A stretch of 64,000 bases of DNA from Flavobacteriia bacterium. GTDB taxonomy: Bacteria > Bacteroidota > Bacteroidia > Flavobacteriales_D > Crocinitomicaceae. Positions within the stretch are counted from its first letter, which is position 1, and every line of letters begins with the position of its first letter. The position numbers and the translations under genes were made by a program. Under the pieces are notes generated by a model. It saw only the letters and a list, made by a program, of their open reading frames with translations, ran no database searches and had not been told where the DNA came from. Of the stretch, positions 1 through 64,000 are shown piece by piece. The stretch covers positions 1-64,000 of the forward strand of contig CANLGD010000003.1 in NCBI GenBank assembly GCA_947490145.1, in the 5' to 3' direction.

Positions 1-41
1 ACTCTAATATGTAAATTTGTAATCTATAATCAACAATTTTA

Positions 42-151
<110 letters not shown>

Positions 152-156
152 TTTAT

Positions 157-190
157 AAAATCCTTATCATTTTATGATAAGGATTTTTTT
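157..190 (+). terminator. Rho-independent terminator of the rRNA operon
   Basis: A perfect 14-bp stem (aaaatccttatcat / atgataaggatttt) with a 3-nt loop is followed by a run of T. It begins about 6 bases after the 5S gene, the expected place for the end of the rRNA operon. Confidence 0.9.
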
Positions 191-241
191 TTGCCTTTTT
201 TTGAATGAAAATAGGTCCGAAGGTGCATAAAGTCATATTGT

Positions 242-1616
242 TGTGGAATCCAAAAAAAGACAGCTATTAGCCAATGATTATGAACAAAACAAATTATGCA
301 TTGTTATTTTAAGAAGCTGTGATTTTCGCATTAAATGATTCAGCTGAAGCATATGTATTTCTATTATCGAAGTAATTTAATATCGTTTGATAATGATTCA
401 TTATTGTTCTTGAGATTGTGATGAAGGATTTAAATCTAGCTTGGCTAACTTTCTTTTGCCACTGAGCAAGTCATTTATATTCGTAGATCTTATCTTTAGT
501 ATTCTCAAATACCCAATTTAGTTTCTGATATAATTCGTTTGCTGCAAGTATGTCTGGATAATGTTCGAAAAGTAGTTTTGCTCTATGTTTATTAATAGCT
601 TTCCAATCTTTTTCTTTTTTATATGAGACCTATCTTCTTCTTTCAAGTAGTTGTTTTATGGTATCTCCATTTTCTAAAATAGTTGGTTGGAATACTTTTT
701 TAGGTTGTTTTGCTTCTTCTATTGAATCTTTTTCTTTATCAATGCTTCAACTTGTGTTGGACACGAAGTTCTTGAGTAGCTTCATTTGCATATTTTTGAA
801 CATGAAATCTAAGTGTCACTAGCACTGTTTTTGGAAAGGCACTTTTTACAATTAAATTCATACTACCCGATCATATCTAAAGTTATTTCTATAAGCCTTT
901 TACGAAGTTTTTATTGTATTTTTTCCAAAACCAAGATTACTTCTTCTGCCTTTGTTCCTTAACAAGGGCGACTATAGCTGCTTTTTTTCCTTTTGCGGCT
1001 ATGGTAGTGATTATTGTGTAAAGTTTTCTATGCGTGAAAGTTATTTCATCAATTAATAAAAATTGTCCACAGTTTTCGGGAAAAATCAACCATTTTTCTG
1101 CATGTTTGAGTAGATTCTAATTTTTAAATTCACTTAATTGATCTTTAAAATAGCGTGGAAAAATTCTACCTTTCACACCATTAAAACCACCAATTGTCTC
1201 ACAGCTAAAGGCTCAGAAGCTACCGACTTCTTTTAAAAAAGAGGCAAACTCAGATGTCATTCGAGTGCCTTTCGATATTAAATTCCAGTTTCCAAATTCA
1301 ACTTTTCCGTTTTGATGATTCAACCACCTTCTTCTCTTTAAGTGCAGAAAAGCGTAATGCACAAGAATGGAGAAATCTTGATTAATAATTTCATCAAAAA
1401 AAACTTTAGAACTATGTTTTATATTACCAAACTCAGATGGTAAAAGACCCTTTTCCTCTAAAAACAAATGTAAATCTTCATCAATTTTTCAAATGCTATC
1501 ACATCAAAATACTCATTCAAAGAATCGGTTAAAAGCAATTTTAATAAATCAATATTTTTTAAAAAATAATCATTTTGGAAACAAAAGTTAAAGACAATCC
1601 TGAATTTACCTCCACA
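242..1616 (-). pseudogene. Decayed insertion sequence, ISAon1-family transposase remnant
   Basis: Translating the minus strand piecewise gives, in order, the parts of an ISAon1-type DDE transposase: an N-terminal region (LLLTDSLNEYFDVIAFEK, then after a frameshift LHLFLEEKGLLPSEF and HLKRRRWLN), a central part (ENCGQFLLIDE, TIAAKGKKAAIVALVKGTK, IEITLDMIG), LRFHVQKYANEATQELR, and a C-terminal part (LLFEHYPDILAANELYQKL, SAESFNAKI). Several frameshifts and internal stops (for example EYK-stop-LAQWQKK) break it, so no full protein can be made. Only an 84-codon piece (1213-1467) survives in the ORF track. The hexamer TGTGGA occurs facing inward at 242-247 and 1611-1616 and may mark the old termini, giving about 1.37 kb; these ends are uncertain. 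Family assignment is from memory of the transposase motifs. Confidence 0.85.
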
Positions 1617-1678
1617 GAAATTTGCTCTGGTATATTAAAATTTTACTTAAACCAGTTTTATTCAAATTATATCAAAAA

Positions 1679-1708
1679 AAACCCAATTCAATATTGAATT
1701 GGGTTTCA
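1679..1708 (-). terminator. Terminator of tRNA-Ser
   Basis: On the minus strand the hairpin acccaattcaatattgaattgggt, a perfect palindrome, is followed by a run of T. It lies 7-10 bases past the 3' end of the tRNA and would end that transcript. Confidence 0.85.
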
Positions 1709-1715
1709 AATTTTT

Positions 1716-1803
1716 TGGCGGAGAATGTAGGATTCGAACCTACGGTACCTCTCGGTACAACAGTTTTCAAGACTGCCGCAATCGACCACTCTGCCAATTC
1801 TCC
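1716..1803 (-). tRNA. tRNA-Ser (anticodon UGA)
   Basis: Read on the minus strand the gene starts ggagaattggcagagtgg and ends in ggttcgaatcctacattctccgcca. The acceptor stem ggagaat/attctcc pairs, the T-loop is ttcgaatc, and the anticodon loop is cttgaaa, giving UGA. A long variable arm (gtaccgagaggtac) marks it as a class II tRNA, as expected for serine. The CCA end is encoded. The 75-aa ORF called across it on the plus strand is not a gene. Confidence 0.95.
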
Positions 1804-2006
1804 GTGCCAAATGTACTGCTTTTTTCCTTATTGGCAATGGAAAAAGTAAAAAAAAGTAAAAAAAAGTATTTTTTCTGAATATGAAATTTCTTGCGTATTC
1901 ATTTTCATACAGTTAAATCAATTGAATGAACAACAAAATAAATAGCAGAAAGTAAAATTTCGTTTTCTTTAAACAAAATTGTACCTTTACAACTCAATCT
2001 CAAGGT

Positions 2007-3494
2007 ATGAAGAATATTTTTATAGCCGTATTAATTGGTTTTTTTAGCTTCTCAGTTTATTCTCAAAAGAGCAAAACAATAAAAGCTTATTTGGATCACA
2101 AAAATTTTTTCAATCCCGAAATTGGAAATTTTGTTGAAATACATTTACAATTTGTGTCTTATTCCTTGAATTACAAAGCGGTTGAAAATGGTTTGCAAAG
2201 TGAAATAGCAATTCAGTATGTTTTTAAACAAGATGGTGTTGTTGCTAAGTCAGATGCTTACAGATTACAAAGTCCTGTAATGCGAGATAGCATTATTGAA
2301 GATTTTTATGAAATCAAACGAATTGCCTTAAAACCGGGTAAATATTCTCTGGAATTAACTTTAACTGATGTGAATTCCAAAAATGAAAATACGGATAAGT
2401 CAACAATTACAGCTATTCAAGAAATTAATGTGGAAGATTTTTCGTCAAAAATTGCTATTTCAAGTTTGGAAACTGCAGAAATGATGCTACCAATTAAAAA
2501 TGAAATAGATAATTCAAGTGTTTTTGCAAAATCTGGTTATGAGATTATTCCAAGAATTTCAAATTATTATCAAACTCAAGCAACAAAAATTCCAGTGTAT
2601 TTTGAAGTTTATTGCCCCAAAAAGGTTGATGATTCACTAAAAAAAATGGGTTTAAAGCAAACTTTAATTGATGTGAAAACGAAAACTGAAATTGAAAGTT
2701 TTACACGTTTTTCAAAAATTGAAGTTGATGAAGTTCAGCCAATAATTAAACAAGTTGATATTTCAAAACTGAAATCAGGTGAGTATATTTTGGAATATTC
2801 TTTAATAAACAGACAAAACCTAAATGTCGCGACAAGTTCTTATTATTTTGAGCGTTTTAGTGAGGACGAATTTGAAGAAGTTCAAGCTGATAACATTGTT
2901 TTGGATCCAAAATTTCAAGCCTCAATAACGGATGATAGTTTGGATTTTTACATTTCTAGTTTGATTCCAATTTCTAAACCAGCTGAAATGCGCAACATTA
3001 TTGATTTACTTAAAACAAAAGATAATTCGCTGTATAGAAAATACATTCAATCATATTGGGTAAATTCAACAAATGGTTCAAGAACTTACGAATCTTGGAT
3101 GAGTTATAAATTTCAAGTGTTAACTGTAGAAAAATTATTTAGTACTAATTACACTGCTGGTCATGAAACAGATCGTGGAAGAGTTTATCTCCAATATGGG
3201 GCACCAAGTTCAGTAATTACCAGAGAAAATTCTCCTTCAGATTATCCATATGAAATCTGGAGATACGATAAAATTAAAGTTTATTCTCGACGTGGATTTA
3301 TTTTTTATAATCCTGATTTAGTCAATAATACATATAGATTGTTACATTCTGATATGATTGGAGAAGTTCAAAATTACCGTTGGCAGCAACAATTGTCCAA
3401 ACGAACTTCTGTAAATAAAGATATTGATGATCCAAATGATGGAAATAGAGATCATTTTGGTGGAAATAGTGAAGATTTATTTAAACAATATTAG
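2007..3494 (+). CDS. GWxTD-domain secreted protein
   Basis: A 495-aa protein with an N-terminal signal peptide (about residues 1-19, cleaved after VYSQ). The C-terminal third contains AGHETDRGRVYLQYGAPSSV, which matches the GWxTD domain core; here the second residue is H rather than W. The domain is widespread in Bacteroidota and its function is unknown to me. The middle looks like beta-rich, repeated segments. A near-consensus promoter element (TACCTTTA) lies about 25 bases before the ATG. A glycosyltransferase starts 5 bases after the stop, so the two probably share an operon. Confidence 0.8.
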   Translation: MKNIFIAVLIGFFSFSVYSQKSKTIKAYLDHKNFFNPEIGNFVEIHLQFVSYSLNYKAVENGLQSEIAIQYVFKQDGVVAKSDAYRLQSPVMRDSIIEDFYEIKRIALKPGKYSLELTLTDVNSKNENTDKSTITAIQEINVEDFSSKIAISSLETAEMMLPIKNEIDNSSVFAKSGYEIIPRISNYYQTQATKIPVYFEVYCPKKVDDSLKKMGLKQTLIDVKTKTEIESFTRFSKIEVDEVQPIIKQVDISKLKSGEYILEYSLINRQNLNVATSSYYFERFSEDEFEEVQADNIVLDPKFQASITDDSLDFYISSLIPISKPAEMRNIIDLLKTKDNSLYRKYIQSYWVNSTNGSRTYESWMSYKFQVLTVEKLFSTNYTAGHETDRGRVYLQYGAPSSVITRENSPSDYPYEIWRYDKIKVYSRRGFIFYNPDLVNNTYRLLHSDMIGEVQNYRWQQQLSKRTSVNKDIDDPNDGNRDHFGGNSEDLFKQY

Positions 3495-3499
3495 AATTT

Positions 3500-4522
3500 T
3501 TGAAAAATCTTGCCATAGTAATATTAAATTGGAACGGTAAACAATTTTTGAGTGATTTTTTACCAACTTTAATTAAATTTAGTTCCGAAGCTCGCATCAT
3601 TTTAGCTGATAACGCTTCATGTGATGATTCAGTTGGATTTGTAAAAGTAAATTTTCCAAATGTTGAAATTGTTTTAAATCAACAAAATGATGGTTTTGCA
3701 AAGGGTTATAACGATGCTTTAAAACAAATTGATTCTGAATTTTTTTTACTGATAAATAGCGATGTTGAAGTGACAGAAAATTGGTTAAATCCACTTTTTG
3801 AAGCTATGTCTGATATAAATATTGCTGCAGTTCAACCAAAAATTTTATCTTTTTATTCCAACAATAAATTTGAACATGCTGGTGCTTCTGGTGGCTTTAT
3901 GGATAAAAATTATTACCCATTTTGCAGAGGTAGAATTTTTGGTGAAACAGAAATCGATGCTAACCAATACAATGGTGAAACAGAAGTTTTTTGGACATCT
4001 GGTGCGTGTATGTTAATTCGTTCAGAAATTTTTAATCAATTAAATGGTTTTGACGAAGATTTTTTTGCTCACATGGAGGAGATTGATTTGTGTTGGAGAA
4101 TTAAACGCCTTGGACACTGTTTAAAAGTTATTCCAAATTCTCTTGTTTATCACGTTGGAGGAGGAACATTAAATTATGAATCGCCGCGAAAAATCTACCT
4201 TAATTTTAGAAATAGCCTTTTTATGATTACAAAAAATCATCAAGGAATTTTGATTTTAAAATTGATGTATCGCATGATTTTAGACGGAATTGCTGCTCTT
4301 CAATTTCTCGCCAAAGGAAAATTTAAGTTTTTTTATGCCGTTTTGAGAGCGCATGGAAGTTTTTACATATTGTTCCCGAAAATGATTCAAAAAAGAAAAT
4401 CGTTTAATCCCAAAAAGGAACTTTTTAATAAAATTGGATTTTATAAAGGAAGTATTTTGTGGGCGTTTTATTTTAAAAAGATTAAAACTTTCTCTAAGCT
4501 AAATATGAGACTTTTTAACTAG
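3500..4522 (+). CDS. Family 2 glycosyltransferase
   Basis: A 340-aa GT2 enzyme, rhamnosyltransferase-like (WbbL type), that should transfer a sugar from a nucleotide donor onto a glycan or lipid at the cytoplasmic face of the membrane. The N-terminus has the GT-A start LAIVILNWNGKQF and DNASCDDS; the metal-binding region is LLINSDVEV, and the acceptor region has HMEEIDLCWRIKRLG. A hydrophobic stretch near residues 245-285 may associate with the membrane. The start codon is TTG, chosen because it gives the exact family N-terminus and follows the previous stop by 5 bases. The substrate cannot be told from sequence. Confidence 0.85.
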   Translation: MKNLAIVILNWNGKQFLSDFLPTLIKFSSEARIILADNASCDDSVGFVKVNFPNVEIVLNQQNDGFAKGYNDALKQIDSEFFLLINSDVEVTENWLNPLFEAMSDINIAAVQPKILSFYSNNKFEHAGASGGFMDKNYYPFCRGRIFGETEIDANQYNGETEVFWTSGACMLIRSEIFNQLNGFDEDFFAHMEEIDLCWRIKRLGHCLKVIPNSLVYHVGGGTLNYESPRKIYLNFRNSLFMITKNHQGILILKLMYRMILDGIAALQFLAKGKFKFFYAVLRAHGSFYILFPKMIQKRKSFNPKKELFNKIGFYKGSILWAFYFKKIKTFSKLNMRLFN

Positions 4523-4658
4523 AGTTATGAATTATGAACGATGAGTTATGAGTTTTTGTTAAAATTAAATTTTCCTAAAAACAGAAATTCTAAATTATCA
4601 ATTCTTAATTTTAAACTTTCACAACATTCGTAATTCATAACTCATCACTCATAACTCT
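4521..4658. repeat. Inverted repeat made of ATAACTC words between convergent genes
   Basis: The left arm begins AGAGTTATGAATTATGAAC and the right arm, read backwards, AGAGTTATGAGTGATGAG. The arms are about 32 bases each around a 75-base AT-rich centre. The element fills the gap between the stops of two convergent genes and could act as a two-way terminator. The same word recurs at 14.5 and 61.0 kb. Confidence 0.7.
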
Positions 4659-4659
4659 T

Positions 4660-5133
4660 TCAGTATTCAATTTTATCTTGCTTTTCGCTCCATTCTTTAA
4701 AAACAACTAGCGCTTCGTCGTTTAATAAATGTTCACATTTTAATTTTCTGTCAGAAAGGGAAAGTTCGATTTCTTCGTAGATAAATTGATCGTCAAAGCC
4801 AATGTTTGCAGCATCAACTTTCGTGTTTGCATAATACATTTTTTCTGGTCTTGCCCAATAAATTGCACCCAAACACATTGGACACGGTTCACAACTTGTA
4901 TATATTTCACATCCATCTAATTGAAAAGTTCCTAATTCTTTGCATGCTTCACGGATTGCCACCACTTCTGCATGCGCAGTTGGATCATTTGATGAAGTAA
5001 CTTGATTGAAACCTCTAGCAATGATTTTTCCATCTTTAACAATTACTGCTCCAAACGGACCACCTTTACCAGAACGAATATTTTCTAATGAGAGGCGAAT
5101 TGCTTCACGCATGAAATCTTCTTTTTGTGCCAT
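4660..5133 (-). CDS. guaD: Guanine deaminase, cytidine-deaminase fold
   Basis: A 157-aa zinc enzyme of the CDA fold that should hydrolyse guanine to xanthine and ammonia. The zinc site is visible as TAHAEVVAI (His ligand and catalytic Glu) and CEPCPMC (two Cys ligands). IYWARPEKMYYANTKVDAA fits the B. subtilis GuaD type better than TadA, which normally carries a different C-terminus. The product feeds the xanthine dehydrogenase genes divergently placed to its right, which supports this reading. tRNA adenosine deaminase is the main alternative. Confidence 0.82.
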   Translation of the reverse strand: MAQKEDFMREAIRLSLENIRSGKGGPFGAVIVKDGKIIARGFNQVTSSNDPTAHAEVVAIREACKELGTFQLDGCEIYTSCEPCPMCLGAIYWARPEKMYYANTKVDAANIGFDDQFIYEEIELSLSDRKLKCEHLLNDEALVVFKEWSEKQDKIEY

Positions 5134-5284
5134 ATTTTTCTGTTTTTAACTTGACTTTTTTTGTAAAAGTAAGGTTATTTTTTTGAAAAATATTCAATTC
5201 AAAAAACTTTTGTTTTAATTCTTAAAACTAAATCGATTAGGGTGAAAAAATGTTTAAACTTTCCAAAAAGCTTAAGTTTTTCAT

Positions 5285-5292
5285 TATATTTG
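5285..5292 (+). promoter_or_regulatory. Probable xdhC promoter, -7 element
   Basis: TATATTTG matches the Bacteroidota consensus TAnnTTTG exactly. A weak -33 partner (TTTC at 5260-5263) sits 21 bases upstream. Transcription from here would start near 5300, after the ATG of the longest ORF, and so favours the TTG at 5319 as the xdhC start. Confidence 0.5.
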
Positions 5293-5318
5293 TATCAATA
5301 CAATATGTAAACTCAACT

Positions 5319-6074
5319 TTGAAAGATTTATACAACACACTTATTAATATCGAAAATAGCAATCAAAAAGCCGTTTTGTGCACTGTTGTTTCATCAAAAG
5401 GTTCAACTCCGAGAAAAATGGGGTCTAAAATGATTGTTTTTGAGAATGAAACAATTTTCGGTTCAATTGGTGGAGGCGCTTTAGAAAAAAAAATAACTGA
5501 GCAAGCTATTGAAGTATTGAAAACTAAAAAACCGCAACTTGTTTCACATAATTTAGTAAAAGATTTAGAAATGTGTTGTGGCGGAACGGTTGAATTATTT
5601 TTAGAGCCTATTATGAATAAAAAAAAAGTACATATTTTTGGTGCAGGTCACATCGGAAAATCCTTAGCAAAATTTGCTGTTGAGCTCGACTTTTTGGTTA
5701 CGTTAATTGATGATAGGATTGATGCTTTTGAAAATTTTGACATCGAATGTTGTAAAATAAATGAACATCATTCCTTAGCAATAGAAAAATTAAATTTTGA
5801 TGAAAATACTTTTTGTGTTATTTTGACACATGATCACGCTTATGATAGAGAAATTTTAGCATTGTGTGCAAAAAAGAAAAATGCGTACATCGGAATGGTT
5901 GGTAGTGAAAGAAAAGTTGAAATTGCTAAAAAGACTCTACTTTCTTCAAATTTAATAACTCAAACCGAAATTGAAAATGTAGATATGCCTATTGGAAAAA
6001 AAATTAAAGCAATTACTCCTGAAGAAATTGCAATTAGTATTTTGGCGAAATTAATAGAACAACGAAATGAATAA
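5319..6074 (+). CDS. xdhC: XdhC-type xanthine dehydrogenase maturation factor
   Basis: A XdhC/CoxI family protein of 251 aa from the start chosen here. The family inserts the sulfurated molybdenum cofactor into xanthine dehydrogenase. The N-terminal XdhC part has ATVVSSKGSTPRKMGSKM-like sequence (here CTVVSSKGSTPRKMG) and SIGGGALE; EMCCGG follows; the C-terminal Rossmann part has HIFGAGHIGKSLAKF and ends with PIGKKIKAITPEEIAISI. The ORF track starts at 5250, but a consensus promoter element lies inside that extension and the family normally begins at about the LKDLYNTL segment, so I use TTG at 5319. xdhA follows. Confidence 0.85.
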   Translation: MKDLYNTLINIENSNQKAVLCTVVSSKGSTPRKMGSKMIVFENETIFGSIGGGALEKKITEQAIEVLKTKKPQLVSHNLVKDLEMCCGGTVELFLEPIMNKKKVHIFGAGHIGKSLAKFAVELDFLVTLIDDRIDAFENFDIECCKINEHHSLAIEKLNFDENTFCVILTHDHAYDREILALCAKKKNAYIGMVGSERKVEIAKKTLLSSNLITQTEIENVDMPIGKKIKAITPEEIAISILAKLIEQRNE

Positions 6075-6083
6075 ACTAGGAAT

Positions 6084-6133
6084 ACAGATTACTTCGCTTT
6101 CAAGAAAATCATTTTGAAAGTGAAGCAATCTGT
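6084..6133. repeat. Palindromic intergenic element (REP-like)
   Basis: The arms ACAGATTACTTCGCTTTCAA and TTGAAAGTGAAGCAATCTGT pair over 20 bases with two mismatches around a 10-base loop. Words like gaagcaatctg recur in dispersed palindromes of many bacterial genomes. It is followed by two copies of the word GTAATCTGC (6132-6158), similar to the spacer at bases 15-31. Confidence 0.65.
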
Positions 6134-6179
6134 AATCTGCCAATTTGTAATCTGCAATCACATTTAAAAATAAGAAAAA

Positions 6180-7622
6180 ATGCAAGATAAAATCACCTAT
6201 ATTTTAGACGGTAAAATTGAAACGATCGAATTTAACCAAGAAAATAAACCTACGAATACTGTTCTTAATTACTTGCGCAAAACCCCTTGTCATAAAGGAG
6301 TAAAAGAAGGTTGTGCTGAAGGAGATTGCGGCGCATGCACAGTTGTTTTAACCGAATTAAATCAAGATAACAAACTTCTATACAAAGCAATCGATTCGTG
6401 CTTGGTTTTTTTGCCGATGTTACAAGGAAAACAATTGATTACTGTTGAAAATTTAGCTTCTAAAAATGGTGACGAAGAGAATTTACATCCAGTTCAAGAT
6501 GCTTTGGTTAAAGCAAATGGAAGTCAATGTGGGTTTTGTACTCCAGGAATTGTGATGTCGATGTTTTCGCTTTACAAAAATGAAAATAATCCATCGAAGG
6601 AGCGAGTTGAAGATTCTTTAACTGGAAATTTATGTCGCTGTACAGGTTACAAACCGATTATTGAAGCAACAATTCAATCTTGTGTGAATAATGGAGCAGA
6701 TCATTTTTCTACAGATGAAAAAAAGATTGCAGAAATGCTACTCGAAATCAAAAATTCAAGTGAATCAATTGAAATAAAAACAGAAAATCAACAATATTTT
6801 CAACCTTTAACAAAAATCGAAGCGTTGAATTTAAAAGAAAAATATGTTGATGCAATTGTTACAAATGGCGCTACAGATGTTGCACTGCGCGTAACGAAAA
6901 GACACGAATTATTGACACAGATTATCGATTTATCCCATGTTCAAGAACTGAAAAAGAATGTAATTTCAGAATATCTGATAAAATTTGGAGCTGGAACTTC
7001 TCTTGAAGATGTAAAACAAATTTCTCAAAAAGAATTACCTGCTTTACATGATTTATTGGCTGTTTTTGGATCTAAACAAATTCGTGAAATTGGTACAATT
7101 GGAGGAAATATTGGTTCGAGTTCACCAATTAGTGATACTTTGCCTTTACTCATGGTTTACAATGCGGAAATAAAATTACAAGACGCCAAATCAGATCGTA
7201 TCGTAAACATGAATGATTACGTAATTACTTACAGACAAACTGCGAAAAAACCGAATGAATTAATCACAAAAATTATCATTCCACGGCCAAATCCAAAAGC
7301 TCAAATTAAATTTTACAAAATTTCAAAACGAAAAGATTTAGATATTTCAACAGCAAGTGCTGCATTTTTACTTTTGTTGAATGGAAATTTGGTTGAAGAA
7401 ATTAAAATAGCCTACGGTGGAATGGCTGCAGTTACAAAAAGAGTAATCAAGGCTGAGAATTTTTTAATCGGAAAACCTTGGGACAGAAACATTATTGAAC
7501 AAGCAATGGAAATAATTGGAGCAGAATTTACGCCACTTTCAGACGCACGTTCAGGAGCAGAATTTAGAACAATAGTTTCCAAAAATCTACTATTAAAATT
7601 CTGGAACGAAACTCAGATTTAA
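6180..7622 (+). CDS. xdhA: Xanthine dehydrogenase small subunit (2Fe-2S and FAD)
   Basis: A 480-aa cytoplasmic subunit that passes electrons from the molybdenum centre through two 2Fe-2S clusters to FAD. Cluster one is seen in KEGCAEGDCGACTVVL, cluster two in QCGFCTPGIVMS and LCRCTGYKP. The FAD domain follows from about residue 205, with REIGTIGGNIGSSSPISD, and the CO-dehydrogenase flavoprotein C-terminal domain from about 365. The order and length match bacterial XdhA. It lies between xdhC and xdhB on the same strand. Confidence 0.95.
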   Translation: MQDKITYILDGKIETIEFNQENKPTNTVLNYLRKTPCHKGVKEGCAEGDCGACTVVLTELNQDNKLLYKAIDSCLVFLPMLQGKQLITVENLASKNGDEENLHPVQDALVKANGSQCGFCTPGIVMSMFSLYKNENNPSKERVEDSLTGNLCRCTGYKPIIEATIQSCVNNGADHFSTDEKKIAEMLLEIKNSSESIEIKTENQQYFQPLTKIEALNLKEKYVDAIVTNGATDVALRVTKRHELLTQIIDLSHVQELKKNVISEYLIKFGAGTSLEDVKQISQKELPALHDLLAVFGSKQIREIGTIGGNIGSSSPISDTLPLLMVYNAEIKLQDAKSDRIVNMNDYVITYRQTAKKPNELITKIIIPRPNPKAQIKFYKISKRKDLDISTASAAFLLLLNGNLVEEIKIAYGGMAAVTKRVIKAENFLIGKPWDRNIIEQAMEIIGAEFTPLSDARSGAEFRTIVSKNLLLKFWNETQI

Positions 7623-7679
7623 TTTTATTGAAGTTAGCCTATTCCTATTAAAATTCATTTTTCTACTTTATTATAAAAT

Positions 7680-9989
7680 ATGAAATTATCTAATTCATTT
7701 CCTCACGATAGCGCGAAAAAACACGTAAGCGGACAGTCAATTTACATTGATGATATGCAAATAAATGCTCAATTATTGCATGGAAAAGTTGTTTACAGCA
7801 AGCAGGCACACGCAAAAATTACAGCAATTGATTTTAGCGAAGCAAAAAAGCTGAAAGGTGTTCACGCTATTTTGACTTACAAAGATATTCCTGGTGAAAA
7901 TCAAATGGGTCCTGTGATTCACGATGAACCTTGTTTAGCTGAAAATGAAGTAATTTGCGTTGGTCAAGCGATTGTTTTGATTGCTGCTGAATCGGAAGAA
8001 ATTGCTCTTGAAGCAGAAAAATTAATTCAAATTTCTTACGAACCTTTGGAAGCAATTTTGGATTTACGCACTGCGATTGAAAAAAATGCACTTCTAGGTG
8101 CACCAAGAACGATGCAAAGAGGTGATGTTGTTTCAGGATTGAAAAATTCGAAACACATTATAAAAGGTGAATTAGAGACTGGTGCGCAAGAACATTGGTA
8201 TTTGGAAACTCACATTTGTCTTTCTATTCCGGGGGAAGGAAACGAAATGACAGCTTACAGCGGAACGCAACATCCATCAGAAACGCAGGCAATAATTTCA
8301 GAAGTATTGGGAATTCCAAAAAATGAAGTTGTTGTTGAAATTAGAAGAATGGGCGGAGCTTTTGGTGGAAAAGAAACGCAAGCAAATTGGTTAGCTGCTT
8401 GGAGTTCTTTGTTAGCTAGAGCTACAAAAAGACCCGTAAAATTGCGTTTATTCCGCGATGATGATCAAATTATGACAGGGAAGCGTCATCCATATTTGAT
8501 TGATTATGTAGTTGGTTTTGATAATAATGGAAAAATTTCAGCATTGAATGTTACACAAAATGCTGACGGAGGTTGTGTGACAGATTTGAGTTTCGCCATT
8601 TTAGAAAGAGCCATGCTGCATGCTGATAATGCCTATTTTATCCCAGATATTTTGGTAACTGGAAAGGCATATAAAACAAATCTACCTTCAAATACAGCAT
8701 TCAGAGGTTTTGGTGGACCGCAAGGAGTTGCTGGAATTGAAAGCATTATGGACAAAATTGCTCGTTTTCTGAAAAAAGATGCTGCTGAAGTACGTAAAAT
8801 AAATTTTTATGGAATCGATAAAGATAATATTACTCATTATGGTCAGGAAGTTGAATTGAATAGAATTCATTTGATTTATGATCAATTAATGGAGTCGTCA
8901 GATTATAAAAATCGTCGTTTGGCAATTAATGAATTTAATGCTAAAAATGAATTTTATAAAAAAGGATTAGCAATGACTCCAGTGAAATTCGGGATTTCGT
9001 TCACCACAACGTTTTTAAATCAGGCTGGATCTTTGGTTCACGTTTATACGGATGGAACAGTTTTGGTAAACCATGGAGGAACAGAAATGGGACAAGGTTT
9101 GAATACTAAAATAACTCAAATTGCAGCTTTAGAACTTGGAATTGATTTTGACAAAATTAAAGTGAATGCAACAAATACTTCTAAAGTTGCAAATACTTCT
9201 GCAACAGCGGCTTCTGCAGGAACAGATTTGAATGGAATGGCTGTAAAAGTTGCTATTGACAGCATCAAAAAGAATTTGTCAGATTTTTTAGCAAGTCATT
9301 TCAACAAAGAAAATTCAGATGAAAAATCAAAAGCGGAAAATATTATTTTTCAGAACAATGAAATCATCGATTCAAAAAATAGCGATCGAAAAATTGCCTT
9401 TGCTCAAGCAGCACAATTAGGATATTTGAATCAAATTCATTTGAGTGCAAACGGTTTTTACAAAACACCAAATATCGGTTGGGACAAAGCAACTGGTTGG
9501 GGAAAACCTTTTAATTATTACGCTTATGGAATGTGTGTAAGTGAAGTTTTATTGGACACTTTAACAGGATTTTACAAAAATTTAAGAACAGATATTTTAC
9601 ATGATTGTGGAGATTCAATCAACGATGGATTGGATATCGGGCAAGTGGAAGGAGCTTATATTCAAGGGGTTGGCTGGTGTACTACCGAAGAATGCAAACG
9701 CAATGCCAAAGGAGAATTATTGAATCATTCACCAGATACTTACAAAATTCCTTCTGTTCAAGATATTCCAATGGATTTTAGAACAAGTTTATTGCAAAAT
9801 GTACCAAATCCTAATGCGATTCGTAAAAGTAAAGCTGTTGCAGAACCACCATTTATGCACGGGTTAGCAACTTGGCTGGCGATTAAAGATGCCGTGTCAG
9901 CAGTAAGAAATCATGAATTTGAACCAGAATTTAAAATTCCTGCAACAAATGAAGTTATTTTATTGAGTATTGAAAAGTTGAGGAAATAA
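7680..9989 (+). CDS. xdhB: Xanthine dehydrogenase large subunit (molybdenum)
   Basis: A 769-aa molybdopterin-binding subunit that oxidises hypoxanthine and xanthine to urate. Motifs include GAQEHWYLET, IRRMGGAFGGKE, TAFRGFGGPQG, and near the C-terminus VAEPPFMHGL, whose Glu fits the catalytic residue of the family. Length equals that of bacterial XdhB. It ends the guaD/xdhCAB cluster. No urate-degrading gene or molybdopterin synthesis gene is seen in the window, so urate may be the end product here or be handled elsewhere. Confidence 0.95.
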   Translation: MKLSNSFPHDSAKKHVSGQSIYIDDMQINAQLLHGKVVYSKQAHAKITAIDFSEAKKLKGVHAILTYKDIPGENQMGPVIHDEPCLAENEVICVGQAIVLIAAESEEIALEAEKLIQISYEPLEAILDLRTAIEKNALLGAPRTMQRGDVVSGLKNSKHIIKGELETGAQEHWYLETHICLSIPGEGNEMTAYSGTQHPSETQAIISEVLGIPKNEVVVEIRRMGGAFGGKETQANWLAAWSSLLARATKRPVKLRLFRDDDQIMTGKRHPYLIDYVVGFDNNGKISALNVTQNADGGCVTDLSFAILERAMLHADNAYFIPDILVTGKAYKTNLPSNTAFRGFGGPQGVAGIESIMDKIARFLKKDAAEVRKINFYGIDKDNITHYGQEVELNRIHLIYDQLMESSDYKNRRLAINEFNAKNEFYKKGLAMTPVKFGISFTTTFLNQAGSLVHVYTDGTVLVNHGGTEMGQGLNTKITQIAALELGIDFDKIKVNATNTSKVANTSATAASAGTDLNGMAVKVAIDSIKKNLSDFLASHFNKENSDEKSKAENIIFQNNEIIDSKNSDRKIAFAQAAQLGYLNQIHLSANGFYKTPNIGWDKATGWGKPFNYYAYGMCVSEVLLDTLTGFYKNLRTDILHDCGDSINDGLDIGQVEGAYIQGVGWCTTEECKRNAKGELLNHSPDTYKIPSVQDIPMDFRTSLLQNVPNPNAIRKSKAVAEPPFMHGLATWLAIKDAVSAVRNHEFEPEFKIPATNEVILLSIEKLRK

Positions 9990-10013
9990 TTATTCTAAAG
10001 TATAAAAAGAAAA

Positions 10014-10056
10014 AAGCTGAAAGCAAAAAAGAACAAATTCTCTTTACTTTCAGCTT
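10014..10056 (-). terminator. Terminator between xdhB and the phosphohexomutase gene
   Basis: The arms AAGCTGAAAGCAAA and CTTTACTTTCAGCTT form a hairpin. On the minus strand it is followed by TTTTCTTTTT, so it fits as the terminator of the minus-strand mutase gene; on the plus strand the T-run is missing. Confidence 0.7.
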
Positions 10057-10078
10057 AATGTCTGCTATAAACGATTGT

Positions 10079-11488
10079 TTATTTACAAATCGTTTCCTCA
10101 ACAATTTTTAATATTTTTCTTACTTCTTCCAATGTTGGAGCTTCAGCATAGGTTCTTAAAACTGGTTCAGTTCCTGAAGGGCGAATCATCATCCATCGGT
10201 TTTCATCAAAGAAATATTTAAATCCATCTATTGTTTTTAACTCTTCTACATGATATTCTCCAAAAGATTTAAATTCTCCATTTTTACAGCTCGTAATGAT
10301 TTTTTGCTTTAAATCTTCTGTGATGTGTAAATCATTTCTTTCATATTTGAAAGGTCCAACAATTTGGTAAACTTCTTCAATCAATTCATCCAATGTTTTA
10401 CCTGATTTAGCCATGAATTCCCAAATGATTAATCCCATCCAAATCCCATCTCTTTCTGGAATATGACCTTTTACTGCGATTCCTCCAGATTCTTCTCCTC
10501 CAACGAGAACATCTTCTACAACCATAATTGAAGCTATTTCTTTGAAACCAATTTTTGTTGTTTGGTGAGCCAAATTGTAATGTGCAGCCAGTTTTTTAAC
10601 TCGTGGAGTTGTACTAAAAGCAGTAACAACTTTTCCTGTAAGTTTTTTGTAATGCGCTAAATAATGCACTAAAAGTAAAATAATGTGGTGTGAATCAATA
10701 AATTCTCCAGCTCCATTGTACAAGCCAATTCTATCAGCATCACCATCAGTTGCTAAGGCACAACTAACATTTCCTTTTGATTTGATGTAATTTTCTAAAG
10801 GCTGTAAATTTTTCGCAATTGGTTCTGGCGCTTGACCATAAAATGATGGATTGTGTTCACAATGTAAAAATGTGATGTCTGGTAAAATGCGTTTCATGGC
10901 ACTTTGTCCTGCTCCATACATTGCATCGTAAACCAAGTTTAAACCTGAATTTTTGATTGCATCTAGGTCAAAATTTGCTTTTACGTGATCTACATACATT
11001 GTTTCCAAGTCAATGATTTCCAATTGTCCTGATTTTATGGCATCATTTAATGAAATACTTTTGAAATCAATTGCATTTTCATCAGGAATAATATCTTCAA
11101 TTTCTTGAACTAATTCTGGTTGAAGTGGACCGCCAAAATATGCTTTTAATTTAAAACCATTGTATGAAGGTGGATTATGACTTGCAGTAATAATAACTCC
11201 AACACCACAATTTAACTTATTTGCTCCCAAAGAAATCATTGGCGTTGAAACAAATCCTTTAGACATTTTTACTTGAATCCCTTGACTTAAGAAAATTCTT
11301 ACTGCTGTGTCAACGAATAATTCACCTGCAAAACGACAATCATGACCAACAATTACGGATGGTTTTTCGTATTTATTTTTCAACCAAATTCCTGTTGCTG
11401 CTGAAACTCGTGCAACATTTTCTACAGTAAATTCTTCCGCAATGATTGCTCTCCAACCGTCTGTTCCAAATTTTATTTTTTGTGACAT
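10079..11488 (-). CDS. Phosphoglucomutase/phosphomannomutase
   Basis: A 469-aa alpha-D-phosphohexomutase that interconverts sugar 1- and 6-phosphates through a phosphoserine. The active-site serine loop is TASHNPPSYNG, the metal loop DGDADRIG, the sugar loop GEESGGI, and the phosphate-binding loop RPSGTEPVLR. All four domains are present in the normal order and length. Substrate choice between glucose and mannose cannot be read from the sequence. The gene converges on xdhB and lies upstream of no clear operon partner. Confidence 0.93.
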   Translation of the reverse strand: MSQKIKFGTDGWRAIIAEEFTVENVARVSAATGIWLKNKYEKPSVIVGHDCRFAGELFVDTAVRIFLSQGIQVKMSKGFVSTPMISLGANKLNCGVGVIITASHNPPSYNGFKLKAYFGGPLQPELVQEIEDIIPDENAIDFKSISLNDAIKSGQLEIIDLETMYVDHVKANFDLDAIKNSGLNLVYDAMYGAGQSAMKRILPDITFLHCEHNPSFYGQAPEPIAKNLQPLENYIKSKGNVSCALATDGDADRIGLYNGAGEFIDSHHIILLLVHYLAHYKKLTGKVVTAFSTTPRVKKLAAHYNLAHQTTKIGFKEIASIMVVEDVLVGGEESGGIAVKGHIPERDGIWMGLIIWEFMAKSGKTLDELIEEVYQIVGPFKYERNDLHITEDLKQKIITSCKNGEFKSFGEYHVEELKTIDGFKYFFDENRWMMIRPSGTEPVLRTYAEAPTLEEVRKILKIVEETICK

Positions 11489-11666
11489 AATTTTCTATTT
11501 TTGATTTCTGATTTAAAATTATATTTACTTGTTTTAATAATTGATTAAAATATTACACTTCGGCATTTAGACAAGTTCAATCTCTAAACATACTCAGCGT
11601 AAAGTGGACGAATTTAAAAAAAAAAAAGTATTTAAAGAAATATTTCAAATTAAAAGAGGATTATTT

Positions 11667-12638
11667 TTATGCTATATCGATTTTGATGGTATTTCCACAT
11701 TTGAAATGCTGTCTTGGACAGCTTCTAAAACCATGAATTCCGCAAGGTTTGCAACTTAACTGTTCTTCCGTTTCTATCGTTTTTGAATTTTCTGATAATG
11801 GCCCAAAACCAAATGCTGGAATAGTGGAACAGAAAAAAGCTCTTACTGGAGCATTTATTGCAGAACAAAAATGCAAAGGTCCTGAATCGTTTACGTAATT
11901 CATTTCAGCGCTTTTGAATAAAGCTGCTGATTGTAAAAAAGTTAATTTTCCAGCTAAATTTTCACAATTTCCTTGCTTTATTTCAACTCTAATGCGTTCA
12001 CAAATATCAAAATCTGATGGGCCGCCAACAATGAAAACTTTTCCTTTTTGACTAAGTTTTACACTTAATTCGATCCATTTTTGTTCAGGTAATTGTTTTG
12101 TAAACCAAACAGATGCTGGAGCTACACAAAAATACTTTTCATTTTGATAATCTGAAACAATTTCAAAATCATTATTGGATGGAAAAATTTCTGGTCTTAA
12201 TTCAGAAACTGCTCCATGATGAGCAATGCAAGTTAAATTGCGCTCAACTTCATGTTTTCCATTTCCAATTTCATGAGAAATTTTACGGGAAAAGAGGAAA
12301 GATATTGGATTTTTATTGAAGCCAACTGTTGATTTTGCGCCAGAAAATGCTGTTATTATACCAGTACTTGTAAAACGATGTAAATTGATTATCTCATCGT
12401 ATTGTTTAGAACGAAATAACATGATAAAATGCAAAATTGATTTTAATTTATTGCCCTTTTTATTGAATACAAAAACTTCGTTTAAATGTGGATTATTATC
12501 CAGCAATGATTGATTTCCGTTTCGAACCAAAACATCAATTTGTGCTTCTGGATAGATTCTTTTCAATTCAGAAAATAGCGGAGTTGCAAGAATTACATCA
12601 CCAATAAAAGCTGTTTGAATAAGTAAGAATTTTTTCAC
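11667..12638 (-). CDS. Family 9 glycosyltransferase (heptosyltransferase-like)
   Basis: A 323-aa GT-B enzyme of the ADP-heptose:LPS heptosyltransferase family, probably acting in lipopolysaccharide core assembly at the inner membrane. The start MKKFLLIQTAFIGDVILATPL is the typical GT9 N-terminus, and the C-terminal part has VNDSGPLHFCSAINAPVRAFF. The last 35 residues contain four cysteines (CKPCGIHGFRSCPRQHFKCG), a common GT9 tail. The sugar donor is not known. Confidence 0.85.
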   Translation of the reverse strand: MKKFLLIQTAFIGDVILATPLFSELKRIYPEAQIDVLVRNGNQSLLDNNPHLNEVFVFNKKGNKLKSILHFIMLFRSKQYDEIINLHRFTSTGIITAFSGAKSTVGFNKNPISFLFSRKISHEIGNGKHEVERNLTCIAHHGAVSELRPEIFPSNNDFEIVSDYQNEKYFCVAPASVWFTKQLPEQKWIELSVKLSQKGKVFIVGGPSDFDICERIRVEIKQGNCENLAGKLTFLQSAALFKSAEMNYVNDSGPLHFCSAINAPVRAFFCSTIPAFGFGPLSENSKTIETEEQLSCKPCGIHGFRSCPRQHFKCGNTIKIDIA

Positions 12639-12675
12639 AGCACAAAAATAACTTTTTTTAAGATTTAATCACTAA

Positions 12676-12715
12676 AAAAGCGACATTAAGACTTTTCATC
12701 TTAAAATGTCGCTTT
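12676..12715 (-). terminator. rpoD terminator
   Basis: On the minus strand AAAGCGACATTTTAAGA and TCTTAATGTCGCTTT form a long hairpin with a short loop, followed by TTTTTTAG. It lies 46 bases downstream of the rpoD stop. Confidence 0.85.
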
Positions 12716-12760
12716 CATTTTTAACATTTCATTCGAGTGTTCAAAACTCAATTTTCCCGC

Positions 12761-13630
12761 TTAACCAAGGTATGATTTTAGCATCCGGCTTCGGGAAGTG
12801 TGTTTCAATCTTCGAATTGCTTTTTCCTTTATCTGTCTCACACGTTCGCGAGTTAAATCAAACTTTTCTCCAATTTCCTCTAAAGTAAGGGGATATTTTC
12901 CGTTTAATCCGTAGTAAAGTCTAACTACTTCTCCTTCTCGAAGAGTTAGGGTTGATAAAGATCTATCGATATCTTTTCGCAAAGATTCAGTTACTAATTC
13001 ATTTTCTGGACTATTCATGTAAGTATTTGGCAAAACTTCATACATACTTGAAGAATTGTCATCTGTGTCACTCAATGGTGCATCCATGGAAACATGGCGA
13101 TTTGAGTTTGAAAGAGATTGACGAATATCATCTACAGATACACCCAAGAAGTCAGAAAGTTCATCTGCTGACGGTGGTCTCTCAAATTTTTGTTCTAATT
13201 CAGAATAAGCTCTATTTATTTTATTAATTGTTCCAATTTTATTCAAGGGCAAACGAACAATTCTTGCTTGTTCAGCTAAGGCTTGTAAAATAGATTGGCG
13301 AATCCACCAAACAGCGTAAGAAATAAATTTAAATCCTCTTGATTCATCAAATCTTTGAGCAGCTTTTATCAAACCGATGTTTCCTTCGTTAATTAAATCA
13401 GGTAAAGTTAACCCTTGATTTTGATATTGTTTTGAAACTGAAACAACAAAACGCAAGTTGGCTCTAGTTAATTTATTTAATGCATTTTGGTCACCCTGCT
13501 TAATCAACAAAGCTAATTGAACTTCTTCCTCCGCAGAAATCATTTCTTCCCGACCGATTTCCTGCAAGTACTTATCCAAAGAAGCGTCTTCTCTGTTAGT
13601 AACTTGCTTGGTTATTTTTAGCTGTCTCAT
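12761..13630 (-). CDS. rpoD: Primary sigma factor RpoD (SigA)
   Basis: A 289-aa sigma-70 of the short Bacteroidota type, which recognises TAnnTTTG promoters. Region 1.2 is [16 protein letters not shown], region 2 has [15 protein letters not shown] and [19 protein letters not shown], region 3 follows, and region 4.2 is [20 protein letters not shown]. The ORF track begins at 13792, but the family starts at [10 protein letters not shown], so I place the start at 13630; the 54 extra codons have no family match and lie in the 5' leader. It is monocistronic with its own terminator. Confidence 0.95.
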
Positions 13631-13899
13631 ATTTTTGGTTTTTGTTAGAGCTGAACCTTTTACAACTATAGAACGATTAAAAGTACTAAATAGTTGATTA
13701 TGAATTGTATTAAAATATCTTAAATGAATATTTTGGCTATTGGTATGTTTAAAGCTAATATATGAATGAAAATTTAAGAAAAAGTTACACATAAATTTTG
13801 AAAAAGATCTAAAGTGTATTTAGTTTTGTTTTAACGAGAACTTTTGGATCATTTAGTCTTTTTTTGCCTAATTCTTTATTTTCCATTCTTCATTTTAAT

Positions 13900-13907
13900 T
13901 ATCTTTG
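13900..13907 (+). promoter_or_regulatory. Probable promoter of the LMW phosphatase gene
   Basis: TATCTTTG fits TAnnTTTG. A near-match -33 element (TTTA, 13875-13878) lies 21 bases upstream. The ATG follows 15 bases later, leaving a very short leader. Confidence 0.45.
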
Positions 13908-13922
13908 TAAAAACAATTTTAT

Positions 13923-14390
13923 ATGTTAGAAATTCCAAAAAGAAAGATTTTATTTGTTTGCTTGGGAAATATTTGTCGATCACCTTTAGCCGAAGGAATA
14001 CTAAGAAGAAAAGTAGCTGAAAATAAATTAAATTTTGAAGTTGATTCTTGCGGCACAGCAGCATATCATATTGGTGCAAAACCTGATTCTCGAATGATTC
14101 AAACTGCCAAAAATCGTGGAACAGATATTTCTTTTTTAATAGCAAGACAATTTTCCAAATCTGATTTCGATTATTTTGATTCTATTTTTGTTATGGACAA
14201 AGCAAATTATAAAAATATCATAGCTCTAGCAGTAAACGAAAGTCAAAAAGAAAAAGTTAAACTGATCTTAAATGAAATAAATCCGAATAATAATGATGAA
14301 GTTCCGGATCCTTATTATGGTGGCCAAAATGGATTTGATCATGTTTATGATTTACTTGATTTAGCAACAGATAAGATTTTAGGACTGTAA
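13923..14390 (+). CDS. Low-molecular-weight protein-tyrosine phosphatase
   Basis: A 155-aa cytoplasmic phosphatase. The catalytic P-loop is VCLGNICRSP near the N-terminus (Cys nucleophile and Arg), and the general-acid loop is DPYYGG near residue 130. Length is normal for the family. Targets are often tyrosine kinases of polysaccharide export or small molecules; no such kinase is in the window. The stop codon is already inside the left arm of an inverted repeat. Confidence 0.92.
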   Translation: MLEIPKRKILFVCLGNICRSPLAEGILRRKVAENKLNFEVDSCGTAAYHIGAKPDSRMIQTAKNRGTDISFLIARQFSKSDFDYFDSIFVMDKANYKNIIALAVNESQKEKVKLILNEINPNNNDEVPDPYYGGQNGFDHVYDLLDLATDKILGL

Positions 14391-14490
14391 GACACAAAAG
14401 GCAAGACTTTGATTTTCTTGAGACCAAAAATTTTGTATTTGAGAAAAATAAAGTCTTGACTTTTGACTTTTTAAGTCTTTTGTCTTACAT
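14386..14490. repeat. Inverted repeat built from AAGTCAAGACTTT words
   Basis: The left arm TGTAAGACACAAAAGGCAAG pairs with a right arm that reads TGTAAGACAAAAGACTT in reverse. The inner part of the right arm, AATAAAGTCTTGACTTTTGAC, is shared with the element at 51.4 kb. It directly follows the phosphatase gene. Confidence 0.7.
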
Positions 14491-14513
14491 AAAATTGTTA
14501 ATTTTACATTTTA

Positions 14514-14560
14514 AACTCATAACTCATAACTCATAACTCATAATTCATAATTCATAACTC
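14514..14560. repeat. Short tandem repeat AACTCATAACTCATA
   Basis: Six to seven near-exact copies of a 7-base unit (aactcat / aattcat) stand in a row just upstream of the DUF423 gene and end 4 bases before its ATG. The same word appears at 4.5-4.66 kb and 61.0 kb. The units have no spacers, so this is not a CRISPR. Confidence 0.8.
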
Positions 14561-14563
14561 GGT

Positions 14564-14962
14564 ATGACTCACTTACAAAAAACAATTTTACTTACGGGAA
14601 TGATTACAATTTGCATTGGAATTATTCTGGGAGCTTTTGGAGCACATGGTTTGAAAGGTAAAATTTCAGCTGAAAAAATTATTTCTTTTGAAACTGGAGT
14701 AAAATATCAAATATATCATGGTTTAGCTTTTTTATTACTTTCCTTATTGTTGCCAAGTTTTGATTTTTCTCTAAAATATGCATTTTATTTTATGTTAATA
14801 GGAGTAATCTTATTTTCAGGATCGATTTATCTGCTCGCAATACAAGATATTTTAAAACTTTCAATCGGAAAAATTCTTGGGCCAATTACTCCTTTTGGTG
14901 GATTGTTTTTGATTATTTCTTGGGTACTTTTAATTGTTAATTTATACAAACAGAAAATTTAA
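14564..14962 (+). CDS. DUF423 small membrane protein
   Basis: A 132-aa protein with about four hydrophobic helices. The N-terminal GMITICIGIILGAFGAHGLK and FETGVKYQIYHGLAFLL fit the DUF423 (YgdD-like) family of inner-membrane proteins, whose function is not established to me. The stop codon touches the ATG of the next gene, which implies translational coupling with the metallo-hydrolase. The direct-repeat tract in front of it leaves little room for a normal ribosome-binding site. Confidence 0.85.
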   Translation: MTHLQKTILLTGMITICIGIILGAFGAHGLKGKISAEKIISFETGVKYQIYHGLAFLLLSLLLPSFDFSLKYAFYFMLIGVILFSGSIYLLAIQDILKLSIGKILGPITPFGGLFLIISWVLLIVNLYKQKI

Positions 14963-15727
14963 ATGAAAGTTACCTTATTAGGAACAGGAACATCGCAAGG
15001 TGTGCCAATTATCGCTTGCGATTGTCATGTTTGTGCTTCAAAAGACTCGAAAGACAATCGCTTGCGTTGCTCTGTGTTACTTTCCTTCGATGAGGAAAAT
15101 TATGTAATTGATTCTGGTCCTGATTTTAGGCAACAGATGTTGCGTGAAAAAGTGAAATCTTTGAATGGTATATTATTTACCCACGAGCACAAAGATCATT
15201 TAGCAGGCCTGGATGATGTTAGAGCGTTTAATCACAAGGACAAAAAACCGATGGAAATTTATTGTGATTCAAATGTTAAAACAGCACTTCATCGGGAATT
15301 TCACTATGTTTTTCAAGAAAATAAATATCCTGGAATTCCAAAATTAAACATAAACTTAATTGATAAAAATAGATTCACATTGCAAAATGGAATAGAAGTT
15401 CAACCAATTGAAGTTTTACATTATAAGCTTCCTGTCTTGGGATTTCGAATTAAAAATTTCACCTATATAACAGATGCAAAAACAGTTTCAGAAGAAGAGA
15501 GACAGAAAATTCGTGGAACAAAAGTATTAGTTATAAATTGTTTACATGAATTTGAGCATGTTTCTCACTTTAACTTGAAAGAAGCCTTAGAATTTATTGA
15601 AGACATTAAGCCTGAAATCACTTATTTAACGCACATCTCACACTATTTTGGTACACATGAAGAAATTATTAAAAAACTTCCAAAAAATGTATTTCCAGCT
15701 TACGATGGTTTGAGTTTTGAACTTTAG
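14963..15727 (+). CDS. MBL-fold metallo-hydrolase (PhnP-like)
   Basis: A 254-aa metallo-beta-lactamase fold protein. The start VTLLGTGTSQGVPIIACDC and the cysteines of CHVCASKDSKDNRLRCS fit the PhnP-type phosphodiesterase group with an extra zinc site; the core metal motif is THEHKDHLAG, and HISHYFGTHEE lies near the end. It likely cleaves a phosphodiester such as a cyclic nucleotide or ribose cyclic phosphate. No phn genes are nearby, so the substrate is open. Confidence 0.85.
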   Translation: MKVTLLGTGTSQGVPIIACDCHVCASKDSKDNRLRCSVLLSFDEENYVIDSGPDFRQQMLREKVKSLNGILFTHEHKDHLAGLDDVRAFNHKDKKPMEIYCDSNVKTALHREFHYVFQENKYPGIPKLNINLIDKNRFTLQNGIEVQPIEVLHYKLPVLGFRIKNFTYITDAKTVSEEERQKIRGTKVLVINCLHEFEHVSHFNLKEALEFIEDIKPEITYLTHISHYFGTHEEIIKKLPKNVFPAYDGLSFEL

Positions 15728-15862
15728 TTTTATGGTTGTTATAAATAGTAAGGATATGATTAATTAATTATTTACCTCACACTTTTAATTAGTTCTTTAG
15801 TTTTTTTAATTCTTTAATTTCCTTGTTTTTAATTGCTTGAATTGTTGTGAAATTTTGAGACA

Positions 15863-15890
15863 AAAAAAACCTCCCGAATCGAGAGGTTTT
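15863..15890 (-). terminator. lpdA terminator
   Basis: On the minus strand AAAACCTCTCG and CGGGAGGTTTT pair around ATT with one mismatch, followed by TTTTTGTC. It lies 24 bases past the lpdA stop. Confidence 0.85.
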
Positions 15891-15914
15891 AATAATGTTG
15901 ATGATTAATTTATT

Positions 15915-17306
15915 TTATAAATGAATTACTTCACCATAAGCAGCTGCAGCAGCTTCCATAATTGCTTCAGACATTGTTGGATGAGGGTGAACAGTTTTAA
16001 TTAGTGCTTCACCAGTAACCTCTAATTTTCTGATGGCTACAATTTCGGCAATCATTTCAGTAACATTTGCACCAATCATGTGAGCCCCAAGTAGTTCACC
16101 GTATTTTGCATCGAAAATTAATTTCACAAAACCATCTTTTGCTCCAGCAGCACTTGCTTTTCCAGAGGCTGAGAATGGGAATTTCCCGATTTTAATATCT
16201 AAACCTTTTTCTTTCGCTTGTTTTTCCGTTAAACCAACAGAAGCAACTTCTGGTGAACAATAAGTGCATCCTGGAATATTTCCATAATCTAACGGTTCTG
16301 GATGGTGTCCAGCAATTTGTTCTACACAAATAATTCCTTCTGCTGAAGCAACGTGTGCTAAGGCAGGTCCAGGAACAATATCCCCTATTGCATAATATCC
16401 AGGTATATTTGTTTGGTAATATTCATTTACTAAAATACGTCCTTTGTCTGATGCAATTCCGACTGTTTCAAGTCCTAAATTTTCTAAATTAGTTTCGATT
16501 CCAACTGCAGATAAAACAACATCACATTCGATTTTTTCTTCTCCTTTGGCAGTTTTTATTGTTACAATACACCCTTTTCCTGCAGTATCTACTGATTCTA
16601 CAGAAGAATTTGTCATAATTTTAATTCCTGCTTTTTTCAATGATTTTTCCAATTGTTTAGAAACTTCTTCATCTTCAACAGGAACAATATTTGGCATAAA
16701 TTCAACAACTGTAACTTCAGTCCCAATTGCATTATAAAAATAAGCAAATTCAACACCAATCGCGCCAGAACCAACAACAACTAATCTTTTTGGTTGTGCT
16801 TTTAAAGTCATAGCCTCACGGTAACCAATAATTTTTTCACCATCTTGGGGTAAATTTGGTAATTTTCGCGAACGAGCTCCAGTAGCTAAAATCACACCTT
16901 TGTCAGCTGTAAATTCGGATTTAGAGCCATCCTCAGCCGTTACAATAACTTTTTTTCCAGTAGAAACTTCACCATGACCTTTTAGAACATCAATTTTATT
17001 TTTTTTCATTAAAAATTGAATTCCAGCAGACATTCCGTTTGCAACACCGCGACTTCTTTCAATCATTGCTCCAAAATCAGCAGAAGCACCTTCAACAGTT
17101 ATTCCATAATCCTTGGCGTGTGTTAAATATTCATATACATTTGCACTTTTCAATAATGCTTTTGTAGGAATACATCCCCAATTTAAACAAATTCCACCTA
17201 AAGATTCTTTCTCAACAATTGCAGTTTTTAAACCTAATTGAGAAGCTCTAATAGCAGTAACATACCCTCCAGGACCACTTCCGATAACAATAATGTCGTA
17301 ATTCAT
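15915..17306 (-). CDS. lpdA: Dihydrolipoyl dehydrogenase (E3)
   Basis: A 463-aa flavoenzyme that reoxidises dihydrolipoamide in 2-oxoacid dehydrogenase complexes and the glycine cleavage system. The FAD site is IIVIGSGPGGYVTAIRA, the redox disulfide GGICLNWGCIPTKAL, the NAD site VVVGSGAIGVEFAYF, and the C-terminal His-Glu pair HPHPTMSEAIMEAA. Length is standard. It stands alone here, with its own terminator and a 620-base structured intergenic region upstream. Confidence 0.96.
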   Translation of the reverse strand: MNYDIIVIGSGPGGYVTAIRASQLGLKTAIVEKESLGGICLNWGCIPTKALLKSANVYEYLTHAKDYGITVEGASADFGAMIERSRGVANGMSAGIQFLMKKNKIDVLKGHGEVSTGKKVIVTAEDGSKSEFTADKGVILATGARSRKLPNLPQDGEKIIGYREAMTLKAQPKRLVVVGSGAIGVEFAYFYNAIGTEVTVVEFMPNIVPVEDEEVSKQLEKSLKKAGIKIMTNSSVESVDTAGKGCIVTIKTAKGEEKIECDVVLSAVGIETNLENLGLETVGIASDKGRILVNEYYQTNIPGYYAIGDIVPGPALAHVASAEGIICVEQIAGHHPEPLDYGNIPGCTYCSPEVASVGLTEKQAKEKGLDIKIGKFPFSASGKASAAGAKDGFVKLIFDAKYGELLGAHMIGANVTEMIAEIVAIRKLEVTGEALIKTVHPHPTMSEAIMEAAAAAYGEVIHL

Positions 17307-17927
17307 ATAACTCTTCTTTTTAATGTCAATATTTATTTTGCGAAGTTAAATAAATTTTATGGAATAGACAGAATTTTGATTCAATTTCAATTACTGAAAA
17401 TTTAGAAGCAAATGTCTTATTTTTTAAAATGAATTATGGTTTAGTTCGTTAAATCGTGCCTCGAAAACGTAAATCTGGTACCTTTCGCAAAAAGTAAGCG
17501 TATAAAAATCGAGTGTTTGATCCGCCGCGGCGGAGAGTTTTGATTTTTTAGCGTCATTTATTGAAAGGTAGATGCGTTTTCAAGCACTAGAACTTAGCCA
17601 AAGGCGGTCTCAGCGAAGATACTTTTGGTTCTTTTTGGCAACTTAGCGAAGCGATCTCATGAACTTGTGAATAATGAAAAAGAACAAAAATTAGATTTCA
17701 GTATTAAATTCAGTTTTAGTGGCAGATATGGGTGTAATCAAAAAAAAATATTATTATTTGATTCAGAATTTTTATAAAAATTCAGGCGATTTCTTCTTAA
17801 GAATTAATTGTTAAAAAGTATTGAAAAAAGTCTTTACTAAATCAATTTTATTATACTTACTTTTGTTCTCAATTTATGATGAAATATTAAGTTTAGTTAT
17901 TAATAAATTGAATTCTTAAAGCGCAGT
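17307..17927. other. 621-base divergent intergenic region with nested inverted repeats
   Basis: I see no gene. The region between lpdA and carB must hold both promoters. It contains two structures: an imperfect inverted repeat (17456-17486 with 17563-17586) whose loop carries the palindrome TCCGCCGCGGCGGA, and a second hairpin (TTTTGGTTCTTTTT at 17623 with AAAAAGAACAAAAA at 17677). The middle part is much richer in G and C than its flanks. Confidence 0.75.
17456..17586. repeat. Dispersed palindromic element with GC-rich core
   Basis: The outer arms read GTGCCTCGAAAACG...ACCTTTC and, in reverse, GTGCTTGAAAACG...ACCTTTC. Inside is AAAAATC...TCCGCCGCGGCGGA...GATTTTT. The 14-base core is a perfect palindrome. 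Related cores are seen at 20.82 kb (ATCTGCATCGGCAGA) and 45.96 kb (ATCCACCACGGCGGA). Confidence 0.7.
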
Positions 17928-20744
17928 ATGCCAAAAAACAACTCCATCAAATCAATTTTAATAATCGGAAGCGGACCAATTGTAATTGGTCAAGCATGTG
18001 AATTTGATTACGCAGGTTCTCAAGCTGCTCGATCTCTTCGCGAAGAAGGGATTGAAGTTACCTTGATAAATTCAAATCCAGCGACAATTATGACAGATAA
18101 AGTTGTTGCAGACAACGTTTATCTTGAACCACTTGAACCAGAGAGTGTAATAAAAATACTTCAAAAGCACAAAATTGATGCCGTTTTACCCACAATGGGT
18201 GGGCAAACTGCACTTAATTTGTGTATTCAGTGCGAAGAAATGGGGATTTGGGAGGAATTTGGTGTTGATATTATTGGAGTTGACATTGCGGCAATTGAAA
18301 TTACTGAAAACCGCGAATCATTCCGAGAATTGATGCTTTCGATTGATATTCCAATGGCTCCTCAAGCTACAGCAAAATCATTTTTGGAAGGAAAAGAAAT
18401 TGCGCAGAAATTTGGCTTCCCACTTTGTATTCGTGCTTCTTTTACTTTAGGTGGTGCTGGGGCTTCAATCGTGCACGACCCAAAAGAATTTGATGGATTG
18501 TTGGAAAGAGGTTTACAACTTTCTCCAATTCATGAAGTCATGATTGACAAAGCACTTTTGGGTTGGAAAGAATTTGAGTTGGAACTTTTACGCGATGCAA
18601 ATGATAACGTTGTCATTATTTGTTCAATCGAGAATTTTGACCCAATGGGAATTCATACAGGAGATTCAATTACAGTTGCTCCTGCAATGACTCTTTCCGA
18701 CTCAACATATCAAAAAATGCGCGATATGGCAATCAAAATGATGCGTTCTATCGGCAATTTTGCTGGTGGTTGTAACGTTCAATTTGCTGTTTCACCTGAT
18801 GATGCAGAAGACATTATCGCTATTGAAATTAATCCTCGGGTCTCTAGGTCTTCTGCTCTAGCATCAAAAGCTACAGGTTATCCTATCGCAAAGATTGCAG
18901 CTAAATTAGCAATTGGATTTCATCTAGATGAATTAAAGAATCAAATTACTAAAACCACTTCTGCCCTATTTGAGCCAACCTTGGATTATGTTATTGTGAA
19001 AATTCCTCGTTGGAATTTCAATAAATTTCCTGGTACAGATCGAAAACTAGGACTTCAAATGAAATCAGTTGGAGAAGTTATGGCAATTGGTCGAACTTTT
19101 CAAGAAGCTCTTCAAAAAGCTTGTCAATCTTTAGAAATTGATAGAAATGGCTTAGGTGCAGATGGAAAAGAATTGACAAATCAAGATGAAATTTTACACA
19201 GTTTAGAATTTGCAAGTTGGAATAGATTATTTCATATTTATGATGCCATAAAACTTGGAATTCCTTTTAAAACAATTGTAGAAAAAACAAAAATTGATAT
19301 TTGGTTTTTAAAACAAATTGAAGATTTAATCAAATTAGAACGGAAAATAGAACGTTTTCACCTAGAAAATTTACCTAAAGATTTATTGTTCGAAGCCAAA
19401 CAAAAAGGTTACGCTGACAGACAAATCGCGCATTTAGTTCGTTGCTTAGAATCAGAAGTTTATAAAAAACGGCAGGATTTTAACATTCAACGTGTATATA
19501 AAATTGTTGATACATGTGCAGCTGAATTTGAGGCAAAAACACCATATTATTACTCAACTTTCGAATACGAAAATGAAAGTATAGTTTCTGACAAGAAAAA
19601 AGTAATCATTTTAGGTTCTGGACCAAATAGAATTGGTCAAGGAATTGAATTTGATTATTCTTGTGTTCACGGAGTATTGGCCGCGAAAGAATGTGGTTAC
19701 GAGACAATTATGATTAATTGTAATCCAGAAACTGTTTCTACAGATTTTGATACCGCTGATAAATTGTATTTTGAACCAGTGTTTTGGGAACACATTTACG
19801 ACATCATTCAGCATGAAAAACCTGAAGGTGTGATCGTACAATTGGGCGGACAAACAGCACTTAAATTAGCTGCAAAATTGGAACGCTACGGAATTAGAAT
19901 TTTGGGTACAAGTTACGAAGCTTTAGATTTAGCTGAAGATCGTGGACGTTTTTCAAAAGTTTTGGAAGCAAATAACATTCCTTTTCCTAAATATGGAATT
20001 GTTCAAGATGCAGAACAAGCATTGGAACTATCCGATGAATTAGGTTTTCCTTTATTGGTTCGACCTTCTTATGTTTTGGGTGGACAAAAAATGAAAATTG
20101 TCATCAATAAAGAAGAATTGGAACACCATGTTGTCGATATTATTGGTGAAATGGGTCAAAATCAAATTTTGTTAGATCATTTCATTGGTGGAGCAATTGA
20201 GGCTGAAGCTGATGCAATTTGTGACGGCGAAGATGTTTATATAATTGGAGTTATGCAGCACATCGAACCAGCGGGAATTCACTCTGGAGATTCTTATGCT
20301 TTACTACCCCCATACAATTTAGGCGATTTTGTGATGCAACAAATTGAAGATATAACTAAAAAAATTGCCATTGAGCTGAAAACTGTTGGTTTAATTAATA
20401 TTCAGTTCGCTATCAAAGAAGATAAAGTTTATGTCATTGAAGCAAATCCAAGAGCATCTCGAACAGTTCCATTTATCGCCAAAGCTTATGATGAACCGTA
20501 TGTAAATTACGCTACAAAAATTATGTTAGGTCATGCAAAAGTGAAAGATTTCACTTTTAATCCTAGAAAAGAAGGTTATGCGATTAAAATTCCAGTTTTT
20601 TCTTATGAGAAATTTCCTGATGTTAAGAAAGAATTAGGTCCAGAAATGAAATCTACTGGAGAGGGAATTCGTTTTATCAAAAACTTAAAAGATCCTTTCT
20701 TTACTAAAATCTATAACGAAAGAAATATGCATTTGTCCAAATAG
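17928..20744 (+). CDS. carB: Carbamoyl-phosphate synthase large subunit
   Basis: A 938-aa enzyme that makes carbamoyl phosphate from bicarbonate, ammonia and two ATP for pyrimidine and arginine synthesis. Two homologous halves are present, each opening with the family signature (SILIIGSGPIVIGQACEFDY; VIILGSGPNRIGQGIEFDYS) and each holding an ATP-grasp domain. It stops right after the second ATP-grasp domain, so the roughly 130-residue C-terminal MGS-like allosteric domain of E. coli CarB is absent; shorter CarB proteins are usual in Flavobacteriales as far as I recall. carA is not in the window. Confidence 0.96.
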   Translation: MPKNNSIKSILIIGSGPIVIGQACEFDYAGSQAARSLREEGIEVTLINSNPATIMTDKVVADNVYLEPLEPESVIKILQKHKIDAVLPTMGGQTALNLCIQCEEMGIWEEFGVDIIGVDIAAIEITENRESFRELMLSIDIPMAPQATAKSFLEGKEIAQKFGFPLCIRASFTLGGAGASIVHDPKEFDGLLERGLQLSPIHEVMIDKALLGWKEFELELLRDANDNVVIICSIENFDPMGIHTGDSITVAPAMTLSDSTYQKMRDMAIKMMRSIGNFAGGCNVQFAVSPDDAEDIIAIEINPRVSRSSALASKATGYPIAKIAAKLAIGFHLDELKNQITKTTSALFEPTLDYVIVKIPRWNFNKFPGTDRKLGLQMKSVGEVMAIGRTFQEALQKACQSLEIDRNGLGADGKELTNQDEILHSLEFASWNRLFHIYDAIKLGIPFKTIVEKTKIDIWFLKQIEDLIKLERKIERFHLENLPKDLLFEAKQKGYADRQIAHLVRCLESEVYKKRQDFNIQRVYKIVDTCAAEFEAKTPYYYSTFEYENESIVSDKKKVIILGSGPNRIGQGIEFDYSCVHGVLAAKECGYETIMINCNPETVSTDFDTADKLYFEPVFWEHIYDIIQHEKPEGVIVQLGGQTALKLAAKLERYGIRILGTSYEALDLAEDRGRFSKVLEANNIPFPKYGIVQDAEQALELSDELGFPLLVRPSYVLGGQKMKIVINKEELEHHVVDIIGEMGQNQILLDHFIGGAIEAEADAICDGEDVYIIGVMQHIEPAGIHSGDSYALLPPYNLGDFVMQQIEDITKKIAIELKTVGLINIQFAIKEDKVYVIEANPRASRTVPFIAKAYDEPYVNYATKIMLGHAKVKDFTFNPRKEGYAIKIPVFSYEKFPDVKKELGPEMKSTGEGIRFIKNLKDPFFTKIYNERNMHLSK

Positions 20745-20791
20745 AGCTTGTTTTAAAGTCCTCTTTTACCTCTGGTGCTTCCTGCGGAGGT

Positions 20792-20863
20792 GTCGTTATT
20801 TTTTTATAAATCAAATTTATTATCTGCATCGGCAGACTCAAAATTCGATTCCGAAAAAATGAC
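20792..20863. repeat. Long imperfect inverted repeat after carB
   Basis: GTCGTTATTTTTTTATAAATC...ATCTGC and GCAGA...CAAAATTCGATTCCGAAAAAATGAC pair around ATCG. The core ATCTGCATCGGCAGA matches ATCCGCCGCGGCGGA of the 17.5-kb element at 11 of 15 bases, so I place both in one dispersed family. Confidence 0.6.
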
Positions 20864-20906
20864 TATAAAGCAAAATTTAAAAGCAATCTCTTGTTAACTT
20901 TAAATT

Positions 20907-21158
20907 ATGGTAACAATTCTTCTTAGTATTTCTGGTCTTTTAAAAACTGTTCTGATTTTAATCGGAGTGTTTGTTGCCTTGCGCTTTTTAGGTCAAATGA
21001 TGATTGCAAAAAGAAATTTGGCAGAACAGAATGAATTAAAAGAACGAAAAGTACAATTAAGTAAAGAAAAGGCTTTTGTAGAGAAAAATACGGGGAAAAT
21101 TTCTATATCTAAAAAAGCAAATCAATCGGCAGAAGATATTGAATTTGAAGAAGTTTAA
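20907..21158 (+). CDS. DUF4834-like small membrane protein
   Basis: An 83-aa protein with one N-terminal transmembrane helix (about residues 3-28) followed by a charged, coiled-coil-like cytoplasmic tail ending EDIEFEEV. This layout fits the DUF4834 family of Bacteroidota; its function is unknown. A near-consensus TAACTTTA element is 10 bases before the ATG. Confidence 0.6.
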   Translation: MVTILLSISGLLKTVLILIGVFVALRFLGQMMIAKRNLAEQNELKERKVQLSKEKAFVEKNTGKISISKKANQSAEDIEFEEV

Positions 21159-21220
21159 TTTTAAATAAAAAATCCGTAATTAAGAAAAATTGAGGATTTT
21201 GAAACTGTAATTAGAACTTT

Positions 21221-21592
21221 TTATTTCTTAAAACTAATCGGTAAAACCATTTTAGATACAACTGGATTACCTTTAGCGTCTTTAGCTGGCGTCCATTTTG
21301 GCATTTTAGTAATAACATCTGTTGCACTTTTATCAAAATCTGCATCAATGCCTTTCAAAACTTTAACATCAGCAATTGAACCATCCGTTAAAATTTGAAA
21401 CTCAACATATACTTTACCTTCAATTTTTTTATTTTTTGGGTATTTCAAGCTTGTCTGAATGTAACTCATAAGAGCATCATTTCCAGTTGCATAACTTGCC
21501 TCAACACTTGGAGGGTTAGCTTGTTTTTCTACTTGAGCTGAGAGATTTGCTACGAAAAATAAAATTGAAAAGGCAAAAAATATTTTTTTCAT
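21221..21592 (-). CDS. Secreted protein with TonB C-terminal domain
   Basis: A 123-aa protein with a signal peptide (residues 1-19, cut after LSAQ) and a single TonB_C-like domain: SLKYPKNKKIEGKVYVEFQILTDG, VLKGIDADFDKSATDVITKMPKW and PISFKK. It lacks the membrane anchor and proline-rich spacer of a true TonB, so it cannot couple ExbBD energy by itself. Such free TonB_C domains are common in Bacteroidota and may bind receptors or peptidoglycan. The gene stands alone and converges on the DUF4834 gene. Confidence 0.8.
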   Translation of the reverse strand: MKKIFFAFSILFFVANLSAQVEKQANPPSVEASYATGNDALMSYIQTSLKYPKNKKIEGKVYVEFQILTDGSIADVKVLKGIDADFDKSATDVITKMPKWTPAKDAKGNPVVSKMVLPISFKK

Positions 21593-21769
21593 GATAACTA
21601 TTTTAAGATATTAAATAATAAAACAAATGTAGTAAAAAATTATGCAAAAAAAAAACAGAATTAAAAAATTTTATCCTTTAAATGAGATAGGATTAAATTA
21701 AAAAAATTGCCTATTACAATGTTTTAAGTATGATTTCTTAACATTAACTTAATATTGTAAAAAAAATCT

Positions 21770-21777
21770 TATTTTTG
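21770..21777 (+). promoter_or_regulatory. Probable promoter of the lipoprotein-VTC operon
   Basis: TATTTTTG matches TAnnTTTG and lies 26 bases before the ATG of the first gene. No clear -33 TTG was found at the right spacing. Confidence 0.45.
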
Positions 21778-21803
21778 TACAGCAAAACTAAAACTCTTTA
21801 TTA

Positions 21804-22211
21804 ATGAGAACAAATTCTTTATTTTTAATACTTACAATAATCTCAATTACCGTGTCTTGTAAAAAAGAAGCTGGTGTTGGCGGAAAAGCTTCGATTTCAG
21901 GTAAAATTTGGTATCAAGAATGGAATTCAAACTTTACAACTTTACAGCTAGAAAGAGAAGGTTATGACCAAGATGTATACATTCAATATGGTGATGAGAT
22001 TTCTTATGGAAATAGAATAAAAACAAGTTACAATGGGCGTTTTGAATTCAATTATCTAAGACCGGGAAAATATAAGGTTTACTGCTATTCAAAAGATCCA
22101 AGCGACAAAGACAATGTCAATCCGGATGCCATGATGGTTGTTTTAGATGAAATTGAAATTCTCGAAAAAGAACAAAAAATTGAATTAGACACCATGTTTG
22201 TTCTAAATTAA
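21804..22211 (+). CDS. Small lipoprotein with carboxypeptidase-regulatory-like fold
   Basis: A 135-aa protein with a lipoprotein signal: hydrophobic N-terminus and lipobox ITVSC, making Cys19 the lipidated residue. The body reads like a single beta-sandwich (ASISGKIWY...NGRFEFNYLRPGKYKVYCYSK), as in prealbumin-like domains of surface proteins. It opens a run of five same-strand genes ending with a DUF2490 protein. No function is known. Confidence 0.75.
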   Translation: MRTNSLFLILTIISITVSCKKEAGVGGKASISGKIWYQEWNSNFTTLQLEREGYDQDVYIQYGDEISYGNRIKTSYNGRFEFNYLRPGKYKVYCYSKDPSDKDNVNPDAMMVVLDEIEILEKEQKIELDTMFVLN

Positions 22212-22236
22212 TTTTAATAAACTTAAAAATTTCAAA

Positions 22237-22788
22237 ATGCTCAAATATTTTTATTCCCTAATTTTTATAGCTCTAACAGTTACATGTTTTTCTCAATCAA
22301 AAGGGAAAATTAAAAAATATAAAATTAAAAGTGTCACTGAAATTGCGATTGATTCTACCAACAAATCTCACACAGAATCTATCATTAAATTTGATTCAAA
22401 AGCAAACACTATTTTTGAAGAACAATTTTCTAAAAAAGGTAATTTAAAGAAAAAATACACAAAGAAATTCAATAAATATAATGAAATTGAAGAACACATA
22501 ATCTACAATGAAAAAAATGAAGTTTCTCTTATCATTAAAACAAAATATAAATTAGATAAACCAATTTTAATTTCTACTTCAAATTCTAAAGGGGAAATAA
22601 TTGAAGAAATAGAGATTAAATACAATGGATTTGGAGAAAAAATTGAAGAAATTAAATTTGATTCAAAACACATAGTAGTTCAAAAATCCATTTTTGAGTA
22701 CGACAAAAAAGGCTTAAAAACGTCCAAAAACACGTTTGATAGTTTAGGGAAATTAGTAGAAACAAAAATGTATACTTACGAATATTAG
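22237..22788 (+). CDS. Secreted protein with YD-like repeats, function unknown
   Basis: A 183-aa lysine-rich protein with a signal peptide (cut near TCFSQ). The body has spaced segments such as KKFNKYNEIEEHIIYN, KYNGFGEKIEEIKFDS and EYDKKGLKTSKNTFDSLGKL, which resemble the YD/RHS-type strand repeat. It is probably periplasmic or outer-membrane associated. It follows the lipoprotein gene by 25 bases and precedes the VTC gene by 15, so it belongs to the same operon. Confidence 0.65.
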   Translation: MLKYFYSLIFIALTVTCFSQSKGKIKKYKIKSVTEIAIDSTNKSHTESIIKFDSKANTIFEEQFSKKGNLKKKYTKKFNKYNEIEEHIIYNEKNEVSLIIKTKYKLDKPILISTSNSKGEIIEEIEIKYNGFGEKIEEIKFDSKHIVVQKSIFEYDKKGLKTSKNTFDSLGKLVETKMYTYEY

Positions 22789-22803
22789 TAAATCAATTTA
22801 ATC

Positions 22804-23565
22804 TTGAATTTAGAATTAGAAAATATATTAAATGAATTTGAGCCAATCGGTTTAAAGGATATGGATCGTGTTTCGTTAATGGATCGTATAGATGCAAAAT
22901 ATGTTTTTCACATTGAAGATTTGACTTCTTTATTGGATGAATTAAAAAAAGATTATGCAGTTTTGGATGTAAATGATACTAAAATTTCACAATACGAAAC
23001 ACTTTATTTTGATACTCCACAATTTGATTTATATCACTTCCATCAGCGAGGAAAATTCAATCGATTTAAATTCAGAATTCGAAAATACGTTGAATCGAAT
23101 TTATTGTTTTTTGAAGTGAAATTTAAAAATAATAAAGGAAGAACCAAAAAAAATAGAATTGTCAACGAAAACTTTGATTTTGAAGGCAACGAGATGATTA
23201 ATGACTTTCTACACAAAAATTCTCACTACGACATCAAACATCTGGAAGAGAAAATTTGGATAAATTATTCTCGAATTACACTTGTAAATAGAGAAATTGC
23301 AGAACGAGTTACAATTGATGTAAATTTACATTTCATGCATAATGAAATAAATAAAAGTCTAAAAGAATTTGTAATTGCAGAGGTAAAACAAGATAAGTCT
23401 GTTGATTCGCCCTTTGTAAAATTAATGCACAAATACCACATTCGAGAAGGATCAATTAGTAAATACTGTTTAGGAATAATGAATGTATACCCAGAATTAA
23501 GGTCAAATAATTTCAAACCTTTTCAAAATAATTTAAAAAAAATCGTCAAAAACCACGAGAATTAA
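22804..23565 (+). CDS. VTC-domain protein (polyphosphate polymerase-like)
   Basis: A 253-aa cytoplasmic protein of the VTC/CYTH-like tunnel fold. The N-terminus has RVSLMDRIDAKYVFH, typical for the VTC domain, followed by YETLYFDT, basic patches FKFRIRKYVES and EVKFKNNKGRTKKNR, and a late EVKQDKS. In yeast Vtc4 this domain makes polyphosphate from ATP; the bacterial relatives are not well characterised, so polymerase activity is inference. The start is TTG, which keeps the conserved N-terminal helix. A DUF4956 gene follows, a known neighbour pairing. Confidence 0.82.
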   Translation: MNLELENILNEFEPIGLKDMDRVSLMDRIDAKYVFHIEDLTSLLDELKKDYAVLDVNDTKISQYETLYFDTPQFDLYHFHQRGKFNRFKFRIRKYVESNLLFFEVKFKNNKGRTKKNRIVNENFDFEGNEMINDFLHKNSHYDIKHLEEKIWINYSRITLVNREIAERVTIDVNLHFMHNEINKSLKEFVIAEVKQDKSVDSPFVKLMHKYHIREGSISKYCLGIMNVYPELRSNNFKPFQNNLKKIVKNHEN

Positions 23566-23602
23566 TACTTTTGACAAATAAATTAAAAAATTAATTAAAA
23601 TT

Positions 23603-24208
23603 ATGTTTTTACCACAATTAGTGCTAGACACAACACTTTTCTCACAAGCTAATGTTTTAGAATTCGCTTTAAGATTACTTGTGAATATGGTTTCATGTTT
23701 TGTTTTAGTAAGATTTATATATTATCCTGTTTATAAAAATCGTGAATTCTTTTTCACTTTTACTATTTTTAATTTACTCATTTTCTTAATCATATTCTTA
23801 CTTCAAAAAGTAGAAATGAGCACTGGTGCTGGTTTTGGACTCTTTGCAGTTTTTAGTATGTTACGTTATCGCACTGAAGGGTTATCGATGAAAGACATGA
23901 CTTATTTGTTTTTGGTAATTGCTTTAGGATTTATTACTGCTGTTGGCCCTGGAGAATTTTGGCATGTTGCAATCATAAATGGTGTCATTTTATTCCTAAC
24001 TTATTTAATGGAAAGCAGCTTATTGCTCAAAAAAGAATTTTCAAAAATAATTCAGTATGAGAATATTGAGTTAATAAAACCTGAACTTCGAAATGAGTTA
24101 ATTGCAGATTTGGAAGCTAGAACTGGCTTGAAAATCAATCGAATCACCATCGATCGAATTGATTTTTTGCGTGATACAGCTTTATTAACAGTGCATTACA
24201 ACGATTAA
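23603..24208 (+). CDS. DUF4956 membrane protein
   Basis: A 201-aa inner-membrane protein. The N-terminal half has four to five hydrophobic helices (for example LLVNMVSCFVLVRFIYYPVY and FTIFNLLIFLIIFLLQ), with the conserved GFGLFAVFSMLRYRTEGLSMKDM linking them, and the C-terminal 60 residues form a soluble domain. DUF4956 proteins are commonly next to VTC-domain genes, as here, and may form the membrane partner of the VTC protein. That role is inference. Confidence 0.82.
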   Translation: MFLPQLVLDTTLFSQANVLEFALRLLVNMVSCFVLVRFIYYPVYKNREFFFTFTIFNLLIFLIIFLLQKVEMSTGAGFGLFAVFSMLRYRTEGLSMKDMTYLFLVIALGFITAVGPGEFWHVAIINGVILFLTYLMESSLLLKKEFSKIIQYENIELIKPELRNELIADLEARTGLKINRITIDRIDFLRDTALLTVHYND

Positions 24209-24211
24209 AAG

Positions 24212-24865
24212 TTGAAAGTAATCAGTTTTATAGTTTTCTTAATAATCTCGGCAAACGGATTATTTGCCCAAACAAGAGATTTTGGTATTTGGACAAATTT
24301 ATCTTTGGGAAAAAAAGTAAATAATCGATTGGATTTTACCTTGACCGAATCTGTTAGATTCGATGAGAATGCAACTCAACTTGCTCAACATTTAACAAGT
24401 TTAACTGCAAGTTTCAAAATCACAAAAAAACTATCAGTTTCTTCTACTTTGCGTTACGCTCAAAAATTTAAATACGATAAAAGCATTAATTTAAAGTCTC
24501 GTTTTCAGATTGGATTTCTTTATAAAGTAAGGATTAAAAATCTAGGAATTAATTTAGAAGAACGATTTCAAAGTCAATTGACGAATGTTAAAAGAGTTGA
24601 CAATTGGGAAATTCCATCCAATTATATGAGAACTAGAATTACTGTTAAATACGATTTCAAAAAGAAAATTGAACCTTTCTTTTCAACAGAATTATTTTAC
24701 AATGTTGGAGTAAATTTTGACAATTTAAGAAGTCGATTAGGATTTTCTTATGAAATTGACAAATTTCAAAGTTTCAAAGTTTTTTATATGATCGACAAAG
24801 AATTCAATGTTAAAAATCCAAGTACAAATTATATTTTAGGACTTGGGTATAAATTCTCATTTTGA
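24212..24865 (+). CDS. DUF2490 outer membrane protein
   Basis: A 217-aa protein with a signal peptide (cut after NGLFAQ) and a body of alternating beta-strands ending in LGLGYKFSF, whose terminal Phe is typical of outer-membrane barrels. The start FGIWTNLSLGKKVNNRLDFTL fits the DUF2490 family. The start codon is TTG, 3 bases past the DUF4956 stop, so it is translationally coupled. It ends the envelope operon. Confidence 0.8.
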   Translation: MKVISFIVFLIISANGLFAQTRDFGIWTNLSLGKKVNNRLDFTLTESVRFDENATQLAQHLTSLTASFKITKKLSVSSTLRYAQKFKYDKSINLKSRFQIGFLYKVRIKNLGINLEERFQSQLTNVKRVDNWEIPSNYMRTRITVKYDFKKKIEPFFSTELFYNVGVNFDNLRSRLGFSYEIDKFQSFKVFYMIDKEFNVKNPSTNYILGLGYKFSF

Positions 24866-24891
24866 GATTTGGATAAAAAACATTACTTTTG
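24861..24891 (+). promoter_or_regulatory. Consensus Bacteroidota promoter
   Basis: TTTG (24861-24864), a 19-base spacer and TACTTTTG (24884-24891) match the TTTG-N19-TAnnTTTG consensus exactly. The -33 box overlaps the end of the DUF2490 gene. It drives the small gene at 24910. Confidence 0.8.
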
Positions 24892-24909
24892 TGAAAAAAT
24901 AAAAATAAC

Positions 24910-25167
24910 ATGGCAAGTAAAAGAAAATTCAAAAGAGAACTAAATTATATGGTTTTTGACGTTATCGAAGAATGTTTTAGCGTACAACTTTACGATGAGA
25001 AAAAAACAGAAGTTACAAATCAATTAATTGACGAAGTAATTGAATTTAGAAATAAAATGGCTGCTAAAGTTCATGCGTCAAAATCTAAAAAAGATTTTAC
25101 TGCTTTAAATATAGAAGTAGAAGATGCAGCTGTTGATTTTATCCATAAAATTAATGGTTTACACTAA
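24910..25167 (+). CDS. Conserved small protein of unknown function
   Basis: An 85-aa soluble, mostly helical protein (KRKFKRELNYMVFDVIEEC at the start). I recall similar short proteins in Bacteroidota but know no function. It has its own exact-consensus promoter and a strong terminator, so it is a real monocistronic gene and likely well expressed. Confidence 0.75.
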   Translation: MASKRKFKRELNYMVFDVIEECFSVQLYDEKKTEVTNQLIDEVIEFRNKMAAKVHASKSKKDFTALNIEVEDAAVDFIHKINGLH

Positions 25168-25196
25168 AATACATATTTAGCAAAATAAATATTTTT

Positions 25197-25229
25197 AAAA
25201 AACGGGTTGAATTTCAATCCGTTTTTTTT
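25197..25229 (+). terminator. Terminator of the 85-aa protein gene
   Basis: AAAACGGGTTGA and TCAATCCGTTTT pair around ATT, followed by a T-run. It lies 30 bases after the stop codon. Confidence 0.9.
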
Positions 25230-25267
25230 ATTTTAGCACTCTTAAATTCAAAAACTAACGTTATCAT

Positions 25268-26659
25268 ATGATCCAAAAATATTACAAATCAATAATTATT
25301 GCTTTAGGTTTCATTATTTTTGGATCAATTATTTTATCAACCGGCGGAAAATCGCTTTTTTGGAACGCAATTTCAATGGCTGGTTTAATGATTTATTTCT
25401 GGATTTTTGAAGTTATTCCAATTTATTTAACGGCACTTTTTCCAATCATTTTAGCTGCTCCACTGGGTTTACTAGATGTTGATGGAAAAGTAGATTCAAA
25501 TATCTTAGCAAAATCTTATGGAAATAATATGATTTTTATTTTTCTAGGTGGATTTATGCTTGCTTTAGCTTTAGAAAAATGGAATATTCACTTACAGATT
25601 GCTAGGGCAATTTTAAGAATTGTGGGAAATACTAAATCCAAAATTATTCTTGGTTTTCTTTTAAGCACTGGTTTATTGAGCATGTGGGTTTCAAATACTG
25701 CAACTGCTTTGATGCTTTTACCAATGGCTTTAGCCGTAATTAAATCTTTGCCTAGTGAGGAACAAAACTCTCGTTTCTCTTTATTCCTTTTATTATCAAT
25801 CGCTTACGGTTCAAGTATTGGGGGAATTGGAACAATAGTTGGCTCTCCGCCAAATCTCCAAATGGCATCCATTTTATCAAATCAATTTAAGATCGAAGTG
25901 GATTTCATACAGTGGTTTATTATTGGATTTCCCCTCTGCATATTGATGTTAAGCGCATGCTATTTGTTTTTTTATATCGCCTTAGGGAGAGAGAGAAATA
26001 AAAAGATCGATTCATTTTCGATGGAAAAAGAGCCTTGGACAAAAACACAATTTAAAGTTTTAGCAGTATTTTTAGTTTTTGTAATTCTATGGTCTTTCAA
26101 AGATTTAATTGCTTTAGCAGGAATAACTTACAGCGATGAAAGTGTAGCAATTTTTGGAACAGTTTTACTCTTTTTAATTCCTGTTGACAGAACAAAAAAT
26201 TTAATTGAATGGTCTGACACTTCAAAATTACCGTGGGGAATTTTATTATTATTTGGCGGAGGATTAGCGATGGCAGACGCTTTAGCAAAAGGTGGTGTTA
26301 TAAAATGGCTATCAGAATCTTTTGTTGATTTAAATAATTTTCCTTACTATTTAATTTTATTAATTTTAATTGCAAGTGCAGTTTTTGCAACGGAAGTAAT
26401 CTCTAATTTAGCATTGGTTACAATTTTAATTCCAATTATTGGTGCTTTTGCAAACGAATATGGACATCCGATCATACAACTTTCTTTTGCCATAACTTTT
26501 GGAGCAAGTTTGGCATTTATGCTTCCAATTGGAACACCACCAAATGCAATTGCCTTTTCTTCAGGACACATTAAGTTTAATCAAATGGCAAAAGTTGGCT
26601 TTATTTTAAATATTATTAGTATCACCTTAATCTTTTTAATATCATATTTTTTCTTGTAA
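25268..26659 (+). CDS. SLC13/DASS-family anion:sodium symporter
   Basis: A 463-aa inner-membrane transporter with about 11-12 helices. Features of the divalent anion:Na+ symporter family are seen: MWVSNTATALMLLPMALAV (the SNT motif of one substrate/sodium site), GIGTIVGSPPNL, and near the end LPIGTPPNAIAFSSGHI (second site). Substrates in the family are C4-dicarboxylates, citrate or sulfate; the choice cannot be made here. It appears to be monocistronic. Confidence 0.88.
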   Translation: MIQKYYKSIIIALGFIIFGSIILSTGGKSLFWNAISMAGLMIYFWIFEVIPIYLTALFPIILAAPLGLLDVDGKVDSNILAKSYGNNMIFIFLGGFMLALALEKWNIHLQIARAILRIVGNTKSKIILGFLLSTGLLSMWVSNTATALMLLPMALAVIKSLPSEEQNSRFSLFLLLSIAYGSSIGGIGTIVGSPPNLQMASILSNQFKIEVDFIQWFIIGFPLCILMLSACYLFFYIALGRERNKKIDSFSMEKEPWTKTQFKVLAVFLVFVILWSFKDLIALAGITYSDESVAIFGTVLLFLIPVDRTKNLIEWSDTSKLPWGILLLFGGGLAMADALAKGGVIKWLSESFVDLNNFPYYLILLILIASAVFATEVISNLALVTILIPIIGAFANEYGHPIIQLSFAITFGASLAFMLPIGTPPNAIAFSSGHIKFNQMAKVGFILNIISITLIFLISYFFL

Positions 26660-26792
26660 AATGAAGATCAAAATATTAAAAGATTAATTTTCTTCTAAAA
26701 TTTCTATTTTTAATCAAAAAACATATTAATTCGGCTAAAACTACTATCTTTATGCCGTTCTTCAGATAAAATTAAACAAAAAAATATAATAT

Positions 26793-29700
26793 ATGAAAGC
26801 ATTTTTTCAAAAAAATTGGATACATTTTGCAATCGTTGCAATCTTCTTTATTGTTACTTTTTCTTACTTTAACTTGCAGTTTAATGGATATGGTTTGAAA
26901 CAACACGATATCGAGCAGCACAAGGGAATGTCTCATGAAATTGTTGATTACAGAGAAAGAACTGGAAATGAAACATTGTGGACAAACTCCATGTTTGGGG
27001 GAATGCCAAGTATGCAAATTTCCTTGTTGTATGAAGGAAATTACATAAAAAATGCAGTTGACGCTTTCGTAAGAAGTTTTCCGCCTCCAGCAGGTGTAAT
27101 TTTCTTATATATGATTGGTTTTTACATATTTGCTTTATGCCTAAGATTGAATCCTTGGGTTGGACTTTTTGGAGCCTTGGCTTTTGGCTTTTCAACGTAC
27201 GATATGATAATCATACAAGCTGGACATAACTCAAAAGGTTTGGCTGCTGCATTTATGGCGCCCGTAATTGGTGCTTTTATTATGGCATTTCAACGGAATA
27301 TGAAATGGGGAATCTTTCTATCAGCCCTTTTCATGACAATTGAAATTTCCATGAATCATTTGCAAGTCACCTATTATTTGGGCTTTTTAATTCTGGCTTT
27401 AGGAATTGTCATGTTTATCGATGCACTTCGTACAAAAGAATTTAAGAAATTTATAATTACTTCAGGAGGAATTATAGGTGCCTATATTTTAGCTTTAATG
27501 ATCAATTATGGGAACATTTCGCTGACAAATGATTACGCTAAAAACACGATTCGTGGAGCAAACGATATCCATACAAATCCTGACGGAAGTTCCAATAAGG
27601 TTAATTCAACTGAAGGATTAGATCGAGATTATGTAACACAATGGAGTTATGGAATTGGAGAATCTTTCACTTTAATTTCTCCATATGTTAAAGGCGGTGG
27701 AACAGTCGTTTTAGGCGATAGTCCTTTTGCTGAAGATGCGCAAAACTTAGACATGAAAGCTTCCTCTTTAAATGCCGTGATGCAATATCCTGTTTATTGG
27801 GGAGATCAACCAATTACAAGCGGCCCAGTTTATGTTGGTGTAATCGTTGCATTTTTAGCTTTTTTAGGACTAATTTTCATTAAAAGTCCTATAAAATGGG
27901 CATTACTAGCAGTAACTATTTTAACTTTGGCTCTTTCTTGGGGTAAAAACTATATGGGATTAACCAATTTTTTCCTTGATCATATCCCTGGATATAATAA
28001 ATTTAGAGCAGTAACAATTATTTTGATGATTGTAGAATTAACAATTCCAATTTTAGGTGTATTATTCTTAAATCAATTAGTAAAAGAAAGGGAAAATTTA
28101 ATTAATGAAAAGAAAAAATTCTTAATTGTTTCAGGAATTTTTGTGGCCTTTTTATTAATCGTAAAGGTTGTTGGTTTAGGCGACAATTACCTTTCTGCAA
28201 ACGATTCAAAACAATTTGAACAAATCGAAGCAGGAAAGCTAAATGTAAAAGATGGAATTAAAAAACAAATTTTAGCAATGGCACCTGCCGAACAGCAAAA
28301 ATATGTTGTAAACATTAATGATGCGGCACAATTAAATCAATTTATTGAAGCTCAATATGAGCAATACGTAAGTCAAAATCCACAGTTAAGTATTTCTGAA
28401 GCCGATGTAAAAACAGTTAGAGAATCAATTTTTTCTTCCAGTATGAACCGCTCAATTCTGTTTTCAGTTCTTGCTTTTGGAATTTTGGCTTTATTTTTCT
28501 TTACTCAAATTTCATCTATTTACATTGTTTTAGGATTAACTGCTTTAGTAGCGATGGATTTAATTCCAGTTTCACGTAATTATTTAGGAAACCAAGAACA
28601 AGGTTCTGGTTACAAATATTGGGACATTGCAGCAAATGCCTTGTATCCAATTGCATCAAATTCAGCTGACATGCAAATTTTAGAGATGGAAACTTCTTTA
28701 AATCCGAATTTAGCAATGAAAGTGAAAGAAGGTGAAAAACAAGGTCTTGCAAAGGCCTCAGATTTATCTTTAAGCGGTAATGAAAAAAATAGAGTTGTGG
28801 ATGCTTATAAATTCAGAGCTTTAAATAGAAATTCTAATTACAGAGTTTTCGATTTCACAGGAGGTTTTAGTAGTGCAAATGCATCTTATTTTCACAAATC
28901 ATTGGGTGGATATCACGGAGCAAAATTGAGAAATATTCAAAATTTATACGATTTTCATTTGTCTCAATCAAACAATAAAGTATATGACATGATGAATGTG
29001 AAATATTTTATTCAGGAAACCGAACAAGGAAAAGTCGCAAATCCTAATATGAGTGCACTTGGAAATGCTTGGTTTGTAAAAACGATCAATACTTTTGAAA
29101 CTCCTGACGACGAAATTAGAGCTTTAGGTAATCAATTTGAAGTAAAAAATATTGGCCAAGGAACATTAGTTGTAAACGGACAAGTTAAAACAAACGCAAA
29201 AGTTTATGGCTCAGAAAAACTAAAATATGTGTTAAAAGGTGATAGTTTAGATGTGCGTTTGACAAATGGAATGTCTGAAGGAATGGAAGCGTTATTTGTA
29301 ATGGACATTAATGGTAAAACCAATTTAATTCCAAAAATGACGATGGAAATGGACACTGCAAAATCTTTTTTAAGATTAGTAGAGTTGCAAGTTACCGACG
29401 AATTTAAACCACGCGATGAAGCAATCATGTTAAAATCTGAAGCTAAAAAGGTGAAAAGTAGAAGTTTTACAGGAGACGGCAAAATATCTATGAAAAGTTA
29501 CGAAGCAAATAAAATTGTTTACGATGTAGAAGCTAGAGGAAAACAATTTGCAGTATTTTCAGAAGTTTATTACCCAGAAGGATGGATAGCAACTATCGAT
29601 GGAAAAGTGGTTGAAATTAGAAAAACAAACTATTTATTGAGAGGTTTAGAAATTCCGAGCGGAAATCACAAAGTGGAATTTAGTTTCCTCTTACCAAAAT

Positions 29701-29840
29701 ATGAAAAAGCCGGAACTTGGTCAATGCTTGGAAGTTTGATAATCATTTTATCTTTTGGTGTGGTGTTGTTTTTTGAGATTAAAAAAAGAAAAACTAAAGC
29801 TATCCAAAATCCAAATGATAATGCCGCAAAAAGCATTTAA
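26793..29840 (+). CDS. YfhO-family large membrane protein
   Basis: A 1015-aa protein with about 12-14 transmembrane helices in two blocks (residues 8-470 and about 540-590), a soluble extracytoplasmic part from about 600 to 975, and a last helix near 980-1000. The N-terminus FNGYGLKQHDIEQHKGMSHEI and MFGGMPSMQI and the tail GWIATIDGKVVEIRKTNYLLRG fit YfhO, a GT-C-like family linked to glycosylation of wall or lipid polymers in Firmicutes. The exact role in Bacteroidota is not known. Confidence 0.85.
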   Translation: MKAFFQKNWIHFAIVAIFFIVTFSYFNLQFNGYGLKQHDIEQHKGMSHEIVDYRERTGNETLWTNSMFGGMPSMQISLLYEGNYIKNAVDAFVRSFPPPAGVIFLYMIGFYIFALCLRLNPWVGLFGALAFGFSTYDMIIIQAGHNSKGLAAAFMAPVIGAFIMAFQRNMKWGIFLSALFMTIEISMNHLQVTYYLGFLILALGIVMFIDALRTKEFKKFIITSGGIIGAYILALMINYGNISLTNDYAKNTIRGANDIHTNPDGSSNKVNSTEGLDRDYVTQWSYGIGESFTLISPYVKGGGTVVLGDSPFAEDAQNLDMKASSLNAVMQYPVYWGDQPITSGPVYVGVIVAFLAFLGLIFIKSPIKWALLAVTILTLALSWGKNYMGLTNFFLDHIPGYNKFRAVTIILMIVELTIPILGVLFLNQLVKERENLINEKKKFLIVSGIFVAFLLIVKVVGLGDNYLSANDSKQFEQIEAGKLNVKDGIKKQILAMAPAEQQKYVVNINDAAQLNQFIEAQYEQYVSQNPQLSISEADVKTVRESIFSSSMNRSILFSVLAFGILALFFFTQISSIYIVLGLTALVAMDLIPVSRNYLGNQEQGSGYKYWDIAANALYPIASNSADMQILEMETSLNPNLAMKVKEGEKQGLAKASDLSLSGNEKNRVVDAYKFRALNRNSNYRVFDFTGGFSSANASYFHKSLGGYHGAKLRNIQNLYDFHLSQSNNKVYDMMNVKYFIQETEQGKVANPNMSALGNAWFVKTINTFETPDDEIRALGNQFEVKNIGQGTLVVNGQVKTNAKVYGSEKLKYVLKGDSLDVRLTNGMSEGMEALFVMDINGKTNLIPKMTMEMDTAKSFLRLVELQVTDEFKPRDEAIMLKSEAKKVKSRSFTGDGKISMKSYEANKIVYDVEARGKQFAVFSEVYYPEGWIATIDGKVVEIRKTNYLLRGLEIPSGNHKVEFSFLLPKYEKAGTWSMLGSLIIILSFGVVLFFEIKKRKTKAIQNPNDNAAKSI

Positions 29841-30147
29841 ATAAAAAAATACTTTTTATATAGTTATCTTTACTTCATATTGCTTTCTCTCAATTGGAAC
29901 ATCTAGACAGAATTTATTAAAGATAAATATAATCACCCAGGGGAATCCAGATTTTTCTTGGCTTGCTTTCTTTTTTTTTTGCACTTATAAAGTAGGAATT
30001 AGATTAATGGTAAGTTGTAATGAGAAAATTTAAAATTTTAACATATTAGTAAAAATTGTTGAATATTTTAATTTCACTTAGTTAAATTCAGATAATGTTC
30101 TATTTTTGTAAGACTTGAAGAAATAAATCTTACATAAAATTGAAAAA
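29841..30147. other. 307-base intergenic region
   Basis: AT-rich gap between yfhO-like and tryptophan dioxygenase-like genes. Apart from a TATTTTTG promoter element at 30101 I see no gene, RNA or strong hairpin in it. Confidence 0.6.
30101..30108 (+). promoter_or_regulatory. Probable promoter of the tryptophan dioxygenase-like gene
   Basis: TATTTTTG matches TAnnTTTG and lies 40 bases before the ATG. No good -33 box is visible. Confidence 0.45.
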
Positions 30148-31062
30148 ATGAACGAGAAAACGGAAGAAATAATTGGTCGTATAAAAGAAAAGTATAAAGC
30201 GATAGATCAAAATCCCGAGGTACATTTAGAAGGTCTAGTTTGGGCAAAACCAATAACTTATTGGGATTACATTTTACCTGACGCCTTACTAAATCTTCAA
30301 GTTCAAAGAACAACAGAACCTGACGAAATGGTTTTCGTGATGTATCACCAAATCAATGAGTTACTTTTCAAAATGATTTTATGGGAAATAAATCAAGTAA
30401 GTGATTCAGAAGAAATTTCAGCATCGTTATTTACTGAAAAATTAAGAAGAATTAGCCGTTATTTCGACATGCTTTCCTCCTCTTTTGACATTATGGGAGA
30501 AGGAATGGCCAAAGAACAATATATGAATTTTAGAAATACTTTGACACCAGCAAGTGGTTTTCAAAGTGCACAATATAGATTAATTGAATTTTCTTCAACG
30601 GAATTAATCAATTTGATTGATTATCGCTTTAGAGCAACAATTGACAGGAATACGCCCTATGAACATGCTTTTGAACATTTATATTGGCAAGCGGCAGGAA
30701 AAAATCATGAAACAGGCAAAAAAAATACGATGTTGGTTTTCTTTGAGGAAAAATACAAAGCTGATTTTTTATTGAAGATGCAAAAATACAATACAACAAA
30801 TTTGTGGACTAAATTCAAACAATTGCCTGAAGACGTGAAAAATGATGCAGAATTAATCAAAGCAATGCGTCATTATGATTATACTGTAAACGTAAAATGG
30901 GTAATGGCACATTACGAAGCAGCCGGAAAATATTTAGGTAAATCAGAAGCAACAGGTGGAAGTGATTGGAGAAAATACATGCACCCAAAATACCAAAGAA
31001 GAATTTTCTTTCCAGAATTATGGTCAAAGGAAGAATTGGAAAATTGGGGAAATGACGTTTGA
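30148..31062 (+). CDS. Tryptophan 2,3-dioxygenase family protein
   Basis: A 304-aa all-helical heme protein that should open the indole ring of tryptophan to N-formylkynurenine. VMYHQINELLFKMILWEI carries the family His/Glu segment, FRNTLTPASGFQSAQYRLIE is the substrate-binding stretch, and EATGGSDWRKYMHPKYQRR matches the family glycine-threonine loop near the end. The heme-ligand His probably lies in WVMAHYEAAG. Other kynurenine-pathway genes are not seen in the window. Confidence 0.85.
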   Translation: MNEKTEEIIGRIKEKYKAIDQNPEVHLEGLVWAKPITYWDYILPDALLNLQVQRTTEPDEMVFVMYHQINELLFKMILWEINQVSDSEEISASLFTEKLRRISRYFDMLSSSFDIMGEGMAKEQYMNFRNTLTPASGFQSAQYRLIEFSSTELINLIDYRFRATIDRNTPYEHAFEHLYWQAAGKNHETGKKNTMLVFFEEKYKADFLLKMQKYNTTNLWTKFKQLPEDVKNDAELIKAMRHYDYTVNVKWVMAHYEAAGKYLGKSEATGGSDWRKYMHPKYQRRIFFPELWSKEELENWGNDV

Positions 31063-31165
31063 TTTACAATTAATTAAGTGTTAAAAATCAATTTGGTTAT
31101 TAACAATATTTTAAATTAACATAAATTTATGTAACTTAGCGCTTAATTTGACGTTTAAAAAACAA

Positions 31166-32260
31166 ATGAAGTTACTTTTAAATATATTATTCTTTTCTGT
31201 TTCCTTGAGTTTTCTGGCTCAACAGGATAGTTTACTTTTTGAACGCGAGCAGCAGTTGAAAGTATATTTAGATAAATTAAGATCTTCAAAAAACAACGAG
31301 GAAAAAAATAATGCTAACAAAATATTTAAAAACTATTTATCTGAAACCCTTTTAATTAGAGGTGTTTTAGATTACCCTTTTGCCTCTTTAAAAACACTTG
31401 GAACAATCAAAAGTCCGGATAATTCTTTTCGCTTATTCAACTGGAATGTGGAGCAAGACGATCGATCAAATCAATATTTTTGTTACATTTTAAGATTTGA
31501 TGAAAAGAAAAAAGAATGGATTACAATTGAACTAATTGACAATTCTTCCGCTTTAACAAAAAAACCAGATGATTTTTTAGATGAAAAAAACTGGTACGGA
31601 GCATTGTATTACAAAATAATTCCAGTAGAAAAATCTAACAAAACAATTTACACAATTTTGGGTTGGGATGGTAATAATCCGATGAGTAACATTAAATTGA
31701 TTGATGTATTGTCGTTTAATGGATCACATGCAAAATTTGGAAGCCCAATTTTTAAAATGGCTGATAAAACCTATAAACGATTGTTTTTTGAACACTCAAA
31801 CAAAGCCTTCATGTCCTTAAATTATGATGAAGCACGTCAAAGAATTATTTATGACCATCTTTCTCCAGAAACTCCAAGCATGGAAGGTTTTTATGAATAT
31901 TATGTGCCAGATTTATCTTACGACGAATTGAAATTCATCAATAACAAGTGGATAATTCAAGAAAATGTAGTGAGTGTAAATAAAAAAGGCTCAAATTCCT
32001 ACACTTTAGAATACATCAATAAAAAGACAAATGAGCTTGAAAAAGCTAACGTAAGAAATAATTGGGTTGATCCAACGGATCCAAGTTCTCCAAATGGAGG
32101 AAATATTCATGTTGCTCAGTTACCTGAAGATCAGATAGGAAGAACAAAAAATTCTGACTCTAAAATTGTAACTGGTTCTCCAAAAATTTCTAAAAGACAC
32201 AAAAAGAAAAATGAGTTTTCAATGAATCCTTTTATGAAAACTAGAAAAAATAGAAATTGA
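31166..32260 (+). CDS. Secreted protein of unknown function
   Basis: A 364-aa protein starting MKLLLNILFFSVSLSFLAQ, a clear signal peptide; the ORF track starts 6 codons earlier at a TTG, but the ATG gives the proper signal. The body is a mixed alpha/beta domain (FRLFNWNVEQDDRSNQYFCY; TIYTILGWDGNNPMSNIK), then a lysine-rich tail of about 40 residues (SKRHKKKNEFSMNPFMKTRK). I do not recognise a named domain. It is probably periplasmic. Confidence 0.6.
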   Translation: MKLLLNILFFSVSLSFLAQQDSLLFEREQQLKVYLDKLRSSKNNEEKNNANKIFKNYLSETLLIRGVLDYPFASLKTLGTIKSPDNSFRLFNWNVEQDDRSNQYFCYILRFDEKKKEWITIELIDNSSALTKKPDDFLDEKNWYGALYYKIIPVEKSNKTIYTILGWDGNNPMSNIKLIDVLSFNGSHAKFGSPIFKMADKTYKRLFFEHSNKAFMSLNYDEARQRIIYDHLSPETPSMEGFYEYYVPDLSYDELKFINNKWIIQENVVSVNKKGSNSYTLEYINKKTNELEKANVRNNWVDPTDPSSPNGGNIHVAQLPEDQIGRTKNSDSKIVTGSPKISKRHKKKNEFSMNPFMKTRKNRN

Positions 32261-32892
32261 ATATTTAAGTAGTAAACTGATTAAAGTTTGTCAATTTGGG
32301 AAACTTTTTTTTATCCCTATTGAATTTTTAAATGCAAATCAGCTTAAACTTTTAGGTCTCTTATAAATATTTGCTGTTAATCAAATTTTAGGTATAGATT
32401 TATACATAGAAGATGAGTATTTTATTTAACATTTAACTTAGTTTGATACTTGGCGTGGAAATTAGTAAAAACATTAAATTTGCTATCTAAAAGAACATAA
32501 ATCCATATTTTTTTTTCATTTTTTTAGTTTAACCATTTTATTGGGTAGGTTGGTTTTATTCATTAAAAGTACATGCAAAAAAAAAGCTAAAAAACTAATT
32601 TCTATTCTTTTACTGCTGATATAATCACGGAAAATACCTTTAAGGTCAAAAAAATGATGATTATTACAAAAGACTGATTTTTTAAACGCACTCTGATAAA
32701 AGTATTGTTTAAAAGCTTAAATACTTAATGGTAGGTGGATTGAGTTATGCAAGTAAAAAAAGCTCATGAATTTGAAAATATTTTATCCTATAAAGTGAGT
32801 CATCCTTTTAAACAAAATACTATTGATAATCAAAACATTCTTTTTGGTTCAACAAAAAATCAGACTAATATAATATATATTATGAGCTATTT
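32261..32892. other. 632-base intergenic region without a recognised gene
   Basis: A very AT-rich stretch between two genes that converge. I find no ORF above about 40 codons that I can recognise, no tRNA, and no strong repeat. Its size and poor structure would fit a decayed gene, in keeping with the broken cyclase next door, but nothing in it supports a specific identity. Confidence 0.55.
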
Positions 32893-33783
32893 CTAATTAA
32901 AAGTAATTTTTTTGATTTTATAAAAAGCATGCATCAAAAAGAAATGTGGAAAACTAATACATGAAATAAAAATGAAAAAAAATGAAATTAAACCTTCAAA
33001 ATAACTAAATTGATTTCCAAAAATTACGATTAAGAAAAAAATAATTAATGAGCCGAGAATATAAAATCGCCCTCTCTTATATAATTGCATAGAATTCATA
33101 TTCAATCCAATTTTCAAATGTCGCCACGCATTTGCACTATGTTGAAAGATAAAATAAAAACCAAAAGCCATTATTAATGGCACTTTTAAACCTATTATCA
33201 ATACAAAAAGTAAGCCTAAGAATGAATTTCTTTTAGACAGAGCATTTTGAAATAAAATGTATGTCAAAGATAATACGGGTATTACCAGGACCAGGGATAA
33301 CAAACTAAGATTGTAGTCCGAAATGGCCGCTTTTGGCAATCCTATTAAATTGAAAACAATCTCTTGTGATTCATTTAAATGAGAAAAAATTATAAATATC
33401 AGAATGCACAAACCCAATAGAAATGCCTTTAAATGTATAATTAAAGATAATAATTTTTCACCTGATTCTATCAATTCCGATTCACCAAAATGGAAGGATG
33501 AATAGAAAACAAAAACGAGCAAGGCAATTGACGGAAAAAACTGCCAAAAAGCATAATATAAGCCAACTATTAACAAATATTTCAGTAAAAAAACCAACAA
33601 ACGACTCGTATTATTTTTTAAAATCACATGATCTAGCGCGCCATGAGGAATACCAATTAAAAAAAGACCAATAGTTAAGGGTAAATAACTAAAATATTCA
33701 GCAAATTTAAGGTTATAGCTAGCTAATAATAAATACATAGCCACGATTAAAAAAACGCAAATGTAACGTAGCAAGTTTTCCAT
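32893..33783 (-). CDS. blh: Brp/Blh-family beta-carotene 15,15'-dioxygenase (part of fusion)
   Basis: From the internal ATG at 33783 (MENLLRYICVF) an intact 296-aa membrane protein can be read with about 8-9 helices. HGALDH, FHFGE and QHSANAWRH give the conserved histidines that bind the catalytic iron. The family splits beta-carotene into two retinal molecules, usually for a rhodopsin. This ATG sits exactly at the junction to the cyclase half, so the two genes probably once stood side by side. Whether it is translated alone is inference. No rhodopsin gene is in the window. Confidence 0.7.
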   Translation of the reverse strand: MENLLRYICVFLIVAMYLLLASYNLKFAEYFSYLPLTIGLFLIGIPHGALDHVILKNNTSRLLVFLLKYLLIVGLYYAFWQFFPSIALLVFVFYSSFHFGESELIESGEKLLSLIIHLKAFLLGLCILIFIIFSHLNESQEIVFNLIGLPKAAISDYNLSLLSLVLVIPVLSLTYILFQNALSKRNSFLGLLFVLIIGLKVPLIMAFGFYFIFQHSANAWRHLKIGLNMNSMQLYKRGRFYILGSLIIFFLIVIFGNQFSYFEGLISFFFIFISCISFPHFFLMHAFYKIKKITFN

Positions 33784-34788
33784 TTTCAAATACAAATAAA
33801 GAGCCTTTAAAAATGCAATTATAGGCAATGAGGCAAAAATTTTCAGTTCTTGAAAAAAAGATGATTTTTCATCCAAAAATGAAAAAACAGAAAGTATAGA
33901 ATGCTTCTCGAATAGTCTCGTAAATATCAATCTTCCCTTGGAAGGCCAATACAACAATATAAGCAGCAATAATTTATCATAAAATTTGAACCGGTTTTTA
34001 AAATCAAGTCCTATTTTATTAAAATGATCTAGCTTATTTAGTTCAATTTGCTCACTTACAAGTTGCGCAAATTGATGCATTCTCTTAAAACCGTAACCAG
34101 TGCTTGGCTTTATTAAATTTGCACTAACTCCAGTATTTAAAATACCTTTACTTTCATTCGGTGGATTAATATTAGTAGTCATAGGAATGCATCCCAACTC
34201 ATCAGCTAAAATTTCAAATTTCCCAAAATCTCTGTTTATAAAACTATTTAAAACATCCGCTGCATAATTTTTATTTATCTTTTCTTTACCAAAACGTGTC
34301 AGTTCTACCAAGGCCTCATTTGAAGAAAATGGAATAACATATACAAACTGTGTATAGTTATCTTGTTCAACATTAAAATTCATCATTTCAAAAGCATTTT
34401 TTTGAAATACATCCTTCTCGCATTTAATATGAAAACCATAAAAAGATTGATGAAGGTATATTTGCTTTTTATCAATTAAACCAAAGGAAGGAGGACGACT
34501 ATCAAAAACATAATTTGCTTTATAAGTCTCGCTTAAACTTTCAATAATGCAAATTTCATTTTCATAAACGACTTTCTTTACATCGTTTCTGAAAATAACA
34601 ATTTTTTCTTGATTTAGCTTTTGTAATGTAAATTTGTATAAATCTAAACTACGAATATAATGATATGGCTGGGAGTCAATATTTTGAGATACAGATTGAT
34701 TTACTTGAATTTCATTAAATTTATGGGAGATTATTAAAGATAGATCTTCAACTATTGCTTCATTTAATCCAGACCAAAAACAAAATGA
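32893..34788 (-). pseudogene. Lycopene cyclase-Blh carotene dioxygenase fusion, 5' end missing
   Basis: The ORF track begins at an internal ATG (34386), but the same frame is open up to 34788 with no start codon, preceded by TAG. Residues encoded from 34788 are SFCFWSG...KANYVFDSRPP...FVYVIPFSSNEALVEL...GCIPM...STGYGFKRMH, the body of a CrtY-type lycopene beta-cyclase starting at the position of its DRTWCFW motif. The FAD-binding GxGxxG N-terminus (about 40-45 residues) is gone. The cyclase runs straight into a Brp/Blh beta-carotene 15,15'-dioxygenase (from 33783): LIGIPHGALDHVI, SSFHFGESE, FQHSANAWRHL hold the four metal-binding His. The cyclase half should be inactive; the dioxygenase half is complete. 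Confidence 0.8.
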
Positions 34789-34966
34789 CTAAAATTTAAT
34801 ATTCTACCTAGAACTAAAAATTGAGATTCTAGAAAAGTAATGAAAATCAAAACATATACCTCTTATGAAAAAATGGAAGGTATTTCAGCAAATTTAAAGA
34901 AATTACTTGTAAATCAAATACTATGAATTTCTGGGCATTATCCAAAACTTTTATTTAGTGACTTTC
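34789..34966. other. Remnant region upstream of the cyclase frame
   Basis: All three minus-strand frames carry stops here. The frame FLESQFLVLGRILNFSH could be a decayed piece of the missing cyclase N-terminus (compare IL-LE-Q after the first Rossmann strand), but this is a weak resemblance. Confidence 0.35.
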
Positions 34967-36232
34967 CTATTTTAGTTCCTCAAACTTAGCTTTCATGGTT
35001 GGATTGTTATACGTCAATTTTTTAATGGTTAAATCTTCTGTTTTTTCATTTGCAAGGCGAAGGTTATTTTCTGACGACAATAATGCTTGCTTGGTTTTTT
35101 CCAATTCTTTGATTGTTTTATCAATTCCATTTATTGCTTCCGTAAATTTACGACTTGCCAAATCATAATTTCGTGCAAAACCATCTTTAAAGGAGTTCAT
35201 TTTCTCTTCAAAATTGGTAATATCAATATTTTGACTTTTAACTAAAGCAAGTTCTGCCTTGTATTTCATAGAAGTCATTGCAGCATTGCGTAGTAAAGTA
35301 ATAATTGCAATGAAAAATTGTGGTCGAACAACATACATTTTGTTGAACCTATATGAAACATCAACAATTCCTGTGTTATAGAACTCATTTTCTGCTTCCA
35401 GCAAGGAGACCAAAACGGCAAATTCACATTTTTTTTCATTTCGGTCTTTGTCAAGTTCCTTTAAAAAATCTTCATTTTTCTTTTTTGTTGCAGTTTCGTC
35501 ACCTTCATTTTTCATTTCAAACATGATGGAGATAATTTCGTTTCCCAATTCATCTAGTTCTCTATAAATAAAATCTCCTTTGCTACCCGTTTTTGCATCG
35601 TTGTCTTTTTCAAAATAGGCATTTTGAAAGGCTGTTGCACGCAATTTGTTAAATTCTGTTTCACAATGTTGTTCAAGTGTTTCGCCCAACATTTTGGTAG
35701 AAAGTTTCAACTTCATATCTTTGACACGTGAAATTTCATCGTCTTTGTATTTGATGATGGCATCTTTATTTTGCAATTCAGTGGAAAATTGTTGTTTCAA
35801 AGAACTTTCCAAGTTTTGTTTTTCTAATTCTTTGGTTTTTAAATCATTTGCTAAATTGTCACGTTCTTTCTCTATTTTTTGAACAGCTTCCGTTACAGCG
35901 AGTTTTTTCTCTACTTCAATATTGTCAATTTTTGCTATTAACTTCGTTATCTCAGATTCTTTATTGTTTAATTTTTCAGATAAAATCAATTCACTTTGCG
36001 CCTTCAAAGCTGCAAATTCTTGATCTTTTTTTGCAAGTTGGTCCTGCAACGAATTTCGAACATTTGCTTCTGCTAATTTTATTGCACTTTCCTTTTCATT
36101 GTCAGCAAGTTTTAGTCGGTTTTGAATTTCTTCTTCAAATTGGTGATCACGCACTTGTTTCAAGATAGCATCAAAACTTGCCTCATCTACTTTGAAGGCC
36201 TTCTTACAATTTGGGCAAATAATTTCATTCAT
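34967..36232 (-). CDS. DUF2130 coiled-coil protein
   Basis: A 421-aa protein starting with a zinc-ribbon-like half ([10 protein letters not shown]), then a long coiled coil (about residues 30-180), then the DUF2130 core with [28 protein letters not shown] and [20 protein letters not shown]. The core resembles a PD-(D/E)xK nuclease fold as far as the FEMKNE segment suggests; this is inference. The function is unknown. It is monocistronic and divergent from the VWA gene. Confidence 0.8.
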
Positions 36233-36587
36233 CTTTTTTTGTTTTGTTGGTCGTTGTTAAAAATAAGTTGATTTTTGTTGAAGGATTTCGATTATTTCCA
36301 CTATTCCGAATTTCTATTTTTCTGAAAACAACTTTATAATCAATTAAGGCACTATTTTTTTATCTAACACAAATATAAACAAATAATGTAAACTAACAAA
36401 ATTCAATCAAGACAATGATGTTAAACATTTCAAAAGTTTTGATACATATTTTTATCAAAGTAAAATTTAATTTATCAACTAATTGACAGGTGAAATGCTT
36501 GTTAGGTTTTTTTAGATAAATTTGATTTAGGATTTTTGCTAACAAAACTTTTTTACCTTTAACTTGTTTAAATATCAAATAATTTTA
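36233..36587. other. 355-base divergent promoter region
   Basis: Between the DUF2130 and VWA genes. A near-consensus TACCTTTA lies at 36554-36561, 26 bases before the VWA ATG. Otherwise plain AT-rich sequence with no gene seen. Confidence 0.55.
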
Positions 36588-37697
36588 ATGTCAAAATCAG
36601 GATATATATTTACTCCCTTTCATGAAGAAAAGAAAGGTAATTTCGATCGACTTTTTGAAATTTTTAGCGAGATAATACCACATACTTCCGGAGATGTATA
36701 CGAAGCCTTAGATTGGATGAAAACATTGGACGACGAATATAAACTTACCACTAAAGAATATACTCTAGACGATTTTTTAGAAGAATTAAAAGAACGTGGA
36801 TATCTAAAAGAAGAAATTAAACCTGATGGGAAAGGATCTTTGGCGATTACCGAAAAAACAGAACGTGTTATTAGAAAAAATGCCTTAGACCAAATCTTTG
36901 GAAAAATTAAAAAAAGCGGCCAAGGAAATCACAGATCAAAAAAAAGTGGTCAAGGTGATGAAATGACGGGTGAATTTCGTGATTTTCAATTTGGAGATTC
37001 ATTGGAAAATATCTCAATTACTGAAAGTTTAAAAAATGCACAAATAAACAACGGAATTGCTGATTTTCGTCTGACGGAGCAAGATTTAGTTGTTGAAGAC
37101 ACGCATCACAAATCTCAAATGAGTACCGTTTTGATGATTGATATTAGTCACAGTATGATTTTATATGGTGAAGATCGCATCACACCAGCAAAAAAAGTGG
37201 CAATGGCTTTGGCCGAATTAATCACGACTTGTTATCCAAAAGACACCTTGGATATTATTGTCTTTGGAAACGATGCTTGGCCTATAAAAATAAAGGATTT
37301 ACCTTATTTACAAGTTGGACCGTATCACACAAATACAGTTGCAGGACTCGAACTTGCTCTAGATATTTTGCGCAGAAAAAGAAATACAAATAAGCAAATT
37401 TTCATGATAACAGATGGTAAACCCAGTTGTTTGAGAATGCCTGATGGCCAATATTACAAAAACAGCAATGGCTTGGATCAATTTATTGTAGAAAAATGTT
37501 ACAATATGGCTGCAAAATCTCGGAAAATACACATTCCAATTACCACATTTATGATTGCGCAAGATCCTTATTTGCAAGCATTTATTGAAGAGTTTACTAA
37601 ATCAAATAAAGGAAAGGCATTTTACACAGGTTTAAAAGGATTGGGAGAAATGATTTTCCATGACTACGAAACAAATAGGAAAAAACGAATTAATTAA
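36588..37697 (+). CDS. VWA-domain protein, partner of a MoxR-type ATPase
   Basis: A 369-aa cytoplasmic protein. The first 130 residues form a helical region (FHEEKKGNFDRLFEIFSEI; DDFLEELKERGYLKEE). The VWA domain begins near residue 180 with VLMIDISHSM, a perfect DxSxS metal site, followed by the later T/D residues in VAGLELALD and MITDGKPSC. The start is set at ATG 36588, giving MSKSGYIF; the track's TTG start is 8 codons upstream. The MoxR-like gene follows 5 bases after the stop. VWA/AAA pairs act as metal-chelatase-like or complex-remodelling chaperones; the client is unknown. Confidence 0.85.
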   Translation: MSKSGYIFTPFHEEKKGNFDRLFEIFSEIIPHTSGDVYEALDWMKTLDDEYKLTTKEYTLDDFLEELKERGYLKEEIKPDGKGSLAITEKTERVIRKNALDQIFGKIKKSGQGNHRSKKSGQGDEMTGEFRDFQFGDSLENISITESLKNAQINNGIADFRLTEQDLVVEDTHHKSQMSTVLMIDISHSMILYGEDRITPAKKVAMALAELITTCYPKDTLDIIVFGNDAWPIKIKDLPYLQVGPYHTNTVAGLELALDILRRKRNTNKQIFMITDGKPSCLRMPDGQYYKNSNGLDQFIVEKCYNMAAKSRKIHIPITTFMIAQDPYLQAFIEEFTKSNKGKAFYTGLKGLGEMIFHDYETNRKKRIN

Positions 37698-37702
37698 TCA
37701 AA

Positions 37703-39163
37703 ATGGACACAAAAATAAACACACTTGGAGCCTTAAAAGCTGCTGGATATATTTCGAAAAGTATCAAAGATGAGTTAAGAGATAACTTAATTTCTTCTCT
37801 GAAACATGGCAAAAAAACATTTCCAGGAATGCATGGATATGAGCAAACCGTGATTCCTCAGTTGGAACGAGCGATCCTTTCAAAGCACAACATCAATTTA
37901 TTGGGACTTCGTGGACAAGGAAAAACGAGAATTGCTCGATTAATGATCAATTTATTGGACGAATTTATTCCTTTTGTTACTGGAAGTGAAATGAATGATG
38001 ATCCTTTGAATCCAATCAGTCGTTTTGCACGAGATTTAGTTGCTGAAAAAGGCGACTCCGCCCCTATTTCATGGCTTCACAGAGACGAGCGCTTTTTTGA
38101 AAAACTCGCAACTCCAGATGTTACAATTGCAGATTTAATTGGAGATATTGATCCAATAAAAGCTGCGAATTTAAAATTATCTTACGCTGACGAACGTGTT
38201 TTACATTTTGGAATGATTCCAAGAGCCAATCGTTGTATATTCGTAATCAATGAATTACCAGATTTACAAGCAAGAATTCAGGTTGCTTTGTTCAATATTT
38301 TAGAAGAAGGCGATATCCAAATTCGTGGTTTTAAATTAAGAATGCCTTTGGATTTACAATTTGTTTTTACTGCCAATCCAGAAGATTATACTAACAGAGG
38401 AAGCATCGTTACTCCATTGAAAGACAGAATTGGTTCTCAAATTTTGACCCATTATTCTGCTGACATAAAAACCGCTAAAATTATCACTTCGCAAGAAGCT
38501 GGAAAATTGGAGAATCGACTGTGTGAAGTTTATGTTCCTGAATTGGCAAAAGATATTGTGGAACAAATAGCTTTTGAAGCTAGAAAAAGTGAATTTATTG
38601 ACCACAAAAGTGGAGTCAGCGCTCGAATGAGCATCACTGCTTATGAAAATTTAATCAGCACAGCAGAAAGAAGAGCAATTTTGAACAATGAAGTAGAAAC
38701 TAGCGTCCGTTTCAGTGATTTAATGGGTATGATTCCTTCAATAACAGGAAAAGTTGAATTGGTTTATGAAGGTGAGCAAGAAGGAACGGATTTCGTAGCA
38801 AATCGCTTGATTTCGGAAGCAACGAAAACTTTATTTTTGACTTATTTTCCTAAAATTGAGAAATTCAAAAAGGAAAATCAAGAAACGGCTTACGATGGAA
38901 TTGTTAAGTGGTTTTTAGAAGCAAATTCTTTTGAACTTTCTGATGAAGCAAAAAATGTAGAATATGAAGCAGCTTTGAAAGCAATTGAACCTTTGGATGT
39001 TTTACTTCAAAAATACCAACCAAAAGTTTCTCCGCAAGATTCATTTTTCTTAAAAGAATTTATTTTATGGTCTTTGGTTGAATTGAAACAATTGACTAAA
39101 AAAAGATCTCAAAATGGAATTGTTTTTAATGATGTTTACGATAGTTACATAAAAGGTTTATAA
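37703..39163 (+). CDS. MoxR/ChlI-like AAA+ ATPase
   Basis: A 486-aa AAA+ protein. Walker A is LLGLRGQGKTRIAR (G-x-x-G-x-G-K-T), Walker B CIFVINELPDL, sensor 1 FVFTANPEDYTNRG, and an arginine-finger region PLKDRIGSQI. It is longer than most MoxR proteins because of an insert around residues 85-140 and a C-terminal helical domain. With the adjacent VWA protein it should form a magnesium-chelatase-like motor; no chelatase H subunit or tetrapyrrole gene is near, so a role in pigment synthesis is not supported. Confidence 0.85.
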   Translation: MDTKINTLGALKAAGYISKSIKDELRDNLISSLKHGKKTFPGMHGYEQTVIPQLERAILSKHNINLLGLRGQGKTRIARLMINLLDEFIPFVTGSEMNDDPLNPISRFARDLVAEKGDSAPISWLHRDERFFEKLATPDVTIADLIGDIDPIKAANLKLSYADERVLHFGMIPRANRCIFVINELPDLQARIQVALFNILEEGDIQIRGFKLRMPLDLQFVFTANPEDYTNRGSIVTPLKDRIGSQILTHYSADIKTAKIITSQEAGKLENRLCEVYVPELAKDIVEQIAFEARKSEFIDHKSGVSARMSITAYENLISTAERRAILNNEVETSVRFSDLMGMIPSITGKVELVYEGEQEGTDFVANRLISEATKTLFLTYFPKIEKFKKENQETAYDGIVKWFLEANSFELSDEAKNVEYEAALKAIEPLDVLLQKYQPKVSPQDSFFLKEFILWSLVELKQLTKKRSQNGIVFNDVYDSYIKGL

Positions 39164-39252
39164 GAACAGTATTTTAGCGTAGTAAAAAAAAATATTTTTT
39201 TGTTAAATTTTTTTTGTTAAAATTTTTTTATTTTATTTGTAAAAAAATAAAT

Positions 39253-41697
39253 ATGCAAATAAAATATACGCTCATTTTCTTTTTAATTTTTTCTTCGTTA
39301 AATTATAATGCTCAAAATTTTGAAATAAAGGTAAAAATTGGTAACGAAGAAAAAGAATGTGATACTGATTTAAAGCAGTTTATCTTAGTTCAAAAAAATG
39401 TAAATAACGATTCTACGCTTTTCGCGCTGCAAGATACTTCTTGTTATTTTTCCAAAGCAATAGTCTTACAGAAGGGGAATTATGTGTTGAAGATTAAAAG
39501 TATATCGTCAATACAAAGAGAAATACCAATTTCAATTACTGAAAATACAAATTCAACTATTGATTTAGGAACAATTATCTTAAGTAATAAAATTGCTCAA
39601 GTTGAAGAAGTTACTATAACTGGAATTCCCAAGAAATTCATAATTAGCGACCCTGAAAAAACGATTATTTTAGTTGAAAATAATGCAATTCTTGAAAGTA
39701 ACACAATCTACAATGCAATTACAAAAATTCCAGGAATTATTCCTAGTCCAAATGGTGGTTTTACCTATTCTGGTCAAATGACTGCAGTATTTTTTGAAGG
39801 AATCCCAAGTAGCTTGTCGCCAATAGATTTAGATAATTTATTGAAAAGTTTACCTGCAAATTCTGTCAAAAAAATTGAACTTATTACCAATCCAGGCGCT
39901 TCTTACGATGCAAATTTCAGCGGAGCAATTATTGATATTATTAGTAATGACAAAGCATTCAAATGGCTATCTGGTTCAATAAGTTTGAATACCGGTTTAA
40001 ATAATAACTTCAAAACTATGCCTACTTTTTTATTGAACGGTAAGGCAAAACGATTTACTTGGAATATACAAAGTACAGCTTCTTATAATGAAAGTAATGT
40101 GACTGAAAAATCTGATCGAACTTATACATTTTTAGATAGTTTACAAGAACTCAATTCTGTTCGACAAGAAGTTTATAAAAATCGCTATTATTCAAATCGA
40201 GGAAATTTGGTGACAAAATTATCGAAGAAAAGTACTTTACAACTAAATGCTGCTTTAAACACCAATTCAAATCAACTTAACGGAAATTCTCAAACAGAAG
40301 CGAATAATTCCACGATTGATCCATTTACATCAAATTACGATTCAAAAGGAAAAGGTTATTTTTTTGATGGTGGTTTAAAATACCGTTTAATTATGGATAC
40401 GTTAAATCGAAAATTGGAATTTTCCAGCAATTATACTAATTCAAACTATGAAAATAAACGAACTATTGAACAAAAAAATTCTATTTCTAGCTATTCACTC
40501 ATAAAATCAAGTAGTAAGTCACAACGTTTAATCAATCGCTTGGATTTAGAGTTGCCTTTCGCAGATAAAAAAACACAAATTAATTTTGGAGCAAAAATCA
40601 CGAATTTTACTGCTACAAATGATGGAGCATATCGTTTTAATGATACAATTCAGCAAGATTGGGAAAACACAAAATTTTCATCATCGATTCCATTTGTCTA
40701 TACCGAACAAAACTTAGCATTTTATTCTGAATACAAACGCCGCATAAAAAAATCTATTGCACTTACTTTAGGATTGCGAGCAGAAGATTTTAGCTTTAAA
40801 GGAAAGGTAAATGAAACTACTCTAATCAGTCGAAATTTCTTTAATTTTTATCCATCAATTCATACTTTATACCGTATTTCGCCAGATATGAACTTGATGA
40901 TAAACTATTCGCGAAAAATCAACCTGCCGAATTACGGAATGTACGATCCAAATTTAACCGGTTACTATGATTCTTACACCCAAAATTCAGGAAATAGAAA
41001 TTTAGATCCTAATTTTCTGCATCGCTCACAGGCAAAATTATCAATTTTCGAATACTGTCAATTGAGTTTAACACATACTTTTTCAAATTCAATTAATCTA
41101 AGTGATGTAAGTGTCGATTCAAGCACTTTTGCTGTAAATTACACCTACAAAACATACAACAACGTTCAGTCTTTTTCAGGATTCTTCTCTTTACCAGTTC
41201 CTTTTGGCTTATTCTCACAAGGACTTGATTTTTTTCGTAATCCAATTAATGTAGATGAAATTTCATTTATGTATCTTTATACAAATTGTAATAAAACAAC
41301 CATTCCAGGTTACAATTATATCAATAAAAATAAAGCTTTGTGGAGTTTTGGCGTATATTCACAATTTATATTGCCTTTCAAAATTCGCCTAAACATTGAA
41401 TATAATTTTACTGCTAAAGGAACAGATTTAATTTCACAATTTACGCAAAACATTCACGACTTAGAAGCAGTTGTAAGCAGAGAATTTAATCAAAATAAGT
41501 GGAGAGTATCTGCTTCATTTCAAGATATTCTAAATAAAAACCGAACTGTTTACAGTACAATTTACAATCCTTTAATAACGCGATCCTACACTAAATGGGA
41601 CACCCAAATTGTTTGGTTAAAAGTTGCTTATTCATTTGGAAAATATGAAAGACCATCTTTGAAGGAAGAAGCAATTCCAAGTGGAAAAGGAGGTTAA
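39253..41697 (+). CDS. TonB-dependent receptor-like outer membrane protein
   Basis: An 814-aa protein with signal peptide MQIKYTLIFFLIFSSLNYNAQ (ATG chosen 13 codons inside the track ORF), a short N-terminal beta domain in place of the usual CarboxypepD repeat, a plug domain (AITKIPGIIPSPNGGFTYSG, ELITNPGASYDANFSGAIIDI), and a C-terminal barrel of the type-3 outer-membrane beta-barrel family. No SusD partner or T9SS tail is present. It lies between the MoxR pair and a YkgJ gene which overlaps its last codons in the ORF track. Substrate unknown. Confidence 0.82.
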   Translation: MQIKYTLIFFLIFSSLNYNAQNFEIKVKIGNEEKECDTDLKQFILVQKNVNNDSTLFALQDTSCYFSKAIVLQKGNYVLKIKSISSIQREIPISITENTNSTIDLGTIILSNKIAQVEEVTITGIPKKFIISDPEKTIILVENNAILESNTIYNAITKIPGIIPSPNGGFTYSGQMTAVFFEGIPSSLSPIDLDNLLKSLPANSVKKIELITNPGASYDANFSGAIIDIISNDKAFKWLSGSISLNTGLNNNFKTMPTFLLNGKAKRFTWNIQSTASYNESNVTEKSDRTYTFLDSLQELNSVRQEVYKNRYYSNRGNLVTKLSKKSTLQLNAALNTNSNQLNGNSQTEANNSTIDPFTSNYDSKGKGYFFDGGLKYRLIMDTLNRKLEFSSNYTNSNYENKRTIEQKNSISSYSLIKSSSKSQRLINRLDLELPFADKKTQINFGAKITNFTATNDGAYRFNDTIQQDWENTKFSSSIPFVYTEQNLAFYSEYKRRIKKSIALTLGLRAEDFSFKGKVNETTLISRNFFNFYPSIHTLYRISPDMNLMINYSRKINLPNYGMYDPNLTGYYDSYTQNSGNRNLDPNFLHRSQAKLSIFEYCQLSLTHTFSNSINLSDVSVDSSTFAVNYTYKTYNNVQSFSGFFSLPVPFGLFSQGLDFFRNPINVDEISFMYLYTNCNKTTIPGYNYINKNKALWSFGVYSQFILPFKIRLNIEYNFTAKGTDLISQFTQNIHDLEAVVSREFNQNKWRVSASFQDILNKNRTVYSTIYNPLITRSYTKWDTQIVWLKVAYSFGKYERPSLKEEAIPSGKGG

Positions 41698-41716
41698 ATT
41701 AATATTAAAAAATAAA

Positions 41717-42592
41717 ATGATTTCCACCAAACTAAATCTTCAAGATATCTTGCCTCTCACTTGTTCTCGAGCAGGAACTTGTTGTCATGGAAATCAAGTT
41801 TTTTTGAATCCATGGGAATTATATTGTCTTGCTAGAGAAAAGAAGATTTCTCCAAGAGAATTTCGTGATTTTTATTGTGATTTTGATGGTATTCGTTTAA
41901 AATTTGATGGGAAAGCAGATTTACGAGGAAAAAAAGCTTGCAGTCAATACCTAGATAATTTTGGTTGCAGTGTGCATATAGGAAGACCTTTAGCGTGTCG
42001 CTTATTTCCTCTGGGACGACAAATTCAAAGTGAAAACGTAAATTATATTTTCCAAGGAACAACATTTCCTTGTTTAGATGGCTGTCCTGAAGTTATTAAA
42101 TTAACTGAATTAACAGTGGAAGCATATTTAAAAGGACAAGAGACAGAAAGTTTTGAAACAGCGCAAGATGCTTATTTAGAAATTATGCAAAATATGGCTG
42201 ATATTGCTTTTGAGTTACTTCTAGATACAGAACTTGCAGCTTCCGGAGAAAAAGAAACATTAAAACTTTGGCGCAAAATGGGGATAGAATCTCCAAAAGA
42301 ATTAGTTGATAGAATTGGTTCAGAATGGCTTGATTTATTAATGATTCCAGCTTTTTTTTCTGAAAGTGAAGTTTTGGAAAATCCACTAATTTTCGCTGAA
42401 AAGCACAATGAATTACTTCAAGAAAAAGCACAAGAAAAATTCGGAAATCTAAAAACTCTAGAAGATTTGAAACAAGCATCCGTTTTAGTTATGGCACTTG
42501 CTTTATTTTTAGCCAAGGCAATTGGAGCAAATCCAACTAGTTTAGCTGTGCATTGGGTAGAAACTGCAAAAAGCTTTGGAGCCAAAGAGTGA
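41717..42592 (+). CDS. YkgJ-family cysteine-cluster protein
   Basis: A 291-aa protein. The cluster CSRAGTCCHGNQVFLNPWE, then KKACSQYL...GCSVHIGRPLACRLFPLG and FPCLDGCPEV, fits the YkgJ/CxxCxxCC family that probably binds zinc or an iron-sulfur cluster. The N-terminal 140 residues hold all cysteines; the rest is helical. I set the start at ATG 41717 (MISTKLNLQDILPL), since the earlier start overlaps the receptor gene and adds a lysine-rich stretch outside the family. Function unknown. Confidence 0.8.
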   Translation: MISTKLNLQDILPLTCSRAGTCCHGNQVFLNPWELYCLAREKKISPREFRDFYCDFDGIRLKFDGKADLRGKKACSQYLDNFGCSVHIGRPLACRLFPLGRQIQSENVNYIFQGTTFPCLDGCPEVIKLTELTVEAYLKGQETESFETAQDAYLEIMQNMADIAFELLLDTELAASGEKETLKLWRKMGIESPKELVDRIGSEWLDLLMIPAFFSESEVLENPLIFAEKHNELLQEKAQEKFGNLKTLEDLKQASVLVMALALFLAKAIGANPTSLAVHWVETAKSFGAKE

Positions 42593-42820
42593 AATTAATA
42601 GGATTTGAAATAAGGTTGAACATCTAGCCATTTTTTATAATGTTCTTTTATGTTTATTTATTGAATAGTATTTTTATTTATGGAAGCTTCTTTAAAAGTA
42701 AGTGTCAAAAAAAGCTAAAGGTAAACACGAAATCGAAAATATTTTTTAAAAAACTTAAATAAATTCAAATATTGATTCATAAAAGTAACTTTTGTCACAC
42801 TCTAAATTATTTGTTAATCC

Positions 42821-42828
42821 TAACTTTG
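42821..42828 (+). promoter_or_regulatory. Probable promoter of the rhodanese pair
   Basis: TAACTTTG fits TAnnTTTG and lies 17 bases before the ATG. TTTG at 42791 could be a -33 box, but the 26-base spacing is long. Confidence 0.5.
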
Positions 42829-42845
42829 CATAAAAATTAGAAAAG

Positions 42846-43082
42846 ATGACAATATTAGATGTAAGAAGCCCAGGAGAATTTCTGGGAGGAAATGTAGCTG
42901 GTTCAAAAAACATTCCTTTGCAAGAAATTCCAACTAGAATTGACGAAATTAAAGAAATGGACCAACCCTTAATTTTGTGCTGTGCAAGCGGAAATAGAAG
43001 TGGTCAGGCTGAAATGTATTTGAAATCTCAAGGAATTGAATGTGAAAATGGCGGTTCTTGGTTGGACGTAAATAATTTATAA
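42846..43082 (+). CDS. Minimal rhodanese-like sulfurtransferase 1
   Basis: A 78-aa single rhodanese domain, close to the smallest functional size. It begins at the LDVRSPGEFLGGNVAGSKNIPL strand-loop, has the active-site loop LCCASGNRSGQA with the catalytic Cys, and ends GGSWLDV. The family moves sulfane sulfur through a Cys persulfide. The next gene, 9 bases on, encodes a paralogue, so the two form a tandem-duplicated operon. Confidence 0.88.
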   Translation: MTILDVRSPGEFLGGNVAGSKNIPLQEIPTRIDEIKEMDQPLILCCASGNRSGQAEMYLKSQGIECENGGSWLDVNNL

Positions 43083-43091
43083 AAAATTAAA

Positions 43092-43397
43092 ATGGGAATA
43101 TTTAGTAGCTTATTCGGAGCAAAAGTCAATTTGGAAGAATGGATGGAAGAAGGTGCAACAATTGTTGATGTGCGCACAAAAGGAGAATTTCAAGGAGGAA
43201 ACGTAAAAGGTTCTGTCAATATTCCTTTGGATCAGTTGAGGTCTGGAATATCCAAATTAGACAAAAAAAAACCAATCATAACGTGCTGTGCTTCTGGAAT
43301 GAGAAGTTCTTCAGCAAAATCTATTTTCAAAAATGCTGGCTTTGAAAAAGTTCACAATGGTGGTTCTTGGAGCAGTTTGAGAAAATTTAGTAAATAG
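43092..43397 (+). CDS. Rhodanese-like sulfurtransferase 2
   Basis: A 101-aa single rhodanese domain with an extra 20-residue N-terminus (MGIFSSLFGAKVNLEEWM). It shares with the upstream copy VDVRTKGEFQGGNVKGSVNIPL, the loop TCCASGMRSSSA and GGSWSSL. Both active-site loops have two adjacent Cys. The pair most likely arose by duplication and handles thiosulfate or persulfide sulfur. Confidence 0.88.
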   Translation: MGIFSSLFGAKVNLEEWMEEGATIVDVRTKGEFQGGNVKGSVNIPLDQLRSGISKLDKKKPIITCCASGMRSSSAKSIFKNAGFEKVHNGGSWSSLRKFSK

Positions 43398-43474
43398 GCG
43401 TTTTTAATTATCAACTATTTGTTCAGCACTGAGTTCACATTGAAAACATTTAAAATATTTAATGCCCATTTTTT

Positions 43475-43533
43475 AACACTTAGAAGCATAGAGAACTTAG
43501 ATTCTTATGCTTTCTAAAGCTTCTAAGTGGTTA
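43475..43533. repeat. Inverted repeat with ACTTAGAAGCATAG words
   Basis: AACACTTAGAAGCATAGAG and, in reverse on the right, CTAACCACTTAGAAGC...AGCATAAG form an imperfect stem. It follows the rhodanese operon by 78 bases and may work as its terminator. The word type resembles the other intergenic repeats of this window but the sequence is distinct. Confidence 0.6.
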
Positions 43534-43684
43534 GAAAACCATGTTTTTCAAAGGATAAACCTATAAAAATATTAAAATCCTAACGGTTAATTTTTTTGTA
43601 CCTTTAATAAACAAAATCTACCATTAAAATAAAACTTGAAATCGAATCCGTTTTTTCTCTCTACTTTTGAAAAAACTACAAAAC

Positions 43685-45658
43685 ATGAATTCAAAAATTT
43701 TATTTTTAACTTTATTAAGTTGCTCTCTTTCAACTGCATTTTTTGCTCAAAAGGATAAATTTTCTTGTGCAAATATTAAAGGGAAAAACTTTAATTTAAA
43801 AAGCAACACGCTTTCAGTAGCGCAAATTGCTGAAACAGAAAAATACGATGTCAATTTCTATTTTCTGGATTTAGCAATGAACAATACCTCAACTTTTATT
43901 TCTGGAACAGCTGAAATACATGGTTTTGCGAAAGAAAATTTAGATTCCGTTTGCTTTGAATTATTTAATTCTTACATAATTACAGGAATTCGATTGGAAA
44001 ATTTAATGGTTCCTTATTCTCGAAATTTAACAGCAATTAAAGTTCCTGTAAATTTATCTGCTGGTGAACATTTTATTATTTCTGTTACTTATTCTGGCAC
44101 AGCGCCAAATGCTACAACCAATCCTTTAGGAGGTGCCGGCATGACAAACGACAATTCTCCTTCTTGGGGAAATCAAGTTACTTGGTCTTTAAGTGAACCT
44201 TTTTCAGCATTTGAATGGTTTCCTTGTAAACAATCCTTAAAAGACAAAGCTGACAGCGTTTATGTAAATATTACTGTTCCCTCAACTTGCAAAGCAGGCT
44301 CGAACGGTTTATTGGTTCAAGAAGAAGATTTAGGAAATGGAACAACAAAATTTTACTGGAAACACCGCTACCCAATTGATTATTACTTAATTTCTGTTGC
44401 AGTTGCAGAATATGTTGATTACACAATTTTCGCAAATCCAGTTGGGGCAGCAAATCCAATTCCTGTTCAAAATTTCATTTATAACAATCCACAAACATTA
44501 CCAAATTTTCAAGCAGATATTGATGAAACGGTGGATTTTATTGAATTTTTCTCTGAGATTTTTGGTTTATATCCATTTCATACAGAAAAATATGGACATT
44601 GTATGGCACCACTTTCAGGAGGAATGGAACATCAAACCATGACAACGCAAGGATTTTTTGAGAAAACCTTAACAGCTCACGAATTGGCGCATCAATGGTG
44701 GGGCGATCATGTAACTTGCGCATCTTGGGCAGATATTTGGGTGAATGAAGGCTTTGCTTCATACGCAGAATATTTGATGTTGGAAGAAATGTATCCTGCT
44801 GAAAAGGCTGCTGATATGATGACGCGACACAACAACATTAAAAGTCAAATTGGAGGAAGTATTTGGGTTTTAGACAGTTTAGATGGAAATAGAATTTTTG
44901 ACGGAAGATTGACTTACGATAAAGGAGCAGCTTTTATACACACATTAAGATATGAAATTAACAATGATTCTCTTTTTCTTTTAGGTTTAAAAAATTTTCA
45001 GTCAAACTATGCTTATAGTTCAGCACTAGGAATTGATGTGCAACAAGCACTCGAAAATGTTACTGGTGAAGATTTATCAGACATTTTTGAACAATGGTAT
45101 TTTGGAGAAGGATTTCCAACGTATTCTGCTAAATGGAATGTAGTTGAAACTAATTTATACGTTAATATTAATCAAACGACTTCTATGCCAAATATCACTC
45201 CATTTTTCACAAATAATTTGGATTTAAAATTTCAAAGAACAGGTTTAAGTGACACAATTATACGGTTTGATATTCAAGGAATTAATAATAATTTTACTAT
45301 TCCAAATTTAGGTACAATTACGAATCTTAGTGCAATTGATCCATTGAATTGGATTGTGAATAATAACGGCACAATTGAACATGATTTGTCATTAGATTTT
45401 ACAGAAATTGCAAACTTAGAACAAGAAGAATTAATTTCACTTTCACCAAACCCAAGTTCCGATTTTGTAGAATTGAAATCAAAATCAACTGAAATTTTCA
45501 CCGTAAAAATTATTGACACAAAAGGAAAACTTTGTTTTGAAAAACAATTAAAAACAGGTGATAAAATCAATATTTCTGAATTTCAATCTGGACTGTATTT
45601 ATTTCAAATTGAATCAGAAAATGGAACTCAAATTTCTAGAAAAATTGTAAGACGTTAA
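43685..45658 (+). CDS. Secreted M1-family metallopeptidase with T9SS sorting tail
   Basis: A 657-aa aminopeptidase of the M1 family. Signal peptide MNSKILFLTLLSCSLSTAFFAQ (start at the inner ATG). The exopeptidase motif is SGGMEHQ (GxMEN-like; the final Asn is replaced by His), the zinc site LTAHELAHQWWGDH with the third ligand Glu in WVNEGFASYAEY. The last 80 residues form a type A sorting domain (LSPNPSSDFVEL...GLYLFQIESENG...RKIVRR), so it is exported across both membranes by the type IX system. Confidence 0.92.
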   Translation: MNSKILFLTLLSCSLSTAFFAQKDKFSCANIKGKNFNLKSNTLSVAQIAETEKYDVNFYFLDLAMNNTSTFISGTAEIHGFAKENLDSVCFELFNSYIITGIRLENLMVPYSRNLTAIKVPVNLSAGEHFIISVTYSGTAPNATTNPLGGAGMTNDNSPSWGNQVTWSLSEPFSAFEWFPCKQSLKDKADSVYVNITVPSTCKAGSNGLLVQEEDLGNGTTKFYWKHRYPIDYYLISVAVAEYVDYTIFANPVGAANPIPVQNFIYNNPQTLPNFQADIDETVDFIEFFSEIFGLYPFHTEKYGHCMAPLSGGMEHQTMTTQGFFEKTLTAHELAHQWWGDHVTCASWADIWVNEGFASYAEYLMLEEMYPAEKAADMMTRHNNIKSQIGGSIWVLDSLDGNRIFDGRLTYDKGAAFIHTLRYEINNDSLFLLGLKNFQSNYAYSSALGIDVQQALENVTGEDLSDIFEQWYFGEGFPTYSAKWNVVETNLYVNINQTTSMPNITPFFTNNLDLKFQRTGLSDTIIRFDIQGINNNFTIPNLGTITNLSAIDPLNWIVNNNGTIEHDLSLDFTEIANLEQEELISLSPNPSSDFVELKSKSTEIFTVKIIDTKGKLCFEKQLKTGDKINISEFQSGLYLFQIESENGTQISRKIVRR

Positions 45659-45672
45659 TCCAAAAATTAAAA

Positions 45673-46467
45673 ATGTCTCAACACACAAATTTAATAATTT
45701 TCGTTAATGGTTTTACGCATGGTTGCTCGCCATTCAGAGAATATTGGATGAAAAATTCGGCAAAAACGGATGAAGAAAAGAATGAATTCGTTAGTGCTGC
45801 AAACAATTATTTTAATGAAGAAAATCAGACTTTAGTAAATTTATTTATTGATGGTTCTTGTCGTAAAGGTTCAATTTTCAACTACATCGGCTTTACAACT
45901 GCGAGAAAAAGATTCAAATTAGGAAGAAATTTTGGAAAAGTATGGCTCGAAAAAATGCAATCCACCACGGCGGAGAGCAAAAAAATTGATTTAGAAAATT
46001 GCACATTAAATTTTGTAACTCACAGCATGGGAGGAGCTTATGGTGAAGGAATGATTTCATTTTTGTTGGAAAACAATTTAAAGGTCAACAAAGCAATTCA
46101 CCTTTCGACTGCGGATGCTTTTTACATAAAAGTAGTAAATTCAAGTGAAAAAGTCACTAGAATTCAGCTGGGAGTTGACAGAGACTGGACTATAAAACGA
46201 TACGCAGATCCATTTACACGTGGAGAAAAATTAATAATTCCAACAGTTGATTTTTATGCAGAAATCATTGCAGATCATCAACCTATGATTCCAAATGTGA
46301 GTCCCAAAGATCAGATTAAATACAATTATCACGCATGGACTAAATGGGACTTAAAGGTTTTTGAAGCGATTAAAACGCTGGAAACCATCCAGTCAAAAGA
46401 ATTAAAACCTAAAGATAATAGTGTAACAAAAAATGAATATCAGTTTAGATTTGTTAAAGTAGGCTGA
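45673..46467 (+). CDS. Alpha/beta-hydrolase-like protein, function unknown
   Basis: A 264-aa soluble protein without signal peptide. It starts with the strand LIIFVNGFTHGC, and has a nucleophile-elbow-like FVTHSMGGAYGEG near residue 118, as in lipase-type hydrolases, and DHQPMIPN and NYHAWTKWDLK later with candidate His. I do not recognise the exact family. Around residue 97 the DNA contains atccaccacggcggagag, similar to the intergenic palindromes at 17.5 and 20.8 kb. It follows the M1 peptidase by 14 bases. Confidence 0.65.
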   Translation: MSQHTNLIIFVNGFTHGCSPFREYWMKNSAKTDEEKNEFVSAANNYFNEENQTLVNLFIDGSCRKGSIFNYIGFTTARKRFKLGRNFGKVWLEKMQSTTAESKKIDLENCTLNFVTHSMGGAYGEGMISFLLENNLKVNKAIHLSTADAFYIKVVNSSEKVTRIQLGVDRDWTIKRYADPFTRGEKLIIPTVDFYAEIIADHQPMIPNVSPKDQIKYNYHAWTKWDLKVFEAIKTLETIQSKELKPKDNSVTKNEYQFRFVKVG

Positions 46468-46545
46468 AAATTAAAGTTTCAAGCCAAGTTTTGGTAATTT
46501 ATTTCTCAAAAAAAAAGCGTATATTCGCACCCCCATTTTTAAGAC

Positions 46546-48135
46546 ATGAAATACACAGAATCCATAGAGAAAAGAAGAACATTTGGTATTATTGCCCATC
46601 CAGATGCTGGAAAAACCACTTTAACTGAAAAATTATTGCTTTTTGGTGGTGCAATTCAAACTGCTGGAGCGGTAAAAAACAATAAAATAAAAAAAACTGC
46701 AACTTCCGATTTCATGGAAATTGAAAAACAACGTGGAATTTCTGTTGCAACTTCCGTTATGGCTTTTGAATATAGTGGGAAACAAGTTAATATACTAGAT
46801 ACTCCTGGACACAAGGATTTTGCAGAGGATACATACAGAACCTTAACCGCTGTTGATAGTGTAATCCTGGTAATAGATTGTGCAAATGGCGTTGAAACAC
46901 AAACGGAAAAATTGATGGAAGTTTGTCGCATGAGAAATACTCCAGTGATTATTTTCGTGAACAAAATGGACCGTGATGGTAAAGATGCTTTTACACTTTT
47001 AGACGAATTAGAAGACAAATTAGACCTTAAAGTTCGTCCTTTGACTTGGCCAATTGGAATGGGTGATTATTTCAAAGGAGTTTACAATATTTACGACCAA
47101 AAAATAAATCTTTTTCAAGCAAATAAAACAAAAATTTCGAAGGAAATCGTTTCACTTTCAGACATAAATTCTCCTGAATTAGACGAAATAATTGGAGAAA
47201 AGCCAGCAGCTGAATTGAGAGAAGATTTAGAAATGATTGAAGGAGTTTACGATTCTTTTGACCGTGAGGACTATTTATCAGGTGAGGTTGCACCAGTTTT
47301 CTTTGGTTCGGCTGTAAATAACTTCGGTATTCAAGAATTATTAGACACTTTCATCCGCATTTCCCCATCTCCTCGGGGAAGAGAATCAGATGCACGATTC
47401 ATTAATCCCTCAGACGATAAATTTTCAGGCTTTGTATTTAAAATTCACGCGAATTTGGATCCAAAACACAGGGATAGAATTGCTTTTTTAAGAATCGTTT
47501 CAGGAAGATTTGAACGAAATACTTTTTATTCGCATATCAGATTAAATAAAAAATTCAAATTCCCAAATCCAACTTCTTTTATGGCGCAAGATAAAAGCGT
47601 GATTGATGAAGCATTTCCGGGTGATGTAATTGGACTTTATGATACCGGAAATTTTAAAATTGGAGATACTTTGACAGAAGGAGAAAGATTCATGTACAAA
47701 GGAATACCAAGTTTTTCACCAGAAATTTTCCAAGAATTAGAGAATTTAGATCCGCTGAAATCAAAACAACTGGAAAAAGGAATTCGCCAATTAACAGACG
47801 AAGGAGTTGCTCAAATGTTTATTCAACAGCCCGGAAATAGAAAAATTGTTGGAACAGTTGGGCAATTGCAATTTGAAGTTATTGCACATCGTTTGGAGCA
47901 TGAATACGGAGCTTCTTGTCGTTTTGTGCCAAGAAATTATCACAAAGCATGTTGGATTACAACCGATAACGATGATAAATTAAAACAATTTCTAAACGCA
48001 AAAACTGGAAATATTGCAAAAGATAAAGATGATAATTATGTGTTTTTAGCTGAAACAACTTTTTTATTACAAATGGCTGAACAAGATTACCCAGAAATTA
48101 CATTTCATAAAACTTCTGATTTTAAATTGGACTAG
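46546..48135 (+). CDS. prfC: Peptide chain release factor 3
   Basis: A 529-aa GTPase that removes RF1/RF2 from the ribosome after termination. G1 is [12 protein letters not shown], the effector loop [12 protein letters not shown]3 [17 protein letters not shown]4 NKMDRD. The C-terminal RF3 domain runs to [11 protein letters not shown]. Length and order match E. coli RF3. A near-consensus TATATTCG element lies 35 bases upstream. Confidence 0.96.
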
Positions 48136-48141
48136 AATTAA

Positions 48142-48375
48142 ATGCAAACTCCCAATGTCTTAGAGCAACAAGAAATATCCGCAAAACAGATTTCTGAAAT
48201 AAATTCCTTGTGGAAAGAAAAATATCCTTCAAACCTGAAAAATCGGTCTTTAATTTTTCTTGAAGAAACAAAAAATTACCTCACTCCTATTCCATTTTAT
48301 GTCAAACAAGGATTTGAAATTTTGACAGAACTAAGATTGGAAACTCTAATTATTTCTTGCGAAAACATAAAATAG
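48142..48375 (+). pseudogene. Internally deleted GNAT-like acetyltransferase, short ORF
   Basis: A 77-codon ORF starting 6 bases after prfC. The first half (ISEINSLWKEKYPSNLKNRS) resembles the N-terminus and the second half (PIPFYVKQGFEILTELRLET) the C-terminal FYxKxGFEI strand of GNAT acetyltransferases. The acetyl-CoA-binding core normally found between them (about 70-90 residues) is missing. I infer an in-frame internal deletion. It may still be translated as a small protein; an unrelated short gene is the alternative. Confidence 0.45.
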
Positions 48376-48473
48376 AAAAAGTAATCTCGAAAAGTCAAAA
48401 AAAAATAAATTCAAACACTATTTTTTGATAATTTTCGGTATATTTTCCTTAATTTCGCAGAAAATATATAAAA

Positions 48474-51371
48474 ATGAAACAAGCTTTTTTCTCTTTTTTA
48501 ATACCTTTTTCCGCATCGGTTTTCTTTTCAATTTTCACATTTGCACAAGAAAAAGCGGAAGATCCCCTAAATGTTATCCAATATAAATTGAACAATGGAT
48601 TAACTGTGATGTTAACTGAAAATCATAATTCTCCCCAAATTTTTGGTGTAATTGCAGTGAAAGCTGGTGGGAAAAATGACCCAAAAGAAGCCACAGGAAT
48701 GGCGCATTACCTGGAACACATGTTATTTAAAGGTACACAAGATCTGGGAACTTGGGATTATGACCAAGAACAAGTTCACTTAAAAAATATCGAATTACTA
48801 TATGAGGATTTAGGGAAAGCCACTGACGAAGTAAAAAGATCTGAGATTCAAAAAAAAATCAATGACGAAGCTATATTAGCGGGAAGATATGCCATTCCAA
48901 ATGAAATGGATCGCATGATTTCTGAAATTGGTGGAACAAATGTCAATGCCTTTACAACAGAGGATTTTACAGCTTATCACAATGAATTCCCAGCAAATAA
49001 ATTAGAACATTGGTTAAAAGTATACGATCACCGTTTTGAAAAACCGGTATTTAGGCTATTTCAATCTGAATTAGAAACTGTTTACGAAGAAAAAAATCGT
49101 GCTATGGATTCTCCTTTTTCAGAAGTTCTTGACCAATTCAACAAAAATTTCTGGAAAAACCATCCTTACGGACAACAACCAATTATTGGACATACGGAAC
49201 ATTTAAAAAATCCATCTTTGCAAAAAATGTATGAATACTTCAATACATATTATGTAGCAAACAATATGGTTTTAGCACTTTCGGGAGATTTTAACACCGA
49301 TGAAACGATTAAATTAATAGAGAAATATTTTTCAGATTGGAGAACGGGCGAAATTCCAGTTTTTCCAACATATGAAGAAAAAGATTTTGTAGGAAAAGAA
49401 AGCTTGGAAATAAAAGCGACTCCGGTAAAGGCGCTTTTGAGAGGATATCGTTCACCTAAAAACAATCATCCAGACCAAAAGAAAATGCAATTAGCAAACT
49501 ATATGCTTTCAAACAGCGAAGGATCAGGACTTTTAGATAATTTGGCTACCCAAGGAAAATTAACTTATTCGGGAATTATTCCTTTGGAATACAACGATTA
49601 TAGCGCGTCTGTTATATTTGCTGTTCCAAAAATTGTTGGACAAAGCTTTGAAGAAGCAGATGTTTTAGTGGATGATCAATTAAATTTAATTAAAACTGGA
49701 GCATTTGAAACTGCATTTTTTGACGGAGCTAAAACTTCATTTATAAAAGATTTTCAGCGTCAACTGGAAAACAATGAGGCTCGCTCTTTAATGTTAATAA
49801 CAGCTTTTACATCAAATATTTCTTGGAATGAATATTTGAAAAATTACATTGAATTATCAAACATTACAAAAGAAGATGTCATGCAAATCGCAAATAAATA
49901 TTATGGTGAAAATTATTTTGCTTTGTATTCTAAAATGGGTAGTCCCAAAAAGGATAAACTAACGAAGCCCAAATTTGAGGCTGTAATTCCGGAGGATGGA
50001 AAAGTATCTGAATTTGCAAAAAAATGGCGTCAAACTGAAACAATTGGAATGGAGCCAAAATTTGTTGACTTTAAAAATGACATTCAAACTTCAAATTTAG
50101 GTGATTTCCTTACGTTAAAAACAGTTAAAAATCCCTTTAATGAAATCTTTAATTTGAATTTTTCTTGGGGAATTGGAACAGATTACGATTCAATATTATT
50201 TTACCTTCCATCCTATTTGAATAAATTAGGAACACAAAACAAAACTGCCTCAGATTTTAAAAAATCGCTATTTGAAATAGGCGCAGCAATGAATTTTAGT
50301 TCTTCAGAGAATAAATTAACGCTTTCTGTTGAAGGAATTGATTCCAGATTCAATGAAACGATTCAACTTGTTAATGAATTTTTAAACGAATATAAAGCTG
50401 ATGCAAAAGCAATAAAAAACATAGCAAATGACATAAAATCTGACCGTGAATTTAGCAATAAAGACTTGAATAATTTACTTTCTGCAGTTCAACAATATGC
50501 CTTATATGGAATTAATTCTAAATTTTTAAGAGAATTTACTCAAAAAAATATTGAAAAAATTACTCCTGAAAATTTCGAAACGAGTTTTAAAAATGGATTA
50601 AACCACCAATTAGAAATTAAATACATAGGTCAGTTAAACACTGAATTAGTTGCAAAACATTTAACTGAACTTTCAGTTTTAAATTTGGCCAATAAAAAAG
50701 CATTAGCAAAACAACCAAGAAAAAGAAATGGATTTGAATCAGCAAAAGTTTATTTCCTAGATGATAAAAAAGCTGTTCAATCTCAAATCATGTTTTTAAT
50801 TGAAGGAAATCCGATGAATATAGATATGGCTGGAGATCAAATGGCATTCAATCAGTATTTCGGTGGAGATATGTCATCCTTGGTTTTTCAAGAAATTAGA
50901 GAGTTTCGCTCTTTAGCTTATTCAACATCAGCGCAGTATGTTTTGGCAGACAAACCAAATTTAAACAATTATTTTTATGGATACGTTGGTTGTCAAGGCG
51001 ATAAAACTCCAGAAGCAATCTCCGTAATGAATGATTTGATTCAAAAAATGCCAATCAAAAAAGAGAGAGAAGATGGAATTCGATCTGCCTTAATTTCCAA
51101 TGCAAAAACCAACAAACCAAGTTTTAGAAACTTAATTGAAACTGTAGAAAAATGGCAAGAAATGGGTTACACACAAGATCCAAACATTCAGTTAATTCCA
51201 TATTATACAGATATTTCATTTAATAATATTCAAAATTTTTATGAAAAAGAAATTAAAGGTAAAACACTTCAAATTATCGTTGTTGGAAATTCAAAAAAGT
51301 TTGATAAAAATGAATTGAAAAAGTATGGAACTTTAATTGAAGTTAAAACGAAACAAATTGTGAGGAATTAA
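48474..51371 (+). CDS. Secreted M16-family metallopeptidase (two-domain)
   Basis: A 965-aa insulinase-type peptidase with signal peptide (cut after FTFAQ). The inverted zinc motif is MAHYLEHMLFKGT (HxxEH), and the third ligand Glu lies in ETVYEEKNRAMD. Between them is an insert of about 60 residues (LKNIELLYEDLGKATDEVK) usual in large M16 proteins. The second half is the inactive M16 repeat that closes the chamber. It should act in the periplasm on peptides. A weak TAATTTCG promoter element lies 30 bases before the ATG. Confidence 0.9.
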   Translation: MKQAFFSFLIPFSASVFFSIFTFAQEKAEDPLNVIQYKLNNGLTVMLTENHNSPQIFGVIAVKAGGKNDPKEATGMAHYLEHMLFKGTQDLGTWDYDQEQVHLKNIELLYEDLGKATDEVKRSEIQKKINDEAILAGRYAIPNEMDRMISEIGGTNVNAFTTEDFTAYHNEFPANKLEHWLKVYDHRFEKPVFRLFQSELETVYEEKNRAMDSPFSEVLDQFNKNFWKNHPYGQQPIIGHTEHLKNPSLQKMYEYFNTYYVANNMVLALSGDFNTDETIKLIEKYFSDWRTGEIPVFPTYEEKDFVGKESLEIKATPVKALLRGYRSPKNNHPDQKKMQLANYMLSNSEGSGLLDNLATQGKLTYSGIIPLEYNDYSASVIFAVPKIVGQSFEEADVLVDDQLNLIKTGAFETAFFDGAKTSFIKDFQRQLENNEARSLMLITAFTSNISWNEYLKNYIELSNITKEDVMQIANKYYGENYFALYSKMGSPKKDKLTKPKFEAVIPEDGKVSEFAKKWRQTETIGMEPKFVDFKNDIQTSNLGDFLTLKTVKNPFNEIFNLNFSWGIGTDYDSILFYLPSYLNKLGTQNKTASDFKKSLFEIGAAMNFSSSENKLTLSVEGIDSRFNETIQLVNEFLNEYKADAKAIKNIANDIKSDREFSNKDLNNLLSAVQQYALYGINSKFLREFTQKNIEKITPENFETSFKNGLNHQLEIKYIGQLNTELVAKHLTELSVLNLANKKALAKQPRKRNGFESAKVYFLDDKKAVQSQIMFLIEGNPMNIDMAGDQMAFNQYFGGDMSSLVFQEIREFRSLAYSTSAQYVLADKPNLNNYFYGYVGCQGDKTPEAISVMNDLIQKMPIKKEREDGIRSALISNAKTNKPSFRNLIETVEKWQEMGYTQDPNIQLIPYYTDISFNNIQNFYEKEIKGKTLQIIVVGNSKKFDKNELKKYGTLIEVKTKQIVRN

Positions 51372-51388
51372 AAATTATAATCAAAAAA

Positions 51389-51521
51389 TTGACTAAAGAC
51401 TAAAAAATTCAAAAGTCAAGACTTATTTAACTTTGTAAAAAAAATCTTTTATCAAATCAGAATAAAGTCTCGACTTCTGGGTCTTAAAGTTCTAAAGTCT
51501 AGTAGTCCTAAGTCTCTAAAA
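51389..51521. repeat. Inverted repeat with AAGTCAAGACTT core, 2nd copy
   Basis: Left arm GACTAAAGAC...AAAAGTCAAGACTTATTT; right arm AATAAAGTCTCGACTTCTGG...TCCTAAGTCTCTAAA. The core is shared with the element at 14.4 kb. It ends one base before the YqgE start codon, so the mRNA leader of that gene would begin in it or run through it. Confidence 0.7.
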
Positions 51522-51522
51522 T

Positions 51523-52113
51523 ATGTCCGATAAAATTCCCGATATCGCTTTTACCAATGAAATTTCACCAAAAAAAGGAAGAATTTTACTTTCTGATCCA
51601 TTTTTAGGTGATGAATATTTCGAACGTTCTGTGGTTTATATTTGTGAACATTCAAAAGATGGAAGTTTCGGCTTCGTGTTAAATCATTATGTTGATATAA
51701 ATTTAAAGCAATTAAATGAAAACTTCCCATATATTGATATCAAAATGAGTATTGGCGGTCCAGTAGAAACTGAAACAATGTATTTCATGCATGCCTTAGG
51801 CGAAGAACTAAATGACAGTTTAGAAATTGGACATGGAATTTACATTGGCGGAGATTTGAAACAATTATATTCTGCCATCAAGAAAGAAAACATTAAAAAT
51901 CAAAAAATTCGTTTTTTTTTAGGTTATTCTGGTTGGTCAGCAGGACAATTAAAAGCTGAAATCAAGGAAAATGCATGGGTGGTTACCGAAATTGATTCTC
52001 ATGAAGAAATAATGAATACAACAGAAGAAAATTTATGGAAATATTTCATGAATAAATTAGGTCCAAAATATAAACTAATGACCGATTTCCCAATTGATCC
52101 AAGTGAAAATTAA
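51523..52113 (+). CDS. YqgE/AlgH-family protein
   Basis: A 196-aa cytoplasmic protein with the family marks KGRILLSDPFLGDEYFERSVVYICEHS, GSFGFVLNH, and MSIGGPVETETMYFMH, and the C-terminal FLGYSGWSAGQLKAEI. Length is normal for the family. The molecular role is not known; in some bacteria it was linked to regulation of alginate genes. Confidence 0.93.
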   Translation: MSDKIPDIAFTNEISPKKGRILLSDPFLGDEYFERSVVYICEHSKDGSFGFVLNHYVDINLKQLNENFPYIDIKMSIGGPVETETMYFMHALGEELNDSLEIGHGIYIGGDLKQLYSAIKKENIKNQKIRFFLGYSGWSAGQLKAEIKENAWVVTEIDSHEEIMNTTEENLWKYFMNKLGPKYKLMTDFPIDPSEN

Positions 52114-52323
52114 AATATTAGAATTAAAGAAAAACAAGTAAAATAGCTTTCATAGCTTTTGGAAATCTTGTATTATCCATTTTAAATGGAATAATTAATA
52201 AAATTCGTTATTTGAAAAAAAAAGGACATTTTCGAAACGAAAAATTCACTATATTTTCCCACTATTTTATAAATTCTAATTAGCTAAAAAAATATGTAGT
52301 TAGCCTACAATTGAAAGCTAACT

Positions 52324-52971
52324 TTATTTTAGATCATTGATATACCTGTGCGAACCATCACAATTCGGCATTTTTTTTGATAATCCACAAACGCAGTCAT
52401 TAAAACCAAATCCTTTGAGAATTCTCTCAGTATATTTTTCAACTCTAGTTTCTCTGGTTTTTGCTTGACTTGCTCCATTAAAAAAAAGTAAGTAACCCTT
52501 TTGTCTTCCTGGTGTCAATTTTTCAAAAGCCATTTTCAACGCTGCATTTTCATTTAATTTTTGTTGAAATTCTTCAGGAACCGGAAAATCTTCTGTCTTT
52601 TTGTATTCGATTTTAATTCCAGTTTTTTCAACTTCAATGGCTTCAAAAATATATTCCTTTAACACAGATTTCAACTCATACATATTAACTGCATTTGTGA
52701 AGCGAATCTGACGCCCCGACTGAACATTTTCGGTTTGTTGAATTAAAATTCCGTTAATATCGCTGAGCAAAGAACCGTGCATGAATAAAAGTGCAAAATA
52801 TTCTTTAAATCCATGAATTAAAACAATATTTTTACCCTTAAAAGTATAAGTTGGAACTCCCCATTTTAATTCCTCCGTCAAGCCACATTCCAAAACAATT
52901 AAGCGCAATTGCTCCAATTCTTCCTGCCATTTTTGCGCTTTACTGAAAAATTCATCAACTTTTGGATTCAT
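52324..52971 (-). CDS. DUF1801/YdeI-like protein with C-terminal CDGSH iron-sulfur motif
   Basis: A 215-aa protein. Residues 1-120 form a DUF1801 domain (WGVPTYTFKGKNIVLIHGFKEYF); residues about 125-185 fit the YdeI/OmpD-associated tail (LTPGRQKGYLLFFNGA; RVEKYTERILKGFG). Residues 193-208 read CVCGLSKKMPNCDGSH, an exact match to the CDGSH pattern C-x-C-x2-S-x3-P-x-C-D-G-S-H that binds a 2Fe-2S cluster. The fusion points to a redox or cluster-linked role, which is inference. It seems monocistronic. Confidence 0.85.
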   Translation of the reverse strand: MNPKVDEFFSKAQKWQEELEQLRLIVLECGLTEELKWGVPTYTFKGKNIVLIHGFKEYFALLFMHGSLLSDINGILIQQTENVQSGRQIRFTNAVNMYELKSVLKEYIFEAIEVEKTGIKIEYKKTEDFPVPEEFQQKLNENAALKMAFEKLTPGRQKGYLLFFNGASQAKTRETRVEKYTERILKGFGFNDCVCGLSKKMPNCDGSHRYINDLK

Positions 52972-53219
52972 ATTTTAAGTGTGTGTGTTTTTGAAAACAA
53001 AGTTAATCTATATTTGAGGACAATTAAAAAAATTAATATTACAAAAAGTAGAAGTAAAAATAACTTAATCAAAAATTAACTTTGATTTAATAGTCAATTT
53101 TTAATTAATATATTGATTGTCAATACTTTTTTATAACACAAGAAGAATTAAAGGAAGATAAATTCAACCATTTTATTTTTACTTTTTTCTTCCTTTTTTT
53201 GTTTTTTTTAAAAAGTAAA

Positions 53220-55178
53220 TCACTTATTCATTGAAACCAAAAATTCTTCGTTAGAAATAGTGTGATCCATTTGAGATTTCAAAAATTCCATTGCTTCAAC
53301 GGGATTCATATCAGCAAGGTGCCTTCTCAATAAATAAACACGTTGCAACACATCTTTTCCTAATAGTAAATCATCTCTTCTTGTACTTGAAGCTGTGATG
53401 TCAATCGCTGGGAAAATACGTTTGTTTGCAATTTTACGATCCAATTGCAATTCCATATTTCCTGTACCTTTAAATTCTTCAAAGATAACTTCATCCATTT
53501 TAGAACCGGTTTCAGTCAATGCAGTTGCGATAATCGAAAGTGAACCTCCATTTTCAATTTTACGTGCTGCACCGAAAAAACGTTTTGGTTTGTGTAAAGC
53601 ATTCGCATCAACGCCTCCAGATAAAACTTTTCCTGACGCTGGAGAAACTGTATTGTAAGCCCTTGCTAAACGTGTAATTGAATCTAATAAAATACATACA
53701 TCATGACCACATTCCACCATTCGTTTTGCTTTTTCAAGAACAATGTTGGCAACTTTTACGTGTCTTTCTGCTGGCTCATCAAAAGTAGAAGCAACAACTT
53801 CTGCTTTCACACTTCTAGCCATATCAGTTACCTCTTCAGGGCGTTCGTCAATTAATAAAACAATTAAATAAACTTCTGGATGATTCGCTGCGATTGCATT
53901 TGCAACATCCTTTAGTAACATCGTTTTACCTGTTTTTGGCTGGGCAACAATCATCCCACGTTGGCCTTTTCCAATTGGTGCGAATAAATCCATTATTCTT
54001 GTTGACATCGATTCATCTTTGTGACCTGTCAATTTAAATTTTTCGTTTGGAAATAAGGGCGTTAAATATTGAAACGGAACTCGATCACGTATATATGAAG
54101 GGTGACGTCCATTTATTGATTCAACTTTAACCAACGGAAAGAATTTTTCGCCTTCTTTTGGAGGACGAATTGTTCCATAAACAGTGTCTCCTGTTTTTAA
54201 GCCAAATGACTTTATTTGACTTTGAGAAACATAAACATCATCAGGAGAAGGCAAATAATTGTAATCAGAAGATCTTAAAAAACCAAAACCTTCTTGAATA
54301 ACTTCTAAAACTCCTTCTGCTGAAACAATTCCAGATAAATCAAAAATTTCTTCTTCAACAACTGTTTGTTTTTTAGGAGTTTGCTCTGTTTTTGGACTTA
54401 AATTTTGTTGTTCGAGTAATCTCAACCGATGCGCTTCTCTATCTCGATTTCTTTGCTCGTTTCTTTTTTGAATTTCCAATTCAGATGGAGTAAGCTCTCT
54501 ATCTGAAATTGGTCTTGGCAATGAATTTAATATTTCTTTATTAGACTTTTTTGGTAATTTAACCGCGGGCTCTGCTAAATTTTCCTCAGAATTTTCAGTA
54601 ACAGAATTATTTTTAACAACTGGCGTTTTAATTAAATTTCTCCCAACTGGTTTTGAATTCTTCTTTACCTCTTCCTTAATTTCAGCAACTGCAGAGGTTA
54701 CAGCCGCATTATTAGAATCTAAAAATAAATCTAAAGTGCTAGATTCAACTTTAGCCTCTTCAAAGTTAGTGTCAGCGTTCTTTTCTACTTCGTTTATGAC
54801 TTCTGATTTAATGGCAGAGTTGTCATTTTTAGAAATTGGAGCAGATGTAGCTTCCATTTTAATAATTCTTTTTCTTTTTTCCTTTACAAATTCTGTTGAG
54901 TCAGTTTTAATTTCATCAGATAAGTTTGCTTCAACTGCCTTTACTTCTGCAGAAATTACTATTTCTTTTGATGTTTTTGTTGCAATTTTCTTAGTAGTAA
55001 CTTTGGCAGATTTTTCAACTATTTCTGGAGCTTTTGTTTCAGAAGTTGAACCTTCTAATTTTGATAAGGCATCCAAAATTTCTGCTTTTTTTAAATTTTC
55101 GGCATTTTCAATACCTGCTACCAGCGCAATTTCACGTAAATCGCTAATTTTTTTTGATTCTAAATCGCTAAGATTCAT
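53220..55178 (-). CDS. rho: Transcription termination factor Rho
   Basis: A 652-aa hexameric helicase. An N-terminal Rho_N/SAP-like helix pair (residues 1-45) is followed by a low-complexity, Lys/Glu/Ser/Val-rich insert of about 200 residues, common in Bacteroidota Rho. The cold-shock RNA-binding domain has [22 protein letters not shown], Walker A is [14 protein letters not shown], Walker [16 protein letters not shown], and the Q/R loops and [14 protein letters not shown] follow. It is the only Rho in the window. The antisense ORFs over the insert are shadows. Confidence 0.96.
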
Positions 55179-55335
55179 TAAATATGTATTTGGATTATGA
55201 TTTTTTTGATTTAGTTTCTACTTAATTAAACGTAAATCAATGGACAAAATGTATAGATTTTATTTATAAAACGGATTCGTTTTGAGATGCAATATTAATC
55301 ATTTTTTTGAAATAAACTACTTTCTGAAAAAAAAG

Positions 55336-56142
55336 TTAAATTTTAACAATTTTTCTTAAAAGTTTTAATCCATTTGTTGTCATTATTTCAACGAAATAAA
55401 CTCCTGAATTTAAAGTAGATAGGTTCAAATATGTATCACTGTTTTCAGTGAATAAAATTTGTTTATTTTCTAAAGATAAAATCGAAATTGATTTAATTTC
55501 TGATTGATTACTAACAATTAATAGATTTTCAACTGGATTGGGTAAAACTGAAAAATGATTTTTTTCAATTTCTGCAAGTAAAACGGGATCTTCTGTTCTC
55601 ACATTTACATCATCCAACAAAAATTTAAATCCGTCATTTGTATTTAGAATAAAAGCTATGTAAACCACTTGATTCGCATAACCTAATTCACTTAAATTAA
55701 TTTCATGATTTGTCCAAATTGAATTTTCATTTACAATAATTTCTAAAGTATCCGTAAAACTTGCAACATCATTTCCTGTCGTCGATATAAATACTTTTAA
55801 GCTTTCTGGATATGATGGGTCGAAAGATTTTGATTCCCACCTTAAATAATTACCAAATGGACCTAAAGTCAATGGTGGAGAAATTAACCAACGATTTGCT
55901 CTACCTGACGTCGTAAAATAAGAAGTCGAACCAGCAACTGAATCTGTTGAATCTTCTGGATTTAAAGTCGAAATCCAAGCTTCATTATATTCTGAAACTA
56001 CTGCATTTGGCGTTAATAAATCTTGGTTAGAAATTGACCATGTTGCTGGAATTCCAGCTTCAAAATCTTCGCTTAAAATTACTGTTTGAGAAAAAGATAA
56101 AGCTGTAAAAATGCTCGTAAAAAGAAGTATAAATAATTTCAT
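55336..56142 (-). CDS. Secreted adhesin-like protein with T9SS sorting tail
   Basis: A 268-aa protein: signal peptide (cut after LSFSQ), a choice-of-anchor J / cleaved-adhesin jelly-roll domain (SEDFEAGIPATWSISNQD; NRWLISPPLTLG; FKFLLDDVNVR), and a type A sorting domain (SVLPNPVENLLIV...GVYFVEIMTTNG...RKIVKI). It should be exported and fixed to the cell surface or released by the type IX system. No enzyme domain is present. The next gene upstream (DUF4268) ends 17 bases before. Confidence 0.88.
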   Translation of the reverse strand: MKLFILLFTSIFTALSFSQTVILSEDFEAGIPATWSISNQDLLTPNAVVSEYNEAWISTLNPEDSTDSVAGSTSYFTTSGRANRWLISPPLTLGPFGNYLRWESKSFDPSYPESLKVFISTTGNDVASFTDTLEIIVNENSIWTNHEINLSELGYANQVVYIAFILNTNDGFKFLLDDVNVRTEDPVLLAEIEKNHFSVLPNPVENLLIVSNQSEIKSISILSLENKQILFTENSDTYLNLSTLNSGVYFVEIMTTNGLKLLRKIVKI

Positions 56143-56158
56143 TTTGTAAAAATAAGTC

Positions 56159-56623
56159 TTATTTTGCTAAAAATTGTAGTATTTCTTTATAGCTCTGGTA
56201 AAATATGTCAAAAGAAACCAATTTTTCTTGAAAAAAATCAAAAATGGCTGCTTGATGTTGTGGATTAAAATAATTCAAACCTTCTTTCTTCCAAAGAATT
56301 CTTGAAAAAACAGGAACTGCATCCGAATAGCATTCTTTCAACCAAATATCATCTGTACCCATAGATTCTTGCAGGACTTTCTTCAATTCTTGCATCTGCT
56401 CCCAAAAAACGGATCGTGTGGCTTCATCTTTATATTGAAAGTCAAAATTAATAGCAACATAAGCTCTATTAACCTCAAGTCGCAGATAAATATCTTTTAT
56501 TTGCGTTGGATAAGAAAGCCAATTAATTTTTTTACCACTTGAGGATTTTAGGCGAGACATGTGTTTTTTAAAATCAAGCCAAAATTCAGAATTTATTGTT
56601 CTAAGTTCATCTTTAGTTAACAT
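56159..56623 (-). CDS. DUF4268 protein
   Basis: A 154-aa soluble protein. WLDFKKHMSRLKSSSGKKINWLSYPT, then LRLEVNRAYVAINFDFQ and IFDFFQEKLVSFDIFYQSYK fit the DUF4268 family, sometimes found as a domain in restriction-type proteins; here it stands alone and no restriction gene is near. It lies 2 bases downstream of the lipoprotein gene, so they are co-transcribed. Confidence 0.8.
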   Translation of the reverse strand: MLTKDELRTINSEFWLDFKKHMSRLKSSSGKKINWLSYPTQIKDIYLRLEVNRAYVAINFDFQYKDEATRSVFWEQMQELKKVLQESMGTDDIWLKECYSDAVPVFSRILWKKEGLNYFNPQHQAAIFDFFQEKLVSFDIFYQSYKEILQFLAK

Positions 56624-56625
56624 TT

Positions 56626-57522
56626 TTATTTTGTTTTGTGATAAATAAGATGATATTTTTTTCTGTTATACACAATTTTTTTAGGGAGAGAATTTTCGTT
56701 ATACATGATATTAAAATCTTTAATTAATGTTCCGTGCATCCATTCTTTAATTACTATTGGCTGATTGAATTTATTATATTCCCAAATTTGAGATCTTTCC
56801 AATTGAATCCAATTTTCTCCCAAATGATAACTTTCAATTGGAAATCCATTTCTTGTGTATGTAATCGTTTTATCAGATAATTCAAAATGTAACAAATTTG
56901 TATCAATTTTTTCAATTTCTGACAAAATTTTCTTTTTTGTAGCTCCTTCATTTACAAAAATTTCAATGTAATTCACATAGTTTCCAATTTTATCAATAAT
57001 AACTTTTGGATTTTCTTGATTTGGATAGAAAAACAAAGAATCGTTTTTGCCATTTGCTTTTGACTTGTAAAAAACAATTCTTTTATCATTTTTGGCAACA
57101 AAAACTGGAGGTAAATTTCCTATTCCAAAATATTTATAAATATTAATTTTTGAAATTTCATTTACTTTGTATTCATAATTTGTTTGATTTACCAAATCTT
57201 GACCATTTTCATAATAATAATTATCGTTATTTCCATCTTTATCAAATGTATAGACGAATTTTTCTGCAATATTATCTGGATTATTTCCACCTTTAATATA
57301 CATTGAAATTTTACTTACATCAATTTGATTAATGGATTTTGCATTCCAGTAACTACCGAATGAATTGGGAGTATTAAAAATTTGATCAAAATAAAAGGGA
57401 TTTATCAAATTTTTGCGAAAAGGAATATTTTCTTTTTGACTAAGTTTTTCCTTATCATTTTCACATGAAAAGAAAATTAATACAGAAAAAGATAAAAATA
57501 TTAGTCTTGGAAAATTTGTCAT
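56626..57522 (-). CDS. Lipoprotein of unknown function
   Basis: A 298-aa lipoprotein. From ATG 57522 it begins MTNFPRLIFLSFSVLIFFSC with lipobox FFSC; the track's start 12 codons earlier adds a stretch outside the signal. The body has tyrosine-rich beta segments (NDNYYYENGQDLVNQTNYEY; KEWMHGTLIKDFNIMYNENSL) that resemble YD-type repeats. I do not recognise a named family. Confidence 0.65.
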   Translation of the reverse strand: MTNFPRLIFLSFSVLIFFSCENDKEKLSQKENIPFRKNLINPFYFDQIFNTPNSFGSYWNAKSINQIDVSKISMYIKGGNNPDNIAEKFVYTFDKDGNNDNYYYENGQDLVNQTNYEYKVNEISKINIYKYFGIGNLPPVFVAKNDKRIVFYKSKANGKNDSLFFYPNQENPKVIIDKIGNYVNYIEIFVNEGATKKKILSEIEKIDTNLLHFELSDKTITYTRNGFPIESYHLGENWIQLERSQIWEYNKFNQPIVIKEWMHGTLIKDFNIMYNENSLPKKIVYNRKKYHLIYHKTK

Positions 57523-57635
57523 TGTAAAATTAATAGAAACGCTTCTTGTTAGAAGCAAATTTAAGTTTATTTTTCAATAATTGATTAAACTTTATTATTT
57601 TTTCGCAAATATAACTAACTTGTAACTCAAATTAT

Positions 57636-57854
57636 ATGTTATTAAACAAAACTTGGCTAGCATTCGATATTAAAACTAAAAATATGACCAAACCTAAAGA
57701 TGAAGTCCCCAAATTATATAAATCAAAATCAGTCAAGGCCTATATTTATTGTCAAACTAGAGGGAAAAACACACCCGTAACAAAAGTATAAATTCAGATG
57801 GGAGTTTCAAAAGTCATTGATTTAAAAAGCAAATATGCATCTTGGAGAAATTAG
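57636..57854 (+). pseudogene. Broken rhodanese-domain gene
   Basis: One frame reads FDIKTKNM...PKLYKSKSVKAYIYCQTRGKNTPVTKV, then an in-frame TAA (57789), then IQMGVSKVIDLKSKYASWRN and a stop. This matches the last two-thirds of a rhodanese domain, with the active-site loop YCQTRGKNT and the closing L-x-G-x-x-x-W strand. Most of the N-terminal half and the usual Gly-Gly before the Trp are lost. The ORF track misses it because the stop splits it. Confidence 0.7.
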
Positions 57855-57932
57855 TTTTACATCAATAATTTCAAAAATTAGTTAATAATGATATTTTTTT
57901 TATCTAAATTTGAATTGAAATAATAAGATTCC

Positions 57933-58421
57933 ATGACTAATATACCAGAAAACATAACCAAAATCATAAAACAACTTGATTTAATTGCTCATCCTGAGGG
58001 TGGATTTTATAGAGAAACATATCGCTCTGATGACACATTGCACAACAATGCAAAGAATATCATGTCGAGTATTTATTTTCTATTAACTTCTGATCATGTA
58101 TCTCATTTACATCGAATTAAAAGTGATGAAAACTGGTATTATCACGGTGGAAGTCCTTTAATTGTTCATGTTTTAGATGCCTTTGGACATCACCAGCACA
58201 TCGTTGGAAATGATTTAGAAAAGGGATATTTTCCGCATTTTCTAGTACCAAAAAATACTATTTTTGGTTCCACAGTATTGGAAAAAGATTCCTATTCCTT
58301 GGTTTCTTGTGCTGTTGCGCCAGGATTTGATTTTTCAGATTTCGAATTATTTAAAAGAAGTGAATTGCTAAAATCGTATCCCATGCATGAAGAATTAATA
58401 AATGAATTAGCTATTCCCTAA
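57933..58421 (+). CDS. Cupin-fold DUF985 protein
   Basis: A 162-aa single-domain cupin. LIAHPEGGFYRETYRS at the N-terminus, SSIYFLLTSDHVSHLHRIKSDENWYYHGG and VSCAVAPGFDFSDFELF are the DUF985 signatures. The beta-barrel may bind a metal or sugar; the function is unknown. It appears to be monocistronic, downstream of the broken rhodanese. Confidence 0.88.
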   Translation: MTNIPENITKIIKQLDLIAHPEGGFYRETYRSDDTLHNNAKNIMSSIYFLLTSDHVSHLHRIKSDENWYYHGGSPLIVHVLDAFGHHQHIVGNDLEKGYFPHFLVPKNTIFGSTVLEKDSYSLVSCAVAPGFDFSDFELFKRSELLKSYPMHEELINELAIP

Positions 58422-59029
58422 GGAAAATAATAGTATTTTAAAATCCCTTTAGATAATTGTCCTTATTTATACATAATACTGATTTCATTGCTCATTTCAA
58501 TGAAAAAAGTAAGTTTTTCTAAGTTTTGAGATTGAGTATAACATTGTTTTGACTTATCTTATAATCTGAGTTCAACTATTAATTTTGTTCATAACACCTG
58601 TAAATACTCAGATTTGAATAAGGACAGTGAAAAACACAAAGTATCAGCGAAGCTAAATAGCGGGTTATTTTGAGTTTTTTTTTATGAAAAGAATGATTTT
58701 TTTTCGTTATCTCAAAACTAAATTATGTTTTTTTTATAGAAACAATATCTTTCAGTTATTTTATAAAGGTTAGCTCAATATCCCGCTTACAAAACAGCCA
58801 CGTTTATTCCAGTAAAATTTTATTCTGACCGCGGAGCAGTGACGAAGTCAATTAATATTATCAGTCGAACTCAAGTTTATAATTCAACACCTTAAATTTC
58901 ATTACTACAGTGAAAAAGGATTTGGCTATAACTAGCAGAATTTTTGACTTCTCAGTTAAGGGGAAAACACAAAAAAATGGCTCTGGTTATGAATAAAAAT
59001 TGAGAAATTTATATTTGGATTGAGAAATT
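58422..59029. other. 608-base intergenic region with an inverted repeat
   Basis: Between convergent cupin and M16 genes. I find no gene. TAGCGGGTTATTTTGAG (58658) pairs with CTCAATATCCCGCT (58774) around a 100-base AT-rich centre, and a GC-rich patch (gaccgcggagcagtgacgaa) lies at 58828. The mix suggests a decayed mobile or repeat element, but I cannot identify it. Confidence 0.55.
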
Positions 59030-60265
59030 TTATTCCAGCTCATAAATCAATTCTGAAAGTTTACTTTCGTCAAAATATTCTTCGGCAATTTCTTGTAAAT
59101 CTTTAACAGAAAGTTTATCAATTCCATCGTAAACTTCTTGTATTGAATCAATTTGATTAAACAATAACAAGCTTTTCCCTAGACCAAGCATAATTCCAGA
59201 ATTACTGTCTAATGAAAGAGATAAATGACCTTTTAATTGAATTTTAGCATTTTTCAATTGAGTTTCATTCAACGCTTTTTCTCTCATCAAACGGATTTCT
59301 TTGTAGACCAATTTAATTGTTTTTTCAAGGTATTTTGGATCTGTGGCAAAATAAATCGACCAATATCCAGTGTCAGCATAAGGAGAATAATTTGCTTCAA
59401 TGTTGTAAGAATAACCGTATTTTTCTCTAATGGACAATATTAAACGTGAATTCAATGCTGGACCACCCAAAACATTTGTCAACAAGGTCATTCCGCGCCT
59501 TTTTTCATCGTCATAACCAGGCGCCATTCCACCAATTACGGAATGCGTTTGGAAATTTGCTTCTTTTGAACGAATTTTAAAGGCTTCGTAATTTGCAAAA
59601 GTACTTGGTTTTTCAATTTGAGATCTGCGACTCAAATGTCCAAAATCTTTTTCTAAAATTTGAATTAATTTGGCCAAAGGAAAATCGCCAACAAAAGAAA
59701 TGACGATATTTTCAGCAAAGAAAAATTTTTCCGTATATCTTTTTAAGTCTGCCTGAGAAAAAGAAGCAACAGAATCTTTAGTTCCTAAAATATTTGTGCC
59801 TAGCGAATGGTTTTTATATAAATATGCTTCAAAATCATCATATATTTTCTCAGAAGTAGAATCCAAATAGGAATTTATTTCGTCTAAAATGATTTCTTTT
59901 TCCTTCTCAATTTCTTTAAGTGGAAAAGTTGAATTTAAAAAAATGTCAGCAATTAATTCTGATGTTCTTCTTGTATATTCTTTTGAAAATGAAGCATGGA
60001 CACAAATTTCTTCCTTGGTGGTGTAGGCATTCAACTCTCCTCCAACAGAATCTAATCGAGATAAAATATGTAAACTTCTCCTTTTGGCTGTCCCCTTAAA
60101 AATACAATGTTCCAAAAAATGTGCTAAACCCTCTTCTTTTTGCCCTTCATAACGAGAACCAGCCAAAACTGTCACACCTAAATGGGCAACTTGCGCTGGA
60201 ATACTCATATAAACAAGTCTAATTCCGTTTCTTAAAGTATAAATTGTAGGCTTTAATTCAATCAT
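59030..60265 (-). CDS. M16-family peptidase, cytosolic single-domain type
   Basis: A 411-aa processing-peptidase-like M16B protein without a signal peptide. The zinc motif LAHFLEHCIFKGT (HxxEH) is followed by the Glu ligand segment EKEKEIILDEINSY. GPALNSRLILSIREKYGYSYNIEA is the C-terminal family motif. It starts 1 base after the pdxH stop, hence translational coupling. Substrates are unknown; it differs in location and size from the secreted M16 protein at 48.5 kb. Confidence 0.92.
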   Translation of the reverse strand: MIELKPTIYTLRNGIRLVYMSIPAQVAHLGVTVLAGSRYEGQKEEGLAHFLEHCIFKGTAKRRSLHILSRLDSVGGELNAYTTKEEICVHASFSKEYTRRTSELIADIFLNSTFPLKEIEKEKEIILDEINSYLDSTSEKIYDDFEAYLYKNHSLGTNILGTKDSVASFSQADLKRYTEKFFFAENIVISFVGDFPLAKLIQILEKDFGHLSRRSQIEKPSTFANYEAFKIRSKEANFQTHSVIGGMAPGYDDEKRRGMTLLTNVLGGPALNSRLILSIREKYGYSYNIEANYSPYADTGYWSIYFATDPKYLEKTIKLVYKEIRLMREKALNETQLKNAKIQLKGHLSLSLDSNSGIMLGLGKSLLLFNQIDSIQEVYDGIDKLSVKDLQEIAEEYFDESKLSELIYELE

Positions 60266-60266
60266 C

Positions 60267-60911
60267 TTAGGGATTTAATCGCGTCATTTTCCAGTTTTTT
60301 TCGTTCTTCATGTAAACAATTCTATCGTGTAAACGAGATGGTCTTCCTTGCCAAAATTCTATTTTTGTTGGTTTTACCAAATAACCGCCCCAATGAGGAG
60401 GACGAGGTACATTTAAAGGAAATTTATCAACATAAAAATTTACACGATCTTCTAATTCTTGACGTGAACTTAATATTTCACTTTGATGCGAAGCCCAAGC
60501 ACCGATTTTACTTCCATAAGGACGAGATTCGAAATACAAATCATTCATTTCATCTGGAACTTTTTCAGCAAAACCTGAAATACTTATTTGTCGCTCTAAC
60601 TCAGGCCAAAAGATCAACACATGAACTTTGTTATTTCCTTCAATTGAATTCCCCTTAAAGCTTGAATAATTTGTATAAAATATCAACCCATCTTCTACCA
60701 ATTCTTTTAAATAAACAATACGTGAACGAGGAAATCCTTCTGAATCAACAGTCGAAACAGACATTGCATTTGGCTCATTTGCAGGTTTTTCAATCGCTTC
60801 TCTTAACCAACGTGCAATCGTATCATTCGGATTTGAATCAAAATGATCTTCTAATTTACCGCTATCAAATTGATGATGGTCATTTCGAATAGAATTTAAA
60901 AAACTTTCCAT
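60267..60911 (-). CDS. pdxH: Pyridoxamine 5'-phosphate oxidase
   Basis: A 214-aa FMN enzyme that oxidises pyridoxine or pyridoxamine phosphate to pyridoxal phosphate. PNAMSVSTVDSEGFPRSRIVYLKEL, FYTNYSSFKGNSIEGN, ASHQSEILSSR, and the C-terminal PPHWGGYLVKPTKIEFWQGRPSRLHDRIVY with ARLNP-like MTRLNP are the full family signature. Length is standard. Confidence 0.96.
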   Translation of the reverse strand: MESFLNSIRNDHHQFDSGKLEDHFDSNPNDTIARWLREAIEKPANEPNAMSVSTVDSEGFPRSRIVYLKELVEDGLIFYTNYSSFKGNSIEGNNKVHVLIFWPELERQISISGFAEKVPDEMNDLYFESRPYGSKIGAWASHQSEILSSRQELEDRVNFYVDKFPLNVPRPPHWGGYLVKPTKIEFWQGRPSRLHDRIVYMKNEKNWKMTRLNP

Positions 60912-61006
60912 TTTAATAAGATTATTTGATTTTTCGATTGATAGATTTTTCGATGAATTGGATTATTCAGTTTTGATCAAATGACATTCAATATTAATAA
61001 ACACCA

Positions 61007-61028
61007 AAACTCATAACTCATAACCCAT
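61007..61028. repeat. Third site of ACTCATAACTCATAAC words
   Basis: Two and a half copies of the 7-base unit seen at 4.5 and 14.5 kb lie in the gap between DUF4494 (which ends at 61031) and pdxH, both on the minus strand. Confidence 0.65.
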
Positions 61029-61030
61029 TA

Positions 61031-61636
61031 TTATTCTTCTGAATATTCATTTTCCATTTCACTATCCAAATCATCATCATCAGCATCTTCATCTTCAAAA
61101 TCTTCATCGTCTAAATCAGAACCTGGAGCTGAGAAAACTGGTTTTCCGATTGAAATAACTTCTTCTTCAATTGGTTTCATTGGTTTTCTAGAAATCTCTT
61201 TGTCTAATTCTTCGTTGTACGGAAAAATTTCAACAATTGGCGAAACGATAATTGATGGAATTTGAAAATCAACCATTAAAGTTGCAAGACTTTCTTGCAA
61301 GCGATCAAATGCTTCCTTCACGGAATGAGCACCAATCAAAAAATTTTGAGCAACTTTCTTTTGTTTTTCATTATCTGCATCTTGAGATTCATATGTAATT
61401 TTACATTTAAACCAGGTGTCTGAATCTTCGTACTGAAAAATATCGTGAAAATCTGTTCGAGCAATGTTTGTTACCACAAACTCACCTCTAATAATTGAAC
61501 CCAATTCTTCATAAATTCTTGCTTCAGCATCAGTAAATGTCATTGCTGCCAATAAATATGGCTCTGAAACACGCTTAAATGTTCCGTTATCTAATTGTTT
61601 TGTATATTTTACCTTAACTGTAAACCAACTATTCAT
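61031..61636 (-). CDS. DUF4494 protein
   Basis: A 201-aa cytoplasmic protein from ATG 61636 (MNSWFTVKVKYTKQLDNG); the track start 11 codons earlier is outside the family. The first 150 residues are the DUF4494 domain (VSEPYLLAAMTFTDAEARIYEEL; FLIGAHSVKEAFDRLQESL). The last 40 residues are strongly acidic (DLDDEDFEDEDADDDDLDSE). Function unknown; typical of Bacteroidota. Confidence 0.85.
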   Translation of the reverse strand: MNSWFTVKVKYTKQLDNGTFKRVSEPYLLAAMTFTDAEARIYEELGSIIRGEFVVTNIARTDFHDIFQYEDSDTWFKCKITYESQDADNEKQKKVAQNFLIGAHSVKEAFDRLQESLATLMVDFQIPSIIVSPIVEIFPYNEELDKEISRKPMKPIEEEVISIGKPVFSAPGSDLDDEDFEDEDADDDDLDSEMENEYSEE

Positions 61637-61878
61637 AATCTCAATTTTATAAAAACACAAAATTAACAAAGATTGATTGATTTCTGTGACTTTTAAAAAA
61701 TATTTTCAAAAATTAAATCCTTATCATTTTTTAAATCGTAATTATCAAAAAGTCAAACATTTTTATTTAATTCACTGCTACCATTAACTAAACCTTAAAC
61801 ACTTTTTACAAATCTGGTTCAAAAGTAACATCAGTAAGATTTTAATTGCCAATGATGATTAACTTTGCAGGAAAAAAG

Positions 61879-62433
61879 ATGAAATTTTCTGAATACCAAA
61901 AATTATTTACACAAATAATTTCAAATCCAACTAACGAAGCACCGTATAATGATCACTCCTACTTTGAATATACAAAACTAAATAATTCAAGATTAAATCG
62001 CTGGTTAAAAAAAGGTGAGCTATCGGAAGAAATCAAAATAATTATCTCCGAAATGAAAACACCACAAAAATGGATTTTAATATCTGAACCTTGGTGCGGT
62101 GATGCTGCTCATTCAGTACCTTTTATTTTTATGATAAGCGAATTATCTGAGCATATTTCTTTGGAAATTCAACTGAGAGATTCTTATTCTGAAATTGATT
62201 CGTATTTAACAAAAGGCGGAAAATCAATTCCAAAATTGATTATCAGAAATGAAAAAAATGAAGATTTAGCTGTTTGGGGACCAAGACCAGAAAAATGTAT
62301 AGTTTTATTTGAAGAAATAAGAGAGAAACAACTTACTTTTGAGGAACAAAAAATAATTCTTCAGAATTGGTATAATGAAGATAAAGGAATTATGATTCAA
62401 GAAGAAATTGGTGAACTTTTAAAGTCAATTTAG
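61879..62433 (+). CDS. Thioredoxin-like family protein with single active-site Cys
   Basis: A 184-aa protein from ATG 61879 (MKFSEYQKLFTQII). ISEPWCGDAAHSVPFIFMIS is the active-site region of a thioredoxin-fold family common in Flavobacteriales; only one Cys is present (WCGD), so a classical CxxC dithiol exchange is not possible. The cis-Pro region KSIPKLIIRNEKNEDLAVWGPRP follows. The earlier TTG start at 61846 is less likely, because a TAACTTTG promoter-like element lies within it (61860). Confidence 0.78.
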   Translation: MKFSEYQKLFTQIISNPTNEAPYNDHSYFEYTKLNNSRLNRWLKKGELSEEIKIIISEMKTPQKWILISEPWCGDAAHSVPFIFMISELSEHISLEIQLRDSYSEIDSYLTKGGKSIPKLIIRNEKNEDLAVWGPRPEKCIVLFEEIREKQLTFEEQKIILQNWYNEDKGIMIQEEIGELLKSI

Positions 62434-62434
62434 A

Positions 62435-62881
62435 TTAATATCCTGCTTTTTCTCTTGGATAAGCGTTAAAAATTCCGCTAGAAACAGCTATGATTTCGTT
62501 TTTTTGATTAAAAATTTTACAATCAGACACAAGAATTCTTTTTCCTACTGAAATAGTTTGTGCTTGGGCAATTAATTCATCCCCTTCAAAAGCTGGTTTA
62601 AGGTATTTTATGTTCATTTCAATTGTTGCTACCATTTGTTGATTTTCCGCAACGCAGGAAAGTGCTGCAATTCCGAGAGCGCCATCGCATAAGCTTGCAA
62701 TTAAACCTCCGTGAACAGCTTTTATTGTTGCTAAATGTTCTTTTCTGATTTTTACTTTGTATTCGGCTTTACCTTTTTCAAGAATAAGGAATGAAATACC
62801 TAATAAATCTCCAAAATGATTACTTTCATTGTATTTTAGGATTAATTCATTAGAATTTAGTTTATCAATTATCATAATCAA
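62435..62881 (-). CDS. PaaI-type hotdog-fold thioesterase
   Basis: A 148-aa hotdog protein that should hydrolyse acyl-CoA thioesters. ATIKAVHGGLIASLCDGALGIAA is the conserved HGG...D active-site region, followed by TIEMNIKYLKPAFEGD. The start ATG overlaps the MscS stop by 4 bases (ATGA), so both are translated together. Its stop lies 2 bases from that of the convergent thioredoxin-like gene. Confidence 0.88.
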   Translation of the reverse strand: MIMIIDKLNSNELILKYNESNHFGDLLGISFLILEKGKAEYKVKIRKEHLATIKAVHGGLIASLCDGALGIAALSCVAENQQMVATIEMNIKYLKPAFEGDELIAQAQTISVGKRILVSDCKIFNQKNEIIAVSSGIFNAYPREKAGY

Positions 62882-63687
62882 GTTGCTTTCATTTGTGAAT
62901 CATTGATATTGTTTTCTTGAAATTTTTGGTAAACAAATTCGTTCATTGCATGCAATATTTTCGAATTATCTTCAGTTTTTGCCCAAACATTTACTGATAA
63001 ATCTATACTTTCATGTGTTACCAAAGTTACTCCAATTACAGGTTTTGGTTCAAGAAAAATCCGATCTTCAGATTTAATAAATGATTCAATTATAAGTTTT
63101 ACCTCATCTAAATTTGTTCCATTATTTAAACGAAAAACAACATCAACACTGCGCTCATCTTCCATTGTAAAATTGATTACTTGTCCATTGGCAACAGGAC
63201 CATTTGGTAATATAACCACTTTATTATCAGACGTATGTAAATAAGTGTTAAAAATTAGAATTTCTTTCACAGTTCCTATTTCATTTAAAGCTTTTATCGT
63301 GTCTCCAACTTTAAATGGCTTAAAGGCTAAAATCATTACTCCTCCAGCAAAATTGGATAAAGTTCCAGAAAAAGCCATACCGATTGCCAAACCTGCTGCA
63401 CCCAAAATTGCGACAAAAGAAGTCATTTCGATTCCAAGCTGATTAATTCCTGTTACAATTACAAGAGCTTTCAAAGTAATTGACGTAAAGCTAGTTAAAA
63501 ATGTAATTAAACCCTCATCTGTTTTACTTTTTGTTAGTAGTTTACGCACAGTTCTTGAAGCCATTTTTGCAAGCCAAAAACCAACTACAAAAATAATTAC
63601 TGCAATCAAAATATTAGTTCCAATTTTAATTAGAATCTGGTTAATATCTTGATACGAATAGCCAAATAATTTTTCTATGTTTTTCAT
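62878..63687 (-). CDS. mscS: Small-conductance mechanosensitive channel
   Basis: A 269-aa MscS-type channel that releases solutes on hypo-osmotic shock. Three helices: residues about 18-45, 60-85, and the pore helix ILGAAGLAIGMAFSGTLSNFAGGVMIL. The beta domain starts at LAFKPFKVGDTI and the C-terminal vestibule follows. Length is like E. coli MscS. It follows the O-methyltransferase by 7 bases, giving a three-gene operon with the thioesterase. Confidence 0.93.
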   Translation of the reverse strand: MKNIEKLFGYSYQDINQILIKIGTNILIAVIIFVVGFWLAKMASRTVRKLLTKSKTDEGLITFLTSFTSITLKALVIVTGINQLGIEMTSFVAILGAAGLAIGMAFSGTLSNFAGGVMILAFKPFKVGDTIKALNEIGTVKEILIFNTYLHTSDNKVVILPNGPVANGQVINFTMEDERSVDVVFRLNNGTNLDEVKLIIESFIKSEDRIFLEPKPVIGVTLVTHESIDLSVNVWAKTEDNSKILHAMNEFVYQKFQENNINDSQMKAT

Positions 63688-63694
63688 TAGATTA

Positions 63695-64000
63695 TTACAA
63701 TTTTCTTGTTAGCATCAAACCATCTCGGATAGGCAATAAAATTGTTTCAACTCTTGGGTCATTTTTCATCAAATTATTAAATTCTAAAATGATTTTAGTA
63801 TCTAAATCATCTGGTTTTAAATTTTTTATGACCTTTCCTGACCATAAGACATTATCTGTAATGATAAATCCACCAGCTTTTAATTTATCAAAAACTAAAT
63901 GATAATAATTGACATAATTTTCCTTATCAGCATCAATGAAAATTAAATCATATTCTTCTTGTAATGATGGAATAATTTGCATTGCATCGCCAATTCTGTA
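63695..64000 (-). CDS. SAM-dependent O-methyltransferase, partial
   Basis: The C-terminal 101 residues of a class I methyltransferase of the CCoAOMT type (methyltransferase 3 family); the N-terminus lies beyond the right edge. The frame stays open to base 64000 (YRIGDAMQIIPSL). YDLIFIDADKENYVNYY is the metal-binding DADK motif, followed by GGFIITDNVLWSGKV and LPIRDGLMLTRKL at the C-terminus. It catalyses methylation of a small catechol-like or hydroxyl substrate, not known here. Confidence 0.92.
   Translation of the reverse strand, partial: YRIGDAMQIIPSLQEEYDLIFIDADKENYVNYYHLVFDKLKAGGFIITDNVLWSGKVIKNLKPDDLDTKIILEFNNLMKNDPRVETILLPIRDGLMLTRKL

Follow-up and report, generated by a model that had tools for sequence, protein, structure and literature searches.

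The window analysed here, a stretch of 64,000 nucleotides of DNA from a Flavobacteriia bacterium (contig CANLGD010000003.1), carries a compact run of five genes encoding a lipoprotein, a secreted YD/MORN-like repeat protein, a VTC-domain protein, a DUF4956 membrane protein and a DUF2490 protein (Table 1). The gaps between them measure 25, 15, 37 and 3 bases from 5' to 3', and a terminator search found no terminator-like site inside the run. An earlier, sequence-only reading had described five same-strand genes with short gaps and named the VTC, DUF4956 and DUF2490 members, all of which is borne out by the open reading frames and Pfam matches. In the Pfam scan, the first two genes gave no family above the cut-off. 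Nevertheless, the labels they had received hold up: a lipobox-like cysteine (Cys19) is invariant in 28 aligned lipoprotein members, and the YD-like character of the second gene is weak but real, with RHS_repeat matches in 7 and MORN_2 matches in 4 of 27 aligned members.

Table 1. Features of the operon and its flanks (window positions)
Feature	Position	Strand	Length	Remarks
Small secreted protein	21221-21592	-		Signal peptide and TonB C-terminal domain only (TonB_C 1.6e-15)
Lipoprotein	21804-22211	+	135 aa	Family without Pfam entry
YD/MORN-like repeat protein, secreted	22237-22788	+	183 aa	
VTC-domain protein	22804-23565	+	253 aa	TTG start; Pfam VTC 2.1e-29
DUF4956 membrane protein	23603-24208	+	201 aa	Pfam DUF4956 3.9e-54
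DUF2490 protein	24212-24865	+	217 aa	TTG start; Pfam DUF2490 7.6e-21
Promoter match, Bacteroidota form	24861-24891			TTTG-N17-23-TAnnTTTG
Small uncharacterised gene	24910-25167		85 aa	Directly 3' of the operon
Terminator-like hairpin	25197-25227			Downstream of the small gene

The end of the unit was placed at the DUF2490 stop, because the small gene that follows has its own promoter match and was not seen in relatives' cassettes. This promoter match is only suggestive, since the window contains 15 matches to the form where 9.35 are expected.

The VTC protein belongs securely to its family (PF09359), scoring 103 bits against a cut-off of 23 and covering profile positions 2-233 of 235. A profile built from 12 VTC relatives matches the yeast Vtc2 and Vtc4 structures in the PDB (2e-4 and 2e-3). 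Residues were mapped onto Vtc4 with the PDB chain numbering shifted by 185, which places Vtc4 K200, R264, R266, E279, K281, E426, K428, S457 and K458 at K32, R91, R93, E104, K106, E193, K195, S219 and K220; these nine are kept in 57-58 of 58 aligned VTC proteins. Among them are the four positions by which a polymerase was judged (Vtc4 R264, R266, E426 and K458). In yeast, the R264A/R266A/E426N protein is catalytically impaired (PMC9911596) and K458 is the catalytic lysine (PMC4641920). The position of Vtc4 R196 is also basic (R28, kept within the range of 55-58 of 58), as are R157 (58/58) and R168 (55/58), aligned by eye to Vtc4 R361 and R373. The basic tunnel residues to which the sequence-only reading had tied its case are therefore not lost, except at the position of K455, which is Ser in most relatives; for K294, the alignment is uncertain.

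Triphosphate-tunnel (TTM) enzymes have varied activities, and the hydrolases among them carry an acidic patch (PMC4641920). By inferred position mapping, two positions of this patch are basic as in Vtc4 (K195 and R28), with Lys195 sitting where the hydrolases have a Glu two residues past the metal-binding Glu, and a third is acidic, namely D30, which is invariant and lies where Vtc4 has Thr198. The protein is described here as a putative polyphosphate (polyP) polymerase of the triphosphate-tunnel type.

The predicted DUF4956 structure (AF2 pLDDT 90.6) shows about five helices and, at the C-terminal end, an ACT/ferredoxin-like domain of beta-alpha-beta-beta form, in line with the published Streptococcus homologue, for which four membrane segments and an ACT domain were described (PMC12345266). 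A Foldseek search of the model against the PDB gave no match at E<=0.001. The relation to MgtC published for the Streptococcus homologue (PMC12345266) is only hinted at here, by one relative at E=0.001, below the cut-off, and no MgtC was found in the window's own genome.

DUF2490 is a probable outer-membrane beta-barrel, with a signal peptide recognisable by eye and a very weak resemblance to the porin KdgM only (E=0.039). Average net charge per 100 aa is higher in cassette-linked than in unlinked DUF2490 proteins (4.5 vs 3.0, P=0.004). A basic charge could mark a pore for a polyanion, but this indication was rejected and not counted, as linked and unlinked copies inside the same genomes show no consistent difference.

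The lipoprotein family shares the signature C-x(4)-G-x-G-G, in which C19, G24, G26 and G27 are invariant. It gives only weak prealbumin/fn3-like matches. The model is an all-beta, transthyretin-like sandwich (AF2 pLDDT 91.5), and its nearest Foldseek matches are PA1324 (8.9e-5) and transthyretin-related proteins. In five loci the lipoprotein gene is about twice the usual length and encodes two tandem copies of the domain, while in four others it is located after DUF4956. The YD-like protein has a basic pI of 9.35, and a signal peptide is recognisable by eye at its N-terminus.

Gene order was followed in two ways. Profile searches of 148 genomes of the phylum Bacteroidota (sample 1) found VTC in 29, DUF4956 in 45 and DUF2490 in 55. 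DUF4956 matches formed a strong group (155-190 bits), present in 13 genomes including the window's own, and a weak group (40-74 bits); strong-group DUF4956 adjoins VTC in 12 of the 13. In one genome that carries neither VTC nor CotH, two uncharacterised secreted proteins are encoded after a strong-group DUF4956.

A scan of named genomes yielded 80 loci, dereplicated for counting, with names including Cytophagales, Chitinophaga-labelled metagenome-assembled genomes (MAGs), Flavobacteriales, Bacteroidales and Tannerella. VTC lies immediately upstream of DUF4956 in 66 of 67 dereplicated loci, and DUF2490 lies at most two genes downstream of it in 50 of 69, being absent from about a quarter. In the 56 loci with at least four genes upstream, the lipoprotein was found in 27, the YD-like gene in 28 and a CotH gene within the locus in 26. 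The exact order lipoprotein-YD-VTC-DUF4956-DUF2490 seen on one strand in the window recurs in 16 of these 56, a minimum of 16 dereplicated loci. Its genes are very closely spaced or overlap, and the orders represented are Cytophagales, Chitinophagales, Flavobacteriales and Bacteroidales. As the same order returns in such divergent genomes, the arrangement is more than chance, and it extends across orders of Bacteroidota, well beyond close relatives. Runella zeae has the order CotH-VTC-DUF4956-DUF2490. Records of Calditrichaeota, Thioploca and Haliea likewise contain the VTC-DUF4956 pair. An apparent fusion of the two in Bacteroides cellulosilyticus is doubtful and was set aside, with 48 masked bases (X) between both parts.

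The large genes upstream of many cassettes are CotH genes, whose products frequently carry lamin-tail and type IX sorting domains, and the tie between VTC and CotH extends to whole genomes. CotH is present in 29 of 29 VTC genomes of sample 1 versus 60 of 148 overall (P=2e-14; 4e-8 by genus, 5e-5 by family), and in 6 of 7 VTC genomes versus 19 of 232 overall in a second sample around the Haliea record (P=9e-7), with shared ancestry only partly removed from these values. In a further set of 33 genomes, picked mostly for non-adjacent CotH but including two loci with an adjacent copy, CotH was found somewhere in the genome in 30. VTC thus occurs almost only where a CotH gene exists. Bacteroides and a few others break the rule: VTC or cassette genomes without CotH are Bacteroides cellulosilyticus, the control B. 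ihuae, two MAGs and the genome G317. Seven CotH matches were found in the window's own genome, all of them away from the operon, and both of the two proteins scanned carry type IX sorting domains. One CotH gene of this genome (contig C88, positions 214-1346) is split into two overlapping reading frames, and may therefore be frameshifted or misassembled. Elsewhere, four loci encode a divergent CotH joined to a beta-helix/pectate-lyase-like domain beside VTC and DUF4956.

This co-occurrence speaks for a rival explanation, in which VTC-DUF4956 chiefly supplies secreted CotH kinases with an activated phosphate compound that it makes or delivers, be it short polyP, pyrophosphate or a nucleotide derivative, and no long polymer is formed. 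Such a donor is proposed because ATP is not expected outside the cell. The near-obligate presence of CotH with VTC in two samples and their operon linkage agree with it, as does the control B. subtilis, whose CotH works within the mother cell and which lacks both VTC and DUF4956. Against it, no CotH is detectable beside VTC-DUF4956 in the genomes of Bacteroides, G317 and B. ihuae, and 31 of the 60 CotH genomes of sample 1 lack VTC. We consider this explanation somewhat improbable, though the strongest of the alternatives.

Evidence of another kind comes from lineages outside the Bacteroidota cassette, where outer-membrane REPLACEMENTS and phosphate neighbours of VTC-DUF4956 recur. For example, the gene after DUF4956 encodes the phosphate-selective Porin_O_P in Thioploca, Haliea and Pseudoalteromonas records (2e-70, 2e-47 and 5e-43 in these three gammaproteobacterial records). 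One genome (G264) has the order DUF4956-HlyD-OEP-VTC, with OEP a Pfam match, while G317 and G443 have DUF4956-HlyD, a gene without Pfam match at the OEP position, then PHO4 and VTC. This last gammaproteobacterial cluster, DUF4956-HlyD-OEP-like-PHO4-VTC, has the look of a tripartite exporter to which a polyP-polymerase-type enzyme and a phosphate transporter have been added. On plasmids of Aminobacter and Shinella, a phytase-like gene comes after DUF4956-VTC; in Nitratireductor, an inorganic phosphate transporter and the phytase-like gene do so. These alphaproteobacterial plasmid arrangements account for four loci. Deinococcus taeanensis has CotH-VTC-DUF4956. These contexts are independent of the cassette and point to phosphate and a route across the envelope; the alternative outer-membrane parts, phosphate transporters and phytase-like genes favour a phosphate-type product that crosses it.

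They also weigh on a second rival, according to which VTC acts as a hydrolase of the tunnel type or as a nucleotide-binding sensor and, together with DUF4956, regulates the assembly of envelope polysaccharides or surface proteins, and nothing phosphate-rich is exported. The varied activities of TTM enzymes (PMC4641920), the ACT-like C-terminus of DUF4956 and the altered Pel level and aggregation of Streptococcus intermedius DUF4956 and CotH deletions (PMC12345266) are all compatible with this. However, VTC keeps its polymerase-type basic residues, and phosphate porins, transporters and outer-membrane pores are recurrent neighbours, which leaves this reading unlikely. A third possibility, in which VTC-DUF4956 functions as a pair and the lipoprotein, YD-like and DUF2490 genes form an unrelated surface operon travelling along, is very improbable: the accessory genes do vary, with the lipoprotein and YD-like genes each in only about half of the 56 loci, but the exact five-gene order recurs with tight spacing in several orders, and other outer-membrane parts replace DUF2490 elsewhere.

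The explanation that fits best, though we hold it at even chances, is that the cell makes a phosphate polymer and moves it out of the cytoplasm. The operon would then correspond, in a small bacterial form, to the VTC complex of eukaryotes, but would reach across the outer membrane as well. On the cytoplasmic side, VTC would use ATP to polymerise phosphate in its basic tunnel. DUF4956 would anchor VTC and thread the lengthening chain across the inner membrane, its cytoplasmic ACT-like domain serving as a docking or sensing part. DUF2490, or elsewhere Porin_O_P or HlyD-OEP, would provide the outer-membrane exit, with the lipoprotein and the basic YD-like protein as possible periplasmic or surface helpers; export across the envelope by the cassette is thus a prediction. 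In most lineages, the exported phosphate or polyP might serve surface CotH kinases as phosphoryl donor or be used for surface-polymer modification. This CotH step, taken alone, is tentative and clearly less probable than export from the cytoplasm. The complete scheme, a bacterial system exporting polyP through both membranes as phosphoryl donor for secreted CotH kinases, is doubtful as a whole.

Several findings count against polyP export: the acidic D30, the Ser at the K455 position in most relatives, the position of CotH outside the operon and its absence from some cassette genomes, the lack of DUF2490 at about a quarter of loci, and the S. intermedius VTC deletion, which, unlike those of DUF4956 and CotH, has no reported aggregation phenotype (PMC12345266). 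To these is added PPK1, present in 135 of the 148 genomes of sample 1. It occurs in 27 of 29 genomes with VTC and 108 of 119 without (no association, P=1), so bulk polyP does not need VTC; the idea that VTC substitutes for PPK1 was rejected on these counts. No enzymatic or export assay of these bacterial proteins was found in the openly licensed literature.

The sequence-only reading had suggested a machine spanning the envelope, perhaps making or exporting a phosphate-rich polymer, and had called the system under-described. This interpretation is supported in part. The envelope operon and its under-described status both hold, because gene order is conserved phylum-wide, VTC retains its tunnel residues, and in other lineages DUF2490 gives way to unrelated outer-membrane parts. 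The strong genomic tie to secreted CotH kinases lay beyond what that reading could see. The phosphate polymer itself is suggested by homology and phosphate-related neighbours.

In summary, a compact and widely conserved operon ties together a polyP-polymerase-type enzyme, an inner-membrane protein, a probable outer-membrane pore and, through co-occurrence, secreted kinases. Four families (DUF4956, DUF2490, the lipoprotein and the YD-like protein) gain a common working hypothesis. The cassette makes two questions testable, namely by what route polyP might exit bacteria and how secreted kinases could work where ATP is not expected. If the proposal is true, polyP-fed CotH would give bacteria an ATP-independent phosphorylation of surface proteins.

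Among the closest known systems is the yeast VTC complex (the Vtc4 TTM domain with the membrane parts Vtc1/Vtc3): it shares the PF09359 domain and tunnel residues with the window's protein, and both pair a VTC domain with a small multi-helix membrane protein. In yeast, polyP synthesis by this domain type takes place in the cytosol and is coupled to translocation across a membrane (PMC9911596). In contrast, Pfam scans found no SPX or DUF202 domain in the VTC or DUF4956 proteins, the membrane partner is DUF4956, and outer-membrane and secreted parts are added. PPK1 has the proposed product, polyP, in common with the cassette but belongs to a family unrelated to VTC. The OprP/OprO phosphate/pyrophosphate-selective porins (Porin_O_P) occupy the place of DUF2490 beside DUF4956, although DUF2490 is a different family. 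Bacteroides thetaiotaomicron VPI-5482 carries DUF4956-DUF2490 at BT3498-3499, and BT3498-99 are listed together in a Bacteroides iron-response table (PMC10434189).

Close in gene content is the CotH-polyP polymerase-DUF4956 trio of Gram-positive pel loci (PMC7112168, PMC12345266). The same three families and the same proposed phosphate link are found there, whereas no pel genes were seen beside the window's cassette, which takes a Gram-negative five-gene form with lipoprotein, YD-like protein and DUF2490. The analysis in the S. intermedius study turned up no such trio beyond pel loci (PMC12345266); here, CotH-VTC-DUF4956 is seen in Deinococcus and widely in Bacteroidota, which makes its distribution much broader. 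In the openly licensed papers, neither the five-gene cassette nor the rule that VTC implies CotH across genomes nor the other outer-membrane partners were found described. Already known are the VTC family, the polymerase activity it has in yeast, and the occurrence of the trio next to pel operons (PMC9911596, PMC7112168, PMC12345266), while the genome-level tie between VTC and CotH and the other outer-membrane parts beside VTC-DUF4956 are new here.
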